Of a DNA stretch of 64,000 nucleotides, positions 1-64,000 are shown one piece after another (within the stretch, counting starts at the first letter, position 1; each line of letters opens with the position of its first letter). Below the pieces are notes generated by a model, which did not search any database, was not told the origin of the DNA, and saw nothing but the letters and a program-made list of their open reading frames with translations. Location: assembly GCA_903905455.1 (NCBI GenBank), contig CAIVGN010000032.1, positions 1-64,000 on the forward strand, read 5' to 3'. Both the position numbers and the translations under genes were made by a program. Source of the stretch: an uncultured Archangium sp. (GTDB lineage: Bacteria > Myxococcota > Myxococcia > Myxococcales > Myxococcaceae).

Positions 1-331
1 GGCCCTCGCCGGTGACCAGTGGCCGCGAGCCATAAACGAGCTGGTCCGCGAGCATTCGCGCGGGCTTGCCGGCCTCGAGGCGCACCAAGGCGCTGGCGAA
101 CGAGAGATCCCCCCCGCTGCGCATCGCGACCGAAGCCACCACCACCCGCGTACCGGGCAGCACGCTGCCGAGCACCGGGCTGCCCTCCCCATGCGTGAAG
201 CGCACCACGGGCTCGCTGAGCGTGGTGGCGAACAGCGGCTGGAACCGCAGCTCGCCCACCTCGCCGCGCGAACTCAGCACCGCGAGCTCCGGAGTGCCTG
301 CCAACGAGACCGCGAGAACGAGGGAGAGCAC
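1..331 (-). CDS. Secreted hypothetical protein, 3' part outside window
   Basis: An open frame runs from a GTG at 331 off the left edge, giving 110 codons. An in-frame TAA lies 18 nt upstream of the GTG, so the start is fairly well bounded although no good ribosome binding site is visible. The first residues (VLSLVLAVSLAGTPELAVLSS) look like a signal peptide cleaved near the AGT. The rest is rich in Val, Leu and Gly with no motif I recognise. It is probably exported; the function is unknown and the C-terminus is not visible. Confidence 0.55.
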   Translation of the reverse strand, partial: MLSLVLAVSLAGTPELAVLSSRGEVGELRFQPLFATTLSEPVVRFTHGEGSPVLGSVLPGTRVVVASVAMRSGGDLSFASALVRLEAGKPARMLADQLVYGSRPLVTGEG

Positions 332-390
332 TGGAGGGATTTCTTAGCTGATCTCCGGGGTTCCGCGCTCGCTTGGCTGGGGGTGCGTGC

Positions 391-1095
391 TCAGCCCGGG
401 CCGTGCTCGGTGGTGGCGCCGTCGAAGCGCTCGTGATCCGCCTCGGCGTCAGCGCGCGTGTGATGCACCACCCCGTCGCGATGATTGGGCGGCGAGTACA
501 CCGTATAGAACTTGAGGTGACCCGCGCCGGTGTTGGTGACGTTGTGCCGGGAATTCGCAGGGACGAGCACCGCGACGCCCTCGCGCACCGCTGACTTGAG
601 CCCGTCGATCACCACCTCGCCCTCGCCTGCCTCGAAGCGGAAGAACTGGTCGACGGGGTGTGCTTCGGCGCCGAGCTCCTCCTTCGGCTTCAGCGACATC
701 GCCACCAACTGCGAGAAGTGCGCGGTGTACAGCACGCGGCGGAAGTCGGTGTTGTCGAGCACCCGGCGCGAGAGGTCCTGCACGTAGCCCAACTTCTTCG
801 CGTCCCACCCGGCGTGCACGGCTTCGCGCACGCCCTCGAAGCTCTTGCCGGTGCGGTCCTCGTTCCACTCGAGCGCGAGCTTCTTCTCGAGGGCCTCATT
901 CCAGGTGGTGAAAGCCGCGCCGTACTGCACGTGCGCGCCGACGCCGTAGCGGTAGGCCGACTCCTGCTCGACCCAGCGCGCGTCGGTCTTGGCCTGGTCC
1001 CGCTTCACGCCATCCTTCACCTGGTTCCACATCAGGCCGTGCGTCTTCTCTTCCCAATACGGTGCGTTCCAGTCCTGCGGGACGAGTTCGTTCAT
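391..1095 (-). CDS. Cupin-domain protein
   Basis: A 234-aa protein with a single cupin barrel at about residues 125-210. The first cupin motif is HPVDQFFRFEAGEGEVVIDG (H146 and Q150 are likely metal ligands) and the second is around H184 (NSRHNVTNTG). The N-terminal 110 residues are a charged, Trp-rich extension without a recognised domain. The ATG at 1095 is preceded by AGGAGC; the frame is open further upstream, but that part lacks cupin-like sequence. Cupins of this type bind a divalent metal and small ligands, and the reaction cannot be read from sequence. It lies 117 bp downstream of the OYE-family gene on the same strand and may be co-transcribed. Confidence 0.8.
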   Translation of the reverse strand: MNELVPQDWNAPYWEEKTHGLMWNQVKDGVKRDQAKTDARWVEQESAYRYGVGAHVQYGAAFTTWNEALEKKLALEWNEDRTGKSFEGVREAVHAGWDAKKLGYVQDLSRRVLDNTDFRRVLYTAHFSQLVAMSLKPKEELGAEAHPVDQFFRFEAGEGEVVIDGLKSAVREGVAVLVPANSRHNVTNTGAGHLKFYTVYSPPNHRDGVVHHTRADAEADHERFDGATTEHGPG

Positions 1096-1212
1096 CGAAG
1101 TGCTCCTGGTTCGAGTCCCCCGGAACGAAGAGCAGCATCGATGCCAGCGCCGGCGCGCCTCATTCCGCGGCCCTGGCGCGCCGGTCGGCTTCAACCTGAT
1201 GCGTCCGGCGCG

Positions 1213-2667
1213 TCATTTCGATGGGCTGGGCCCGGGCTCCCATTCCGGCGCGAGCAGCCGTCGCCCGTCGTCGGTGCGCGCGGCCGTGGCGTCATCGGGC
1301 AGCCCCTTGAGGCGATCCCACAGCTGGCAGGTCACCACCTCGTGCGCCTGGTCGAGGCCCTCGCAGTAGCTGGTGAAGAGGCAGCGCCGCAGCTCCGCCC
1401 CGCGCCCCGTTCGCAACTTCAGGAACCAGTCGGGGTCGGCCAGCGACTGCCGCGCGCTGGCGATGGCGTCGGCGCTGCCCCTTTCGAGCAACGCCTCGGC
1501 CTGCTCGAAGGTGGCGATGCCCCCGCAGAGCACCACCGGCGTGGCGAAGCCGGCGCCGAGCACCGCGCGCTTCACCTCTTCCACCGCCTGGACATTGCGG
1601 CCCCAGGGCACCGCGAGCTTCGTGGTGGGCATGCACTCGTGGCCCGAGGGTCCGGTGTACGGGTAGGCCGAGGCGCCGACCTTCGGCTGCTTCGCGTCTT
1701 CGAACTTGCCGCCCCGCGAGAGCGAGAGGAAGTCCATCCCCGCGCGGGCGAACTCCACGCCGAAGAAGGCCGCGTCGTGGGCCCGGTTGCCGTCGTCGAT
1801 GATCTCGTCGGCGAGGAAGCGACACCCGACTGCGACGCTCGCCGGCACCGCTGCCCGTACCGCGCGGAAGACCTCGAGCGGCAAGCGCACGCGATGCTCG
1901 CGCGAACCGCCGTAACCGTCGGCCCGCGTGTTCCGCGCCGAGAGGAACGAGGCCATGGTGTACGCGTGGGCGAAGTGCAGCTCGACGCCATCGAAGCCGG
2001 CGCGCGCGCACCGCTGCGCCGCCGCGGCGAAGAGCGAAGGCAAGGTGCGGGGCAGCCCCTCGATGTGCGGCAGGTGGGTGTCCGTCACCCGCTCTCGCAG
2101 CCCCATGCGCATCGCCTCGAAGTCGCGGGCGGGGAGCAGCGAGCGCAGCGCGTCTTCGTCGAGCGTCAGCAGGTGCGCGCGCACCGCGGCGTCGTCGGTG
2201 AGGCCCAGGGCCGCGCGGAGCCGGGGCGTGACCTCGAGGAACCGCGAGAGGAACGCCTCGCGCGTGGGCCGACGCTTGATGGCGAGGAAGTCGATGAGCT
2301 GGATGAAGACCTTCGTCTCGCCCCCGCTCGCGGCCTTGACCGCGGCCACCAGCCGAGAGAGCCCTTCGACACAGCGCTCGTCACCGGCGCGCAGCAACGG
2401 CCCCGAGGGCACGTCGCGAATGCCCGTGGCCTCGACCACCAGCACGCCCGGACGTCCCCGCGCGAAGCGCTCGTACCAGGCGATGACCTCGGGGGTGACC
2501 TCGCCCGCTTCGTTCGAGCGCCACGGCACCATCGCCGGCACCCAGGTGCGCGTCGCCGCGGTGACCGGCCCCAGGGACAGCGGAGTAAACCAGCGCGACG
2601 CGCGGGCCTCTTCCTCGGTGGGCCAGTGGGTCACGGGGAGCAGCTTTTCTCGTCGCTTGTCGCTCAC
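1213..2667 (-). CDS. NADH:flavin oxidoreductase, Old Yellow Enzyme family
   Basis: A 484-aa TIM-barrel flavoprotein of the OYE/2,4-dienoyl-CoA reductase-like group. Family landmarks are the barrel sequence FDGVELHFAHAYTMASFLS, then NTRADGYGGSREHR (substrate and FMN contacts), then the C-terminal phosphate-binding part VVLCGGIAT and ADAIASARQSLADPDW. It should bind FMN and reduce activated C=C bonds with NAD(P)H. There is no C-terminal FeS/FAD extension as in true dienoyl-CoA reductases, although a short Cys-containing tail (LFTSYCEG) is present. The start is uncertain: GTG 2667 is used because more upstream starts run into the divergent glycosyltransferase gene at 2714, and GTG 2634 is an alternative. 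No clear ribosome binding site. Confidence 0.82.
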   Translation of the reverse strand: MSDKRREKLLPVTHWPTEEEARASRWFTPLSLGPVTAATRTWVPAMVPWRSNEAGEVTPEVIAWYERFARGRPGVLVVEATGIRDVPSGPLLRAGDERCVEGLSRLVAAVKAASGGETKVFIQLIDFLAIKRRPTREAFLSRFLEVTPRLRAALGLTDDAAVRAHLLTLDEDALRSLLPARDFEAMRMGLRERVTDTHLPHIEGLPRTLPSLFAAAAQRCARAGFDGVELHFAHAYTMASFLSARNTRADGYGGSREHRVRLPLEVFRAVRAAVPASVAVGCRFLADEIIDDGNRAHDAAFFGVEFARAGMDFLSLSRGGKFEDAKQPKVGASAYPYTGPSGHECMPTTKLAVPWGRNVQAVEEVKRAVLGAGFATPVVLCGGIATFEQAEALLERGSADAIASARQSLADPDWFLKLRTGRGAELRRCLFTSYCEGLDQAHEVVTCQLWDRLKGLPDDATAARTDDGRRLLAPEWEPGPSPSK

Positions 2668-2713
2668 GTCGGCCGAGGCATACCCGAAGACCGAGCGTGG
2701 TAGGAGCGGCCCC

Positions 2714-4330
2714 ATGCGAACGCTGGGAATGCTGGCCGCGCCGGGAACCTGGAACACGCCGGGACAACCGCTGGTGGGCCGAACGGTGGCCAACGCGCAG
2801 TTCCTCAAGGCGCTGCTGCGCTACTCGAGCTTCGAGGAGGTCTCGCTCTTCATCGGAGAGACGGCCGACCTCCACGCGCTGGAGCAACTCACGCAGCACT
2901 GGAACGTGCCGGAGGAGCGGCTCGCCGCGTACACCGTCTGGCAGTTGCCCGAGCTGCTCGCCCGCGGCCGCCTGGACGTGCTGCACCACGCCTCCCACGT
3001 CGACCGGCTCTACGATCTGCTCGCCACGCGCGATCGCTTCGCCAGCAAGACGGTGCCGGTGACGGGGCAGATCCACTCGCTGTCGTACCCGCGCTTTCAC
3101 CAGGAGCTCGCCCGCCACCTGCTGGTGCGCCCCTCGGCGTCGGACGCGCTGTTCTGCTCGTCGACCGCGGGCCGCGGGGTCATCGAGAAGAGCTTTGCCC
3201 GGCTCGAGAAGGAAGCGCAGGCCGTGGGCTTCGGAGGCGCGCTCCCCCGGTGGGACCTGCCGGTGGTCCCGCTGGGCGTCGACTTCGACAGCGTCCAGGG
3301 GGGCGATCGCCTCGCCACCCGCCGCGCCCTCAACCTCCCCGAGAACGCGTGCCTCGTGACCTGCCTCGCGCGCTTCACCGAGTTCGACAAGCTCGACCTC
3401 TTCCCCGTGCTGCGCGTGCTCGAGCGCCTCGTGAGCCGGCCCTCCGCGGGCATGCCCCCGGTGTACCTGCTGCTCGCCGGCGCCCGCCAGGGCACCAAGA
3501 CCCCGGAGATGATCGAGCTGTGGTCGCGGCACCTGGGCGTGTTCGATCGCCTGCGCCTCAAGGTCGACTTCACCGACGACGAGAAGAAGGACCTGCTCGC
3601 GGCCAGCGACATCTTCGTGTCCCCCGCGGACAACGTGCAGGAGACCTTCGGCCAGTCGGTCATCGAGGCCATGGCCGCCGGGCTGCCCGTCGTGGCGTCC
3701 GACTTCGACGGGTACAAGGACACCATCGACGACGAGGTGGGCGTGCGCGTGCCCACGCGGCTCAACGTCGACTGGAGCGAGCTGTCGGAGGTGGCCCCGC
3801 TGCTCTACGAGCGCCCGCTGCACCTGGTGCTGGGCCAGTCGATCGAGGTCGACCTGCGCGCGCTCGAGGAGGCGCTGCGCGGCCTGGCGATGGATCCCGT
3901 GCGCCGGGCGAAGCTCGGTCGCGCCGGCCTGGAGCGCGCCCGCAGCCGCTTCGGCTGGGACGTGGTCATTCCGCGCTACGAGTACGAGTGGCACCGGCTG
4001 GCGGCGACGGGCGCGAAGCCCTCGGGCCGAGCCCACCCGCTGCAGCTCGACTACGGCGACTTCTTCGGCCACTTCACCAGCGCCCCGGCCGATCCGTCAC
4101 GGCTCGTGGTGCGCGCCGAGAAGTCGCAGGACTTCGTGATCTATCCCGAGTTGAAGCACCTCTTCGTCGAGGAGGACGTGCGCGCGCTGCTCATCAACAC
4201 GACCACGCCGCGCACCCTGGCCTCGGTCGAGACCGAGATGCGCGCCCGCCTGGTGGATCGACGCCCGTGGATCGCGGGCTTCGTCGTCGGCTGGCTGGTG
4301 AAGCAGGGGCTGCTGCAGCTCGCCCCCTGA
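2714..4330 (+). CDS. GT4-family glycosyltransferase with C-terminal extension
   Basis: A 538-aa protein. The GT-B fold includes a Glycos_transf_1 domain at about residues 200-420, with ETFGQSVIEAMAAGLPVVASDFDGYKD carrying the E-x7-E nucleotide-sugar signature. It probably transfers a sugar from an NDP donor to a surface polysaccharide or lipid. The last roughly 95 residues, after the GT domain, contain a predicted small helical/winged region (DVRALLINTTTPRTLASVET) that resembles PqqD-like peptide-binding folds in pattern only. The ATG is preceded by AGGAG at 2702-2706. It is transcribed divergently from the flavoprotein gene and its stop codon abuts that of the next gene. Confidence 0.85.
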   Translation: MRTLGMLAAPGTWNTPGQPLVGRTVANAQFLKALLRYSSFEEVSLFIGETADLHALEQLTQHWNVPEERLAAYTVWQLPELLARGRLDVLHHASHVDRLYDLLATRDRFASKTVPVTGQIHSLSYPRFHQELARHLLVRPSASDALFCSSTAGRGVIEKSFARLEKEAQAVGFGGALPRWDLPVVPLGVDFDSVQGGDRLATRRALNLPENACLVTCLARFTEFDKLDLFPVLRVLERLVSRPSAGMPPVYLLLAGARQGTKTPEMIELWSRHLGVFDRLRLKVDFTDDEKKDLLAASDIFVSPADNVQETFGQSVIEAMAAGLPVVASDFDGYKDTIDDEVGVRVPTRLNVDWSELSEVAPLLYERPLHLVLGQSIEVDLRALEEALRGLAMDPVRRAKLGRAGLERARSRFGWDVVIPRYEYEWHRLAATGAKPSGRAHPLQLDYGDFFGHFTSAPADPSRLVVRAEKSQDFVIYPELKHLFVEEDVRALLINTTTPRTLASVETEMRARLVDRRPWIAGFVVGWLVKQGLLQLAP

Positions 4331-4336
4331 TCAGGG
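4325..4336. terminator. Palindrome spanning two convergent stop codons
   Basis: CCCTGATCAGGG is a perfect 12-bp palindrome that contains the TGA of the glycosyltransferase and, on the other strand, the TGA of the 999-aa lipoprotein gene. It has no loop or U-tract, so a terminator role is only possible. Confidence 0.2.
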
Positions 4337-7330
4337 AATGACGAGCTGCTGCGAGCTGGTACCGGTGATGCCGCTGGCCGCCGGCTGAAGGCTGTTCGAG
4401 CCGCCGGTGCCGCCCGGGCCGCCTGCGCCGTTGAGGCAGGTGTTACCGGTGGTGGCCGGCGAGTTGCCCGACACGAGTACGCAGATCGAAGGCCCGCCGG
4501 GACCGCCACTACCGCCACCGCCGGTGCCGCCCTGGCCACCCGTGGCGCCCGTCGCGCCGGTGCCACCGTTGTGCGTGTTGCAGCCGCTGCTGCGCACCTG
4601 GCCCAGGGCACCCGAACCTCCGGGACCACCACTGCCACCAGCACCACCATTCCCCCCGTTGCCACCGTTGCCACCGGCAGCGGTCGACATGGTGGTAGCC
4701 GTCAACGTGAGCGACGACGAAGTCGAGGTGACGGCGAAACTCCCGCCGCCGCCACGCCCCCCAACGCCGGGGGTTCCGCCGCAGCCACCGGCGCCACCAC
4801 CGCCACCACCGCCGCTGTCGATCCCGCTGCAGTCGGTGCAGAAGAAGTTCGTACCACCGGCGGTGCCGCCACCCGAGCCACCACCACCGCCGCCGCCGCC
4901 CGGCTTGGCGACACTTCCCGCCAGTCCCGGGGGAGGCACGTAGAGACCGGCGATGTCGATCACGCCCATCACCGAGCCTGCTGCCGCGTTCAGGCCGGGG
5001 TTGCCCGCGCCGCCGGGCGCCGTCACCGGGGGCGCCGGGTTGCCGTTGCTCGCGCTCGTCGTGCCGCAGGACCCTGCGGAGCCACCGGAGCCCGGGTTCC
5101 CCGCGGTGCCGCCGCCGGCGACCGTGCCGCCGATGATGCCGGTGTTGCCCATCGTCGTGCCGTTCACGCCGAACGCGCCGTCACCACCCGAGCCTCCGCA
5201 CGTGCCGGTCGCCCCGGTGCCGCGGGCCGTGGGCGTCGCGCCACCAGCGCCGGCGTTTCCTCCAGTCGGGCCGATGGCCCCCGTGCTGCCCGGCGTTCCC
5301 GCCGCGCCCGCGCTGCCGGCCCCGGCCTTGAGGTCGCAACCGTTCACGGTGAGCCCCGCCATGCTGTTGACCAGGCGCACCGCGACGCTCGAGCGGCCAT
5401 CGCCGTTCGCCTCGGTGCCGGTGGCGTTGGCCGCCACCACGCGCACGAACTGCAACTCGGTCGCCTGGGTGAGGTTCTGCGCCGTCACCGCCGTGGAGCC
5501 ACCGGAGATGATGGTGAGGTTCGCCGCGGCCCGGCTCCAGTTGTTGGTCGCGTCGTAGCCGCCGTACACGCTCACCCCGCCCCGCATGGTGACGGACTCG
5601 GCGTAGGTGCCGGTGGCGACGAGCACGGCCTTCTTCGGGCTCGCTGCGTCGGCAGCGACGATCGCCGCGCCGATGGTTTTCTTGGGCGACTGCCGCGTGC
5701 CCACGTTGGTGTCGGCGCCGGTGGTGGCCACGAAGATCGACGCGCTGGCGTCACCGTCCACGCCGTCGCAGTTCGAGTCGATGAAGAGCGGGTAGTCCGG
5801 CGCATCGACCCCGCTCGAGGTGCAGGCGTACTCGCAGCCCGTGGCCGCGAGGCCGTCGAGATCCACGAAGCCCACGTTGCACTGGAAGCCGCACATCGAG
5901 CTGGCGCACGACGAGGTGGCGTGGGCCCGCGTCGGGCACGGCACCCCGCAGGCGCTGCAGTGGTTCACGTTGGTGGTGGTGTTCACCTCGCACCCGTCGG
6001 CGACCACGTTGTTGCAGTTGCCGAAGCCCACGTTGCAGCTGGCCACGGTGCACGCGCTGCTGGCGCACCCCGGCGTGCCGTTGGCCACGGCGCACACGTT
6101 GTTGCACGAGCCGCAGTTGTTGAGGTCCGTACTCACGTTCTTCTCGCAGCCGTTGGCGTACGACTGGTCGCAGTCATCGAAGCCGGTGGAGCAGAGCTGG
6201 ATGCCGCAGGTCGAAGCCACGCAGGCGTAGGTCGAGATGTGCCCGTTGACCACGCTGCACGCCCGGCCACACTGCCCGCAGTTGAGCGGGTCGGTCACCG
6301 TCGAGAAGCCCTCGTCGACCGTGCCGTTGCAGTTGTTGTCGAAGCCGTCGCACACCTCGGCGCCGGTCACGGTGCACATGTACTCGCAGCCGTTGGCGTC
6401 GTTGCCGTCGGCGTTGACGAAGCCCGGGTTGCAGCTGGCGATGCGGCAGGTGCCGGTGGTGCACACGGGGGTGGCGTTGGCCCGCGCGCAGGGCGTGTTG
6501 CAGGTGCCACAGTGGGCCAGCGAGCTCTTGTCGAAGCCGTCGTCCACCACGCCGTTGCAGTTGTTGTCCTTCTCGTCACACACCTCGGTGCCCGCGGCCA
6601 GGGGCTCGCAGATCTGAGGGGAGCCGTTGATGCAGTTGCTCACCGTGCGTCGGCACTCGCCGCTGCCACAGGTGGTCTCGCCGAGGTTCTCGTCGGTCAT
6701 GCCGTTGCAGTCGTCGTCGCGGCCGTTGCACGACTCGGTGGTGGGCACGGTGGCGCTGCAGGCGTCGTAGCCATTGGGCGGCTTGCAGGTCTGCACGCCA
6801 GTGCAGGTGCCGATGGAGTTCGACTCGGTGCACGGCTTGGTCTGGCCCGCGGTGGCGGTGGTGCACTCGCAGGTGCCCGAGGTGGGCTGGCACTGCTTGG
6901 GGGCGTAGGCGCCGTTGGTGTCGGTGCCGTCGGCGCAGCGGTAGCTCGAAGGGCACTGGCCGTCGAAGGCGCAGTCACGCGCGCAGACCTTGGTGCCACC
7001 CAGCTCGAGGCAGCGATCACCGGGGTACGGGCAGTCCACGTTGAGCGCGCACGGCTGACACAAACCCGGGCGCTCCGGCACGCAGGCAAAGCGATCGTTG
7101 CTCGCCAGCGAGGTACAGATGTCGCCGGCCTTGCACACCGCGGAACACTTGCGGAAGCAGACCTGCGCCTTGCCCGGCAGCTTGTCGCACAGCGACGACT
7201 CGCACTCCTCGTCGGCCGCGCAGGCCAGGCCGTCTGCCTTGAGCGTGTTCTGCACCGGCGGGCGCGCGCAGTTGCAGCCGCTCCACAGGCCAAGGAACAC
7301 CGCGACGACAGAAAGTCGGAACACAGACAT
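4331..7330 (-). CDS. Large MopE-repeat, glycine-rich surface lipoprotein
   Basis: A 999-aa exported protein. A hydrophobic signal ends in a lipobox-like WSGC (C19), followed by Cys-rich segments. MopE-type metal-binding motifs follow at about residues 195-335 (ESCNGRDDDCNG, EVCDEKDNNCNG, EVCDGFDNNCNG), then several NGCE/NCGSC Cys repeats to about 500. From about 530 there is a DUF1565-like pectate-lyase-type beta-helix start (ATTGADTNVGTRQSPKKTIG). Residues 670-980 are a low-complexity Gly/Ala/Ser/Thr region with collagen-like GxxGxxG runs. MopE-type motifs bind copper or calcium in characterised members; the role here is unknown. It is probably displayed on the outer membrane. Its stop abuts the convergent glycosyltransferase stop. 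Confidence 0.85.
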   Translation of the reverse strand: MSVFRLSVVAVFLGLWSGCNCARPPVQNTLKADGLACAADEECESSLCDKLPGKAQVCFRKCSAVCKAGDICTSLASNDRFACVPERPGLCQPCALNVDCPYPGDRCLELGGTKVCARDCAFDGQCPSSYRCADGTDTNGAYAPKQCQPTSGTCECTTATAGQTKPCTESNSIGTCTGVQTCKPPNGYDACSATVPTTESCNGRDDDCNGMTDENLGETTCGSGECRRTVSNCINGSPQICEPLAAGTEVCDEKDNNCNGVVDDGFDKSSLAHCGTCNTPCARANATPVCTTGTCRIASCNPGFVNADGNDANGCEYMCTVTGAEVCDGFDNNCNGTVDEGFSTVTDPLNCGQCGRACSVVNGHISTYACVASTCGIQLCSTGFDDCDQSYANGCEKNVSTDLNNCGSCNNVCAVANGTPGCASSACTVASCNVGFGNCNNVVADGCEVNTTTNVNHCSACGVPCPTRAHATSSCASSMCGFQCNVGFVDLDGLAATGCEYACTSSGVDAPDYPLFIDSNCDGVDGDASASIFVATTGADTNVGTRQSPKKTIGAAIVAADAASPKKAVLVATGTYAESVTMRGGVSVYGGYDATNNWSRAAANLTIISGGSTAVTAQNLTQATELQFVRVVAANATGTEANGDGRSSVAVRLVNSMAGLTVNGCDLKAGAGSAGAAGTPGSTGAIGPTGGNAGAGGATPTARGTGATGTCGGSGGDGAFGVNGTTMGNTGIIGGTVAGGGTAGNPGSGGSAGSCGTTSASNGNPAPPVTAPGGAGNPGLNAAAGSVMGVIDIAGLYVPPPGLAGSVAKPGGGGGGGGSGGGTAGGTNFFCTDCSGIDSGGGGGGGAGGCGGTPGVGGRGGGGSFAVTSTSSSLTLTATTMSTAAGGNGGNGGNGGAGGSGGPGGSGALGQVRSSGCNTHNGGTGATGATGGQGGTGGGGSGGPGGPSICVLVSGNSPATTGNTCLNGAGGPGGTGGSNSLQPAASGITGTSSQQLVIP

Positions 7331-7439
7331 GGAAGGGACTCCTGCGACGGGGGCTGCCGGGGCGCAGCCAGCGGGGAAAGAACCTGCACTCTATACCCAA
7401 ACCCGCGCGGGCCCGTGTTCCCGGCCGTGGCGCGCCGCG

Positions 7440-8828
7440 TCAGTTCCCGTGGGTCATGTCTTCCGGCCGCACCCAGGCGTCGAACTGGGCCTCGGTCAGC
7501 AGGCCGCTGCCGACGGCCGCTGCGCGCAGGGTGAGCCCCTCGTGATGGGCCCGGTGGGCGATCTGTGCGGCCTGCTCGTACCCGAGGTGCGGCGCGAGCG
7601 CGGTGACGAGCATCAGCGAGTTCTCGAGGTGGCGGGCGATGTGGGCGCGCTGCGGCTCGAGGCCCTGCACGCAGTGCTCGCGGAACGAGGCCATGCCGTC
7701 GGTCAGCAGCCGGCACGACTGCAGCACCGCGTTGATCACCAGGGGGCGGAAGACGTTGAGCTCGAGGTGCCCCTGCGAGCCCCCCATGGAGACCGCCACG
7801 TCGTTGCCCAGCACCTGGGTGCACACCATGGTGAGCATCTCCACCTGCGTGGGGTTCACCTTGCCCGGCATGATGCTCGAGCCTGGCTCGTTCTCCGGCA
7901 GCACCAGCTCGCCCAGGCCCGCCCGCGGCCCGCTCCCCAACAGGCGCACGTCGGAGGCGATCTTGAACAGGCTCACCGCCAGGGCCTTGAGCGCCGCGTG
8001 CGCGTGCACCAGCCCGTCACAGCTCCCCAGCGCCTCGAACTTGTTGGGCGCGGTGTGCACCGCGAGGCCGGTCAAGGTGGCGAGCTCCGTGGCGACCGCC
8101 TCCGAATAGCCGCGCGGCGCGTTGAGGCCGGTGCCCACCGCGGTGCCGCCCAGGGCGAGCTCCTGCAAGTGCGACAGCGTGGCCGAGAGGTGCCGCTCGG
8201 CGTGGCGCAGCTGCGAGACGTAGCCCGAGAACTCCTGGCCCAGGGTCATCGGCGTGGCGTCCTGGAGGTGCGTGCGCCCGAGCTTCACGATGCCCGCGAA
8301 GGCCCGCTGCTTGAGTTCGAGCGCGTCGGCCAGGGCGCGCAGCGACGGCAACACGCGGCGGCTCACGCCCTCCAGCGTGGCGAGGTGCATGGCGGTGGGG
8401 AACGCGTCGTTGCTCGACTGGCTGCGGTTGACGTCGTCGTTGGGGTGCACCAGCCGCCCGGTGCCGCGCTCGCCCCCCAGCAACTCCGAGGCGCGGTTGG
8501 CGAGCACCTCGTTGACGTTCATGTTGCTCTGCGTGCCGCTGCCGGTCTGCCACACCGAGAGCGGGAACTCGGCGTCGTGGGCCCCGGCGAGCACCTCGTC
8601 GGCCGCGCGGCGGATGGCGTCGGCCTTCTTCGGGTCGAGGCCCGCGAGCCGCTCGTTGACGGTGGCCGCGGCCTTCTTCACCAGCACCAGCGCCTGGACC
8701 ACCTCGCGGGGCATCTTCTCTTCCGACACGCGGAAGAAGTGCAGCGAGCGCTGCGTCTGCGCCCCCCACAGCCGGTCGGCCGGGACGTCGATGGCGCCGA
8801 AGCTGTCTTTCTCGATGCGGGTGGCCAT
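7440..8828 (-). CDS. fumC: Class II fumarate hydratase
   Basis: A 462-aa fumarase C interconverting fumarate and malate in the TCA cycle, cytoplasmic. Diagnostic motifs are [46 protein letters not shown] and the superfamily signature [13 protein letters not shown]. Length matches the family. The start at ATG 8828 gives the usual short N-terminus ([11 protein letters not shown], then [11 protein letters not shown]). It begins 13 bp after the HAD hydrolase gene and is probably co-transcribed with it. Confidence 0.96.
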
Positions 8829-8841
8829 GGTGGCCGGAACC

Positions 8842-9438
8842 TTAACGCCGCGGAAAATCCCCGAGGCGCTCGAGTCGGGCATCGCCGTCGATGCCCAGCC
8901 CGAGAAAGTGCACCCCGGCGCTCCCCGCGGCCATCCGGTCGTACTTCGAGTCGCCCACCATCCACGCGTCGGCCGCGGCGGTCTGGGTCTCTGCGAGCGC
9001 GAGCAGCACCAGGTCGGGCGCGGGCTTGGCCAGCGGCACCCGGTCGGCGGTGGCCAGGGCGTCGAACAACCCCTCGAGCCCGGCCCGCGCGAGGATCTGC
9101 ACCGCCAGCGGGAACACGGTGTTGGTCACCAGGGCGCGCTTCACCCCGGCGTCGCGCAGCGCCTCGAGCAGCGGCTTCGCGTCGGGGTTCACCCACATGG
9201 CGTCGAGGTGGCGGACGAACTCGGTGACGTAGAACGCGTCCAGCTCGGCGGCGGTGCAGCGCAGCCCGAAGACCGGGATGTCGGCCGCCGTGCCCTGGCC
9301 GAAGGTGGGGAAGAACTCGTCACGGGTGATGGCCCGGCCGCGAAACCGCACGCCCGCCGCCTCCACCACGCGAAACCAGACCTCCTCGCTCTTGACGAGA
9401 ACCCCATCCATGTCGAACAGCACTGCGCGCGGCCACAT
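8842..9438 (-). CDS. HAD-family phosphatase
   Basis: A 198-aa HAD hydrolase with the DxDGV nucleophile motif [11 protein letters not shown] (D9 and D11), motif II threonine in LVTNT, motif III lysine in LAKPAPD and motif IV GDSKYD. The cap is the small helical type found in phosphoglycolate-phosphatase and beta-phosphoglucomutase-like enzymes, so it acts on a small phosphorylated metabolite; substrate unknown. Upstream partner of fumC in a two-gene unit. Its start codon is only 22 bp from the divergent Nudix gene start, so the two promoters must overlap or lie inside the genes. Confidence 0.88.
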
Positions 9439-9460
9439 CGGTTTCGTCTATGTCCTCTGC

Positions 9461-9961
9461 ATGGGCGACGCATTCAAGTTCTGTCCGCGCTGCGGGGCGA
9501 AGCTGGTCACCAGGCTGCACCACGGCCGCGAGCGCGCGCTGTGCGAGGCGGCCGGCTGCGGCTTCGTGCACTGGGGCAACCCCACGCCGGTGGTGGCGGC
9601 GATCATCGAGCACGAGGGGCAGATGCTGCTGGCCCGGGCGAAGGACTGGCCCGAGAAGATGTTCGCCCTGGTGACCGGCTTCCTCGAGGCGGACGAGTCG
9701 GCCGAGCAGGGCGTGCTGCGCGAGGTGAAGGAGGAGACAGGCCTCGACGGCGAGGTGGTCAGCCTCGTCGGCGTGTACCCCTTCGAGGTGCGCAACGAGC
9801 TGATCATCGCCTTCCACGTGCGCACGTCGGGCGTGGTGCAACTGGGCGACGAGCTCGCGGCCTACAAGCTCATCGCCAGGGAGAAGCTCAAGGCCTGGCC
9901 CTTCGGTACCGGCCTCGCGGTGCAGGCCTGGCTCGACCGGAACGTGCCGCCGAAGACCTGA
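9461..9961 (+). CDS. Nudix hydrolase with zinc ribbon (NudC-like)
   Basis: A 166-aa protein: an N-terminal zinc ribbon (CPRCG, then C and C about 20 and 27 residues later), then a Nudix domain. The Nudix box GFLEADESAEQGVLREVKEETGL fits G-x5-E-x7-REVKEETGL. The layout resembles the C-terminal half of NADH pyrophosphatase NudC, so hydrolysis of a dinucleotide or NDP-linked substrate is expected. It lacks the long N-terminal domain of full NudC. The ATG at 9461 is 22 bp from the divergent HAD gene. Confidence 0.87.
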   Translation: MGDAFKFCPRCGAKLVTRLHHGRERALCEAAGCGFVHWGNPTPVVAAIIEHEGQMLLARAKDWPEKMFALVTGFLEADESAEQGVLREVKEETGLDGEVVSLVGVYPFEVRNELIIAFHVRTSGVVQLGDELAAYKLIAREKLKAWPFGTGLAVQAWLDRNVPPKT

Positions 9962-9987
9962 CCTGCGTGACGTGGAATAACCGCGTC

Positions 9988-11226
<1,239 letters not shown>

Positions 11227-11229
11227 TCG

Positions 11230-12858
11230 TCAGGGCACGACGACGCGCACGCCCAACGACTCCGCCCCGCCCCGGCCCACGGCGCTGACGGCCCAGGCCC
11301 CCGGGGTCACGTCGAAGCCGACCTGCGCCCCGCCGCGCACGCGCACCAACTCCCACTGGCCCGCGCCGAGATCCTTGTAGAGCGCGAAGAAGCGCACGGC
11401 CTGCGGCTGGGGGCTCATGACCGAGAGCGCGCTGCCCACCACGCTCACGAAGGGCACCGCCGGGGCCACGCTCGCGCCCGCCCGCGGCAGCACCGGGGTC
11501 AACGCCGGCTTCGCGTAGAGCGTGTTCTTGAACAGCGTGTGCACGCCCTTGGTGTTGGCCATCAGCGTCGCGGCGCGGAACTGGAGGTCGCCCTGCGCGC
11601 CGGCGGTCTTGAGGGTGCGGGTGAAGTTCACCTGGTTCTCGATCTCCGAGAGCGGCCAGTTGAGCGTCGTCAGGTTGTAGGTGGCGTGGCCGGGGAAGAG
11701 GTGGCGCCCGCCCATGTTGCGCATCGACCACCAGGTGGCGAGCGTGGAGTACGACTGCGCGCTCGACTCGGCCCAGTAGAGCTGGGGCGCGAGGTAGTCG
11801 ACCCAGCCGTTGCTCATCCACGCCACCGCGTCACAGGAGATCTCCGAGTACGCGTTGAGCCCCGGCACCGGCACCCCGCTCTTCCAGATGCCGAAGGGCG
11901 AGACCCCGAAGCGCACCTGCGGGTGATCGTTGGTGACGATGGTCATCACCTCGCGAATGAGGGTGTTGACGTTGTCGCGGCGCCAGTCGCCCAGGTTCAT
12001 CGTGCCGCCGTCGGCCTGGTACCCGGCGTACGTGGCGGAGTCGGGGAACGGCGTGCCGGCGATGGGGTACGGGTAGAAGTAGTCGTCGAAGTGCAGCCCG
12101 TCGACGTCGTAGCGGGTGAGCACGTCTTGCACCACGGCCTCGAAGTGCTGCCGCACCGCGGGCACGCCGGGGTTCATCACCACCGAGGTGCCGTAGGTGA
12201 TGGCCGCGCTGCTCAGCGTGCGCGAGACGTGGTTCAGGGCCGCGTTGACCGTGGGCGAGGTCAGCGCGCGGTAGGGGTTCATCCACGCGTGGACCTCGAG
12301 GCCGCGGGCGTGCGCCAGGGTCAGCAGCTCGTCCAGCGGGTCCCACCCCGGGTTCTGCCCCTGGTTGCCGGTGAGGAAGCGGCTCCACGGCTCGAGCGTC
12401 GAGGCATAGAGCGCGTCTGACTCGGGCCGCACCTGGAAGAAGAGCGCGTTGAAGCCCGCGTCGGCCATCGAGTCGACGAGGGTGGTGAGCGTGGCCCGCC
12501 CCGTCGCCGCGGTCTGCCCGCTGGCCGTGGGCCAATCGAGGTTCGCCACCGAGGCCACCCACACCCCGCGCAGCTCGCGCTCGGAGCCCACCGTCACCAG
12601 CGTCGTCGAGCCCCCGTCGCCAGCGCCAGCGTCAGCGTCCAGACCTGCGTCGGGCCTTCCCCCGTCGGGCGTGCCCGCGTCCGGGGTCCCCGCGTCGGGC
12701 CGGCCGGCATCGGTCGGCGAGGGACCCGCGTCAGCAGGCCCGGTGCCAGCGTCGCCCCCGAGGCCCCCGTCGTCGTCGACGGCGCCATCGGGGAGCGTGA
12801 GCGGCACGGAGCCGCAAGCGGCGAGAAGGACGATCAGGGCGACGAGCAGGGAACGCAC
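11230..12858 (-). CDS. GHL10-type glycoside hydrolase lipoprotein
   Basis: A 542-aa exported protein. The GTG start gives VRSLLVALIVLLAACGS, a signal with lipobox LAAC. A long Asp/Ala/Gly/Pro linker (about residues 25-105), typical of myxobacterial surface proteins, precedes a glycosyl-hydrolase-like-10 (DUF187) TIM-barrel domain starting at ELRGVWVASVANLDWPT. Barrel motifs visible are FFQVRPESDALY, GLEVHAWMNPYRAL and VDGLHFDDYFYPYP. Characterised relatives cleave glycans or peptidoglycan-linked glycan; the substrate here is unknown. A C-terminal Ig-like or beta-sandwich tail is present. Convergent with the acyl-CoA dehydrogenase (3 bp gap). Confidence 0.85.
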   Translation of the reverse strand: MRSLLVALIVLLAACGSVPLTLPDGAVDDDGGLGGDAGTGPADAGPSPTDAGRPDAGTPDAGTPDGGRPDAGLDADAGAGDGGSTTLVTVGSERELRGVWVASVANLDWPTASGQTAATGRATLTTLVDSMADAGFNALFFQVRPESDALYASTLEPWSRFLTGNQGQNPGWDPLDELLTLAHARGLEVHAWMNPYRALTSPTVNAALNHVSRTLSSAAITYGTSVVMNPGVPAVRQHFEAVVQDVLTRYDVDGLHFDDYFYPYPIAGTPFPDSATYAGYQADGGTMNLGDWRRDNVNTLIREVMTIVTNDHPQVRFGVSPFGIWKSGVPVPGLNAYSEISCDAVAWMSNGWVDYLAPQLYWAESSAQSYSTLATWWSMRNMGGRHLFPGHATYNLTTLNWPLSEIENQVNFTRTLKTAGAQGDLQFRAATLMANTKGVHTLFKNTLYAKPALTPVLPRAGASVAPAVPFVSVVGSALSVMSPQPQAVRFFALYKDLGAGQWELVRVRGGAQVGFDVTPGAWAVSAVGRGGAESLGVRVVVP

Positions 12859-12961
12859 GGCGCCGCCATACCACAGCGTCGCGTCAGGACCCTGTCGGGG
12901 GCCGGTGGCGCGCGGACTCGGGGCTGTTAGTCGATCGGGAGACCCTTGCTTGGGAGTTCGA

Positions 12962-13354
12962 ATGAAATCGCTGGTCGTCGACGATGACTTTACGAATCGC
13001 CTCCTCCTGCAGCGCTTCCTTTCCGAGTTGGGTGACGTGCACATCGCAGTCAACGGCCTCGAGGCCGTCGAGGCGGTGCGGGCCGCGCACTTCGCCGAGG
13101 CGCCCTACCAGGTGGTGTGCCTCGACATCATGATGCCCGGCCTCGACGGACAAGGCGCCCTGCAGGCGATCCGCGAGATCGAAGAGCTGCGACACGTGCC
13201 CGCCGCCAAGCGCGCCAAGGTGGCGATGATCACCGCCCTCGACGACAAGGGCAGCGTGATGGAAGCCTTCCGCGAGCAGGCCGACGCCTACCTCATCAAG
13301 CCGGTGCTCAAGTCGCGGCTCTTCGAGCTGCTCAGCCAGTGGGGCCTGCGCTGA
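12962..13354 (+). CDS. CheY-like single-domain response regulator
   Basis: A 130-aa receiver-only protein with acidic pair VVDDD (residues 5-9), phospho-acceptor D55 (LDIMMPG), T92 (ITALDD) and K113 (LIKPV). It has no output domain, so it likely acts by protein-protein interaction or as a phosphorelay intermediate. GGGAG lies 9 nt upstream of the ATG. No kinase gene is adjacent. Divergent from the GHL10 gene across 103 bp. Confidence 0.92.
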   Translation: MKSLVVDDDFTNRLLLQRFLSELGDVHIAVNGLEAVEAVRAAHFAEAPYQVVCLDIMMPGLDGQGALQAIREIEELRHVPAAKRAKVAMITALDDKGSVMEAFREQADAYLIKPVLKSRLFELLSQWGLR

Positions 13355-13363
13355 CCACCCGCC

Positions 13364-14050
13364 TCAGGCCTTGAGGCCGTCGAGGATCAGCGTGGTGAGG
13401 GCCGCCGGCACCTCGAGCACGTTGCCGATGTCTTCGTCGTGCAGCACCGCCAACAGCAACCGCTCGGCCGCCCCCACCACCGTCAGCGCGCTCACCGCGA
13501 CGGGAATGGGCTTCAAGATGCCGTGCTTCTGCGCGGTGCGGGTGATGTCGATGGCGTAGCGGGAGATGGTCTTCGACAGCTCGATGATCGGCCGCCGCGA
13601 GCCCTGGGATGGCGCCCGGGACTCCTGCAGGAAGAGCCGCACCGGACCCGGGTGCTCGAGCAGCAACGTCGCCAGCACCTCGCCGATGCGCGAGTAGGCC
13701 TTGAACATCATCTCCCGGGTCGACGCCGTCTCGAGGTCGCGCGAACAGGCGTCGAGCGCCTGGGTGAGCAGCGCGCGGGTGGGCGCGATGAGGTCTTCCA
13801 CCAGGGCCGTCTGGTCGGCGTAGTAGCGGTAGAAGCTGCCCTTGGCCATGCGGGCCGACTTCATGATGTCGTCGACGGACACCGCCTCGATGCCCCGCTC
13901 GAGGAACAGCAGCAGCGCGGCGTCGCGTATGGCCAGGGCCTTCTTCTGCCGGTTGAGGTCGCGCACCCCGCCCACGGGCCCGGGCCGCTGGAGCGACTGG
14001 GCCTTCGGCGTCGAGAGCGGGCTGACCTTCCGCGCGCGCGCCGGCTTCAT
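13364..14050 (-). CDS. TetR-family transcriptional regulator
   Basis: A 228-aa protein. A basic 30-residue N-terminal tail precedes the TetR HTH at about residues 36-82 (AIRDAALLLFLERGIEAVSVDDI, then MAKGSFYRYYADQ). The remaining helices form the ligand-binding/dimer domain. The ATG overlaps the stop of the upstream ankyrin gene (ATGA), so the two are translationally coupled. Targets are unknown; no operator palindrome was identified. Confidence 0.9.
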   Translation of the reverse strand: MKPARARKVSPLSTPKAQSLQRPGPVGGVRDLNRQKKALAIRDAALLLFLERGIEAVSVDDIMKSARMAKGSFYRYYADQTALVEDLIAPTRALLTQALDACSRDLETASTREMMFKAYSRIGEVLATLLLEHPGPVRLFLQESRAPSQGSRRPIIELSKTISRYAIDITRTAQKHGILKPIPVAVSALTVVGAAERLLLAVLHDEDIGNVLEVPAALTTLILDGLKA

Positions 14051-14517
14051 CGCGGCTTCTTCGCGTTCGCTTCCGAGCGCACCACCCGGTCGAGGCGCGC
14101 CAGAGGGTCTTCGTTGCCCACGAAGTTCGCCGCCCGCGCGGCCACCTCGACGGCCTTCCGCTTGAGGTTGCTGCCGTCGTACTGGAAGTCGGGGGCGTGG
14201 GAGGCGCCGAAGGCCTTCAGGAACGAGCTGGCGAGCGCCCGGTCGTCTTCCGAGGCGCCGGGGGCGAGCCGCCGCGCCACCTCGAGGTGACCATTGGCCG
14301 CGGCCTTGAGCAGCGCCGTCTCGTCGGTCTCGTCGCGCCACGCGGGCTCGGCGCCGGCGGCGAGCAACAGCTCGACCACTTCCAGCAGGCCCAGGCCCGC
14401 GGCCTCGATCAACGGGGTGCGCTTCTCGGGCCCCAACACGTTGACGTCGCTGGTGGCACCCAGCGCGGCCTTCACCTCGTTCACGTCGGTCGACTGCACG
14501 GCCTCGAAGAGCGTCAT
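14047..14517 (-). CDS. Ankyrin-repeat protein
   Basis: A 156-aa soluble protein with about three ankyrin repeats over residues 1-90. The helix-turn-helix consensus is clear in RTPLIEAAGLGLLEVVELLLAAGA and ETALLKAAANGHLEVARRL. The C-terminal 60 residues are charged and without a known domain. No signal peptide. It is coupled by an ATGA overlap to the downstream TetR gene, which suggests a protein-protein interaction linked to that regulator (inference). Confidence 0.85.
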   Translation of the reverse strand: MTLFEAVQSTDVNEVKAALGATSDVNVLGPEKRTPLIEAAGLGLLEVVELLLAAGAEPAWRDETDETALLKAAANGHLEVARRLAPGASEDDRALASSFLKAFGASHAPDFQYDGSNLKRKAVEVAARAANFVGNEDPLARLDRVVRSEANAKKPR

Positions 14518-14547
14518 CGCGGCCGGGGAATCTACGTCAAAGCCCCC

Positions 14548-15705
14548 TCACACGCCGCGACGTTCGAGCGCGAACTTCGAGGCCTCCATCACCGAGACCT
14601 CGGTCTGGGCCGCCTCGCCGCGGAAGAACGAGCCGGCGCGCGTCAGGTAGCTCACCTTGAGCAGCGTGCCCTTGGCGAGCACCTCGACGTCCGGCAGCTT
14701 GGGCGGCGTCAGCGAATTGATCAGCATCGAGCCGGGGGTGAGCTCCCCGAACTTCTCGGCGCGCACCGGGGCGGCCGACTCGAGCACCTGGAGCGTCCAC
14801 CCAGACTGGGCGAGCTGGAGGCAATGCGGCGAGGCGGGCATCGCCAGCGAGCCGACGAAGGAACGCGCGCTGATCGGCTTCAAGACCTGCACCCCGCTCT
14901 CTTCGAGCTGCTGCTGGAAGCCGCGCATCACCAGGGTGAGCACGTCACTGACGCCGTCGAGCAGCGCCTGGTCGGTGGTCGCCGACTGGCCGCTGAGCCG
15001 GTTGAACGCCTCGGCTGCCCGCCCGCGGCTGACCTCGAGGGTGGCGTCGAGCCACGCGGCCTGACCGGGCAACGCCAGCGAGAGGTGCGCCCACAGCTCG
15101 GGCGCCTGCGAACCGTCGTCGTTGCCCTTGAAGTTGGCGACCACCGAGGCGAAGCGCTCGGGCAGGCCGCGCAGGGCGTCGAGCGCCTCGAGCTGGGGGG
15201 TGAGCGTCCCTGCGCGATGGGCCGCCGCCACGGGCGCCCGGTTCCCCGTCGTCTGGGCCGCCACCGCGCCCACCACGTCGAGGCGATGCAGCGCCCCCTC
15301 GAGCTCGACGATGCGCTGCTTGAGCTCGCGCTGGAGATCGAGGTTGCGCATGCCCACCTGCACGCGCGCCTGCAGCTCGCCAGGGTGCGGGGGCTTGGTG
15401 AGGTAGTCGTCGGCGCCGGCCTCGAGCGCCTCGACCACGTCCTTGCGGTCAGTGCGCCCGGTGACGAGGATCAGGTACGGCCGCAGCTCGAGCGTCGCCT
15501 CCCTCACCTTCCTGCAGACCTCGATGCCCGAGAAGCCCGGCATCTCCCAGTCGATGAGCGCGATACGGGGCCCGTCGGGTCGCAGCAGGAAATCGAGCGC
15601 CTCGCTGCCCGAAGACGCTTCGATGGGCTCCACCGAGAACTGCCTCAAGACCCCCGCGAGGAGCTTGCGCTGCGTGTCGGAGTCTTCAGCGACGAGCACC
15701 TTCAT
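14548..15705 (-). CDS. Response regulator with unassigned C-terminal half
   Basis: A 385-aa protein. The N-terminal receiver (residues 1-120) has D52 (LIDWEMPG), T83 (VTGRTD) and K104 (YLTKPP). A coiled-coil linker (about 118-145) follows, then two regions I cannot assign with confidence: a helical part (about 170-260) and an alpha/beta part (about 260-380, starting around VQVLKPISARSF) that might be related to CheC/CheX-type phosphatase folds on pattern only. No DNA-binding HTH, GGDEF or kinase motif is seen. The ATG at 15705 opens directly on the MKVLVAEDSD receiver strand. Confidence 0.82.
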   Translation of the reverse strand: MKVLVAEDSDTQRKLLAGVLRQFSVEPIEASSGSEALDFLLRPDGPRIALIDWEMPGFSGIEVCRKVREATLELRPYLILVTGRTDRKDVVEALEAGADDYLTKPPHPGELQARVQVGMRNLDLQRELKQRIVELEGALHRLDVVGAVAAQTTGNRAPVAAAHRAGTLTPQLEALDALRGLPERFASVVANFKGNDDGSQAPELWAHLSLALPGQAAWLDATLEVSRGRAAEAFNRLSGQSATTDQALLDGVSDVLTLVMRGFQQQLEESGVQVLKPISARSFVGSLAMPASPHCLQLAQSGWTLQVLESAAPVRAEKFGELTPGSMLINSLTPPKLPDVEVLAKGTLLKVSYLTRAGSFFRGEAAQTEVSVMEASKFALERRGV

Positions 15706-15741
15706 CAGGACAGGTTAACGCTCCCGCAAAACGGCTGTGCG

Positions 15742-16392
15742 TCAGAGAAATGACGTCAGGGCCCGCTTCAACGCGCTGCGCCGCCGCGAGGCCGCCGCGA
15801 TGAACGGCACCGGCCCCACGAAGCGCGTCCGGGGGAAGCGGCGCTCGAGCTCGGTGCGATTGAAGGGGATCGACGGGTCGCGGGCCGGGGAGGCGCGGCA
15901 CAGCACCACCGCCGCCACCTCGAGCCCGCGCCCGGCCAGCGCGTTGAGCGAGAGCGTGGTGTGGTTGATGGTGCCGAGGCCAGCGCGCGCCACGAGCACC
16001 ACCGGCAGCGCGCAGGCTTCGATGAGGTCGATCACGTCGCGCCCACCGGCGAGCGGCACGAAGAGCCCGCCCGCACCTTCCACCACCCCCGGCCCGGGGC
16101 CGAGGCCCTCGAAGGCCGACAGCAGGCGCTTCCAGTCGAGGCGCCGGCCTTCCTTCCGGGCGGCCAGGGCGGGCGCGAGCGGCGCACCCAACTGGTAGCA
16201 GCACACGCTCCCGCGGGGCTGCCAGGCGCCGCCGGCGCGCCACAACGCGTCGCCGTCCCCGGTGCCACCGCTCTCACAGGGCTTCCAGGCGAAGGGCCGC
16301 GCGCCCGCCTCGACGAGCAGCGAGAGCAGCGCGGTCGAGACCTCGGTCTTGCCCACGCCGGTGTCGGTGCCGGTGACGAAGAAGCGCGTCAT
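15742..16392 (-). CDS. bioD: Dethiobiotin synthetase
   Basis: A 216-aa ATP-dependent dethiobiotin synthetase that carboxylates and cyclises 7,8-diaminopelargonate, the third step of biotin ring assembly. The N-terminal P-loop is GTDTGVGKTEVS, then KPCESGGTGDGD (substrate loop) and VVEGAGGLFVPL. Length matches the family. The start overlaps the bioA stop as ATGA, and it is the last gene of bioBFAD. Confidence 0.94.
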   Translation of the reverse strand: MTRFFVTGTDTGVGKTEVSTALLSLLVEAGARPFAWKPCESGGTGDGDALWRAGGAWQPRGSVCCYQLGAPLAPALAARKEGRRLDWKRLLSAFEGLGPGPGVVEGAGGLFVPLAGGRDVIDLIEACALPVVLVARAGLGTINHTTLSLNALAGRGLEVAAVVLCRASPARDPSIPFNRTELERRFPRTRFVGPVPFIAAASRRRSALKRALTSFL

Positions 16393-17726
16393 GCGCCGAG
16401 CGTGCGGGTGATGGCGTCGTGGAGCGCGCGCGTCACCAGCCGCGCCTCGTCGACGGTCAGCGAGAGCGGCGGCATCAACACCACCACGTTGCCCAGGGGG
16501 CGCAGCAGGACCCCGTGGGCCCGGGCCGCGAGGCACACGCGAAAGCCCATGCGCTCGGCGAAGTCGAAGGGCTCCTTCGTGGCGCGGTCCTTCACCAACT
16601 CCACGCCCACCATGAAGCCGCGCCGGCGCACGTCCCCGACCTGCGGCAACTTCGCCACCTCCGCGAGCCCCTCGGCCAGCACCGCCTCGACGGCCTTCAT
16701 GCGCGGGAGCGTCTGCTCCGACTCGAAGATCGCGAGGTTGGCCAGGGCCACGGCGCAGGCCAGCGGGTTCCCGGTGTACGTGTGCCCGTGGAAGAAGGTC
16801 TTCGCCTCGTCGAAGCGCCCGAGGAAGGCCTGGTACACCCGGTCGCTGGCGAGGGTGGCGGCCAGCGGGAGGTAGCCGCCGGTGAGCCCCTTGGCGACGC
16901 ACATCAGGTCGGGAGTCACCCCTTCGTGCTCGACGGCGAACATCGTCCCGGTGCGGCCGAAGCCAGTGGCCACCTCGTCGCAGATCAGCAGCACGTCGTA
17001 CTGGCGGCACAGCGCGGCGACCCGGCGCAGCCAGCCTTCGGGTTGCAGGAACATGCCCGCGGCCCCCTGCACCAGCGGCTCGACCACGAAGCCCGCGAGC
17101 TCCTCGTGGCGCGCGGAGAGCAGCGCCTCGATCTCCAGGAGCGACTCCTCGAGCGGGTCGACGCCCTGCCAGCGGTAGGCGTGCGGGGTGGCCACGTGGT
17201 GTACGGGGAAGAGCAGGTGCCGGAAGCGCTCGTGGAACAGGTCGACGCCGCCCACCGAGACCGAGCCGATGGTGTCCCCGTGGTACGCCTCGCGCAGCGC
17301 GACGAACTTCTGTTTTCCCGGGCGCCCGACGAGCTGCCAGTACTGGTACGCCATCTTCACGGCGATCTCGACCGAGGTGCTGCCCGAGTCTGAATAGAAG
17401 ACGCGGGTCAGCCCCGTGGGCGCGAGCGACACCAGCTTCGCGGCGAGCTCGATGCTGGGCACCGAGGCCTGGCCGAGCAGCGTGCAGTGGGCGACCTTGT
17501 CCAGCTGGGCGCGCACCGCGGCGTCGAGTTCGGCCTTGCGGTGGCCGTGCACGGTCACCCACAGCGACGAGATGGCGTCGAGCCAGCGCCGGCCGTCGGT
17601 GTCGATGAGCCAGTTGCCTTCGGCGCGGTCGATGACCAGCGGTTGATCGTCGAGCCAGCCCTGCATCTGGGTGAAGGGGTGCCACACGTGCGCCGCGTCG
17701 AGCGCGAGCAACTCCGCCGTCGTCAT
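16389..17726 (-). CDS. bioA: Adenosylmethionine-8-amino-7-oxononanoate aminotransferase
   Basis: A 445-aa fold-type I PLP aminotransferase making 7,8-diaminopelargonate from KAPA with SAM as amino donor. Hallmarks are [12 protein letters not shown] at the N-terminus, [35 protein letters not shown], the PLP aspartate in [12 protein letters not shown] and the Schiff-base lysine in [16 protein letters not shown]. The ATG at 17726 overlaps the bioF stop (ATGA); a GTG two codons upstream is less likely. Confidence 0.95.
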
Positions 17727-18919
17727 GCCCACTCCACTTTCCGCGTCCCCGTGGGGAGCGGGTCCGGGTGAGGGGACGCCACCGCCCCGCCCAGGAAACC
17801 CATCGCGCTGATCAACCGCTCCACGTCACCCACCTCGTGGGCCGCGCTGACCGACACCCGCAACCGGCTGGTGCCCTCGGGCACGGTGGGAGGCCGGATG
17901 GCCTTCACCAGGAACCCCGCCTCGCGCAACCGGGCCGAGGCGGCCAGGGCCACGTCGGCCTCGCCCAGCACCACGGAGAACACCGCCGAGTCCGCGGGCA
18001 ACCCCAGCCCCGCCGCGAGCTGGCCGATGCGCTGGTGGAGCCGCGCCCTCACGACCGGGTCCTGCAATTTCCCGAGCGCGCGCTCGGCCGCCGCGCACAC
18101 CGCCGCGGGCAACGCGGTGCTGAACACCAGCGAGCGCGCGCGGTTGATCAACAGCTCGCGCAGCGCCTCACTCCCCGCGACGTAGGCGCCGAAGCAGCCC
18201 ACGGCCTTCGACAAGGTCCCCACGTGCACGTCGACCGTCACGCCCTCCAGCTCTCCCAGCCCGCGCCCGAGCGAACCCAGCACGCCGGTGGCGTGGGCCT
18301 CGTCGACGACCAGGGCCAGCCCGTGCCGCGCGCACACCTGGGAGATCGCCGCCAGCGGGGCCCGGTCGCCGTCCATGGAGAACACGGTGTCGGTGACCAC
18401 CGCCCGGCGCTGCCCCGGGTGCGCGCGGACGAGGGCCTCGAGGGTCTCCACGTCGCGATGCGGGTAGACCACCACCTGCGCGCGCGAGAGGCGGCAACCG
18501 TCGATGAGGCTCGCGTGGTTGAGCGCGTCGGAGAACAGCACGTCACCGGGGCCGAAGAGCGCCGAGAGCGCGCCCAGGTTCGCGGCATAGCCCGAGTTGA
18601 AGAGCACCGCGGCCTCGGTACCCTCGAACTTCGCGAGCGCGCGCTCCAGTGACTGGTGCGCCGTGGTGTCGCCGACCACCAACCGCGAGGCGCCCGAGCC
18701 CACGCCATGGCGCAACATCGCCGCGCGGCCGGCGTCGACCACGTCGGGATCGTTGGCCAGCCCGAGGTAGTCGTTCGACGAGAAGTTGAGCAGCTCGCGG
18801 CCCGCGATGCGCACCCGGGCGCCGACCGGCGACTCGAGGGGTTCGAGAGACCGCTTGAGGTGCCGCGCCTCGAGCGAAGAGAGGGTCTCCTTCGCCCAGC
18901 CGTCGACGAGCCCGCTCAC
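17723..18919 (-). CDS. bioF: 8-amino-7-oxononanoate synthase
   Basis: A 398-aa PLP enzyme condensing pimeloyl-thioester with alanine to KAPA. Motifs are [55 protein letters not shown] and the PLP lysine in [17 protein letters not shown]. The GTG at 18919 overlaps the bioB stop (GTGA). The last 15 residues ([10 protein letters not shown] and following) are encoded by a REP-like palindromic element (17746-17775) and extend past the normal family end. Confidence 0.95.
17746..17775. repeat. REP-like palindromic element inside bioF 3' end
   Basis: A short palindrome TCCCC-GT-GGGGA (17746-17757) is followed by GGGTGAGGGG (17766-17775). The same 10-mer follows a palindrome at 52224-52264, so the two are copies of one dispersed element family. 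Here it is read as the C-terminal [10 protein letters not shown] of BioF. Confidence 0.55.
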
Positions 18920-19956
18920 TGCGAAAGGGGCCGGTCGACGTTCGGCTCGAGGGGCTTCACGCCGGCCTTGGCGAAGAGGGCCATGTCCTGCGCGAACTCC
19001 GGGTTGCCGGTGGTGAGCAGCTTCTCGCCGAAGAAGACCGAGTTGGCGCCCGCGAGCATGCACAGCAACTGGGCCTCGTCGCTCATCTGCTGCCGCCCGG
19101 CCGAGAGCCGCACCATCGAGGCGGGCATGAGGATGCGGGCCACGGCGATGGTGCGCACCATGTCGAGGGCGTCGACGCGCTGGTTCTGCTGCAGCGGCGT
19201 GCCTTCCACCGGCACCAGCGCGTTGACCGGCACCGACTCGGGGTGGTGCGCCTGGTTGGCGAGGGTCACCAGCAGCTGGCAGCGATCGTCGATCGACTCG
19301 CCCAGGCCGATGATGCCCCCGCAGCACACGCCGATGCCCGCGTTGCGCACCCGCTCGAGGGTCTTCAGGCGATCGTCGTAGGTGCGGGTGGTGATGATCT
19401 CCCCGTAGTGCTGCTCGCTGGTGTCGAGGTTGTGGTTGTACGCGTCGAGGCCGGCCGCCTTGAGCCGCTGGGCCTGGCTGTCCGTGACCATGCCCAGCGT
19501 GCAGCAGGCCTCCATGCCCAGCGACTTCACGCCGCGCACCATGTCGAGCACCTGGTCGAACTGCGGGCCGTCCTTCACCTCGCGCCAGGCCGCGCCCATG
19601 CAGAAGCGCGTCGCCCCGGCCTCGCGCGCCTTCTTCGCCGCGTCGAGCACCTCGGGCACGGCCATCAACTTCTCGGCCTTCACCCCGGTGTCGTAGCGCG
19701 CGGCCTGGGGGCAGTACCCGCAGTCCTCCGAGCAGCCGCCGGTCTTGATCGACAGCAGGCTGCACAGCTGCACCTTGTTCTCCTTCCACACCGCGCGGTG
19801 CACGCTCTGGGCGCGGTACACCAGCTCGAGCAACGGCAGCTCGTAGAGGGCGCGCACCTCCGGCAACGCCCAGTCATGGCGCAGCGGCACCTCGGCCGGG
19901 CTCGGCGCGTGCGGGTGGGGCTGGTGAGCGTGGCCTGAGAACGAGGGGCTGGTCAT
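18916..19956 (-). CDS. bioB: Biotin synthase
   Basis: A 346-aa radical SAM enzyme inserting sulfur into dethiobiotin. The radical SAM cysteines are in [12 protein letters not shown], the [2Fe-2S] region in [14 protein letters not shown] and YNHNLDTS, with GIIGLGES and [10 protein letters not shown] downstream. ATG 19956 has CGGAG upstream; the N-terminal His/Pro-rich 35 residues precede the conserved core. First gene of bioBFAD, with a BirA-type operator about 60 bp upstream (20015-20046). Confidence 0.96.
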
Positions 19957-20014
19957 GCGAACTCCGTCGAAAAACAGCGAGGAATTCCGCACTCTTTCCA
20001 GCCCGATGGGGCCC

Positions 20015-20046
20015 TTGTCAACCTTGCTTCGACAACAGGTTGACGA
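20015..20046 (-). promoter_or_regulatory. Putative BirA operator with embedded -35 of bioB
   Basis: TTGTCAACC (20015-20023), a 14-nt spacer and GGTTGACGA (20038-20046) match the bacterial BirA operator layout (TTGTAAACC-N14/15-GGTTTACAA) with near-perfect dyad symmetry. Read toward bioB, the proximal half contains TTGACA (20016-20021), a consensus -35 hexamer; the best -10 at 17 bp is poor. BirA binding here would block the biotin operon when biotinyl-AMP is plentiful. The dyad lies immediately after the stop of the upstream lipoprotein gene, so a terminator hairpin is an alternative reading. Confidence 0.6.
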
Positions 20047-21129
20047 CTACTCGCAGGCCTTCGCCGCGGAGCAGGCGCCGACGCCGCCGTCGGGGGCTGC
20101 GCAGATGGCGCCCTGCAGGCAGTCGGTGTCGGCGCAGTCGACCAGGGTGTCGCCGTCGTCGTCGGCGAGGTTGGCGCAGGATTTCTCGGCCTTCTTGCCC
20201 ATGAAGCACTCGCAGCCGGTGCCGCCGTCGACGGAGCAACTCTGGCCGCTGCAGGTCGCCTCGTCGCAGTCGATCTCCCCGTCGCAGTCGTTGTCCACCG
20301 CGTCCCGACAGAACACCGAGCCGACCTCGGCGATCTGCACCCCGCCGTTGCACTTGCACTGCTTGGCCGCGGTGCAGCGGTAGTAGATGTCGGGGAGGGT
20401 GCAGAACTGGTCGACGCAGTCGGGGTCGAGGCAGTCGCCCTGGCCGTCCATGTCGTTGTCCTTGCCGTCGGCGCAGTCGGTCTCGATCTGCCCACCGTCG
20501 GCGGTGCAGGTGCAGCCGCCCTCGCGACAGGTCTTGCCGAGGCAGTCCGTGTCGAGGCAGTCGGTCTTGCCGTCGCCCTCGTTGTCCACCCCGTCGCTGC
20601 AGAGGTCTTCGGCCTTGGTGAGGTTCGAGCAGATGCACGCCGCGCCGCACGAGCGCTGATCGCACGAGGGGTCGGCGCAGTCGGTCTTGCCGTTCTGGTC
20701 GTCGTCGAAGTTGTCGAAGCACGAGCTCTCGGGCCGCACCACGCACGTGCCCCGCTTGCAGGTCTCGGACACCAGGCAGGCGTGGTTGCACGCGCCGCAG
20801 TGGTTCACGTTCGAGGTGAGATCGTAGCCGTCGTCGACGCGCCCGTTGCAGTCGTCGTCGAGGCCGTTGCAGGTCTCCTGCTTGCCGGTGTTGTCGACGA
20901 TGGTGTCGCAGTCATTGTCGACTTTGTCGCACAGCTCCTCACCGGTGGGCTTGCAGCACACGCTGGGGTTGGGCCCCACGGCGCAGACGAAGCCGTCGCC
21001 GCCACAGTCCGCGTCGAGCTTGCAGCTGTACTTGACGTCATCGGTGAAGGTGACGGTGCACGAGACCAGGGCCCCGAGCACAAACGCTGCGGTGAAGGGC
21101 AGCACGAACCGCGAAAGACGAAGGGGCAT
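20047..21129 (-). CDS. MopE-type Cys/Asp-rich lipoprotein
   Basis: A 360-aa exported lipoprotein: signal peptide with lipobox LVSC (C24), then repeated Cys/Asp motifs. Two are MopE-type (ELCDKVDNDCD, ETCNGLDDDCNG), followed by a GACNHAC pair and four to five repeats of the form D-x-(D/E)-G-D-G-x-T-D-C-x-D-x-D-C (such as NEGDGKTDCLDTDC). These resemble EF-hand/TSP3-like Ca-binding loops stabilised by disulphides. Probably a surface metal-binding protein; function unknown. It is transcribed away from the 1283-aa lipoprotein gene across a 136-bp shared upstream region. Confidence 0.85.
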   Translation of the reverse strand: MPLRLSRFVLPFTAAFVLGALVSCTVTFTDDVKYSCKLDADCGGDGFVCAVGPNPSVCCKPTGEELCDKVDNDCDTIVDNTGKQETCNGLDDDCNGRVDDGYDLTSNVNHCGACNHACLVSETCKRGTCVVRPESSCFDNFDDDQNGKTDCADPSCDQRSCGAACICSNLTKAEDLCSDGVDNEGDGKTDCLDTDCLGKTCREGGCTCTADGGQIETDCADGKDNDMDGQGDCLDPDCVDQFCTLPDIYYRCTAAKQCKCNGGVQIAEVGSVFCRDAVDNDCDGEIDCDEATCSGQSCSVDGGTGCECFMGKKAEKSCANLADDDGDTLVDCADTDCLQGAICAAPDGGVGACSAAKACE

Positions 21130-21265
21130 GGGCGACAGAAAGGTCGTGGATGCGGGGTCGGAACGCAAGCGCGGAGTGTGCGGTGGAGGTCGCACATCAA
21201 AGACAGTTGGCGGAGAAACGAAACGGGCCTCGACCGGTCAGTCCGCGCTAGGGTTGCGTGGCTCT

Positions 21266-24200
21266 ATGCAGACCTCCCTTCGAACCCTCGTCCTCGCGCT
21301 CGGCGTCGTGATCGCCGGCTGTGAATGCAAGCCCACCAACGTCAACACCGACGGAGGCACCGGCGGCGACATGGGCGGCGGCGACGGCACGCTCGGCGGT
21401 GGTGGTGGCACCGGCGGCGGCGGCGGCGGCGAGATGGGCGGCGGAGCCGGAGGCGCCGGCGGCGGCATGGCCATGAGCATGGACGGCGGCTGCGGCCTGC
21501 GCACCTGCGCCTCGGCCGGCGCGAACTGCGGCCCCATCGGCGACGGCTGCGGCGCGCTGATCAACTGCGGCTCGTGCGCCCTGCCCCAGACCTGCGGCGG
21601 TGGCGGCGCGGCGTCGGTCTGCGGCGGCGACGCGGGCTGCGTGCCGGTGACCTGCTCGCAGCTCAACGTCGAGTGCGGCCCGATGGCCGATCGCTGCGGC
21701 AACCTCATGAACTGCGGCTCGTGCGCGCTGCCGGAGATCTGCGGCGGTGGCGGCTTCGCCGGCAAGTGCGGGCTGCTGGGCACCAACATCACCGACGCGG
21801 GCGTCTGCATTCCCACCACCTGCACCATCCAGGGCGCGGCCTGCGGCGTCATCGGCGACGGCTGCGGCGGCATCATCTCGTGCGGCTCGTGCGGCGCGGG
21901 CCTGACCTGCGGCGCCGGCGGCGTTCCCTACCAGTGCGGCGGCAGCAACGTGTGCACGCCCCTGACCTGCGCCCAGCTCAACGCCACCTGCGGCCAGGTC
22001 GGCAACGGCTGCGGCCAGACGATGAACTGCGGCAACTGCACCGCCCCCGAGGTGTGTGGCGGTGGCGGCGTGCCCAACGTGTGCGGTGGCGGCGTGCAGT
22101 GCGTGCCCCGGAACTGCACCCAGCTCGGCGCGACCTGCGGCTCGGTCGGCGACGGCTGCGGCAACATCATCCAGTGCGGCAGCTGCACCGCGCCCCAGGT
22201 GTGCGGCGGTGGCGGCGTGGCCAACCAGTGCGGCGGCATCGCGCCGTGCACCGCGAAGAACTGCACCCAGCTCGCCGCCAACTGCGGCGCCGCCAGCGAC
22301 GGCTGCGGCAGCGTGGTGCAGTGCGGCACCTGCACCGCCCCCCAGGGCTGCGGCGCCGGCGGCGTGGCCAACCAGTGCGGCGGCTCGGTGACCTGCGTCG
22401 CCAAGACCTGCGCCCAGCTGGGCAAGAACTGCGGCCCGGTCAGCGACGGCTGCGGCAACGTCATCCAGTGCGGCGCCTGCAGCGGCACGGGCGTGACCTG
22501 CGGCGGCGGCGGTACGCCCAACGTCTGCGCCCCGCTCCCCGCCTGCACCCCCAAGACCTGCCAGCAGCTGGGCGCCAACTGCGGCCCGATGAACGACGGC
22601 TGCAACGGCACGGTGCAGTGCGGCACCTGCACCCTGCCCGACATCTGCGGCGGCGCGGGCATCCCCAGCGTGTGCGGCGCCATCGGCGTCGACGCCGGCA
22701 GCTGCACCAACCTCTGCCTCAACCAGATGGCCTGCCCCGGCATGGCCAACGGCACCACGCTGACCGGCGTGGTCTACGCGCCTACCCAGGCCGACGCCGG
22801 CTACGGCCAGCCCGACCCCATCCCCGGGGCGCTGATCTACGTGCCGAACACCGCCGTGGGCTCGCTCGACGGCGACGGCGGCGTGACCTGCGACCAGTGC
22901 ACCGACGGCGTGAGCGGCAGCCCGCTGGTCTCGACCTACTCGGCGACCAACGGCGCCTTCACCCTCACCAACGTGCCCTGCGGCGTCAACGTGCCGGTGG
23001 TCATCCAGCTGGGCAAGTGGCGCAGGCAGATCACCGTGCCCGCGCCGGCCTGCTGCCAGACCACGGCGCTGACCCAGGACCAGACGCGGCTCCCGCGCAA
23101 GCAGGGCGAAGGCCACCCCAACGACAACCTGCCGCGCATCGCGGTGGTCTCGGGCAGCGCCGACTCCATCGAGTGCGTGTTGCCGAAGATCGGCATCGCC
23201 CCTGATCAGTACTCGCTGCCCACCGGCGCCGGCCGCGTGAAGTTCTACCGCGACAACGGGGCCCAGTTCGCCGGCACCGCGCCCGCGGCCACCACGCTCT
23301 TCAACAGCCTCGCCGAGATGAAGAAGTACGACATGATCATCCTCGACTGCGTCGGCGGCGAGCAGCAGAAGACCTTCGTGCAGCGGCAGAACCTCGAGGC
23401 CTACGCCAACGCCGGCGGCCGCGTGTTCACCAGCCACTTCGCCTACGTGTGGCTCTACACCCTGCCCAGCGCCATCTCCTTCACCGCGTCGGCCAACTGG
23501 GCCCCCGGCGGCGCCTACCCCGCCAGCCAGGACGCGCGCATCGACACCTCGTTCCCCAAGGGGCAGACCTTCGCCGACTGGGTGCAGCTGGTGAACGCCC
23601 AGGCCGCCACCTCGACGGCGGCCATCCCGCGCATCCGCATCATCAACGTGCGCAACGATCTCTCGGCGGTGAACAACCCGCCCGGCCAGACCTGGGTCTA
23701 CGGCAAGGCCTCGGGCGCCACCGTCGACTCCACGCCCTTCCAGTACACCTTCAACACCCCCACCACCGCGGCCCCGGCCGACCAGTGTGGCCGCGTGCTC
23801 TTCAGCGACTTCCACGTCAGCAACATCAGCGGCGCCGGCACCTTCCCCGCCCAGTGCGGCGTCGCGGCGGCCATGACCCCGCAGGAGAAGGTCTTCGAGT
23901 ACCTGATCTTCGACCTCTCGTCGTGCATCAAGCCCGACGTGCCGCCGGTGCAGATGTGTACCCCCAAGACCTGCAACCAGCTCAACCTCGCCTGCGGCCC
24001 GGCCGGTGACGGCTGCGGTGGCACCTTGAACTGCGGCACCTGCCCCACCACCCCGGTCCAGCTGTACTGCGGCGGCGCCGGCGTGCCTGGCCAGTGCGGC
24101 CTGCCGTGCGTCCCGCGCACCTGCACCCAGCTGGGCGCGAACTGCGGCACCCAGGGTGACGGCTGCGGCGGCACCCTGAGCTGCGGCACCTGCACCGCGC

Positions 24201-25117
24201 CCCAGAGCTGCGGCGGCGGCGGCACCCCCAACGTCTGCGGCGGCGGCACCTGCGTGGCCAAGACCTGCCCCCAGCTGGGCTTCACCTGCGGTTCCCAGGG
24301 TGACGGCTGCGGCAACACCCTCAACTGCGGTGCCTGCACCCCGCCCCAGACCTGCGGCGGCGGCGGAGTCGTCGGCCAGTGCGGCGGCGCCACCTGCGTG
24401 GCCAAGACCTGCACCCAGTTGGGCGTGACCTGCGGGCAGTGGGGCGACGGCTGCGGCAACACCCTCAACTGCGGCGCCTGCACCTCGCCCCAGACCTGCG
24501 GCGGTGGCGGCGTGCAGGGCCAGTGCGGCGGCGCGACGTGCGCGGCCAAGAGCTGCGCCACCCTGGGCTTCAACTGCGGCACCCAGGGCGACGGCTGCGG
24601 CGGCACCCAGGGCTGCGGCATGTGCACCGCCCCCCAGACCTGCGGCGGTGGCGGCGTGCCCGGCGTCTGCGGCGGTGGCGGCACCTGCACCGCGCGCACC
24701 TGCCTGATGCAGGGCTTCAACTGCGGCATGCAGGGTGACGGCTGCGGTAACCCCATCGACTGCGGGATGTGCCCCATGGGCCAGGTGTGCGGCGCCCAGG
24801 GCCCCGGCCTGTGCGGCGCGACGGGCTGCACGCCCCTGAGCTGCTCGGCCCAGGGCATCTCGTGTGGCCCGGCCGGCGACGGCTGCGGCAACATCATCCA
24901 GTGCGGCGCGTGCCCCGCGGGCCAGAGCTGCGGCGGCGCCGGCGTGCCGGGGGTCTGCGGCGTGCGCCCCTGCATTCCCCAGACGTGCACCGGCCTCGGC
25001 TTCGACTGCGGCCCCACCGGCGACGGCTGCGGCGGGCAGCTCAACTGCGGGATCTGCCCCCCCACCGACACCTGCGGCGGCAGCGGCAAGCCCAACATCT
25101 GCGGCAACCTGGGCTGA
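21266..25117 (+). CDS. Lipoprotein with 16 eight-Cys repeats flanking a central domain
   Basis: A 1283-aa exported protein. The signal ends in a textbook lipobox IAGC (C19), then a Gly-rich linker to about residue 75. Eight tandem repeats (about 76-478) and eight more (about 896-1283) share the pattern C-x4-C-x6-C-x6-C-x5-C-x2-C-x5-C-x8-C, typified by GDGCG and CGGGG. Between them, residues about 480-895 hold a carboxypeptidase-regulatory-like beta-sandwich (GVVYAPTQ to FTLTNVPCG) and an alpha/beta segment (LPRIAVVSGSADS, YDMIILDCVGGE, GGRVFTSHF, RVLFSDFHVS) resembling glutamine-amidotransferase/ThuA-like folds. No clear catalytic triad can be assigned. Probably a rigid, disulphide-rich surface protein. 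ATG 21266 gives the clean signal peptide. Confidence 0.88.
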   Translation: MQTSLRTLVLALGVVIAGCECKPTNVNTDGGTGGDMGGGDGTLGGGGGTGGGGGGEMGGGAGGAGGGMAMSMDGGCGLRTCASAGANCGPIGDGCGALINCGSCALPQTCGGGGAASVCGGDAGCVPVTCSQLNVECGPMADRCGNLMNCGSCALPEICGGGGFAGKCGLLGTNITDAGVCIPTTCTIQGAACGVIGDGCGGIISCGSCGAGLTCGAGGVPYQCGGSNVCTPLTCAQLNATCGQVGNGCGQTMNCGNCTAPEVCGGGGVPNVCGGGVQCVPRNCTQLGATCGSVGDGCGNIIQCGSCTAPQVCGGGGVANQCGGIAPCTAKNCTQLAANCGAASDGCGSVVQCGTCTAPQGCGAGGVANQCGGSVTCVAKTCAQLGKNCGPVSDGCGNVIQCGACSGTGVTCGGGGTPNVCAPLPACTPKTCQQLGANCGPMNDGCNGTVQCGTCTLPDICGGAGIPSVCGAIGVDAGSCTNLCLNQMACPGMANGTTLTGVVYAPTQADAGYGQPDPIPGALIYVPNTAVGSLDGDGGVTCDQCTDGVSGSPLVSTYSATNGAFTLTNVPCGVNVPVVIQLGKWRRQITVPAPACCQTTALTQDQTRLPRKQGEGHPNDNLPRIAVVSGSADSIECVLPKIGIAPDQYSLPTGAGRVKFYRDNGAQFAGTAPAATTLFNSLAEMKKYDMIILDCVGGEQQKTFVQRQNLEAYANAGGRVFTSHFAYVWLYTLPSAISFTASANWAPGGAYPASQDARIDTSFPKGQTFADWVQLVNAQAATSTAAIPRIRIINVRNDLSAVNNPPGQTWVYGKASGATVDSTPFQYTFNTPTTAAPADQCGRVLFSDFHVSNISGAGTFPAQCGVAAAMTPQEKVFEYLIFDLSSCIKPDVPPVQMCTPKTCNQLNLACGPAGDGCGGTLNCGTCPTTPVQLYCGGAGVPGQCGLPCVPRTCTQLGANCGTQGDGCGGTLSCGTCTAPQSCGGGGTPNVCGGGTCVAKTCPQLGFTCGSQGDGCGNTLNCGACTPPQTCGGGGVVGQCGGATCVAKTCTQLGVTCGQWGDGCGNTLNCGACTSPQTCGGGGVQGQCGGATCAAKSCATLGFNCGTQGDGCGGTQGCGMCTAPQTCGGGGVPGVCGGGGTCTARTCLMQGFNCGMQGDGCGNPIDCGMCPMGQVCGAQGPGLCGATGCTPLSCSAQGISCGPAGDGCGNIIQCGACPAGQSCGGAGVPGVCGVRPCIPQTCTGLGFDCGPTGDGCGGQLNCGICPPTDTCGGSGKPNICGNLG
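21491..22700 (+). repeat. First block of eight tandem Cys-rich repeats
   Basis: Eight in-frame units of about 145-165 bp encode the eight-cysteine module at residues about 76-478 of the 1283-aa lipoprotein. GGCGACGGCTGCGGC-like cores recur in each unit. Units differ at silent and amino-acid positions, so they are diverged rather than recently duplicated. Confidence 0.8.
23955..25114 (+). repeat. Second block of eight tandem Cys-rich repeats
   Basis: Eight further in-frame units encode residues about 896-1283 of the same protein. Spacing is tighter (about 144 bp) and several units (24120-24690) are more alike than those in the first block, suggesting more recent expansion at this end. Confidence 0.8.
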
Positions 25118-25192
25118 TGCAGGGCGGCCCCCGAAGGGCCGCACCTCGACGGCCGCCCCTCGACGAACGCGGGGCGGCTCCCTCCCACCCCG

Positions 25193-25634
25193 GTGACGGA
25201 AATCGGGGAACTTGATCCGCAGGCCCCAGTGACCGCTCCCGAACTCCCCTCCGTGCTCATCGTCGATGACACGCCCACCAACATCACCCTGCTCGCCCAC
25301 GCGCTCTCGGAACGCTACCGGATCCGCGTGGCCACGACCGGCGCCCTGGCCCTCGAGATCTGCCGCGCGGGAGACCCACCGCAGCTCGTGCTCCTCGACG
25401 TGATGATGCCGGAGATGGACGGCCAGGAGGTGTGCCGGCGCCTCAAGGCCGACCCCTCGACGGCGGGCATCCCGGTGCTGTTCGTCACCGGAGATACCAC
25501 CGTGTCCTCGACGGACGAGTGCCTCGAGGCGGGCGGCGCGGACTGCGTGAGCAAGCCGCTGCACGTGGGCCTGCTGCGGCGGAGAATCGAGACGCACCTC
25601 GAGCTCGCCCGGGCGCGGGAGCGCCTGGCCCAGC

Positions 25635-25663
<29 letters not shown>
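25193..25663 (+). CDS. Single-domain response regulator
   Basis: A 156-aa receiver protein: VLIVDDTPTN (D25, D26), phospho-site D69 (LLDVMMPEMDG), T99 and K121 (VSKPL), then a short helical tail. It has no output domain. The only reasonable start is GTG 25193; the receiver begins near residue 20. Its last 29 bp overlap the 3' end of the hybrid kinase gene on the other strand, and it could be a partner of that kinase (inference from position). Confidence 0.88.
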
Positions 25664-28511
<2,848 letters not shown>

Positions 28512-28532
28512 GGTCGCACCGCGGCGCGGTCG

Positions 28533-29723
28533 TCAATGACGGTACAAGACATACAGGGCCGTCGTGTAGTTATGGTACGTGTTTTTCCCGCCCAGCCGCG
28601 CGAACTCTCCAAACCCATACATCCCCAGCCAGGGCGGCGGCGCCCCCTCGGTCGAGAGGGGGTATTGCATGCGGCTGACCAGCTCTTCCTTCATCACCCG
28701 GTTGAACAGGAAGCGCCCCCGGGCCAGGCAGTCGGCGTGGAACACCGCCACCGGCTTGCGACCGCCAGCGCGCGCGGTGAGGCTCGCCATCATGCGCTCG
28801 AGGTCGCTGAAGATGCGCTCCTCGTCGCGCACCGTCAGCCACAGCCGGGTACCGACCGGGCAGGTCGTCGCGTAGTGCATCGCCCCGTCGGGGTCGCGCC
28901 GGGTCACCACCCGCAGCACGTGGGGGTTTCCGTACTCGAGCGCGAGCGCCGGCGGCAGGGCCTCCGCGAGCGCTCCGACGGGAATCGTGTCCCCGGGCGT
29001 CGCCGTCTCGGGCAAGCCCAGGCGGCCGGTGTACTCGGCCCAGGCCGGCTTGCCGTCGAGCTCGAGAATGCGGTTCCCCTCGGACCGGGTGACCACCATG
29101 GGCTCGCCTACCGCGAGGAAGCCGTGCGTCGCCTGGGTGTCGACCTCGAGGGTCGGGTCGGCAAACCCGATGGCCCAGGCGCCATGGTCGAAGACCTCGC
29201 CGTCGACCGCCTGGTAGCTGACGACGCCGCGCATGTTGTCCGACGAGGTCGCGCCGAAGATGGTGACCGCCGGGCCCAACACCGACTCGAAGCCCGCGAG
29301 GCATTGGTCGTTGTCGATGTCGATGCCCGACCCCAGGAAGGACACCATGTTGATGCCCGGCTGCTGCCGCTTCAGGGCGGCCGCCAGCTCGACGGCCTTC
29401 TCGCGGGAGTTGTGCCCATGAATGCCATCGACGTGGGCCACGGCGAACTCGCGGCCCCGCACCGCCATGATCGCCACGTCCTTCATCGACTCGCTGACGC
29501 CCTCGCGCCCCACCACCCCACAGCACGAAGACGCGACCACCCGCGCCCGCGGGCACTGCCGGCGAACCTGGTCCACCAGGTCCTTGAGTGGGTGGCCCAG
29601 CGACGCGTTGATCACCACCAGGTCGCACGACGCCGCCTCCTGGCCCATGGCGACCTCGAGACATTCCTCGATGGCCCGCTGCGAATTGACCAGCCTCAGG
29701 CTCGCGGAAAAGAACTCCAACAT
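28533..29723 (-). CDS. FIST-domain sensory protein
   Basis: A 396-aa cytosolic protein with FIST_N (about 30-215) and FIST_C (about 225-375). Supporting motifs are ASSCCGVVGREG, NMVSFLGSGIDID, TIFGATSSDNM and, near the end, AVFHADCLARGRF and GMYGFGEFA. FIST proteins are signal-input modules thought to bind small ligands such as amino acids. ATG 29723 has a strong GGGGAGGT site 5 nt upstream, so the longer upstream frame is not used. Located 21 bp upstream of the hybrid histidine kinase in an apparent operon, and divergent from radA across 213 bp. Confidence 0.9.
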   Translation of the reverse strand: MLEFFSASLRLVNSQRAIEECLEVAMGQEAASCDLVVINASLGHPLKDLVDQVRRQCPRARVVASSCCGVVGREGVSESMKDVAIMAVRGREFAVAHVDGIHGHNSREKAVELAAALKRQQPGINMVSFLGSGIDIDNDQCLAGFESVLGPAVTIFGATSSDNMRGVVSYQAVDGEVFDHGAWAIGFADPTLEVDTQATHGFLAVGEPMVVTRSEGNRILELDGKPAWAEYTGRLGLPETATPGDTIPVGALAEALPPALALEYGNPHVLRVVTRRDPDGAMHYATTCPVGTRLWLTVRDEERIFSDLERMMASLTARAGGRKPVAVFHADCLARGRFLFNRVMKEELVSRMQYPLSTEGAPPPWLGMYGFGEFARLGGKNTYHNYTTALYVLYRH

Positions 29724-29936
29724 GTGGACCTCCCCTGTTCTCGAAAAGGTAGCGACGCAGGGACCGGCGTCAGCGAGGCAAAGCCGCCCGAGGCGATCGA
29801 ATAAGTCTGCTTGCGACGGGCGACCCTGGTGAATAAGGACCCCTGTTTCGTCAGGCCGAGGTCTTTGCCGCGGCGCCTGCCGTGGGTGATTCAAGACAGG
29901 ACCCGCACTTGTCAGACCCAGCCGGTAGAAGGGGCC

Positions 29937-31301
29937 ATGGCCAAAGCCAGGACCCATTTCACCTGTCAGTCGTGCGCCTACCAGTCGGCGAAGTGGCTGG
30001 GCCGCTGCACCGAGTGCGGCACCTGGGGATCGCTGGTGGAGGAGGCCGAGCTCTCGGCGGCCAGCCAGTCGCGGCCCGCGTGGGGGGCATCCGGGGGGCA
30101 GTCGAAGCCGGTGCTCCTGCAGGACGTCGAGTCGGCCGCCGAATCACGGCGCCTGACGGGCATCGCCGAGCTCGACCGGGTGCTGGGCGGCGGGGTGACG
30201 CTGGGCAGCCTGGTGCTCATCGGCGGTGACCCCGGCATCGGCAAGTCGACGCTGTTGTTGATGGCCGTCGATCGCCTCTCGAAGGACCGGCCCGCGCTCT
30301 ACGTCTCGGGCGAAGAGTCGCTGCGCCAGACGCGCATGCGCGCCGAGCGCCTGGGGGTGCGCGGCGAGCAGCTGCACGTCTTCGCGGAGACCGACCTCGA
30401 GAAGGTGCTGGGGGCGGCCGAGAAGCTGGCGCCGGGGTGCCTGATCATCGACTCCATCCAGACCATGTTCCTCGCCGAGCTGGGCAGCGCGCCGGGCAGC
30501 GTGGGCCAGGTGAGGGAATGCGCCGGGCGCCTGATGGCCTACGCGAAGAAGACGGGGGTGCCGACCTTCATGGTGGGCCACGTCACCAAGGACGGGAGCA
30601 TCGCCGGCCCCCGGGTGCTCGAGCACATGGTGGACACGGTGCTCTACTTCGAGGGCGAGCGCGGGCACCCCTTCCGCATCCTGCGGGCCCACAAGAACCG
30701 CTTCGGCAGCACCAACGAGATCGGCGTCTTCGAGATGAAGGGCTCGGGCCTGGCCGAGGTGGCCGACCCCTCGGCCCTCTTCCTCGCGGAGCGGCCCAAG
30801 GGGGCGTCGGGCAGCGTGGTGACCTCGACCTTGAACGGTACCCGGCCGATCCTCGTGGAGGTGCAGGCGCTGGTGGCGCCCACCGGCTACGGCACGGCGC
30901 GGCGGACGGCCATCGGCGTGGACTCGAACCGGGTGGCCCTGCTGGCGGCGGTGCTGGAGAAGAAAGAGGGCGTGCAGCTCATCGGCTGCGACATCTTCGT
31001 CAACGTGGCCGGGGGCATGTCGCTGACCGAGCCGGCGAGCGACCTCGCGGTATGCACCGCGCTGGTCTCCTCACTGCAGAACCGCCCCGTCGACGCGCAC
31101 ACCTTGATCCTCGGGGAAGTGGGCCTCGCCGGCGAGGTGCGCGCCGTGGCCCAGGTCGAGCCGCGCCTGGCCGAGGCAGCGAAGATGGGCTTTCGCCGGG
31201 TGGTGTTGCCCAAGGCCAGCGCGCGGCGCCTCGAGGGCACCCGGCTCGAGGTGCTGGGCGTCGACTCGCTGGGCGAGGCGCTGGGCCTGGTGATGGGCTG
31301 A
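29937..31301 (+). CDS. radA: DNA repair protein RadA
   Basis: A 454-aa RecA-like helicase-type protein for recombination intermediate processing. N-terminal C4 zinc finger (CQSC and CTEC at residues 9-27), Walker A GGDPGIGKST, the RadA-specific KNRFGS motif and a C-terminal Lon-like domain (GVDSNRVALL to the end). AGAAGGGG precedes ATG 29937. Length is normal. Convergent with the GAF/kinase gene, 4 bp apart. Confidence 0.96.
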   Translation: MAKARTHFTCQSCAYQSAKWLGRCTECGTWGSLVEEAELSAASQSRPAWGASGGQSKPVLLQDVESAAESRRLTGIAELDRVLGGGVTLGSLVLIGGDPGIGKSTLLLMAVDRLSKDRPALYVSGEESLRQTRMRAERLGVRGEQLHVFAETDLEKVLGAAEKLAPGCLIIDSIQTMFLAELGSAPGSVGQVRECAGRLMAYAKKTGVPTFMVGHVTKDGSIAGPRVLEHMVDTVLYFEGERGHPFRILRAHKNRFGSTNEIGVFEMKGSGLAEVADPSALFLAERPKGASGSVVTSTLNGTRPILVEVQALVAPTGYGTARRTAIGVDSNRVALLAAVLEKKEGVQLIGCDIFVNVAGGMSLTEPASDLAVCTALVSSLQNRPVDAHTLILGEVGLAGEVRAVAQVEPRLAEAAKMGFRRVVLPKASARRLEGTRLEVLGVDSLGEALGLVMG

Positions 31302-31311
31302 CGGGTCAGCC
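31296..31311. terminator. Hairpin across convergent radA/kinase stops
   Basis: GGCTGA-CGGG-TCAGCC is a perfect 6-bp stem with a 4-nt loop that includes the radA stop and the kinase-side stop. It has no U-tract, so intrinsic termination is uncertain. Confidence 0.25.
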
Positions 31312-32796
31312 GCGCGAGGGGCCGGTGGGGGTGTTCGCGCGGGGCTGGGACACGGTGGATTTTTCCCAGGCCTCGACCTCGGTCACCCGCCGGGGGAAAC
31401 GGCTGGCCAGCAGCGCGCCCAGCTCGTGGTCCTTCATCGGTGGCGCGGCCTCGCGCAGGGCCTCGGCCATCTCCAGCGCGTTGCGGTAGCGCCGTTCCGG
31501 TTCCTTCTGCAGGGCGCGGTCGATGACCTCCCACAGGGCCGTGGGCAGGCCCTCGGGCCGGGGGAGCGCGTCGTTGACGATGGCCTCCATGGTCTTCGTG
31601 TCGTCGTGCTGATCGAAGGCCCGGCGCGAGAGCAGCGCCTCGTAGAGGATGAGGCCCATCGAGAAGATGTCGCTCTTGCGATCGATGCGCTCGGCGGTGG
31701 CCTGCTCCGGCGACATGTACAGCGGCTTGCCCTTGACGATGCCCGGCAGGGTCACCGTGCGCTGGTCGCGCATCTTGGCCACGCCGAAGTCGAGCACCTT
31801 CACCCGCCCGTCGAAGCCGCACATCAGGTTGTGCGGCGAGAGGTCGCGGTGCACCAGGCCCAGGGGCGCCCCGTCGTCTCCCTTGGTCTCGTGCGCCGCG
31901 TGCAGCCCTTCCAGGGCCTGGCAGAGCACCGCACTGATGAGGCTGGGCTGCAGCGAGCCATGGCGCCAGTAGATGACGTGGTCGAGATCCACGCCGCGGA
32001 TGAGCTCCATGGAGATGAAGTACGCGCCGGCCGCGTTCCCGAAGTCGTAGACCGTCACGAGGTTCGGGTGGTTGAGCTTCATGCCCAGCTTCGCCTCGTC
32101 GAGGAACTGGTGAACGATGACCTCGTCGTCGGCCAGCCGGGGAAGGATGCGCTTGAGGGCCACCAGCCGCGACACGCCGCCGGGGTTCACGGTGCGCGCC
32201 ACCATCACCTGGGCCATGCCGCCGGTGCCTAAGGGGTGCAACAGCTCGTACTTGCCCAGCCGCGCGCGGGGGCCGAACTCGCCGGCCTCGGACAGGGTCT
32301 CGAGGCGCTCGAGCGGGGTCTGCCCCTCGGACAAGGCGATGAACGAGAGGATCGCCGAGTCGAGGATCTCGGCCACCGCCTCCACCAGTGCCAGCACGTG
32401 CTTGCCGCCGTCACCGAAGCTGCCGGGGAGCAGGAAGCCGATGCTCCCCAGGCAGGTCTGCCCCAGGGTGAGCGCCGAGACGAACACCGTGCGCTGGTCG
32501 CCCAGCGGCACGGCCCCGCGGTAGGCGGCCCAGGTGGTGACGTCGAAGTACTCGTTGCCCCACACCCGGGTGAGCACAGGGCCCGCACTGCCCAGCACCT
32601 GCACGAAGGCGCCCCGGGCGTGGATCATGCGCGCGCACTGGGTGAGGAACACGTCGAGGGCCGCCGAGAGCCCCAGCTGCCGCTCGATGCAGTCCTCGAG
32701 CACCTCGTCGGCCATGCGCTGCACCGACACGAAGCCGCGGAGAAAGCGGACCTCTTCCTCCAGCGACTCGAAGCGGAGCTGCTCGCGCGGCGCCAT
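31306..32796 (-). CDS. Cytosolic Ser/Thr protein kinase with N-terminal GAF-like domain
   Basis: A 496-aa protein. Residues about 30-155 form a GAF-like sensor. The kinase domain spans about 183-450, with glycine loop LGTGGMAQV (189-197), K215 (VALKRI), HRDLSPHN (D318), DFGVAK (D336) and MSPEQ, so it is catalytically intact. No transmembrane segment. The ATG lies 2 bp after the dnaK stop, so it is the distal gene of grpE-dnaK-kinase. This suggests that it responds to a cytosolic ligand and acts with the chaperone or its clients (inference). Confidence 0.92.
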   Translation of the reverse strand: MAPREQLRFESLEEEVRFLRGFVSVQRMADEVLEDCIERQLGLSAALDVFLTQCARMIHARGAFVQVLGSAGPVLTRVWGNEYFDVTTWAAYRGAVPLGDQRTVFVSALTLGQTCLGSIGFLLPGSFGDGGKHVLALVEAVAEILDSAILSFIALSEGQTPLERLETLSEAGEFGPRARLGKYELLHPLGTGGMAQVMVARTVNPGGVSRLVALKRILPRLADDEVIVHQFLDEAKLGMKLNHPNLVTVYDFGNAAGAYFISMELIRGVDLDHVIYWRHGSLQPSLISAVLCQALEGLHAAHETKGDDGAPLGLVHRDLSPHNLMCGFDGRVKVLDFGVAKMRDQRTVTLPGIVKGKPLYMSPEQATAERIDRKSDIFSMGLILYEALLSRRAFDQHDDTKTMEAIVNDALPRPEGLPTALWEVIDRALQKEPERRYRNALEMAEALREAAPPMKDHELGALLASRFPRRVTEVEAWEKSTVSQPRANTPTGPSRG

Positions 32797-32798
32797 GG

Positions 32799-34625
<1,827 letters not shown>

Positions 34626-34636
34626 GTCCCCCTCAG

Positions 34637-35353
34637 TTACGGCTTCGAAGTGTCGGTGTCGGCGGCAGGCGCGTCGACGGTAGCGGGTGCGGTGGGCGTC
34701 CTCGAGACGATCACCAGGGCCGGGCGCACGAGGCGATCGTTGAGCGTGAAGCCCCGCAGCACCTCGGAATGAACGTAGTTGGGCGGCATGTCGGCGGTCT
34801 CGGCCGCGGTCATGGCCTCGTGGCGGTTGGGGTCGAAGGGCTGCCCCTTGGCGCTGAACGTCTTGACCCCGTGCTTGCCCAGGGTGTCCTCGAAGAGGCG
34901 CCGGGTCATGTCGATGCCCTTCTTGAAGCTGTCGTAGTCGGCCGCCGACTTCGCGGCGTCCAGCGCGCGGTCGAAGTTGTCGAAGACCGGCAGGAAGTCC
35001 TTGAGCAGCTTCTCGATGCCGAAGCGCTGCACTTCGTCTTTCTCTTTGAGCGCGCGCTTCTTGTAGTTCTCGAGATCGGCGACGGCGCGCAGCATCTTCT
35101 CGTGCTCGTCCTTGATCTTGCCCATCAGCTCGCGGCCCTTGGCCATGGAGAGCTCGAGCGAAGCCTTGAGGCTCTCGAGTTCCTGGGCGCTGGCGTCGGC
35201 CGGGGGAGGCGCTGCCGGGGCCGCCGGGGCCTCTTCGGTCTTGCCGGAGCGGCGCTCGACTGCCTTGAGCGCCTCGTCGAGGACATCCTGCCCGATGTCG
35301 GTACTGAACTGGCCTTTGTCCGAGGGGGGTTTCACGGGCGTGGAGTCAACCAC
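34637..35353 (-). CDS. grpE: GrpE nucleotide exchange factor
   Basis: A 238-aa GrpE: a variable acidic/Pro-Ala N-terminus, a long coiled coil (about 65-135, [13 protein letters not shown]) and a C-terminal beta-wing ([29 protein letters not shown]). It exchanges ADP on DnaK. Start uncertain: GTG 35353 or GTG 35335, neither with a clear ribosome binding site. Upstream member of grpE-dnaK-kinase. No CIRCE element was seen in the 76-bp upstream gap. Confidence 0.92.
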
Positions 35354-35429
35354 AACGCCGATTGAACGTGGGCTGAAACTGGCGGGGTAACCGTTCGTAA
35401 AGCCGGGCCGATTCGCCCCGCCCGGCGGG

Positions 35430-35903
35430 TCAGTCCTTGCCGATGGTCTTCTTCGCCGCGCTCTTCTTCGCCGCGGGCTTCTTCTTCGCCGGGCCCTTCC
35501 CCACCGTCTTCTTCGCCCGGGGCTTCGGGGCGGGGGCCTCGTCCATCTGCGGGGGCGGCGAGGGGGGCGTGGCGGCGGGCGCAGGCGGGGTGGGCTCGAC
35601 ACCGGCCGCGGTCTCCAGGGGCTTGACCACGAAGTCGTTGACCTTCTCGTGGGCCTTGCCCAGCGCGCCCTCGGCCTTCTGCACCCCGGTCTCCACGAGG
35701 GTGGCGACTTCCTTGGCGGTCTTGTTGGCCCAGGCGCCGACGTCCTTGAGGCCCTCGCGCAGCTTCTGCTGGCGCTCGGGGTCCTGCACCTCGGTCATCA
35801 GCTTCTGGGCCTCGGCCTTGACGTCATTCCCGAAGCGCTTGAAGTCGTCGCCGGTCTTCTTGAGGAAGGACTTCAGCTTCAGGTCCCACAGGGAGTCGCT
35901 CAT
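35430..35903 (-). CDS. Small protein with histone H1-like Lys/Ala/Pro tail
   Basis: A 157-aa protein: residues 1-100 are amphipathic helical/coiled coil ([24 protein letters not shown]), followed by a Pro-rich linker and a C-terminal tail of KK/AAKK/PAKKK repeats like eukaryotic H1 or bacterial HctB-type nucleic-acid-binding tails. ATG 35903 has GGGGGA upstream. Its first 80 bp overlap the end of the TerC-family gene on the same strand. Unknown function; nucleic-acid or polyphosphate binding by the tail is inference. Confidence 0.72.
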
Positions 35904-36858
35904 GGTCCCCCGTTGTACTCGCGACGGGCGGTTCCATTCCATCGCCACGCCGGGTCCACAGCGAGGCGAGCACCGCGGCGGCCAGGATGCCCCCGATGAC
36001 CAGCAGCGAGACCGCCGCCGGCACGTGCACCAGGTCGACGAGCACCATCTTGGCGCCCACGAAGAGCAGCACCCCGCCCAGCCCGTACTTGAGGAGGTGG
36101 AACCGCTCGAGGGCCCCGGCCAGGGCGAAGAACAGCGAGCGCAGCCCGAGAATGGCCATCACGTTGCTGGTGAAGACGATGAACGGGTCGGTGGTCACGG
36201 CGAAGACCGCGGGGATGGAGTCGACGGCGAACACCAGGTCGGCCCCCTCGATGGCCACCAGGGCCACCAGCAGCGGCGTCGCCACCCAGCGCCCCGCCTG
36301 GCGCACGAAGAACGCCGCCCCGTGGAACACGTCGCTGACCGGCATCACCCGCCGCAGCGCGCGCACCAGCAGGCCCTGCTTCGGGTCGCTCTTCGACTCC
36401 GAGCCCCGGAGCATGCGCACCCCGGTCACCAGCAGCAGCGCCCCGAAGCCATAGAGCACCCAGTGGAACTGCGCGATGAGGGCGGCCCCGAGGAAGATGA
36501 AGACCGCGCGCAGCACCAGGGCCCCGAGCACGCCCCAGAAGAGCACCCGGTGGCGCTGCTCCTCGGGCACCCGGAACGCCTGCAGCACCACCAGCATGAT
36601 GAAGAGGTTGTCGATGGACAGCGCCTTCTCCAGCACGTAGCCGGTGGCGTATTCCAGGCCCTTGACCGGGCCTAGCCAACGCCACACCAGCACCCCAAAG
36701 GCGGTCGAAAGGAGTATCCAGATGACGCTCCATGTCATCGACTCCCGAAAACCGACGACGTGCGAGCGACGGTGGAAGACGCCGAGATCCAGTGCCAACA
36801 TGCCCAGGACCCCGACGACGAAGGCCGCCCACGCGGCAGGACTGGCGATGGTTTCCAT
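35824..36858 (-). CDS. TerC-family integral membrane protein
   Basis: A 344-aa inner membrane protein with about eight or nine hydrophobic segments and the family motifs ALSIDNLFIMLVVL and GADLVFAVDSIPAVFAVT. Alx/TerC proteins export Mn2+ or aid metalation at the membrane; substrate not proven here. ATG 36858 opens on METIASPAAWAAF; a longer frame upstream is unlikely. The C-terminal 40 residues are hydrophilic, and the last 27 codons overlap the start of the next gene. Confidence 0.9.
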   Translation of the reverse strand: METIASPAAWAAFVVGVLGMLALDLGVFHRRSHVVGFRESMTWSVIWILLSTAFGVLVWRWLGPVKGLEYATGYVLEKALSIDNLFIMLVVLQAFRVPEEQRHRVLFWGVLGALVLRAVFIFLGAALIAQFHWVLYGFGALLLVTGVRMLRGSESKSDPKQGLLVRALRRVMPVSDVFHGAAFFVRQAGRWVATPLLVALVAIEGADLVFAVDSIPAVFAVTTDPFIVFTSNVMAILGLRSLFFALAGALERFHLLKYGLGGVLLFVGAKMVLVDLVHVPAAVSLLVIGGILAAAVLASLWTRRGDGMEPPVASTTGDHERLPVGPEAEVLPQEDRRRLQALRE

Positions 36859-36938
36859 GACAGCCCATCGATCACGCCCACCACTCCTCCAAGCCATCGA
36901 TACTCCGTGAACAACCCTTCGTTTTCTTCAAACTGACC

Positions 36939-37757
36939 GTGGCCAGGCTCGTCCGACACTTCATCGAAGAACCCCGCGGCTGCAGCTACCTGCCCACGGT
37001 GCAGGCCTCGCTGGAGTACCGGCTGATGGTCGACGTGACGCCGATGGAGCTGGAGGAGCTGATGCTGCGCGGGTGGCGCCGCTTCGGGCCGGCCTACTTT
37101 CGGCCCGCCTGCGCGCCCTGCGACGAGTGCCACTCCATCCGCCTCGACGTGCACCGCTTCGAGCCGACCCCCTCGCAGCGCCGGGCGCTCAAGCGCAGCA
37201 GCCGCTTCCGGGTGGAGATGGGGCGCCCCCGCATCGACGCCGAGCGCCTGCTGCTGCACCAGAACTGGCACGGCACCCGGGAAGACGCGCGCGGGTGGGA
37301 GCCCACGCAGTTGACCGAAGACGAGTACGCCACCCAGTTCGCCTTCCCCTCGGCGACGGGCCGCGAGATGGCCTGGTACGAGGGCCAGCGGCTGGTGGCC
37401 CTGGGCCTGGTCGACGTGACGCCCAACTGCTTCAGCGCGGCGTACTTCTTCTACCACCCCGACATCGCGCGGCTCTCACCGGGCATCGGCAACGTGATGC
37501 GCTGCGTGGAGATGGCCCGCGAGCTGGGCTGCCAGCACATGTACCTGGGGTACCGGGTGCAGGCCTGCGCCTCGCTCACCTACAAGGGCTACTTCCAGCC
37601 GCACGAGCTGCTCGTCGGGCGGCCGGCGATGCACGAGACGCCGGTGTGGAAAGAGGCACCGGTCGTCTCCCGCACCGACAATCAGAACGGCGCGTCTTCG
37701 TCGCCCGGGGGCGGAATGCCGTCGTCCGAGGGCGGCGGAGGCTCTTCGCCGCGCTGA
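36939..37757 (+). CDS. bpt: Aspartate/glutamate leucyltransferase (N-degron pathway)
   Basis: A 272-aa aminoacyl-tRNA-protein transferase adding Leu to N-terminal Asp/Glu so the protein can be degraded by ClpAP. Family sequence is strong: CSYLPTVQASLEYRLMVDV, GWRRFGPAYFRPACAPCDECHSIRLDV and GYRVQACASLTYKGYFQPHELL. The GTG at 36939 gives the usual N-terminus (VARLVRHFIEEPRGCSYLP). The last about 30 residues (Gly/Ser-rich) are not part of the family and overlap 76 bp of the convergent gene. Confidence 0.93.
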   Translation: MARLVRHFIEEPRGCSYLPTVQASLEYRLMVDVTPMELEELMLRGWRRFGPAYFRPACAPCDECHSIRLDVHRFEPTPSQRRALKRSSRFRVEMGRPRIDAERLLLHQNWHGTREDARGWEPTQLTEDEYATQFAFPSATGREMAWYEGQRLVALGLVDVTPNCFSAAYFFYHPDIARLSPGIGNVMRCVEMARELGCQHMYLGYRVQACASLTYKGYFQPHELLVGRPAMHETPVWKEAPVVSRTDNQNGASSSPGGGMPSSEGGGGSSPR

Positions 37758-38158
37758 CGGGCGATCTCCGCCTCGATGGCCGCCAGCAGCTGCTTTTCCT
37801 TGTCGTGCCAGCGCGCCTTGCCCGGGTCGGCCAGCGTGCGCCGCGCGCCGTTGGCGTAGAACTCGAGGTCCTGCACCGAGGCGCCCGACACGGGCATGCC
37901 CTTGCTGCGGCCGTAGTTGGGCAGCAACAGGCCGTCGCCCCCACCGGGCGGAGGCGGCCGGCTGGCCGTGGTGCCGCTGGCCGCCCGGGCCGGGGCTGCC
38001 GCGCGCGGCGCCGCGCTCATCGGCGAGGAACCGATGGTCATGGAATCGAAGGCGATGGTGAAGCCTTCGCCCGTCTTCACAGCCGAACCGACGCGCACCT
38101 GCTCGACGCGCCCGTCATCTCTCGTCACAGACACCCACACCGGAAAACGATCGCTCAT
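37682..38158 (-). CDS. Hypothetical protein, Pro/Ala-rich centre
   Basis: A 158-aa soluble protein, not recognised. The N-terminal 45 residues form a small beta domain (FPVWVSVTRDDGRVEQVRVGS, FTIAFDSMTIG). The middle (46-78) is Ala/Pro/Gly linker; residues 80-135 are likely helical and charged (WHDKEKQLLAAIEAEIA), followed by a Pro/Asp tail. No signal or membrane segment. It overlaps bpt tail to tail by 76 bp and is divergent from the response regulator at 38225. Confidence 0.65.
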   Translation of the reverse strand: MSDRFPVWVSVTRDDGRVEQVRVGSAVKTGEGFTIAFDSMTIGSSPMSAAPRAAAPARAASGTTASRPPPPGGGDGLLLPNYGRSKGMPVSGASVQDLEFYANGARRTLADPGKARWHDKEKQLLAAIEAEIARQRGEEPPPPSDDGIPPPGDEDAPF

Positions 38159-38224
38159 AGGCGCGCACCATGGGCTTTGCCGCGCTGGACCGTCAAGCGC
38201 GGTCGCAGCACACTGCGCTCCATC

Positions 38225-38830
38225 GTGCCTCCCGACTCCATTCTCGTCGTCGACGACGAAGCCATCGTGCTCGACGTGCTCAAGGTGGCCCTCAAGAAGG
38301 CCGGCTTCCTGGTGTTCACCGCGGCCCGGGTGTCCGAGGGCATGGCCCTGGTGCATGGGCAGCGCTTCAGCTGCGCGCTCGTCGACAAGAACCTGCCCGA
38401 CGGCAACGGGCTCGACCTGATCCGTCACATCCGCCAGACCCAGCCCGACTGCACCTGCCTGGTGATGACCGCGTACCCCAACGCCGACTCGATCCTCGAG
38501 GCGCTGAAGCTGGGCGCGGTCGACTACCTCGAGAAGCCCTTCCCGCACATCAGCATCATCCAGGAGAAGGTGAAGGCCGCGGTGGATCGCCAGCGACGCC
38601 TCGCCTCGCTCTCGGCGCGGGTCGCCGAGATGCACGCGCAGCAGGCCCACAGCGACGCGGTGGCCGCCGAAGACACGGCGTTGCAGAGCCGCTTCGACTC
38701 GCTCGCCTTCCGGCACCAGCGCGCCCTGGCCCTGCTGCGCGAGGTGAAGGCCGGCCTCGAGGGCGGTGACGCGGCGGCGGGCAACGCCCTGCTCGCCCGC
38801 GTCAGCGCGCTCCTCGAGGAGCTCAAGTAG
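38225..38830 (+). CDS. Response regulator with coiled-coil tail
   Basis: A 201-aa protein: receiver at 1-120 with VVDDE (D10, D11), D54 (LVDKNLPDG), T82 and K104 (YLEKPFP), then a long helical/coiled-coil segment (about 125-200) with no DNA-binding output. The GTG at 38225 gives VPPDSILVVDDE; no ribosome binding site is evident. Its stop codon abuts the stop of the convergent OmpA-family gene. Confidence 0.85.
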   Translation: MPPDSILVVDDEAIVLDVLKVALKKAGFLVFTAARVSEGMALVHGQRFSCALVDKNLPDGNGLDLIRHIRQTQPDCTCLVMTAYPNADSILEALKLGAVDYLEKPFPHISIIQEKVKAAVDRQRRLASLSARVAEMHAQQAHSDAVAAEDTALQSRFDSLAFRHQRALALLREVKAGLEGGDAAAGNALLARVSALLEELK

Positions 38831-40576
38831 TCAGGGCATCACGAGGTTGAACTCGACGCGGCGGTTGTTGTCGCGCCCCGCCGGCGTCTCGTTCGACTCG
38901 GCCGGCTTGTCCTGCCCGAAGCCCACCGCGCGCAGCCGGCCGTCGGCCACGCCCTTCTTCGCGAGGTAGCTCTTCACCGCGTCCGCGCGCTCCTGCGAGA
39001 GCTTCCTGTTCTTCTCCGCCACGCCGGTGTTGTCGGTGTGCCCCTCGATCTGCACCAGGGGGATCTCGGGGTGCACCACCAGCACCTGGGCCACGTTGTC
39101 GAGCAGCGCGAAGGAGCGCTTCTGGATGCTGGCCCGGCCCGTGTCGAAGTACACCTTGTCGAGGATCTTGAGCTTCTCGGCGGTGAGCACCACCAGCTGC
39201 TTCTTCGCGGCGGGGCAACCGAAGTTGTCCTTCACCCCGGCCTCGCTGGGGCAGTTGTCTTCGTGGTCGAACACGCTGTCGCCGTCGGAGTCCTTCGCGG
39301 GGCAGCCGTGCTCCTGGGCGATGCCGGCCACCAGCGGGCAGGCGTCGGCGCCGTCGGCGAAGCCGTCGCGGTCGTTGTCGAGCTCAGGGCAGCCGTCGGC
39401 GTCCTCGAAGTCGTCCTTGTCTTCGGCGGCGGCGGGGCACGCGTCGAGGCGGTCGACGATGCCGTCGTGGTCGGCGTCGGCGTCGGGGCAGCCGTGGTTC
39501 GCCGCCGGGCCCGCCACGTCGCGGCACTGGTCGGCGGTGTCGTTGACGCCGTCGCCGTCGTTGTCGAGGTCCGGCGCGCCGTCCTCGTCCTGGAAGCCGT
39601 CCTTGTCCTCGGCCTCGAGGGGCGCGCGATCCTTGCCGTTCTTCACACCGTCGCCGTCGCGGTCGAGCTCGGCGCAGTCGCTGACTTCATAGGGCTGGCC
39701 CTCGACGCACGGGGGCTGCGTCAGTGGCACGTTCGCGAAGGCCGCGCCGAGGTACGCGCGCAGCGAGGGGGTGGTCGACTCGCCGAAGAAGCCCGGGCCC
39801 GCGGCCGTGTACAGCTCCACCGGACCGGTGGGCCAGCGCACGCCGACGAGGCCTTCGATGCCGGGGCGGCCCGCGCCGGTCAGCGGCGCGAAGACCCGCA
39901 GGCTGAACTCGCCGCGCGGCCCCTCGGTGTTCACCCCGGCCACCATTGCGCCGAGCCACAGCTGGCTGCCGACGCGATCGCCGGTGCTGCCGGTGACGGC
40001 GGCGAAGTCGACGGTTGCGCGGTAGAGCACGCCGAGCTCGGCGCCGAACTGCCAGGCGTCGAAGACCTTGCCCAGCTGCACCCTGGGTGCGACCTCGAAG
40101 CCGCCGTTGCCCTGCGCCGCCGCCGTGCCCACGGGAATGCCGAGGCCCACGTCGATGGCCAGCGAGACGGGCTTGTGACCGTCGAGCAGCATCACCTTGC
40201 CGTGCAGCCACGGGTTGCCCAGGCCGGCCGAGGCCACGTTCAGCGCGGAGGTGCCCTGCTGGGCGACGAACACCGGCACGTTGGCGCTGACCTCGAGCCA
40301 GTCGAGGATGCCCACGGCGCCGAAGACCTGGAAGCCGAGGCGATCGCGCAGCATCACCGCCGTGGCCGTGCCCTGCTGCGACTGGAGGTTGCCGTAGGTG
40401 TAGAAGGCCGAGACCCCGGCCCGGTACGTCATGCCGGGCAGCGTCTGGCCGTTGCCCACGAGCAGCGAGCCGCGCCCCGCCGGGTCGAGCCACACCTGTT
40501 CGAGATCGGCTGCCGGGCTCACCTGGGCCATCGCCACCGACGCCATCACCACCGCTGCTGCACCAAGGATCTTCAC
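38831..40576 (-). CDS. OmpA-family outer membrane protein with TSP3 repeats
   Basis: A 581-aa exported protein: signal peptide cleaved after AVAMA, then a beta-rich N-terminal domain (about 25-295) resembling a small outer-membrane barrel. Four to five calcium-binding thrombospondin type 3 repeats follow (about 305-425, DRDGDGV and DNDGDGVNDTADQC types). The C-terminal OmpA peptidoglycan-binding domain is at about 450-578 (VYFDTGRASI, IEGHTDNTG, NRKLSQERADAV, NNRRVEF). Cell-envelope anchoring is expected. The GTG at 40576 has GAGGT about 7 nt upstream; a GTG two codons earlier is less favoured. Confidence 0.9.
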   Translation of the reverse strand: MKILGAAAVVMASVAMAQVSPAADLEQVWLDPAGRGSLLVGNGQTLPGMTYRAGVSAFYTYGNLQSQQGTATAVMLRDRLGFQVFGAVGILDWLEVSANVPVFVAQQGTSALNVASAGLGNPWLHGKVMLLDGHKPVSLAIDVGLGIPVGTAAAQGNGGFEVAPRVQLGKVFDAWQFGAELGVLYRATVDFAAVTGSTGDRVGSQLWLGAMVAGVNTEGPRGEFSLRVFAPLTGAGRPGIEGLVGVRWPTGPVELYTAAGPGFFGESTTPSLRAYLGAAFANVPLTQPPCVEGQPYEVSDCAELDRDGDGVKNGKDRAPLEAEDKDGFQDEDGAPDLDNDGDGVNDTADQCRDVAGPAANHGCPDADADHDGIVDRLDACPAAAEDKDDFEDADGCPELDNDRDGFADGADACPLVAGIAQEHGCPAKDSDGDSVFDHEDNCPSEAGVKDNFGCPAAKKQLVVLTAEKLKILDKVYFDTGRASIQKRSFALLDNVAQVLVVHPEIPLVQIEGHTDNTGVAEKNRKLSQERADAVKSYLAKKGVADGRLRAVGFGQDKPAESNETPAGRDNNRRVEFNLVMP

Positions 40577-40657
40577 GGGCACCTCGAGAATGGGACCGGG
40601 CCGGAGTTAACAGGGCGCGCCGCCTCACTCCACCATTGCCTCAAGCGAGCGCCCGGC

Positions 40658-43096
40658 CTACCGGAGCCGCGCCTCGAGGGCGGCGATGAGGGCGGCGATC
40701 GCCGCGTCGCCCCCCTGGTCGCGCCACGTGGTCGCGAAGGCGCGCACCTCGGCCTCGCCTGCCCCGGCCCCCGGGGCCCGCGCCTCGAGCACCAGGGCCA
40801 GCCGCGCCTGCGGCCAGGGGCCGTGGCCGAAGCCCACCTTGAGCGCCCGCGCCTGGATCACCGCGTCCGAGGGGCGCTCGAGCCAGGCCGAGGCCAGCGC
40901 GCGCACCAGCACCATGCGCGGCAGCTGCGCCGACGGCTCGCGGGCGGCGAGGCTGCGGGCGAGCTCGAAGTCGAAGGTGAAGAGGGCCGCCTCGGCGGTC
41001 AGCGGCGCGACCTCCTTGATGCCGCGCGCCTCGAAGCCCCGGGCCGAGACGAGCGCGTCGGCGAAGCGGCCGGCGAGCAGCTCGGCGCGCACCACGAGGC
41101 TCGCGAGTTCCGGCTTGTCGGGCCGGCGCCCGGAGGCCTCGAGGGCGAGCTGCCGCGCGATCTCCGCCTGGGCGTGCTGGCGCGGCACGTCGTTCCCCTC
41201 GAGGGCCTCGGCGAGCAAGAGCGAGACGCGGGCGGCGCTCACCTGGAGCTCGACGTCGTCCATCGCGCGCTCGCGCAGCAGGGCGAGCCGCTCGACCAGC
41301 GCCTCGAGCTCGGCGGTGGTGCTGCCCACGCGGTCGGCGCGCTCGGTCAACGCGCGCCCCAGCGTCTCGCGGCGCAGCACCTCGTCGGCGGGGTCCTTCG
41401 CGGTGGGCTCGAGGCGCGCGATGCCCTCGTCGAAGAGCGTGCGCGCCGCGGTGTCGTCGACGGTCTGCCGGGCCAGCGCCAACCGCGCCACCGCCCCCAG
41501 GCGCCTCGCCTCGAACGACCCGGCCTCGCGGTGCAGCGCCTCGTCGGCGCGGGCCACGGCGACGGTGGCCTCGCGGGCGATCTCCTCGACGGTGGCCCCG
41601 GGCGCCTCCACGCGGGCCACGGCGATCTCCGCGCGCACCAGCTCGGCCTCGGCGTCGCCTTCGGGCAGCGTGGCGGCGAGGGTGGTGGCGAGATCGAAGC
41701 TCTTGTGCGCTTCCTCGAGGCGGCCCAGCGAGAGCGACACGGTGCCCAGGCGGGCCATGGCCCGGGCCACGCGCAGGCGCTCTTCCCGCGGGGCGCTGCG
41801 CAGCTCGGTGGTGCGCTCGTAGTGCTGCAGGGCGGCGGCGGTGACGCGCTCGAGCAGGGGCTCGACGCCGGGCTGGGCGCGCAGCCTCAGCGCGACGTCG
41901 TCGAGGAACAGCCGAGCCAACTGCCGGGCGCGGTCGCGCTCTTCACGCACCCGCGAGGTCACCACGCCCGCACCGAGCGCCACCAGCAGGAAGGCGGTGA
42001 CCGCCATGGCGGTGAAGAGGCGGTGCCGCTGCACGTAGCGCTTGAGCAGCTGCCACGACGAGTAGCGGTAGCTGCCCAGGCGCCGGCCGTCGATGAAGGC
42101 CTTGAGCTCCTGCACGAACTGCTCGCAGCTCAGGGTGCCCGCGAGCGAGGTGCGGCACAGGCCGAGGAGATCTTCGGGTGCGCCGGCGACCCGCACGGTG
42201 CCCATCACCGGGGGCGGCAGGCCGGTGACCACTTCGTGGAGCATGGCGCCGAGCGCGCGCACGTCGGCCGCCTTCGCCTCGGGGCGCTCGCGCTCTTCGA
42301 CCGGCGGGCCCCAGCCGAGCACGTAGACCTCGCCGAAGCGGCCCAGCGAGATGCGGGCGCACGACAGGCCACGGTGCGTGACGCCGAGATCGTGGGCCTT
42401 GGAGAGGCACTGGGCGACGGTGTGCAGCGCCGGCAGCAGGTGGAGCCGCTCGTCGAGGCCGTTGGCCGCGGTGAGGGCCTGGGCGAGGGTCTGGGCGCCG
42501 ACGCGGCGCTCGGCGACGTACACGCCCTTCGCCCCGCGGCCCGCCTCGTACACCGGCACCACGGCGGGGTGGTCGAGGCCCGCGAGCAGCCGCGCCTCGT
42601 TCACCAACTGGGCGTCGCTCTCGGCCGAAGGCTCGAGGGGCTCGCGCCAGGCGACGTCGCGGCCGATGACCGTGTCGTGCATCAACACCACGCGGCTGAA
42701 GCGGCCGCGGCCCAGCTCGGCGGGGGGCTGATCGGCGCGCGGCGCGGCGAAGTAGCGGTGGGCCTGCTCGTCGACCAGGTCGACCCGGGGCGGGGCCGCG
42801 GGCACGGCCGGGGCGGTGCTCTGGGCAGCGAGTCGGCGAACGCTCGAGGGCAACAGCTCGAGGGTCTGGGCCGCGTCGCCGCCGCCTTCGGCCGAGGCCC
42901 GGGCGGCGAGGCGCTCGAGCACCTGGGCGCGCGCGCGATCGAGGAAGCCGCGCGAGACGAGGAACTCGCTGAGCGTGCGCTGCTCGCCGGGCTGGGCCAG
43001 CTCGCGGGCCGCGCCCAGGGCGTCTTCGGGCGAGAGGTAACCCAGCTGCACCCCGAGCACGGCGAGCAACAGGTCTGCGCTGCGCGGCTCGCTCAC
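40658..43096 (-). CDS. Transmembrane Ser/Thr pseudokinase, paralogue of upstream kinase
   Basis: An 812-aa protein. Residues 1-90 form a helical domain shared with the upstream kinase (LLAVLGVQLGYLSPEDA, TLSEFLVSRGFLD). A kinase-like fold lies at about 125-340: the glycine loop is kept (LGRGRFSRV), but the ATP-binding lysine is Trp (VAWRE, W150), HRD is HRG (241-243) and DFG is GWG (261-263). A single transmembrane helix (about 361-380) is followed by about 430 residues of helical, TPR-like repeats outside the membrane. All three catalytic residues are gone, so phosphotransfer is not expected; a scaffold or allosteric partner of the adjacent active kinase is likely. GTG 43096 has GAGGTG upstream and overlaps the stop of the 55-aa gene. 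Confidence 0.88.
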   Translation of the reverse strand: MSEPRSADLLLAVLGVQLGYLSPEDALGAARELAQPGEQRTLSEFLVSRGFLDRARAQVLERLAARASAEGGGDAAQTLELLPSSVRRLAAQSTAPAVPAAPPRVDLVDEQAHRYFAAPRADQPPAELGRGRFSRVVLMHDTVIGRDVAWREPLEPSAESDAQLVNEARLLAGLDHPAVVPVYEAGRGAKGVYVAERRVGAQTLAQALTAANGLDERLHLLPALHTVAQCLSKAHDLGVTHRGLSCARISLGRFGEVYVLGWGPPVEERERPEAKAADVRALGAMLHEVVTGLPPPVMGTVRVAGAPEDLLGLCRTSLAGTLSCEQFVQELKAFIDGRRLGSYRYSSWQLLKRYVQRHRLFTAMAVTAFLLVALGAGVVTSRVREERDRARQLARLFLDDVALRLRAQPGVEPLLERVTAAALQHYERTTELRSAPREERLRVARAMARLGTVSLSLGRLEEAHKSFDLATTLAATLPEGDAEAELVRAEIAVARVEAPGATVEEIAREATVAVARADEALHREAGSFEARRLGAVARLALARQTVDDTAARTLFDEGIARLEPTAKDPADEVLRRETLGRALTERADRVGSTTAELEALVERLALLRERAMDDVELQVSAARVSLLLAEALEGNDVPRQHAQAEIARQLALEASGRRPDKPELASLVVRAELLAGRFADALVSARGFEARGIKEVAPLTAEAALFTFDFELARSLAAREPSAQLPRMVLVRALASAWLERPSDAVIQARALKVGFGHGPWPQARLALVLEARAPGAGAGEAEVRAFATTWRDQGGDAAIAALIAALEARLR

Positions 43097-43260
43097 GATC
43101 GCACCTCGCCGGGCGTCAGCGGGGCCAGCGGCCACATCGCGCACAACCCCAGGACGCCCTGGGCCGGCTTCGGCGGGGTGAGGGCCCAGGCCGCGCTCGA
43201 CCCGTGCGCGCGCTCGCCCGGCGCCGGCGGGGCGAGGGGCCACATCGCCAGCTCCGTCAC
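43093..43260 (-). CDS. 55-aa small protein between kinase and pseudokinase
   Basis: A short frame fills the gap between the two kinase genes exactly. Its GTG (43260) overlaps the kinase TGA as GTGA and its TGA (43095-43093) overlaps the pseudokinase GTG as GTGA, so it is in a position for translational coupling on both sides. The 55 residues contain an internal repeat: AMWPLAPPAPGER near the start, AWALTPPKPAQG in the middle and AMWPLAPLTPGEV near the end. It is Pro/Ala/Trp-rich, with no signal peptide. I do not recognise it. Without the precise overlaps it could be dismissed as a linker; the repeat and the coupling are the reasons to call it. Confidence 0.6.
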   Translation of the reverse strand: MTELAMWPLAPPAPGERAHGSSAAWALTPPKPAQGVLGLCAMWPLAPLTPGEVRS

Positions 43261-46022
43261 GGGGCCCCCTTGAGCGCCGCGCCGAGGCCCTCGAGGCCCC
43301 GGGTCACGCCAGCCGCGTCACCGGCGCTCAGCGGGTGGTCGAGGGCCAGCTGCCGCAGCAGGGCCGCCGGTGCGTCGTCGCGCCCCTCGAGCCGGTGGAG
43401 CAGCGCCCCCGGGAGCCAGGTGGCGACGTCGCCGCACTTGAGCTCGAGGCACTGCGAGAGGTGGGCCCGCGCGACCTGATCGTTGCCGGCCAGCACCTCG
43501 ACGAGGGCGCCGTAGAGCAGCGCGGTCGCGGTGGTCGAGGTCGAGGTCGAGGTCGAGGGCCGGCGCAGGTATTCGCGGATCAGCTCGTCGCGTCCGGTGG
43601 CGAAGGCCGCGATGAGCACGGGCTCCGCGTACTCCGCGCCCAGCTGCTCGGCCTCGATGCGCGCCGCCCACATCCAGGCGGCGTCGTAGTCGTCGTCGAG
43701 CACCGCGAGCACCACCATCTCGCTGAGCTCGTAGTTGCGCCCCGCGTCGGCGAGCAGCAGGTCACTGAGCAGGCGCCGGGCCTCGCGCACCACGCGCCGG
43801 CGCTCGTCGCCTTCCTTCACGGGGTCGAGGGCCCGCGCCAGGGTGCTCAGCACGCCGGCGTGGCTGGCCTGTAACGAGCGGGCATCGCGCTGGGCCCGCA
43901 TCTTCTGGGCGAGGCCCACCGCGTCGCGCAGCGTGCGCAGGGCCTCGGCGCGCTCTCCGAGGGTGAGCAAGGCGAGGCCGAGGTCGTTGCTGTCGTCGAT
44001 GATCGCCGCCGCGGCGCGCGGAGATTCGGGGGCGAGCCGGTACCAGGCCCAGGCCGCCTCGCGGGCGCGCCGGGTCATCTCGACGGCCAGCCGCAGCTCG
44101 CCCCGCGACGCGCGCAGCACCCCCACGCGCGAGAGCACCAGGTTCTGGGCCGCGAGTACCGGCACCGAGGTCGGCGCGAGCACCCGCAGGCGCTGCGCCC
44201 GGTCGACGAGGCCCTCGAGCAGGGTGAGGGCGTCGCCCTCCGCGCCCTCGTCGATGAGCAGGTCCGAGCGCCAGGCCTGGTACTCGAGCTCGATGGTGTT
44301 CACCTCGACGTCGTCGGGGCGCTGGGCCAGCAGCGGGGTGAGCAGGCGCGCGGCCTGGTCGAGGCCGGCCTTCGCGTCGTCCCGCTGGCCCAGGCGCCAG
44401 CGCTGGTGGGCGACGTCTGTCCACGCTCCGGCGAGGAGCACCCGGTCGTCGCGCGCGCCGCGCTCGGGGTCGACGTCGCGAGAGAAGGCCTCGAGGGCGT
44501 TGTGAGAGAGCTGGCCCAGCACCTCGGCGGTGCCCGGCACGTCGGCGAGCGTGGGCGCGACGTCGGCGAGGAAGAAGCGCGCCAGGCCCCGCGCGTCGTC
44601 GCGTTCGCGGCCCACGCCGACGGTGGACACCACGGTGAGCACGGCCAGGGTCACCGCGGTGGCGGCGGCGAGCAGGGCCTTGCCGCGGTGCCGCTTGAGC
44701 ACGCGCGAGGCGACCTCGCGGAACGAGTAGTCGTAGGCCTGCACGCGCCGCCCCGCGAGGAAGGCCTCGAGCTCGAGGGCCAGCTCCCCGGCGTGGGCGT
44801 AGCGGTGCTCCCGGTTCCACGCGAGGGCGCGCTCGCAGACGGCGACCAACTCGGGCGGGGCCAGCGGCTCGAGGGAGAGCACCGGCGGCGGCGGCCGCGA
44901 GCGCACCTCGGCCAGCACGTCCCACGGGCTGCGGCCGACGTAGGGCGCGCGCCCGGTGAGGATCTCGAAGAGCATCGCGCCCAGGCCCCACACGTCGGAC
45001 CGGGCGTCGAGCTCGTCGCGGTTGCCCAGGGCCTGCTCCGGGGACATGTACGAGGGCGTGCCCACCGGCCCCAGGTCGCGGCCGCCGGTGAGGTCGGGCG
45101 CGAGCTGCACGCTGGTCCTGGCGCGATCGGCGCGGCCCATCACCCGGGCCAGCCCCCAGTCCATCACGTAGGTCTCGCCGTAGGGGCCGAGCATCACGTT
45201 CTGCGGCTTCAGGTCGCGGTGCACCACGTCGCGGTGGTGCGCGGCGGCGAGCGCGTGACAGGCGGTGAGCAGGTCGGGCACGAAGGAGAGGCGGCCCTCG
45301 CGGCTGGGCGCGTCGGCGAGCGCCTGGGCCAGGGTGCGGCCGCGGATGCGGCGCATGGTGTAATACAGCGTGCCGTCGCGGCGCCGCCCCAGCTCGTAGA
45401 CCGGCACGATGGCCGGGTGCTCGAGCTGGCCGGTGACCCGGGCCTCGCGCAGGAACCGGGCCTCGAGGTTGCGCACGTGGAGCGTGTCGAACTTCACGTT
45501 CTGGGTGATCTCGCGGTGCAGCTCCTTCATCGCCACGTCGCGCGAGAGGAAGTGATCGCGGGCCACCACCACCCGCCCTGCCCCGCCGCGGCCCAGCTCT
45601 TCCATGCGGCCCTTGCGGCCGGTGTCGAAGCTGTAGCGCCCCTTGGCTTCGACACCGATGTTCTCCGGCGTCTCGAGGCTGTCGAAGGAGGTGGTGGAGG
45701 TCAGCTCGAGCTTCTGCGGCGTGGCCCCGGGGCGCAGGGTGTCGGTGAGGCCCGAGAGGCTGTCTTGCGAGCGCTGGGGCAGGCTGTGGAGGGTGGTGGC
45801 CGCGTCGCCGCCGTGGGCCGCGATGGCCTCGCTGACCAGCGCGTCGACCAGCTGCACCTGCTTCTCGTCGAGCAGCCCGCGCGAGCGGAGCACGTCCTTC
45901 AAGGTCGCGCCGGTCTCGCGCTGCACCAGCCACTGGGCACCGGCGGCCATCACTTCACTGGCGGGCGCGAAGCCGAGCTGCTGCACGAAGAGCGCCTCGA
46001 GCAGGTCGCGGTCAGTCGTCAC
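43257..46022 (-). CDS. Transmembrane Ser/Thr protein kinase with TPR-like sensor
   Basis: A 921-aa kinase. Residues 1-90 form the helical domain shared with the downstream pseudokinase. The kinase domain (about 138-425) is intact: GRGGAG loop (144-149), K166 (VAMKEL), HRDLKPQN (D270), DWG in place of DFG (D288, catalytic Asp kept) and GTPSYMSPEQ. One transmembrane helix at about 449-470 is followed by about 450 residues of TPR-like helical repeats. It includes a run of Ser-Thr alternations near residue 835 encoded by a simple GTCGAG repeat. GTG 46022 has GGAGGG upstream and overlaps the lipoprotein gene by 11 bp. It is probably the active member of the kinase/pseudokinase pair. Confidence 0.93.
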   Translation of the reverse strand: MTTDRDLLEALFVQQLGFAPASEVMAAGAQWLVQRETGATLKDVLRSRGLLDEKQVQLVDALVSEAIAAHGGDAATTLHSLPQRSQDSLSGLTDTLRPGATPQKLELTSTTSFDSLETPENIGVEAKGRYSFDTGRKGRMEELGRGGAGRVVVARDHFLSRDVAMKELHREITQNVKFDTLHVRNLEARFLREARVTGQLEHPAIVPVYELGRRRDGTLYYTMRRIRGRTLAQALADAPSREGRLSFVPDLLTACHALAAAHHRDVVHRDLKPQNVMLGPYGETYVMDWGLARVMGRADRARTSVQLAPDLTGGRDLGPVGTPSYMSPEQALGNRDELDARSDVWGLGAMLFEILTGRAPYVGRSPWDVLAEVRSRPPPPVLSLEPLAPPELVAVCERALAWNREHRYAHAGELALELEAFLAGRRVQAYDYSFREVASRVLKRHRGKALLAAATAVTLAVLTVVSTVGVGRERDDARGLARFFLADVAPTLADVPGTAEVLGQLSHNALEAFSRDVDPERGARDDRVLLAGAWTDVAHQRWRLGQRDDAKAGLDQAARLLTPLLAQRPDDVEVNTIELEYQAWRSDLLIDEGAEGDALTLLEGLVDRAQRLRVLAPTSVPVLAAQNLVLSRVGVLRASRGELRLAVEMTRRAREAAWAWYRLAPESPRAAAAIIDDSNDLGLALLTLGERAEALRTLRDAVGLAQKMRAQRDARSLQASHAGVLSTLARALDPVKEGDERRRVVREARRLLSDLLLADAGRNYELSEMVVLAVLDDDYDAAWMWAARIEAEQLGAEYAEPVLIAAFATGRDELIREYLRRPSTSTSTSTTATALLYGALVEVLAGNDQVARAHLSQCLELKCGDVATWLPGALLHRLEGRDDAPAALLRQLALDHPLSAGDAAGVTRGLEGLGAALKGAP

Positions 46023-46476
46023 GGCGCCCTCCGTCGAGGTGCTCGTCGCCGTGCGAGATGAGCAGCTCGAGCTTCTCGGCGCGGAACCGGCAGGCCTCGA
46101 GGGCCACCAGGGTGTTGCGGTCGAGGCCCCCGTCGGCGCCGGCGAGCGTGGCCAGGCGGGCGCACGAGGCGAGCAGGGCCTCGAGCTGCGGGTCGCGGCG
46201 GCCGTTGGGCCCCAGGGCCAGCGGGGTGCGCACCCGGGCCGCGCGCCCGCCCTCGATGCTGGCCTCGAGCTTCTGCGCCGCGGCGAAGTGTTTCGAGGCC
46301 GGCGTCACCTTCGCCAGCTCGGCGAGCACCGGGTCGAAGCGGGGGTCTTCGGGGCGGGCGAGCTGGTCGATGAGGGCGCGGTGCTGCAGCTGCGCGCGCG
46401 CGAACGCCTCGGCCTCCACGTCGCGACACGACGAGAGGAGCAACACCAACGCGAGGAGGGCAGCGGACCGGGACAC
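46012..46476 (-). CDS. Small lipoprotein upstream of kinase operon
   Basis: A 154-aa exported protein: signal VSRSAALLALVLLLSSC with lipobox LSSC (C17), then a charged, helix-rich domain (about 20-150) without known motifs. The GTG start has no strong ribosome binding site. It overlaps the kinase gene by 11 bp, so it is the first gene of the lipoprotein-kinase-55 aa-pseudokinase unit. A lipoprotein that contacts the extracytoplasmic TPR region of the kinases is an attractive but untested idea. Confidence 0.75.
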   Translation of the reverse strand: MSRSAALLALVLLLSSCRDVEAEAFARAQLQHRALIDQLARPEDPRFDPVLAELAKVTPASKHFAAAQKLEASIEGGRAARVRTPLALGPNGRRDPQLEALLASCARLATLAGADGGLDRNTLVALEACRFRAEKLELLISHGDEHLDGGRRDD

Positions 46477-46553
46477 CGAGGTGACGCCCTAGCCGAATTC
46501 GGCAGCGCCCGACAGCCGACAGCGCGGGTTGAGGCGCCGCCCACCGTCGGCCG

Positions 46554-47612
46554 TCAGCGGCGGCGCCGGGCCGCGAGGGCGAAGAGCCCGAACATCACCA
46601 GGTCCGCGGGCAGCACGGCGCAGCCGCAGCCCACGGGCTCGCCGCCGCCGTCTCCACCACCAGCACCGCCGCCCGCGGCCGTGCCGGCATCCAGCTCCAC
46701 CCCGGCGTCGACCAGCGGCACCCCGGCGTCGGGCGCGTGGAGGAGCCCGCCGACCGGCGGGTACCCGCGCAGGACGATCTCCACCTCGGGCGCGGTGCGC
46801 GCGCAGCTGCCGGCAAAGCCCGTCAGCTCGGGGCTCCCGGCCTGGGTCCAGGCGGTCCACAGGATGGAGGACATCACCGTCACCCCGTCGCCCCAGCGGC
46901 GCGCGGTGAGATCCTTCGTGCCCGAATACAGCGTGGCGATGCTCCCGTTGGCGGTGAGGTCGGCCTGCACGAGGGGGTCGACCAGCGCGTTGCCGGCGAG
47001 CACCACGTCGAAGGTGTTGTAGCGGGGGTCGGCGCGGCCGGGCGTGCCGTAGTAGCTCGCGGCCAGCGTGGTGATGCCGTTGAGGTTGCCGGTCACGTTG
47101 AGCATGTCCGACTCCCAGCGCGCGTGGAGCCCGTTGTTGGGGTCGGAGTTCCTGGTGTCGTGGAGCACCGAGAAGCTGTCGAAGACGTAGTGCGAGAGCA
47201 CGAAGGCAGCGTCGAGAATGGCCGCCTCGTTCTTCGCGCGGAAGGCCTGGACCAGCACGCCGTACTTCTCCTCGACGCGCCAGGGCACGGTGCCGTTGCT
47301 GGTGGCGGTGCGATCACCCAGCATGGCGATCACCGCGGGGAACTCGCGCGGGTAGTTGGTCACCGGGGTCACCTGGTCGATTTCCAGGAAGTGCCGCGGC
47401 CACTCGGCGGTGTCGGTGCCGCGCCAGCGATCAGGGTCGCACGCGTGGTCCTGCAGCCCGGTGGTCTGGCGCGCCGCGAACCAGGTGCGCAGGCAGTGAT
47501 CGGCCGGCAGCGCGTCCTGCATCAGCGAGGCGAGGCGGCGGTGCCCGGCAAAGCCCCAGGCGAACGAGAGCGACGGCAGGAGCAGGGCGACGAGCAGGGA
47601 CGAACGAAACAT
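46554..47612 (-). CDS. Secreted zinc phospholipase C/S1-P1-like enzyme with MYXO-CTERM-like tail
   Basis: A 352-aa exported protein. The signal peptide ends just before W19, and mature WGFAGH (W19, H24) matches the N-terminal zinc ligands of P1 nuclease. Other ligands of the superfamily are visible: an Asp near 59-61, H74 (RHFLEID), H141 and D145 (LSHYVFDSF), H151 and the H163-x3-E167 pair. The H-x3-E is like phospholipase C; the W-x4-H is like P1 nuclease. It should hydrolyse phosphodiester bonds with a trinuclear zinc site. The tail has Ala/Asp/Gly linkers, then Cys-Gly-Cys, a hydrophobic stretch and RRRR, a MYXO-CTERM-like sorting signal. Follows the rhomboid-like gene by 35 bp. Confidence 0.83.
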   Translation of the reverse strand: MFRSSLLVALLLPSLSFAWGFAGHRRLASLMQDALPADHCLRTWFAARQTTGLQDHACDPDRWRGTDTAEWPRHFLEIDQVTPVTNYPREFPAVIAMLGDRTATSNGTVPWRVEEKYGVLVQAFRAKNEAAILDAAFVLSHYVFDSFSVLHDTRNSDPNNGLHARWESDMLNVTGNLNGITTLAASYYGTPGRADPRYNTFDVVLAGNALVDPLVQADLTANGSIATLYSGTKDLTARRWGDGVTVMSSILWTAWTQAGSPELTGFAGSCARTAPEVEIVLRGYPPVGGLLHAPDAGVPLVDAGVELDAGTAAGGGAGGGDGGGEPVGCGCAVLPADLVMFGLFALAARRRR

Positions 47613-47647
47613 CGTCACCGCCTTGTGACCCAGCGCGGGGCCCGGCG

Positions 47648-48358
47648 TCAATGCAGGTACTTGTCGCTGTCGCCGCCGACGTTGCGCCGGCCGCCGTCGA
47701 TGCCCTTCAAGTGCGCCGAGCGCTTCTTCAGGTCGCGGTCGAGCTGCCACGAACGAAAGCGCAGCCACCACCGGCTGGGCTGGGCGCCGCGCATGTAGAG
47801 GAAGGTGAAGATCAGTCCGAAGGCGTCGGGGATGACCGTGGAGATCCCGGAGAAGGCCGCGTTCAGGAACACGAAGCCCGCGCCGATGATCGCCAGCAGG
47901 TTGCCGCTGACCGGGGCGCCCCAGAAGTTGGTCTGCCGGGTGCCGATCTGCAGGCCGTAGGCGACCCACAGCGAGCCGGTGAGCACCATGCCCCCGGGGT
48001 AGCCCTGGCGCACCAGCGAGGGGATGAGCAGCGAGAGCAGCACCGTGCAGGCGCCGGCGAGCGCGGTGACGCCCAGCGAGAACCACACGAAGCGCTTGCG
48101 GCCCCACTGGCTCTCGACCGCGCCGCCCAGGTTCCACAGGATCAACGCCCCGAAGATGACGCCCATGGGGGTCACCTCGACGAAGGCGTACGAGAAGAGC
48201 TGCCAGACGTACCCGCGCACCACCAGCTCGGGGAACAGCAGGACGAAGGTGCTCAGCGGCTTGAAGATCGCCGCGAGCAACGAGGTGACGACCACCCCGA
48301 TGGCCATGGCCCCCGCAGCGCTGCGAATGCTCGGCATGCGGAAGTTCAGCTGGGCCAT
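47648..48358 (-). CDS. Rhomboid-like membrane protein lacking catalytic residues
   Basis: A 236-aa inner membrane protein with six hydrophobic segments. Rhomboid-like layout is visible: WQLFSYAFVEVTPMGVIFGALILWNLGGAVESQWG in TM2/L1 (the family's WRxxS/FxH region), then TM segments. The usual GxSG nucleophile motif is GGMVLTGSL, not GASG, and I see no TM6 histidine in GAGFVFLNAAFSG, so protease activity is doubtful. ATG 48358 has AAGGAG 8 nt upstream. Located just upstream of the secreted zinc enzyme gene. Confidence 0.78.
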   Translation of the reverse strand: MAQLNFRMPSIRSAAGAMAIGVVVTSLLAAIFKPLSTFVLLFPELVVRGYVWQLFSYAFVEVTPMGVIFGALILWNLGGAVESQWGRKRFVWFSLGVTALAGACTVLLSLLIPSLVRQGYPGGMVLTGSLWVAYGLQIGTRQTNFWGAPVSGNLLAIIGAGFVFLNAAFSGISTVIPDAFGLIFTFLYMRGAQPSRWWLRFRSWQLDRDLKKRSAHLKGIDGGRRNVGGDSDKYLH

Positions 48359-48382
48359 CAGGGTGCTCCTTCCAACGACGAA

Positions 48383-48583
48383 CTACGGCTGCTTGTGCTT
48401 GTAGAAGAGCGTCACCGTGACGCAGTGAAACTCCTTGTCCGAGCTCTGGGTGATCTCCTTGTCGACGATCTCCGCGTTGGGGTTCTCCTTGATCCACCTG
48501 GTGATGGTCTCACCCATCACTTCGCGATCACGCGCGAGCGTGGTCGAGAAGATCTTCACACCTGTGAATTGCACCATGGCCAT
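48383..48583 (-). CDS. Small conserved-looking hypothetical protein
   Basis: A 66-aa protein, soluble, with an alpha/beta pattern (VQFTGVKIFSTTLARDREVMGETITRW, then EIVDKEITQSS and FHCVTVTLFYK). GAGG lies 8 nt upstream of ATG 48583; a second ATG two codons later is possible. Looks real from amino-acid composition and a good start. Separated by 24 bp from the rhomboid-like gene and probably co-transcribed. Function unknown. Confidence 0.68.
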   Translation of the reverse strand: MAMVQFTGVKIFSTTLARDREVMGETITRWIKENPNAEIVDKEITQSSDKEFHCVTVTLFYKHKQP

Positions 48584-48618
48584 CGGTTGTGCCTCGTTCG
48601 TGAACGGGGAAACGGTGA

Positions 48619-48638
48619 GGCCGGGGTCCCTCCCGGCC
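48619..48638. terminator. Perfect 7-bp hairpin in intergenic gap
   Basis: GGCCGGG, a 6-nt loop and CCCGGCC between the 73-aa zinc protein gene and the 66-aa gene. A plausible hairpin terminator for the thiolase operon but without a U-tract. Confidence 0.3.
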
Positions 48639-48751
48639 CTGAACTGCTATCTGGAGTAACCGCCACCCCGTGCGACGGCTGCCCGGGCGGTGACATGCCC
48701 GTTTCCGCGCCGTAGCTCAACGGGTTCGGGACACTTCCGTGACAAAGCGGA

Positions 48752-48973
48752 TCAGCGCGGGGCGAGCGCCCGGGCGCGGAAGTTCTCGCACACCGAGGGC
48801 TCCTTGCACGAAGGGCCGATGCCGTCCGGGTGGGCGACGAAGGGAGTCTTGTCCGACTCCTCCGTGCCGCACAGGGCGCACTTGCGCTTGCGGTTCTTGC
48901 GCTCGGCGCGGCGCTCTTCGGCGAGCTGCTTGGCGCGATCGCGCAGTGCCTTCGCATCAGGAACGTTCGTCAC
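48752..48973 (-). CDS. Small zinc-finger-like protein
   Basis: A 73-aa basic protein: a helical Lys/Arg-rich N-terminus (DRAKQLAEERRAERKNRKR), then CALC, later PSCKEPSVCEN, a likely four-cysteine zinc site. The GTG at 48973 overlaps the thiolase stop as GTGA, so it is coupled to that gene. Unknown role; nucleic-acid binding is a guess from the basic helix and zinc ligands. Confidence 0.68.
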   Translation of the reverse strand: MTNVPDAKALRDRAKQLAEERRAERKNRKRKCALCGTEESDKTPFVAHPDGIGPSCKEPSVCENFRARALAPR

Positions 48974-50166
48974 ATGGCCTCCACGAGAACTGCGATGCCC
49001 TGCCCGCCACCAATACACGCACTGCCGATTCCGTACTTCGCGCCGCGGCGCTTGAGCTCGTACAACAGGTGGAGCGTGATGCGTGCGCCGGATGCAGCCA
49101 GGGGGTGACCCAGGGCGATGGCGCCCCCGTTGACGTTGGTGCGGTCCCGGGGCAGCCCCAGCTCCTTCTCCACGGCGAGGTACTGCGGCGCGAAGGCCTC
49201 GTTGACCTCGAAGAGATCGACGTCGGACAGCTTGATCTCCGCGCGCTCCAGCAGCTTGCGGATGGCCGGCGCCGGGCCGATGCCCATGATGCGCGGGTCG
49301 CAGCCGGTCGACGCCCAGTTCACCAGGCGGCCGATGGGCTGGTGGCCCTTCTTCTCAGCGAAGCTGCGCGTGGAGAGCAGCGCCGAGGCCGCGCCGTCGT
49401 TGATGCCCGAGGCCGCGCCGGGGTGCACCACGCCGTCCTTCTTGAAGACCCTGGGCAGCTTCTTGTACCCCTCGAGGCTCGACTCGGGCCGGGGGTGCTC
49501 GTCCTTCGAGAAGAAGGTGCTGCCCTTCTTCGACTTGATCTCCACCGGGGCCAACTCCGCGGCGAAGCGACCGGCCTCGTGGGCGGCCTGGTAGCGCTGC
49601 TGGCTCAGGAGGCTGAAGCCGTCCACCTCGTCCTGGGTGAGCTTGTACTGCTCGGCCAGGTTCTCGGCGGTGATGCCCATGGGCACGTTGGGGTAGGTGT
49701 CGAAGAGCCCCTGCATGAGCACGTCGTCGAGGCCGCCCTTGCCCAGCGGCAAGCCCCAGCGCGCGCCGCGGATGACGTGGGGCGCCTGGCTCATGGACTC
49801 GGTGCCGCCGGCGAGCACGCAGTTCGCCTGCTCGGTGAGCATCATCTCGGCGGCGCTGATGTACGCCTGGAAACCCGAGCCGCAGAGGCGGTTCAGGGTT
49901 AGCGCGCCGACGTGGACCGGCACCCCGCTCTTCAGGCCGATGTGCCGCGCGAGGTAGATGGCGTCGGGGCTGGTCTGGATGACGTTGCCGTAGATGACGT
50001 GGTCGACGTCATCGGGGCTCACCTTGGCCTGCGCGAACGTGGCCTTCGCCGTCTCGAGCCCGAGATCGGTGGCCGAGAAGTCCTTGAGGGCACCTCCGAA
50101 GGTGCCGAACGGCGTGCGCTTGCCTGCGAGGAAGTAGATCTCTTCGTGCTTCGATGCGCTCTTCAT
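48970..50166 (-). CDS. Acetyl-CoA acetyltransferase (thiolase)
   Basis: A 398-aa thiolase. The nucleophilic Cys is in LNRLCGSGFQA, the base/His in NVNGGAIALGHPLAASGAR and the second Cys in GIGSACIGGGQG. It catalyses the reversible Claisen condensation or cleavage of acetoacetyl-CoA or longer 3-ketoacyl-CoA; sequence does not decide between biosynthetic and beta-oxidation roles. ATG 50166 is chosen by family N-terminus. It is 20 bp downstream of a membrane protein gene and coupled to the small zinc protein gene. Confidence 0.93.
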   Translation of the reverse strand: MKSASKHEEIYFLAGKRTPFGTFGGALKDFSATDLGLETAKATFAQAKVSPDDVDHVIYGNVIQTSPDAIYLARHIGLKSGVPVHVGALTLNRLCGSGFQAYISAAEMMLTEQANCVLAGGTESMSQAPHVIRGARWGLPLGKGGLDDVLMQGLFDTYPNVPMGITAENLAEQYKLTQDEVDGFSLLSQQRYQAAHEAGRFAAELAPVEIKSKKGSTFFSKDEHPRPESSLEGYKKLPRVFKKDGVVHPGAASGINDGAASALLSTRSFAEKKGHQPIGRLVNWASTGCDPRIMGIGPAPAIRKLLERAEIKLSDVDLFEVNEAFAPQYLAVEKELGLPRDRTNVNGGAIALGHPLAASGARITLHLLYELKRRGAKYGIGSACIGGGQGIAVLVEAM

Positions 50167-50186
50167 GGGTCGTTTGATTCGATTCC

Positions 50187-50825
50187 TCAGGCAAGGAGCC
50201 TGAACAAGGCGGCGCCCAACATGCCAAGTGCGCCCAGCGTCCACAACAGTGCAACTGCATGCTGTTGACGCAACTCAGGTTTTCCCGATCTCGCGTACCA
50301 CGCGCGGGCGGCGTCGACCCGTGCATCGAGGGTGTGCAGGGCCTTCGGCGCGCCGATCTCCGGCACCCGGCGCAGGTGCGCCTTGAGCACGCGCTCGGGG
50401 CTCGCGCCCTCCAGGCCGCCGGAGAGGTAGGCGCCGGGCACCTCGCGCGCGATGCGGCGGTAGTTGGCGGTGAGCACGAAGCCGCGCTCGCTCTGGGTGA
50501 GGAACTCGACGCGCTCCTCGTCGTCAGGGCCCAGGCTCAGCGAGACCACCACCGGCTCGGTGGGGTGCATGCCGTCGAGGAACTGCAGCGCGGGCGCCAG
50601 CAGGCGCTTCTCGCTGTGCATGCCTTGCAGCACGAAGCCCAGCTTCTGCAGCTCGCCCCAGGTGTCCTCGAGCTCGCCCGGCACGGGGGTCACGTCGGCC
50701 GGGGTCTCGGCCTCCACGCGCACCGACTGGGGGCTCAGGAAGAGCGCGGCGCGCCACGCCTGAAAGCGGAGCACGACGAGCGCCCCGAGGAGCACGGCTG
50801 CGGCCATCTCCTTCGACTCGAACAC
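50187..50825 (-). CDS. Membrane protein with N- and C-terminal TM helices
   Basis: A 212-aa protein with a first TM helix about residues 8-30 (AAAVLLGALVVLRFQAW), a soluble middle domain (about 40-170) and a second TM helix at the C-terminus (AVALLWTLGALGMLGAALF). The middle has no motif I recognise. GTG 50825 is used; an internal ATG at 50807 sits directly on an AAGGAG with no spacing and is unlikely. Start of a probable operon with the thiolase gene. Confidence 0.72.
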   Translation of the reverse strand: MFESKEMAAAVLLGALVVLRFQAWRAALFLSPQSVRVEAETPADVTPVPGELEDTWGELQKLGFVLQGMHSEKRLLAPALQFLDGMHPTEPVVVSLSLGPDDEERVEFLTQSERGFVLTANYRRIAREVPGAYLSGGLEGASPERVLKAHLRRVPEIGAPKALHTLDARVDAARAWYARSGKPELRQQHAVALLWTLGALGMLGAALFRLLA

Positions 50826-51039
50826 GGGGGCTTCTTGTAGTGATGAACCCGCGCGCTGACACGACCCAAATGGCGGGAGTTCTCAGCGCGCGCGAAGACC
50901 ACCTGCGGCGTCCGCGCGCCCTCTCCCGGCGCGGGCGGCGCGCGCGAGGCCTCCGGGGGGGCACGGCAGGGCACGCCCGTTGCTCTGGCTGGCCTCGCCG
51001 CGGGGAATCCACCCTGCGCGTACTCGTGGAGGCAGGGCG

Positions 51040-52094
<1,055 letters not shown>

Positions 52095-52098
<4 letters not shown>

Positions 52099-52337
52099 AG
52101 ACCGCGGCGTTGGTGCTGGGCCTCGTGCTGCTGCTCATCGCGCTCGACTCGTGCAAGCCAGCGCGCAAGGCCGTGCGCCGGGCCCGAGAGACCCACCGCA
52201 CCGCCGCCACCCGCCCGCGGTCTCCCTCTCCCTGCGCAAGCGGGGAGAGGGCCGGGGTGAGGGGCCACGCTCCGACGTCACCACCCACCCTTTCAGAACA
52301 GGGCGCCGTCGTGCGCCGGCCGCTCGATCTCCGCTGA
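52095..52337 (+). CDS. Small exported protein coupled to recA, carries REP-like element
   Basis: An 80-aa frame whose GTG overlaps the recA stop (GTGA). It starts with a hydrophobic segment and a possible lipobox ([20 protein letters not shown]). After about residue 38 the sequence is encoded by the REP-like repeat ([16 protein letters not shown]), so the original C-terminus has probably been replaced or extended by the insertion. Function unknown. It may be a degraded gene. Confidence 0.5.
52224..52264. repeat. REP-like palindromic element
   Basis: CCCTCTCCC (52224-52232), a 10-nt loop and GGGAGAGGG (52243-52251) form a perfect 9-bp stem, followed by GGGTGAGGGG (52255-52264), which is also at 17766-17775. 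It lies inside the small frame coupled to recA. Such intergenic or intragenic palindromes are common in high-GC genomes. Confidence 0.6.
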
Positions 52338-52361
52338 AGTCCGTGCGAGCTTCAGCACCCG

Positions 52362-52697
52362 ATGCGCGCAGTGCTGTGCCTGGCGGTGGTGGTGCTGTGC
52401 GCCTGCGCGCCACCGGACCCCTGCGCGCGCGCCGAGGCGCTCAACACCGGCTTCAGCACCCGCCACGCGGCCTGCTTCGCCGAGGGCACGCTGCCGGGCG
52501 CGAAGTTCGACACCGGGGCCTGCACCAACTCCATGCCGGCCTGCTCGAGCGCCGACACGCAGACGCTGCAGGCCTACTTCGACTGCGTGGAGCAACTGCC
52601 GGGGTGCACGCCCGGGACCCGCGCCGCGTTCAACGCGGGGTTCCTCGAGTGCACCACCGGCATGAACCGGCTGAGCCCCGGCTGCTTCGTTCCCTGA
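52362..52697 (+). CDS. Small Cys-rich lipoprotein
   Basis: A 111-aa exported protein: signal MRAVLCLAVVVLCACA with lipobox LCAC, then a short domain with about eight cysteines (DPCARAEAL, AACFAEG, ACTNSMPACSS, YFDCVEQLPGC, ECTTG, GCFVP), probably disulphide-stabilised. No known family. Follows the small recA-coupled gene by 24 bp and faces trxB across 12 bp. Confidence 0.75.
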   Translation: MRAVLCLAVVVLCACAPPDPCARAEALNTGFSTRHAACFAEGTLPGAKFDTGACTNSMPACSSADTQTLQAYFDCVEQLPGCTPGTRAAFNAGFLECTTGMNRLSPGCFVP

Positions 52698-52714
52698 AAA
52701 CCTCCGCCTTCAGG
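52693..52714. terminator. Short hairpin across convergent stops
   Basis: CCTGAA, a 10-nt loop and TTCAGG include the lipoprotein stop and lie across the trxB stop. The stem is short, so a bidirectional terminator is only weakly supported. Confidence 0.3.
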
Positions 52715-53666
52715 AAATGCCGTGCTCCGTCATCCACCGCTCGGCTTCGATGGCGGCCATGCAGCCCGTGCCCGCGGCGGTGATCGCCTGGCGGTAGGTC
52801 GAGTCGCTCACGTCGCCCGAGGCGAACACGCCCTCGATGGAGGTCTTGGAGGTGCCCGGCTCGACCCACAGGTAGCCGTTGGCCTGGAGCTTGAGCACGT
52901 CCTTGAACAGCTCGGTGGTGGGCACGTGGCCGATGGCCACGAAGACGCCCTGGGCGGCGACGGTGGTCACCTCGCCGGTCTTGAAGTTCTTCACCCGTGC
53001 GCCGGTGACGCCCTTGGTGTCGCCGACCACCTCTTCGATGGCCGAGTCCCAGAGGAACTTGATCTTCGGGTTCTTCAGCGAGCGCTCCTGCATGATCTTC
53101 GAGGCGCGCAGGGTGTCGCGGCGGTGGATGACGGTGACCGACTTGCACATCTTCGAGAGGTAGTTGGCCTCTTCCATCGCGGTGTCGCCGCCGCCCACCA
53201 CGATGACGTCGGTGTTCTTGAAGAAGAACCCGTCGCAGGTGGCGCAGGCCGACACGCCGCGGTTCATGAACTCGTTCTCGCCCTTGACGTTGAGCCACTT
53301 CGCCGAGGCGCCGGTGGCGATGATCACCGTCTGGGCCAGGTATTCCTTCGTCTCGCCCTTCACGTGGAAGGGGCGCTTGCTCAAGTCGAGCTGCACCACG
53401 TTCTCCATGTGGATGACGGTGTTGAAGCGCTCGGCCTGCTTCTGGAAGTGCTCCATCAGCTCGGGCCCGGTGACGCCGGTGGGGAAGCCCGGGTAGTTCT
53501 CCACCTCGGTGGTGATCATCAGCTGGCCCCCGGGCACGCGGCGGGCGTCGGACTCCGAGGGACCGCCGGCGAAGACCACGGGCTCGAGGTTGGCGCGCGC
53601 GGCGTAGATGGCCGCGGTGTAGCCAGCGGGGCCGGACCCGACGATGACGACCTTCTTAGTCTCCAT
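52710..53666 (-). CDS. trxB: Thioredoxin reductase
   Basis: A 318-aa FAD/NADPH flavoprotein. FAD motif VGSGPAGYTAAIYAARA, redox pair CATCDG, NADPH motif VVGGGDTAMEEA and the C-terminal FAD motif GVFASGDVSD. It reduces thioredoxin in the cytosol. AAGGAG lies 9 nt upstream of ATG 53666. Divergent from the cyclic-nucleotide-binding gene across 44 bp. Confidence 0.97.
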   Translation of the reverse strand: METKKVVIVGSGPAGYTAAIYAARANLEPVVFAGGPSESDARRVPGGQLMITTEVENYPGFPTGVTGPELMEHFQKQAERFNTVIHMENVVQLDLSKRPFHVKGETKEYLAQTVIIATGASAKWLNVKGENEFMNRGVSACATCDGFFFKNTDVIVVGGGDTAMEEANYLSKMCKSVTVIHRRDTLRASKIMQERSLKNPKIKFLWDSAIEEVVGDTKGVTGARVKNFKTGEVTTVAAQGVFVAIGHVPTTELFKDVLKLQANGYLWVEPGTSKTSIEGVFASGDVSDSTYRQAITAAGTGCMAAIEAERWMTEHGIS

Positions 53667-53710
53667 GAACGATGCTCCTTGATGCGGAAGGGGTGAGGCG
53701 AGGCGGCCTT

Positions 53711-54229
53711 ATGATGCAGAAACTCAAGAGTTCGGTTTCGCTGTGCTACGAACTAGTGCCGATGGATGTCGAAATCTTGAGAAATGTCGCGCTGTTCGAG
53801 GGGATGACCTCTGCGCAGCTCCGCAAGCTGGCCGCGGTGCTCAAGGAGACGAAGTTCCCCGGCAGCAGCCACATCTTCCGCGAAGGCGAGGCGGGAGGGT
53901 CGATGTTCATCATCCTCGAGGGCAAGGTGCGCATCTCGAAGATGGTGCCGGGCATCGGCGAGGAGGCGCTGGCCATCCTCGAGCGCGGCCAGTACTTCGG
54001 CGAGATGAGCCTCATCGAAGAGGGGCCCCGCAGCGCCGACGCCATCGCGCACACCAGCTGCACGCTCTACGAGCTGTCGCGGGAGAAGCTCGACGAGGTG
54101 ATGTTCACCGACAAGGAGCTCGCCTCGACGCTCCTGTGGACCTTCGTGCGCACCTTGAGCTCGCGGCTGCGCGAGACCAACGACAAGATCCGCGCCTTCT
54201 TCGCGCTCTCGTCGTTCGGCCCGCGCTGA
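53711..54229 (+). CDS. Cyclic-nucleotide-binding domain protein
   Basis: A 172-aa protein with a single CAP_ED/cNMP domain (about 15-140): VALFEGMTSAQL, GEAGGSMFIILEGKVRI and the phosphate-binding cassette QYFGEMSLIEEGPRSADAIA. The helical tail after it is too short for an HTH, so this is a ligand-binding module without a DNA-binding domain. Start uncertain: ATG 53711 is taken (GAGGCGAGG upstream); 53714 and 53762 are alternatives. Convergent with the small lipoprotein gene, 1 bp apart. Confidence 0.86.
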   Translation: MMQKLKSSVSLCYELVPMDVEILRNVALFEGMTSAQLRKLAAVLKETKFPGSSHIFREGEAGGSMFIILEGKVRISKMVPGIGEEALAILERGQYFGEMSLIEEGPRSADAIAHTSCTLYELSREKLDEVMFTDKELASTLLWTFVRTLSSRLRETNDKIRAFFALSSFGPR

Positions 54230-54230
54230 A

Positions 54231-54713
54231 TCACCGGCAGACGCCGCTCTGACAGCTGAGGCCGGGCCCGCAGCTGGTGCCGCAGCCGCCGCAGTTGTCG
54301 CGGTCCGTCTGCAGGTTGGTGCACGCGTTGTTGCAGCAGGTCTGGCCGTTGCTGCAGTTGCAGCCGCCGCCGCTGACCGAGCACACCTCGCTGCGCGGGC
54401 ACTTGCCCAGGAACGTGGCGAGCTGGTCGAAGCCGTTGGAGCACGAGGTGTTGTCGATGGCCGTGAGGCAGGCGTTGAACTTGTCGACGTTGATCTTCCC
54501 GTCGCAGGAGGCCGTCGGCCAGGCGTCGAGCCAGCTGGCGCGCTGCTTGGTGAGGCACTCGTCGAGGCTCGCGTAGGTCTTGCCGGCGCCGACGTCGCCG
54601 CACTTGTTCTGCCAGTTGCAGCTGTGCTGCGCGGCGGCCTCGCGGGCCCCGTCGACGGAGACACAACCCTGGAAGACGAGCAGCGAGCAGGCGGTGAGCA
54701 CGAAGCGGTTCAT
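54231..54713 (-). CDS. Small Cys-rich lipoprotein
   Basis: A 160-aa exported protein: signal MNRFVLTACSLLVFQGC with lipobox FQGC, then a domain with five or six Cys (SCNWQNKCG, DECLTK, ASCDGK, NACLTA), and a C-terminal metallothionein-like Cys cluster (GGGCNCSNGQTCCNNAC, NCGGCGTSCGPGLSC) typical of myxobacterial surface proteins. Function unknown. 16 bp downstream of the YifB-like gene on the same strand. Confidence 0.78.
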   Translation of the reverse strand: MNRFVLTACSLLVFQGCVSVDGAREAAAQHSCNWQNKCGDVGAGKTYASLDECLTKQRASWLDAWPTASCDGKINVDKFNACLTAIDNTSCSNGFDQLATFLGKCPRSEVCSVSGGGCNCSNGQTCCNNACTNLQTDRDNCGGCGTSCGPGLSCQSGVCR

Positions 54714-54729
54714 GGCGGGGCACCCTATT

Positions 54730-56322
54730 TCATCTGCGCGGCGCCGCGTACGGGCTGGTGGGGGTCTCCGGCTCCCGCGCGTTGGCCAGCCAGCCGTCGC
54801 GGTCGATGACCCGGCAGCCGATGGCGAAGTGCATGTCTTCGTCGGTGATGCGCTCGTGGTGCCCGAGGTCGGCCCGGGTGCGCGCCATCTTGAGGATGCG
54901 ATCGTGGGCCCGCGCCGAGAGCCCGAAGCGCTTGACCGCGCGCTCCAGCGTGGCCAGCGCGGACGCCGAGGCCTCGCAGTGCGTGTGCAGCAGCCGCGGC
55001 CCCATCTGCGCGTTGCACAGCACGCCCGGGTGCTCGCGGAAGCGGTGGGCCTGGAGCTGGCGCGCGGCCTCCACCCGGGCCCGGTAGTACGAAGAGGGCC
55101 GGGCCTCGCCGGCCTTGCCCGAGAGCAGCCGCACGTCGACGGGCCGGGTGTCGAGCGTGATGTCGAGGCGATCGAGCATGGGCCCCGAGACGCGGTTGAA
55201 GTACTCGCGCACCCGCACCTTCTTGCAGGAGCACTTGCGGTCAGCGACGTTGTAGTAGCCGCAGGGGCACGGGTTCATCGCCGCCATGAGCATCACCTGG
55301 CAGGGGTAGGTGACGTGCTGGTTGGCCCGGGCCAGGCGCACCACGCCCTCTTCCAGGGGCTGGCGCAACACCTCCAGCACGTGGCGGCGGAACTCCGGCA
55401 GCTCGTCGAGGAACAACAGCCCGCGGTGCGCCATGGAGAGCTCGCCGGGCCGGGTCATCGGGCCGCCGCCCACGAGGCCCGCGTCGCTGATGGTGTGGTG
55501 CGGGGCGCGGAAGGGGCGCTCCTTGATTAACGCCTGGCCCTCGGGGAGCAGCCCCAGCACCGAGTAGATGCGGGTGATCTCCAGCTCTTCCTGGAAGGTC
55601 ATGGTGGGGAGAATGCCGGGCAGCCGGCGCGCGAGCATGGTCTTGCCCGAGCCGGGGGGGCCGCAGAGCAGAACGTTGTGGCCGCCGGCCGCCGCCACCT
55701 CCAGCGCGTCCTTCACGTCTTCCTGGCCGCGCACCTCGGCCATGTCGAGGGTCGAGAGCCCGGGTGCGCGCACGACCTCGGGCCGGCTGCGATCGTACGG
55801 CGTGATGCGCGCCTCGCCGGTGAAGTGCATCACCGCCTGGGAGATGGTCTCCACGGGCAGCACCTCGATGCGATCGACGAGGGCGGCCTCGGCGGCGTTG
55901 GCCTGGGGCACCATCACGCCGCGAAACCCACCGTCGCGGGCGGCGAGCGCGAGGGGGAGCACCCCGCGGATCGGCTTGAGCGCCCCGTCGAGGGCCAGCT
56001 CGCCGCCGAAGAGGTAGCCCTGCAGCGGCTCGAGCTCCACGAGGCCGGCCGCCGCGAGCACGCCCAGGGCGATGGGCAGCTCGAAGGTGGCGCCTTCCTT
56101 CTTCAGGTCGGCCGGCGCGAGGTTCACGGTGATGCGCTTGGAGGGCAGTGTGAAGCCGCCGTTCTTGAGCGCGGAGATGACCCGCACCTTCGACTCCTTC
56201 ACCGCGCCGTCGGGGAGCCCGACCACGTTGAAGAACGGCATGCCCAGCGACATGTCGACCTCCACCTCCACCACGACGGCGTCGACACCCATCAACGCCC
56301 CGGACTTCACGCGTGCCAGCAT
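54730..56322 (-). CDS. YifB/ComM-family Mg-chelatase-like AAA+ ATPase
   Basis: A 530-aa protein: an N-terminal Lon-like/ChlI domain (about 1-190, MLARVKSGALMGVDAVVVEVEV), AAA+ core with GPPGSGKTMLARRLPGILP (Walker A), FLDELPEF (Walker B), a Cys insert (NPCPCGYY, CSCKK) and a C-terminal lid (RAHDRILKMARTRADL). ComM is a branch-migration helicase in natural transformation; the myxobacterial role is inferred from family. ATG 56322 has AGGGG 7 nt upstream. Confidence 0.94.
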   Translation of the reverse strand: MLARVKSGALMGVDAVVVEVEVDMSLGMPFFNVVGLPDGAVKESKVRVISALKNGGFTLPSKRITVNLAPADLKKEGATFELPIALGVLAAAGLVELEPLQGYLFGGELALDGALKPIRGVLPLALAARDGGFRGVMVPQANAAEAALVDRIEVLPVETISQAVMHFTGEARITPYDRSRPEVVRAPGLSTLDMAEVRGQEDVKDALEVAAAGGHNVLLCGPPGSGKTMLARRLPGILPTMTFQEELEITRIYSVLGLLPEGQALIKERPFRAPHHTISDAGLVGGGPMTRPGELSMAHRGLLFLDELPEFRRHVLEVLRQPLEEGVVRLARANQHVTYPCQVMLMAAMNPCPCGYYNVADRKCSCKKVRVREYFNRVSGPMLDRLDITLDTRPVDVRLLSGKAGEARPSSYYRARVEAARQLQAHRFREHPGVLCNAQMGPRLLHTHCEASASALATLERAVKRFGLSARAHDRILKMARTRADLGHHERITDEDMHFAIGCRVIDRDGWLANAREPETPTSPYAAPRR

Positions 56323-56946
56323 CGGTGCACCCCTGGGGGCCGGGCCTCGCAAGCGCTGCGCCAGCGGGAGCTCGTTCGTCGTGGGCGCGTGCGGTGAGAG
56401 CGGGTTCTCGAGGATCGAGGCGTCACGTGGAGCGTGCGCGCTCCGTCTCCCGAGTCACCGCTCCGTCGATGGGCACGGACGGTGCGGGTCGACACGCGGG
56501 GCCGCCACAGCCTCAAGGGGAGCCGGGGTCAGGGACTCCTGCGCGGCGCGCGAACCGGGCGTGCCCCTCGATTTCGGGGCGGTCGCCTTGCGGTGGAGGG
56601 ACCCCGGGGGCACGTTCGTTGCGGGCCGTCATCACGGATGACCAATCCGTCATCCCGGGATGACAGAGCACGCGAGGGCGTCTTTTGGGCCGGTCCAGGA
56701 GTCAAGACAGAGGGCGCTCGTGGCCCAGCACCGCGACGATCTCGATCGACCCCACTTCGACCCATCGAACACTGTTCGTTTCGAGGCACGCGCGGCCCCG
56801 GCCTCCAGGGTGCGTAGACCCGGGATGACGCTTTGGTCATCCGTGATGACGCTCGGAAAACAACGCACCCCACCCGCTCTCCACCTGGGTGAATCGGCCG
56901 CGCCTTCGAGGGGCACGTGCGGGCCCGAGCAGTGCACCCGCACCCG
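56323..56946. other. 624-bp gap without supported gene
   Basis: Between the YifB-like start and the EamA stop. Several open frames exist on both strands but none has codon use, a start or protein sequence that looks genuine. The only structure is the 33-bp inverted repeat pair at 56627-56851. Confidence 0.6.
56627..56851. mobile_element. MITE-like element with 33-bp terminal inverted repeats
   Basis: The segment 56627-56659 and the segment 56819-56851 are inverted copies, differing at only about two positions in the centre. Each contains GTCATCACGGATGAC and CGTCATCCCGGG. They enclose a 159-bp non-coding centre with no transposase. No target-site duplication was found in the flanks, so an alternative is a structured regulatory region. 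Confidence 0.45.
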
Positions 56947-57873
56947 TCACGCCCCGCGTTCCCCGCTGCTGTTCGCTGCCTCGCGACCTGGGCGCACCGC
57001 GCGCGACCACCGCACCGGCCACTCGACCTCCGACACCAGCACCGCGGCGAGAATGAACACCCCGCCCACCAGCTCCGGCGCCGAGGGAAAGCCCAGCCCA
57101 CTCATCGCCGCCCAGCTCAGCGCGAACACCGGCTCCAGCGCGTAGATCACCGCCGCGCGCACCGCCGTCAGCTGCCCCTGCGCCCAGACCTGCACGCCGA
57201 TGGCCACCGCGCTGGCCATCACCCCGGTGAACACCACGGCGACCCAGAACTGCGGCGTGGGCTCGAAGCGGCGCGCGACGAAGGGCAAGCAGGCGCCCGA
57301 GAGCACCGCCACCACCACCAACTGCACCGCCGTCAGCGCCATGGAGTGCACGCCCTGACCCACCCGGCTCGTGGTCACGATGTGAAACGCGTAGAGCACC
57401 GCGCAGCCCAGGGTCAGCGCGTCGCCGGGGGGAATCGGCTCGTTCCACGAGAAGCCCGTCAACCGCTGCAGGCCCACCAGCGCGATGAAGGGCGCGACGA
57501 ACGCACGCCCCGGGGGCCGCACGCGGGTCACCCGCCAGGTCACGAAGGGCACGAAGATGACCGTGAGCCCGGTGATGAAGGCGCTGCGCGCGGGCGTGCT
57601 CGTCTCGAGGCCCAGTGTCTGGAACAGGTAGCCGCCGAAGAGCAACCCGCCGAGCAGCAGGCCCGGTCGCCACACCCGGCCCCAGTCTCCGGGCTGGAGC
57701 CCGCGCCCGGCCATCACCCCGGCGGCGAGCGCCCCCACCGAGAACCGCAGCAGCAGGAAGGTGAAGGAGTCGGACTGGGCCAGCGCGTCCTTCACGGTGA
57801 CGAAGGTGCCGCCCCACACCGCCGTGGCCCCCAGCAGCGCGAGGGTGGCCAGGCGCGGACGCTTCGGTGTCAC
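56947..57873 (-). CDS. EamA/DMT-family transporter
   Basis: A 308-aa inner membrane protein with about ten TM helices in two EamA halves (for example LALLGATAVWGGTFVTVKDAL and ALEPVFALSWAAMSGLG). It exports or imports an unknown metabolite. The GTG at 57873 overlaps the radical SAM stop (GTGA), so the two are coupled. The tail after TM10 is short and basic. Confidence 0.88.
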   Translation of the reverse strand: MTPKRPRLATLALLGATAVWGGTFVTVKDALAQSDSFTFLLLRFSVGALAAGVMAGRGLQPGDWGRVWRPGLLLGGLLFGGYLFQTLGLETSTPARSAFITGLTVIFVPFVTWRVTRVRPPGRAFVAPFIALVGLQRLTGFSWNEPIPPGDALTLGCAVLYAFHIVTTSRVGQGVHSMALTAVQLVVVAVLSGACLPFVARRFEPTPQFWVAVVFTGVMASAVAIGVQVWAQGQLTAVRAAVIYALEPVFALSWAAMSGLGFPSAPELVGGVFILAAVLVSEVEWPVRWSRAVRPGREAANSSGERGA

Positions 57874-59504
57874 TTCGAGCCGCTCAGGTCGAGCGGCCCC
57901 CAATCGGAGACCACCCCTGCCGCGAGGGCCTCGGCGACCTCTTCTCCGGGCACCACCAGCGGCACGGGCTTGCGACCGACGCTCGGCCACTCGATGGCAT
58001 TGCGGCGCCCGTCGGGCGTGCGCCGGGCCTCGTAGGGCCGGCAGTCGCGCGCGGCGAAGGCCTTCTTCCACGCCGCGAACGCCCCGCCCGCCAGCCACGC
58101 GTCGTGCGCCGCGAGACCCGCCTCGGGGCCGCACTGCGCCATCACGTACTCCACCCAGGCCCAGCGCCCGCTGGTGGGCCGCAGCTCGGCGCGGCCCTTC
58201 AACCCGCGACGCAGCCGCTCGAGGCGCTTGTCCACCACGTCGATGCCCGCGAACGGCGCCCCGTCGAGCGGCGTGTTGCGCTTGGCCACGAAGGGCGCGA
58301 CGCCCAGGGCCACCGGCAGGATGCGCGAGAGTTCGAGGGTGAAGCGCACCATCTCGTCGATGTCTTCGTCGGTCTCGGTGGGCAGCCCCACCACGTTGTA
58401 GACCTTGAGCCGCTTGATCCCCACGGACTTGGAGAGCGTGGCCGCGCGGACGATCTGCTCCTCGGTGTGCTTGCGGTCGACCCGGTCGCGCAGCCGCTGG
58501 CTGGGCCCGTCGGAGGCCACGGTGAGCACCTGCGCCCCGCCGTCACGCAGCGCCTGCACCAGCTCCAGCGTGAGGCGATCGGCGCGCAGCGACGAGATGC
58601 CCACCTCCTTGCCCCCGCGCGCCAGCGCCTGGATCAGGTCGACGATGCGCGGGTGATCCGTCACCGCCGCGCCCACCAGCCCCACGCGCTTGGCGTGGGC
58701 GGGGATCAGCTCCAGCACGCGCTCCGGCGGCACGGTGCGCATGCCCCCGTTGGTGGTGCGGCGCATCACGCAGTAGTGGCAGCCCCGCGAGCAGCCGCGC
58801 TCGGGCTCGATGAGGAACATGCTGCGCAGCTCGGTGTGCGAGGTGATGATCTGCGAGCGCGCCGGCAACCGCCCGTCGGCGGCCTTGCACACGAAGCCGC
58901 GGGTCGATTCAGGCGAGAGCCCCGGCACCCGGAAGCCGGGCACGTTCGCCAGGCGCTCGAGCACCGCGCGCTTGCCTCCGCCGGCGAGCACCGCGTCGAG
59001 CAGGGGCGCGATGAGATCCTCCGCCTCGCCCTGCAGCAGCACGTCGACGAAGGGCTCGAGCGGGTCGGGGTTCGAGAAGGTCAGCGGCCCACCGGCCACC
59101 ACCAGCGGCATCTGCTCGCCGCGCGCCTCGCGGTGCGAGGGGTAGCCCGAGAGCTCGAGCAGCTCGAAGATCCCCGGCAGCTCCAGCTCGTAGGCCACCG
59201 AGAAGGCCAGCAGCCCGAACTGGTCGAGGGGCTTGAGCGTCTCGATCGACGCCGGCACCAGCTTCGCCTTCTTCCAGGCCTCGAGGTCGTCGGGGAGGAA
59301 GACGCGCTCGGCGGTGGCCTCGGGGTGCGCGTGCACCTCGCGGTAGATGGTCTGGAACCCCAGGCTGCTCATGCCCACGTGGTACGGGCTGGGGTAGCAG
59401 AGGGCGACCTCGAGCCGCGCCTGCTTGAAGAGCGTGCCCTGTTCGTCGGCGAGAAGACCGCGCAGGCCATCGAGGAGCTGGTGTTGCTGTCGGTTGTTGC
59501 TCAC
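57870..59504 (-). CDS. B12-binding-type radical SAM protein
   Basis: A 544-aa protein: an N-terminal cobalamin-binding-like region (CYPSPYHVGMSSLGFQTIY to VVAGGPLTFSNP), a radical SAM core with ERGCSRGCHYCVMRR (three Cys binding 4Fe-4S), VGAAVTDHP and ISSLRADRLT, and a C-terminal domain of about 150 residues. Relatives include uncharacterised methylases of the YgiQ/TIGR03960-like type; the substrate is not predictable. GTG start without strong ribosome binding site. Upstream partner of the transporter by GTGA overlap. Confidence 0.88.
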   Translation of the reverse strand: MSNNRQQHQLLDGLRGLLADEQGTLFKQARLEVALCYPSPYHVGMSSLGFQTIYREVHAHPEATAERVFLPDDLEAWKKAKLVPASIETLKPLDQFGLLAFSVAYELELPGIFELLELSGYPSHREARGEQMPLVVAGGPLTFSNPDPLEPFVDVLLQGEAEDLIAPLLDAVLAGGGKRAVLERLANVPGFRVPGLSPESTRGFVCKAADGRLPARSQIITSHTELRSMFLIEPERGCSRGCHYCVMRRTTNGGMRTVPPERVLELIPAHAKRVGLVGAAVTDHPRIVDLIQALARGGKEVGISSLRADRLTLELVQALRDGGAQVLTVASDGPSQRLRDRVDRKHTEEQIVRAATLSKSVGIKRLKVYNVVGLPTETDEDIDEMVRFTLELSRILPVALGVAPFVAKRNTPLDGAPFAGIDVVDKRLERLRRGLKGRAELRPTSGRWAWVEYVMAQCGPEAGLAAHDAWLAGGAFAAWKKAFAARDCRPYEARRTPDGRRNAIEWPSVGRKPVPLVVPGEEVAEALAAGVVSDWGPLDLSGSK

Positions 59505-59511
59505 GAAATGA

Positions 59512-59550
59512 AGAACCCTCGCCCCCCAAACTCACGGGGACGAGGGCTCT
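59512..59550 (-). terminator. Rho-independent-like terminator after receptor/lipoprotein operon
   Basis: A long stem (AGA-CCCTCG-CCCC against GGGG-CGAGGG-TCT, with two mismatches) lies about 45 bp after the 270-aa lipoprotein stop. In the minus direction it is followed by TTCTTCATTT, a weak U-rich stretch. It fits termination of the TonB-receptor unit before the radical SAM gene. Confidence 0.55.
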
Positions 59551-59595
59551 CTTTTCACCGATGACCGGGCGCCGTCTACCTGCGCCGAAAGCCAG

Positions 59596-60408
59596 TTACT
59601 TCGCCAGCTCGTCGAACCCCTTGGTGGGGAAGCAGATGCCGGCGTAGTCGCGGATGCCCTTCATCGATTCAGGCGTGCCGTCCGGGTACAGCTTGCACCT
59701 GGGCGCGTAGTCCGCGCTCATGCCCGAGCCGATGGTGCGGGGGCCGCCGTCCGTGTCGGGCGAGGGGTCGCAGTCGATGTCCGAGTCGCAGGGCACCAGG
59801 GGGTGAATGCCGTAGACCTTGAAGGTCGCGTCGCAGTCATTTTCCTTGAGGTGCAGGTCGGCCACGAACAGCGTGCCGGGGTACTGCGCCGTGCTCAGGA
59901 TCTTCATGTTCGACCACTCGTACTTGATGGCCAGCGCGTCGAGCGGCTCCTCGGCCACGCCGCCGTCTTCCCCCTCCACGGTGATCACCCCAGCGGGGTA
60001 GTTCTGGTCGGTGGGGGCGATGCTGCTCATGGTGCACACGCCGACCTTGTCCGGCAGGAGCGACGAGAAGGTGCCGATGGCGGCTTCCTTCGCGTACTGC
60101 GGGTCGGTGGGGTCGACGTAGGCGTAGGTGCCGTCGAGGTTGGTGGTCAGGCGCAGGCGGCCGAGGCGACGCGGCATGATGCCGATCGTGGGCTCCATGC
60201 TCCCGGGCAGCAGGTAGCGCTGCATGTTGATGAGGTCACCGGGCAGCTCGCTGCAAGTGCCGGTGCCCGCCCCCGACTGGATCTCGTACGACGCCCAGAA
60301 AGGAGCCAGGGCGTTGCACTCGAAGGTGGGCTGGGGAATGGCGCAGGCCCCGACGAAGGCACCGGCGACCATGGCTGTCGAAAACGCAAAGGTTCGCTGA
60401 AATCGCAT
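59596..60408 (-). CDS. Lipoprotein next to TonB-dependent receptor
   Basis: A 270-aa exported protein: signal MRFQRTFAFSTAMVAGAFVGAC with lipobox VGAC (C22), then a beta-rich domain containing several cysteines (FECNALAPF, TCSELPGDL, GVCTMSS, ENDCDATFK, PCDSDIDCDPS, RCKLYPDG). Not recognised. AGGACC precedes ATG 60408, which is 11 bp after the receptor stop, so it is co-transcribed with the receptor and may be its surface partner for ligand capture (inference). Confidence 0.78.
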   Translation of the reverse strand: MRFQRTFAFSTAMVAGAFVGACAIPQPTFECNALAPFWASYEIQSGAGTGTCSELPGDLINMQRYLLPGSMEPTIGIMPRRLGRLRLTTNLDGTYAYVDPTDPQYAKEAAIGTFSSLLPDKVGVCTMSSIAPTDQNYPAGVITVEGEDGGVAEEPLDALAIKYEWSNMKILSTAQYPGTLFVADLHLKENDCDATFKVYGIHPLVPCDSDIDCDPSPDTDGGPRTIGSGMSADYAPRCKLYPDGTPESMKGIRDYAGICFPTKGFDELAK

Positions 60409-60419
60409 GGGTCTGGTCC

Positions 60420-63400
60420 TCAGAAGGTGAACTTGATGCCGAAGCGCACCTGCACCGGCAGCTGGTACAGGGTGGGCTGCTTGAAGTTTTTGTTGATCTG
60501 GTCGCTGTTGAGCTTGTCCGCCTGCGGGGTGCCGTTCTCGTCGGTGACGGTGACCTTGGAGACGCAGTTGGGGCCCACGTTCGCGCCGGCGGCGCAGACC
60601 GCCTCGTTCGCGTTCTCGCCCTTGGCCAGCACGTAGGGGAGCACGAACTCGGTGGTGTAGTTCTGGTCCACCTCGGTGGCCGCGTGGAAGTTGAAGATGT
60701 TGAGGGCGTCGACCGTGAACTGCACGGCGTTCTCCTTCGTGATCTTGTAGCCCACGCCCGCCTTGAGGCTGATGACGTGGATCCACGGGGTGCGACCGGC
60801 CGAACCGCGGGGAACGATGAAGGCCTCGCCCTCGCCGTAGAGCGGGTGCGCGCCGAGGTAGCTGATCGGCGTGCCGCTCGAGCCTTCGTAGGTCACGCCC
60901 AGCAGCAGCGAGAGCGAGCTCGTCACGTCGAAGGTCTTCGACACGTAGCCCTTGATGAAGTGCGTGCGATCACCCGGCAGCGCGCCGGTGCGGTTGGCGA
61001 GCAGCGACTTCAAGTCGAAGTCGGAGTTCGAACCGGGGTCGATCTGCCCGGTCTCCGGGCGGAAGAAGCCGGCCCAGTTGCCGCGCAGGTACGACCACGT
61101 GTAGCTCAACTGCCCCATCCACCCGTCGCTGAAGGCCTTGGTGGCCATCACCGTGACCGCGTCGTAGTCGCGCGTCGCCTTGGGGAAGTCCTTGGCGAGG
61201 CCCGAGCCCGGGTTGCCGATGAAGTAGGTGTTCGCCTCGTCGTTGCTCATGTCCTCGATGATGTTGAGCATCCACGAGCGGGTGTAGCTGGCGCCCACGC
61301 GGAGGTCGGGGATGATCTCGTACTCACCACCGACGACGATCTCGTCCTTGCCCTGGGCCTGGAGCGAGGGATCGACCGGGGTGCGGCCCTGGCCGGTCAC
61401 GCGCGCGTAGCGGCTGGGGTTGCTGGTCGAGCCGTTGGAGATGAAGTTCGCCGGGTCGATGCAGGCGCCCGAGTTGATGAGGTTGGGGTCCACCGAGGGA
61501 TCGCAGGCGCCGCCGCGGTTGAAGCCCGCCTGGTTCTCACCCGACAGCGCGCGGTCGGCGATGTTGAGGGGGATGGACTGGTAGTAACGCGCGAAGTTCG
61601 CGTAGATCTTCGAGCGGCCCGCCTGCGTGAAGTCGTAGACCACGCCGATGCGCGGCGACCACATGTTGTTGAGCGCCATGCCCAGGGCGCCGGTGGCGTC
61701 GTAGAGCACCTGCGAGTCGTAGCGCACGCCCGCATTCAGGGTCACCAGGTCCATGATCGACCAGCTGTCCTGGGCGAAGATCCCGTACTGGTTGGTGGTC
61801 GGGGTCAGCGAGACCACGGGGATGTTGGTCAGCTGGTCCGGTGCGCCCAGCGAGGCGAAGCGGCGCACGTCGAGGTAGCCGCTGCCGTCGGTCGCCTGCT
61901 GGATCTGGACCCCACCCGAGTAGGCCTTGGTGGTGTTGTAGCGCGCGTGCTCGAAGTCGAAGCCGGCCTTCCACACGTGGTGGCCGAGCGCGTGCAGCAG
62001 GTAGGTCGCCGAGGCGCGGCCCGCGAAGCGATCGTTCACGTTCTTCTGCATGAAGCCGAAGCCGCCCTTGCGGTAGTTGATGCCGGCGCCCGTCGCGGGG
62101 CACGGCGTCAGGCCACCGGGCGTCGAAGGCGCGCACTGGTCGAGCACGTTCTGCGGCAGGTTCTCGACGTCGGAGAGCGCCAGCGGCGCGGGGTCGTACT
62201 GGCGGAGGACGAGCTCCGGGGTGCCCGCGGCGCCGGTGGTGTCACCGATCTTCGAGCCGTCGGTGGGCAGGCCGTAGGGCGTCGCGGTCTGGTGGAACCA
62301 ACCCGCCGTCGCGTCGATCAGCAGCTTCTTCTCGAAGAAGGCGCCGGTGTACTTGAGGCTCGTGCTGAGGTTGGTCTCCTCGTACGAGCGCCCGCCGATC
62401 TTGTTGGTGAACTCGAAGGGCACCACGCGGCTCGCGTTGCCGCCGTTGACCGACAGGGCGAGGCTGTTGTCCGAGTTGATGAGGTAGGTCAGCTTGGCGA
62501 TGTAGAAGATGCCGCGGCGATCGTCGAAGCGCCGCTTCGAGTAGCCGGTGATGGGCACGGTCTGCAGCGAGCCGTCGGCGTTGGTGGCGTAGTCATCGCC
62601 GGCCTCGTTCACCACGTACTTGTTGAGCGTGCGCTCGTCCATGCGGCGGTTGAACGTCGGGCTGATGCCCGCGTAGAACCAGAGCTTGTCCTTGATGATG
62701 GGGCCACCGACGTCGGCGCCGAAGTCGACGATGTTCCAGGTGCGCGACTGGGTCACGCTGCTGACGCCGAGCTCCGAGATGGCCGGCGCCGGCGGGGCGA
62801 GCAGGCCCGGGGTGTAGTTGGCGAAGACCGAGCCGTGGAACTCGTTGGAGCCCGACTTGGTGACCGCGTTGATCACGCCGCCACCAGCGCGGCCGTACTC
62901 GGCCATGTAGCCGCCGGTGATGACGTTGGCCTCCTGGATGAAGTCGACGGGCAGCTGCGCGCCGTTGACGCCGGTCTGGGCGTCGTTGACGTTCACGCCG
63001 TCGAGGAGGATCAGGTTCTCAGCCGACGTCGAGCCGGAGAAGCCGTAGCCGTAGGTGTCGCTCGCCACCTGCGGGGCCACCGAGGCCAGCGACTCGAAGG
63101 AGCGCACGCCATTGGGGGTGGGGCGGATGAAGGCGATGTTGTTGATGAACTCCTTGCCCACGCTGATGCCGGTGGTGGTCGAGCCGACGTCGACGGTGGG
63201 CGGCTTGCCCACGACGATCACGGTGTCCCCCTGCACGGCCTCGGGCTGGAGCTGGATGTTCACGCGCACGGTGCGGTCGGTGCGGATGGTGATGTCGGCG
63301 CGCGAGAAGGGCTTGTACGACTCCTTCTCGAGCTTCAGGAGGTAGGTGCCCGCGGGCAGCTGGCCCAGGCGGTACACGCCCTCGGCGTCCGTGACGACCA

Positions 63401-63578
63401 CCTCTTCGCCTTGCAGCGCAGGGGAGCTCGCGGTGATCACCACGTCGGGAACGGCCTTGCCAGTCGCCGCGTCCGTCACCGTGCCGGTGACCACGGACGT
63501 ACCCTGGGCAAACGCCAGAGACGAAACGAGCGCGCTACCGATGAGCGCAGCTCGGACCAACCAGTTTGTGTGTTGCAC
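60420..63578 (-). CDS. TonB-dependent outer membrane receptor with carboxypeptidase-regulatory N-terminal domain
   Basis: A 1052-aa receptor. GTG 63578 has GGAGGGG upstream and opens a signal peptide ending SLAFAQ. A CarboxypepD_reg-like domain (about 30-115, GTVTDAATGKAVPDVVIT) precedes the plug (about 130-260, ILLDGVNVND, GGYMAEYGRAGGGVINAVTKSG) and a large 22-strand-type barrel ending in VRFGIKFTF with a terminal Phe for Bam recognition. Like SusC/OmpA-type and Oar receptors, it resembles the myxobacterial Oar family. Substrate unknown. Divergent from tonB across 114 bp. Confidence 0.92.
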   Translation of the reverse strand: MQHTNWLVRAALIGSALVSSLAFAQGTSVVTGTVTDAATGKAVPDVVITASSPALQGEEVVVTDAEGVYRLGQLPAGTYLLKLEKESYKPFSRADITIRTDRTVRVNIQLQPEAVQGDTVIVVGKPPTVDVGSTTTGISVGKEFINNIAFIRPTPNGVRSFESLASVAPQVASDTYGYGFSGSTSAENLILLDGVNVNDAQTGVNGAQLPVDFIQEANVITGGYMAEYGRAGGGVINAVTKSGSNEFHGSVFANYTPGLLAPPAPAISELGVSSVTQSRTWNIVDFGADVGGPIIKDKLWFYAGISPTFNRRMDERTLNKYVVNEAGDDYATNADGSLQTVPITGYSKRRFDDRRGIFYIAKLTYLINSDNSLALSVNGGNASRVVPFEFTNKIGGRSYEETNLSTSLKYTGAFFEKKLLIDATAGWFHQTATPYGLPTDGSKIGDTTGAAGTPELVLRQYDPAPLALSDVENLPQNVLDQCAPSTPGGLTPCPATGAGINYRKGGFGFMQKNVNDRFAGRASATYLLHALGHHVWKAGFDFEHARYNTTKAYSGGVQIQQATDGSGYLDVRRFASLGAPDQLTNIPVVSLTPTTNQYGIFAQDSWSIMDLVTLNAGVRYDSQVLYDATGALGMALNNMWSPRIGVVYDFTQAGRSKIYANFARYYQSIPLNIADRALSGENQAGFNRGGACDPSVDPNLINSGACIDPANFISNGSTSNPSRYARVTGQGRTPVDPSLQAQGKDEIVVGGEYEIIPDLRVGASYTRSWMLNIIEDMSNDEANTYFIGNPGSGLAKDFPKATRDYDAVTVMATKAFSDGWMGQLSYTWSYLRGNWAGFFRPETGQIDPGSNSDFDLKSLLANRTGALPGDRTHFIKGYVSKTFDVTSSLSLLLGVTYEGSSGTPISYLGAHPLYGEGEAFIVPRGSAGRTPWIHVISLKAGVGYKITKENAVQFTVDALNIFNFHAATEVDQNYTTEFVLPYVLAKGENANEAVCAAGANVGPNCVSKVTVTDENGTPQADKLNSDQINKNFKQPTLYQLPVQVRFGIKFTF

Positions 63579-63692
63579 GGGACCCCTCCAGGAAAGAACT
63601 ACGAATCGCAGGTCGCAAAGAACACCCGCTCCTACCTGTGTGTCAATGCGAGACAATCCCATTGCCGCAGTTTTGCTAAGAGAGAGCCCTCC

Positions 63693-64000
63693 ATGTTCGA
63701 CTCCGTCCTCCACAAGGGTGATGTGCCGAAGAGCCGCTTCGGTGTCGGCACCTTCATCTCGGTGTTCGTGCACGTCGCGCTGGTGGGCCTGGTGGTGTGG
63801 CTGAGCACCCGCCCGCCGCCCGTGGAAGAAGATCTCTCGGAGGTGAAGTTCTTCGCCGCCGTGCCGCCCCCTCCTCCGCCCCCGCCTCCCCCTCCCGCCG
63901 GGGGCAACACGCCCAAGGTAGAGAAGAAGGTCGAGAAGAAGGTGGTGAAGAAGGACGTGCTGGTGCAGCCGCGCGAGATCCCCACCGACAAGCCGCGCGA
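63693..64000 (+). CDS. tonB: TonB energy-transducing protein, 3' part outside window
   Basis: A partial frame of 102 codons from ATG 63693. The N-terminus (MFDSVLHKGDVPKSRFG) precedes a TM helix (about 22-40, TFISVFVHVALVGLVVWLS), then a poly-Pro stretch and Lys/Glu/Val repeats (VEKKVEKKVVKK) typical of TonB spacer regions. The C-terminal TonB fold is cut off. A GAGAG ribosome binding site is near. It is divergent from the receptor gene, so the receptor and its energiser are linked. Confidence 0.82.
   Translation, partial: MFDSVLHKGDVPKSRFGVGTFISVFVHVALVGLVVWLSTRPPPVEEDLSEVKFFAAVPPPPPPPPPPPAGGNTPKVEKKVEKKVVKKDVLVQPREIPTDKPR

Follow-up and report, generated by a model that had tools for sequence, protein, structure and literature searches.

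Experiments in E. coli and Haloferax have shown that translational coupling of neighbouring genes needs an overlap or a very short spacing, and in E. coli coupling is almost abolished at a spacing of +38 nt (PMC10666635). Can an operon survive the insertion of a repeat into such an overlap? A relevant arrangement is that of the mycobacterial interspersed repetitive units (MIRU; Supply et al. 1997, as summarised in PMC12548453), in which a frame inside a repeat seated at a start codon is coupled to the gene at −4 spacing.

The locus considered here lies in a window of 64,000 nucleotides, a stretch of contig CAIVGN010000032.1 from an uncultured Archangium sp. (Myxococcota; assembly GCA_903905455.1). 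The gap between a protein kinase gene and a pseudokinase gene is filled by a frame of 55 codons, which a preliminary description took to be a small protein, possibly a regulator or bridge of the kinase pair. We lean, with modest confidence, towards a different reading: the frame would be a relay frame formed from an inserted and tandemly amplified intergenic repeat, keeping the kinase and the pseudokinase coupled, and its peptide would be incidental.

The 55-codon frame and its neighbours

The features of the locus are as follows, read from the sequence unless a source is given.

43257..46022, minus strand: upstream Ser/Thr protein kinase, 921 aa (Pfam Pkinase, 3.4e-29)
43265..43271, minus strand: AAGGGGG, possible Shine-Dalgarno sequence for the 55-codon frame, within the kinase gene; AGGAGG is at the matching place in G022, a genome of another genus
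43257..43260, minus strand: GTGA, kinase stop and start of the 55-codon frame; probably the ancestral pseudokinase start site, given the direct GTGA overlap at the G022 junction
43093..43260, minus strand: proposed relay frame, 55 codons, from GTG at 43260 to TGA at 43093
43195..43248, minus strand: 54-nt repeat unit A (AMWPLAPPAPGERAHGSS), with a hairpin-like part that resembles a dispersed repeat
43141..43194, minus strand: 54-nt repeat unit B (AAWALTPPKPAQGVLGLC)
43096..43140, minus strand: partial repeat unit C (AMWPLAPLTPGEVRS)
43104..43107, minus strand: GAGG, possible Shine-Dalgarno sequence for the pseudokinase, within the 55-codon frame and 7 nt before the pseudokinase GTG
43093..43096, minus strand: GTGA, stop of the 55-codon frame and present pseudokinase start (GTG at 43096), the start also picked by our gene caller
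40658..43096, minus strand: downstream pseudokinase, 812 aa (Pfam Pkinase, 3.8e-8)

The kinase has canonical motifs (VAMK, HRDLKPQN, DWG). The downstream protein is its paralogue with degraded motifs (VAWR, HRGLSCAR, GWG), lacking the catalytic lysine, the HRD aspartate, and the DFG aspartate, and the label of pseudokinase that it had been given is fair. The orthologue in G022 is only partly degraded, with VAVK and HRD kept and EWG in place of DFG. A search for a myxobacterial pseudokinase pair returned nothing closely relevant in the literature covered.

The frame is 168 nt long and contains no internal stop codon. At both of its junctions the stop and start codons overlap by 4 nt (GTGA), which is the geometry of termination-reinitiation; in these respects the preliminary description was accurate. 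The internal repeat that it reported proved to be more regular than described, since the frame consists of one 54-nt (18-codon) unit present three times, with the units in register with the codons. The outer two units are 86% identical over 36 nt and the middle unit is 67% identical; Tandem Repeats Finder places the repeat at 43104-43242 with a period of 54.

Where did the inserted DNA come from? As a whole the insert is single-copy in its own genome. The best DNA match there (26 nt, 92%) is a true copy of a dispersed hairpin repeat, to which the insert is more similar than are 99.6% of dinucleotide shuffles; about 1% of random window stretches score equally well, and for this reason derivation from the hairpin repeat is probable rather than proven. 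A 27-nt match at G000:C140 concerns the kinase gene and not the insert. The RNA of the gap folds no more stably than shuffled sequences (z 0.76), and Rfam gave no match within the 64-kb window.

On the opposite strand, an open frame of 1411 aa at 39038-43273 (+) overlaps in antisense not only the 55-codon frame but also the pseudokinase and the gene at 38831-40582. It is probably a high-GC shadow frame and serves as a reminder that open frames carry little meaning in such DNA.

The same gap in related genomes

Is the small protein shared by relatives? When the 55-aa sequence was compared with 60 relatives, only background matches were found apart from the sequence itself, and Pfam has no family for it; a conserved small protein was rejected on these grounds. 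Orthologues of the pseudokinase are present in four other genomes of the order, and searches of the whole family, the whole order, and contigs added none. In one of them, G018, no kinase is seen immediately upstream. In G022, the two genes have no insert between them: kinase stop and pseudokinase start share a GTGA, and an AGGAGG within the kinase gene closely precedes it. In the two congeners, G005 and G003, the orthologous gap is filled by inserts between which no similarity is evident. In each, a closed frame of 34 codons begins at the old RTGA and runs from ATGA to TTGA in G005 and from GTGA to ATGA in G003. Both inserts measure 101 nt from overlap to overlap, which is taken to be a coincidence. 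The TTG start in G005 is assigned from the strong Shine-Dalgarno sequence that precedes it (AAGGAGAGGGAGAG) and from the position of orthologous starts. Third-position GC of the G005 and G003 frames is only 0.57 and 0.77.

The two congener inserts are made of dispersed repeats. In G003, the insert is an almost perfect palindrome, which has further copies dispersed over G003 and G004 but no match in the other four genomes of the genus. The G005 insert carries the hairpin repeat, close to GGCCCCTCACCCCGGCCCTCTCCCCGCTTCGCAGGGCGAGGGAG of the window's genome, which has 40 or more matches in five of the six genomes of the genus.

G003:C14, 1388-1492 (L016): palindrome CAAAAAGGGGACAGGCTGCTTTTGC..., matched dozens of times in G003 and G004
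52221..52266, minus strand: separate copy in the window of the hairpin repeat of the G005 gap

In all three species with an insert-bearing pair, then, the frame is closed and overlaps both neighbours by NTGA. Given an NTGA start, the chance that two relatives are closed in phase is about 0.04 (a phase of 1/3 and an openness of about 0.6 per insert), and it would be smaller still with the NTGA itself treated as a chance event. Only three species have an insert-bearing pair, and they share ancestry. The gap sequences themselves are not homologous among the relatives. What recurs is, to judge from these gaps, the reading-frame geometry and not a protein. The comparison of the same gap in relatives, which the preliminary description had proposed as a check, thus gave a divided answer: a coupled frame is present in both congeners that keep the gene pair, and the protein is not shared. 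A regulator or bridge protein is left unsupported, with no homologue or Pfam family, congener frames that consist of unrelated dispersed repeats, and no frame at all in G022. The coupling part of that interpretation is plausible.

Two further observations concern repeats in the window's genome. Many copies of the hairpin repeat (52221-52266 (-), loci L065-L084) have TTA or TCA within a few bases after the repeat end, as if they were placed just after the stop codons of opposite-strand genes, as judged without a control. At 21488-24765, the window contains tandem arrays that are long and degenerate, have periods of 144-147 nt, abound in TGCGGC, and probably encode a cysteine- and glycine-rich repeat protein.

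Closed frames elsewhere in the genus

How common is this geometry? Genes were predicted by a simple caller based on codons, applied to about 2.9 Mb of sequence; the caller reproduces both kinase boundaries and finds the −4 overlap to be the commonest distance. By these calls, the genus has 534 gaps of 30-300 nt between co-directional genes, of which 28 (5%) are filled by a closed frame that starts at a DTGA upstream and ends at an NTGA downstream; in two other genera the count is 3 of 214. Dinucleotide shuffles of the window's insert leave the frame open in 59% of cases. The claim that so precise a fit is unlikely by chance was therefore overstated. In a first, discovery set from the genus, gaps with both motifs had them in the closing frame significantly often (25 of 38). 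A replication of this genome-wide bias, fixed before more sequence was added, failed (8 of 21, p 0.4), and the pooled count of 33 of 59 includes the discovery set and hence is not independent evidence. Selection for frame closure is for these reasons suggested and not shown.

A more specific case is a dispersed element with a period of 86 nt, often in tandem, that is present in G003, G004, and G005. The search covered 145 genomes of the order and gave no match in the other 142, among them the window's own. The element consists of RTGA and 82 nt, followed by ATGA, and tandem copies have the ATGA in common. Of 28 local matches, 15 have a right end that coincides exactly with the downstream gene's start codon. 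An exact span from upstream stop to downstream start is seen for five single copies and for one tandem array. The layout corresponds to that described for mycobacterial MIRU (PMC12548453). Examples of the element are listed here.

G003:C47:175496-175585: 86-nt element
G003:C58:383805-383980: 86-nt element
G003:C36:246003-246331: 86-nt element
G005:C86:11275-11364: 86-nt element

For the 29-aa peptide of the element, 326 codon differences of a single base were counted, and the 98 synonymous ones make up 0.30 of them, where 0.297 is expected at random; variable columns are spread over the codon positions as 11, 11, and 12; by these counts the peptide is unconstrained. Rfam gave no match at the one copy submitted, and a search for a myxobacterial start-codon repeat found nothing closely relevant in the literature covered. 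A relationship between the element and the window's insert was considered and rejected on a shuffle test, which detected no sequence relation (p 0.97 for DNA, 0.69 for protein).

A possible relay and its known counterparts

How might the pair have remained coupled? The kinase and pseudokinase genes may originally have overlapped by 4 nt (RTGA), with a Shine-Dalgarno sequence in the last part of the kinase gene. Repeat DNA would then have landed in this overlap, in the window's genus. The old start codon would now open a short frame through the insert, whose TGA overlaps the displaced pseudokinase start; ribosomes that finish the kinase could translate the short frame by reinitiating at its start and reach the pseudokinase by a second reinitiation. 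Coupling would thereby survive an insert that would otherwise abolish it. By the spacing limits found in E. coli and Haloferax, inserts leaving 97 to 160 nt between stop and start should break the coupling of the pair if no frame takes ribosomes over the gap. It counts in favour of a relay that the dispersed 86-nt element of the genus has exactly this closed-frame geometry from stop to start, and that the peptide of the element is unconstrained.

It counts against a relay that the pseudokinase has a plausible Shine-Dalgarno sequence of its own in the window's genome and in G005, and may start independently. This is the core of the main rival explanation, according to which repeats were inserted, the pseudokinase starts from its own signal, nothing is relayed, and the closed frames are leftovers of RTGA at both ends and high GC. 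The GAGG 7 nt before the GTG and AAGGAGAGGGAGAG before the TTG in G005 fit this account, as do the openness of about 60% of shuffles, a closing phase of only one in three, the closed frames that already fill 5% of such gaps, and the phase bias that did not replicate. A neutral spacer nevertheless sits poorly with closure in all three species despite unrelated inserts, and with the existence of an element family in the genus whose right end so often coincides with a downstream start codon; we regard it as rather unlikely.

Coding-like third positions in the window's frame also count against a relay, which does not need them. They are the best remaining argument for a functional 55-aa repeat peptide specific to the window's species, for example a regulator of the kinase pair. 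GC by codon position is 0.73, 0.68, and 0.96, the A/T bases are distributed over the codon positions as 14, 17, and 1, third-position differences among the 54-nt units are mostly G/C exchanges (Fisher p 0.02), and the coding score is above that of out-of-frame pieces. However, that score is below every in-frame kinase piece tested, and tandem copying amplifies whatever bias the first unit had, so that such composition argues only weakly for translation. With neither a homologue in relatives nor a family, and with its absence from the orthologous gaps, a functional peptide is improbable. The pseudokinase frame is also open through the insert, with a GTG at 43243, and the gap could in principle be an N-terminal extension of the pseudokinase. 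In that frame, however, GC by position is 0.98, 0.73, and 0.69, a non-coding composition, and the orthologues start 6-8 residues ahead of the conserved LAVLGVQLG segment, while our gene caller places the start at 43096; the extension was rejected on composition and orthologue starts and has very little to recommend it.

The relay reading can be extended beyond this locus. Tentatively, in this Archangium-like genus, unrelated short repeats in 4-nt overlaps may be tolerated mainly if they leave a closed relay frame, so that relay frames would arise repeatedly and be selected for the frame and not for the peptide; the genus-restricted 86-nt RTGA element would then be the specialised version, the myxobacterial equivalent of MIRU. 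A small frame recognised only by its geometry is readily mistaken for a new protein, and the present case shows how a comparison of one gap across relatives can tell whether it is a protein or the reading-frame geometry that is conserved. Were the relay reading true, it would show how an operon can survive the insertion of a repeat where genes overlap, and a second bacterial phylum would be known to have a dispersed start-codon element with a coupled frame of its own. The 86-nt element, with its many natural copies, would allow relay translation to be tested directly.

How does the locus compare with described systems? Termination-reinitiation is known at 4-nt overlaps (Huber et al. 2019, PMC6728339; 2023, PMC10666635), and both junctions of the 55-codon frame are classical −4 GTGA overlaps. 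They differ from those systems in that two overlaps lie in series across an inserted frame, where the described cases have one between two genes. The G003 palindrome and the hairpin repeat resemble REP-like palindromes (compare PMC3733652) in being short, dispersed, and palindromic, but here their place is within an operon, where they leave a frame that is coupled. Like the window's insert, the 86-nt element extends from an upstream stop (RTGA) to a downstream start (ATGA in the element), leaves a closed coupled frame, and occurs in tandem; the two have no sequence in common, and the window's genome lacks the element.

Another close likeness is that to MIRU, which are short repeats, often tandem, seated at start codons, there too within a signalling gene pair (PMC12548453). 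An insert at a start codon with a frame coupled by 4 nt is found in the window (GTGA at 43093-43096) and in both congeners. Tandem units are present as well, as three 54-nt units, although a single frame spans all of them. A dispersed, multi-copy repeat is clear in G003 and G005, whereas the window's insert is single-copy as a whole, part of unit A resembling the hairpin repeat, and it belongs to a myxobacterial genome. The window's insert may thus be regarded as a MIRU-type coupled repeat insertion by analogy, and not as a member of the MIRU family.

Follow-up and report, generated by a model that had tools for sequence, protein, structure and literature searches.

The locus raises the question of what a transmembrane protein with a degenerate kinase domain is doing beside an intact relative, and whether it is a gene being lost or one that is kept. 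The window, the whole 64,000-nucleotide stretch analysed, comes from an uncultured Archangium sp., and the genes concerned, with the parts of them referred to below, are as follows.

46012..46476, minus strand: Lip, a small lipoprotein-like gene with LLSSC near its N-terminus, sharing 11 bases with the start of A
43257..46022, minus strand: gene A, an intact transmembrane Ser/Thr kinase of 921 aa (sequence, Pfam and model)
44748..45608, minus strand: residues 139-425 of A, kinase domain with a complete catalytic set, closest solved relative PknB
40658..43096, minus strand: gene B, a transmembrane pseudokinase of 812 aa, with a GTG start at 43096
42824..43096, minus strand: residues 1-91 of B, helical N-terminal domain common to A and B (alignment and model)
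42062..42775, minus strand: residues 108-345 of B, pseudokinase domain (AlphaFold2 model and structural alignment to PknB, 1mru)
42644..42646, minus strand: R151 of B, at the VAIK lysine position (alignment; K in the other four orthologues)
42368..42376, minus strand: H241-R242-G243 of B, degenerate HRD motif (alignment)
42308..42316, minus strand: G261-W262-G263 of B, degenerate DFG motif, DWG in A (alignment)
41960..42019, minus strand: residues 360-379 of B, single transmembrane segment (hydrophobic stretch read from the sequence; helix 359-402 in the model)
38831..40582, minus strand: OmpA-family protein with TSP3 repeats (Pfam OmpA 81.7 bits, TSP_3 47.3 bits), its position conserved

The start of B is most likely the homologous GTG at 43096 and not the mechanical ORF start at 43243. 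The first-pass annotation gave A and B one architecture, and this is confirmed for the two genes, which lie on the same strand: both have a helical N-terminal domain, a kinase fold, a single transmembrane segment and a periplasmic part of helical repeats (Pfam TPR matches are under the cut-off), and the structure model of A has the same domain order as B. The two proteins are 31% identical across the first ~590 residues of A (BLASTP E 2e-52), the alignment running from the N-terminus through the transmembrane segment. The N-terminal domain has no Pfam match and no PDB sequence match up to E 5. Pfam finds no PASTA repeats in either protein and both score below the 450-bit cut-off of the Stk1/PknB equivalog NF033483 (A 204 bits, B 46 bits); neither is classed as a PASTA kinase.

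The kinase domain of A (Pfam Pkinase, 102.5 bits) has as its closest solved match PknB (E 3e-39), and alignment finds all its motifs intact (VAMK, the αC Glu, HRDLKPQN, DWG, GTPSYMSPE and DVW), as had been claimed from the first reading. Its VAIK Lys, HRD Asp, HRDxxxxN Asn, DFG Asp and activation segment are present in all five A orthologues, and judged by these residues A would be an active Ser/Thr kinase. In B, Pfam Pkinase matches the first half of the kinase domain only, at 33.5 bits against a cut-off of 31.7.

Whole genomes of the family and order were searched for orthologues of B, and 84,980 species genomes were scanned by pattern. The window's genome (G000) is an 8.6-Mb draft with ~137 Pkinase matches, and the close relatives that bear names, Archangium sp. 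and Myxococcales, are metagenome-assembled genomes. Four further B genes were found, two in the window's genus (G011 and G010) and two in other genera (G046 and G088), which makes five from three genera, all in metagenome-assembled or draft genomes.

Comparison of the five separates what is general in B from what is peculiar to the window copy (residues are listed in the order G000, G011, G010, G088, G046). The DFG Asp, given as lost from the GWG of the window copy, is indeed gone throughout (G, G, G, G, E), as are the HRDxxxxN Asn and the entire activation segment, so that both metal-binding side chains are missing in every copy. The HRD Asp position reads G, R, R, A, D: its loss, correctly called from HRG in the window, extends to four copies but is not universal, since G046 keeps the Asp. 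The G046 copy suggests an order of loss, in which the DFG Asp, Asn and activation segment went first and the HRD Asp later. The lysine, in contrast, had been misplaced by one residue; V148-A149-W150-R151 aligns with VAMK, so that W150 falls on the third residue of the motif and R151 on the lysine. Nor is this loss a family trait, as the site reads R, K, K, K, K. The HR pair of HRD is kept in all five, the αC Glu in three, and the αF Asp is also among the features kept.

Two deletions, which the first-pass annotation passed over along with the loss of the Asn, are stronger than these point changes. From GWG to the αF Asp, B is ~38 residues shorter than A, the activation segment being gone, and a further ~17 residues are deleted in the αG region. 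Conservation is uneven: of 30 positions in the catalytic and activation region that hardly vary among intact relatives, the five B all keep 5, against 28 of 65 in the rest of the kinase domain. In the G010 copy (L032, around 10200) low-complexity filler, GVEGRGRGGPSTSPG..., stands where the other B lack the activation segment.

By these residues B would not be an active Ser/Thr kinase, and because no orthologue has either metal ligand or an activation segment, phosphate transfer in the known way is not expected. B might instead still bind nucleotide, or be a transferase of altered activity in the manner of SelO or SidJ, and the VAIK lysine in four copies, the αC Glu in three and the HRD Asp in one could be read that way. 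The first-pass annotation took a retained glycine loop as a hint of nucleotide binding. The loop is partly kept in the window copy (GRGRFS), as stated, but is degenerate in two orthologues (ARSVTG, GDTQTG), which together with the absent metal-binding side chains leaves that suggestion unsupported. With the Asn and DFG Asp gone from all five, no activation segment and no acidic residues shared by the five that could stand in for the lost ones in the cleft, residual activity is very unlikely.

The fold itself is predicted to be kept. An AlphaFold2 model of B built with 20 sequences has a mean pLDDT of 85, with the pseudokinase domain mostly at 87-96. It contains β1-β5, αC, αD-αF and two more C-lobe helices; the activation segment and αG region are missing in model and alignment alike, and β6-β7 run almost straight into αF. 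PknB entries are the top structural matches of the model (Foldseek and VIA), residues 109-344 superimposing on PknB 1mru with Z = 22.5 and r.m.s.d. = 3.2 over 227 residues in a structural alignment of the predicted model (VIA). PknB is also the best solved match of the B profile (E 5e-15). The model thus has B as a bilobal, PknB-like Hanks-type kinase fold.

Catalytic losses and an evolution faster than that of A are what a decaying duplicate of A, a pseudogene in progress, would also display. In a tree of 27 sequences, the five B form one clade of single origin (100/100) and the five A orthologues another (100/100), and the two clades branch alike: G046, then G088, then G000, then G010 with G011. 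Branches of B are about two to three times longer than those of A (the G000 tip is 0.25 in B and 0.10 in A). A direct origin of B by duplication of A gets no clear support from this tree, in which the stem of B is long (0.86) and B is not sister to A. All B orthologues have intact open frames of 812-853 residues. Between G011 and G010, the only pair from which dN/dS was taken, the ratio for B is 0.15 in the N-lobe, 0.17 in the C-lobe and 0.34 in the periplasmic part; pairs with G000 or G046 were dropped as unreliable, since their third-position GC is extreme and the apparent ratio approaches or exceeds 1 even for some stretches of A. The G011-G010 values indicate that B is maintained under purifying selection, its pseudokinase domain more constrained than the outer part. 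Not one of the five orthologues retains the DFG Asp, the Asn or the activation segment, the finding by which recent decay was to be told from a stable pseudokinase, and recent decay is excluded. With losses common to three genera, intact frames, purifying selection and a fold predicted to be kept, decay in progress is an extremely improbable account of B; the monophyly and shared losses point, with the open frames and the selection, to a stable pseudokinase lineage.

That this lineage sits beside an intact paralogue, as first proposed, holds for four of the five genomes, and the fifth (G088) keeps both genes. The order Lip-A-B-OmpA is found in G000, G010, G011 and G046. In the window, B starts 160 bases past A and the OmpA gene 75 bases past B, and in G046 the start of B overlaps the stop of A; the spacing fits a single operon. 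The wider flanks (thiolase, rhomboid-like and response regulator genes) are common to the genus and were not found around the G046 set. Lip has no Pfam match and is present in 75 of 96 genomes of the family, one copy each. It is an uncharacterised core envelope gene that in many genomes adjoins the OmpA gene or an S1/P1-like gene.

Of the 145 genomes of the order, the five that have a member of the A clade are also the five that have B. The A-like genes of G047 and G052 are not cases of A without B, as both lie outside the A clade (the G047 contig ends just past the gene). In G009, which belongs to the window's genus and has the same flanks, OmpA comes immediately after Lip and neither kinase is there. 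In G088, Lip-A and B-OmpA form separate loci. Lip-A lies on one contig; an N-terminal part of B is at the edge of another, beside a divergent gene that by reading resembles aceK, and a third contig has at its edge a B-like C-terminal half with OmpA next in line. The split in G088 depends on these contig edges and, like the joint absence in G009, comes from a draft metagenome-assembled genome. On this evidence the two kinases are present or absent together, and they need not be neighbours. A tree based on OmpA allows a history of one gain with a loss in G009, among other histories.

The G088 arrangement, in which OmpA follows B apart from A and A sits with Lip, would suit a B that is independent of A: it would be linked to OmpA and serve in the periplasm as sensor or adaptor, its kinase fold a mere membrane-proximal scaffold. 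The EssB/YukC pseudokinase is such a scaffold without a kinase partner (PMC12599244). Against this, the A clade co-occurs with B in five of five genomes, both are absent together from G009, and their trees are congruent, which makes independence unlikely.

The simplest reading has B as a partner of A. With moderate confidence we regard B as an old transmembrane pseudokinase, maintained by selection, that assists A without catalysis of its own in a module for envelope sensing (lipoprotein, A, B and OmpA/TSP3). This reading draws on the co-occurrence with A, the conserved neighbourhood and what B retains, namely the fold, the HR pair, the αF Asp and the dimer-face residues, the last retained also by A: at the positions of PknB R10, L33, R35 and D76, all A and B in the alignment have R, L/I/F, R and E respectively. 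In the B of the window, R114, I144 and E184 correspond to R10, L33 and D76. Activation of PknB has been proposed to proceed via dimerisation (PMC6428115; PMC6333020), and the mutants L33D and D76A were constructed for dimerization studies (PMC8541300). With these residues kept in both proteins, the allosteric switch suggested by the first-pass annotation is plausible. On the other side, PknB-like kinases have these dimer-face residues in common, so that keeping the fold may be enough to account for them; B has the faster evolution of the two, A and B stand apart in G088, and the genomes number only five. Lip and OmpA need not belong to the A-B function, since the two adjoin where both kinases are absent (in G009, and also in G052, G091 and G095).

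As a partner, B would form a hetero-oligomer with A in the inner membrane, with contacts at three places: the N-terminal domains, an N-lobe face used back to back as in PknB, and the helical repeats in the periplasm. Lacking an activation segment, B can be neither a T-loop substrate nor a phosphotransfer partner. It would act only by holding A in, or releasing it from, a given conformation, or by recruiting a target. Periplasmic signals, perhaps via the lipoprotein and the peptidoglycan-binding OmpA protein, would set the autophosphorylation of A, which B may either activate or restrain. A stronger form of the proposal, which we put forward tentatively as a possibility, is that the A-B heteromer is obligate and forms a transmembrane receptor, the bacterial equivalent of the metazoan pairs of active and pseudokinase receptors. 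B without its activation segment would be the fixed allosteric partner, the lipoprotein and the peptidoglycan-binding OmpA would connect with the receptor across the envelope, and the whole would be gained and lost as a unit.

B might alternatively be a docking scaffold or substrate of A and not its regulator. A would phosphorylate the tail, linker or juxtamembrane part of B, which would then recruit an effector, in the way of PknB and the MviN pseudokinase domain. MviN is a membrane protein with an activation-loop deletion that is phosphorylated by PknB to recruit FhaA (PMC12599244), and B too keeps the kinase fold and lies beside A. The B linker (residues 86-124), however, is poorly conserved (29% identity between G000 and G046), no conserved Ser/Thr docking tail was identified in B, and the N-terminal domain and periplasmic part common to A and B argue for a structural sibling; we consider the scaffold or substrate role unlikely.

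The kinome of the window's genome, from which a partial sample was taken as a baseline, contains other degenerate kinases. One on contig C234 (93949-95691; L106, 1950-3692), with HGE, no DFG ('LWDMP') and an unmatched N-lobe, lies just upstream of an intact kinase on the same strand (96698-99442; L106, 4699-7443), a possible second pseudokinase-kinase pair. Contigs C196, C47, C82 and C148 (L108, L110, L111 and L115) carry degenerate or atypical kinase domains with HGD or HGA and a mostly altered DFG (for example ITGYG, LDAG, EAIG), and these make for several pseudokinase candidates. An ORF of ~180 aa on C41 (L117, 2139-2681) holds a kinase N-lobe only, with VAFQ for VAIK; it is a truncated gene, an assembly effect or another degenerate kinase.

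Bacterial Ser/Thr pseudokinases have been catalogued, nearly all of them without known function (PMC12599244), and the B lineage has a clear candidate partner in its intact sibling A. Nature supplies both a joint absence of A and B in the same genus (G009) and a separation in another (G088), and the set makes directly testable the idea of a bacterial pseudokinase that regulates an active receptor kinase by hetero-dimerisation. Searches of open-access literature turned up no direct precedent for bacterial or myxobacterial kinase-pseudokinase gene pairs.

Among catalogued families, ActPs3/MviN resembles B in its degenerate motifs, its hallmark activation-loop deletion and, in many members, a transmembrane segment C-terminal to the domain (PMC12599244). 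It differs in having VALT and a wholly altered HRD region and in being mainly actinobacterial (PMC12599244), whereas B has VA-x-K in four of five copies, HR in all, and an active sibling alongside. B thus has the activation-loop deletion of ActPs3, but its three motifs are not all fully degraded as they are there (VALT, no HRD). EssB/YukC of type VII secretion is, like B, a membrane pseudokinase with a degraded glycine loop and shortened activation loop and acts as a scaffold, but it is part of a secretion system, has a different outer part and lacks an active kinase sibling (PMC12599244). EcpK, a tyrosine pseudokinase of Myxococcus xanthus, is likewise myxobacterial and works by binding a membrane partner; its BY-kinase fold is unrelated to Hanks-type kinases (PMC12004946). 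Compared on motifs only, none of ActPs1-3, GLW, DLHK, DYD and CP1 fits B. DLHK keeps the HRD Asp and Asn and has no transmembrane segment, whereas B has lost the Asn and has the segment; GLW has GLW for HRD and poly-Leu for the Lys strand, where B has HRG, HRR, HRA or HRD; ActPs2 has Lys to Arg, HRD to HRN and a long activation-loop insertion, where B has Arg in the window copy only, HRG/R/A and a deletion. The PknB-type receptor Ser/Thr kinases of Mycobacterium share with A and B the kinase fold, the single transmembrane segment C-terminal to it and the dimer-face residues; A and B differ from them in lacking PASTA domains, in their helical-repeat periplasmic part and in the extra N-terminal domain, and B also in lacking the catalytic machinery. 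Eukaryotic receptor pairs such as HER2-HER3 and EFR-BAK1 join an active receptor kinase to a membrane-spanning partner that acts without catalysis. Pairs of this type are the template of the working model for A and B, as an analogy and not by common descent of the pairing.
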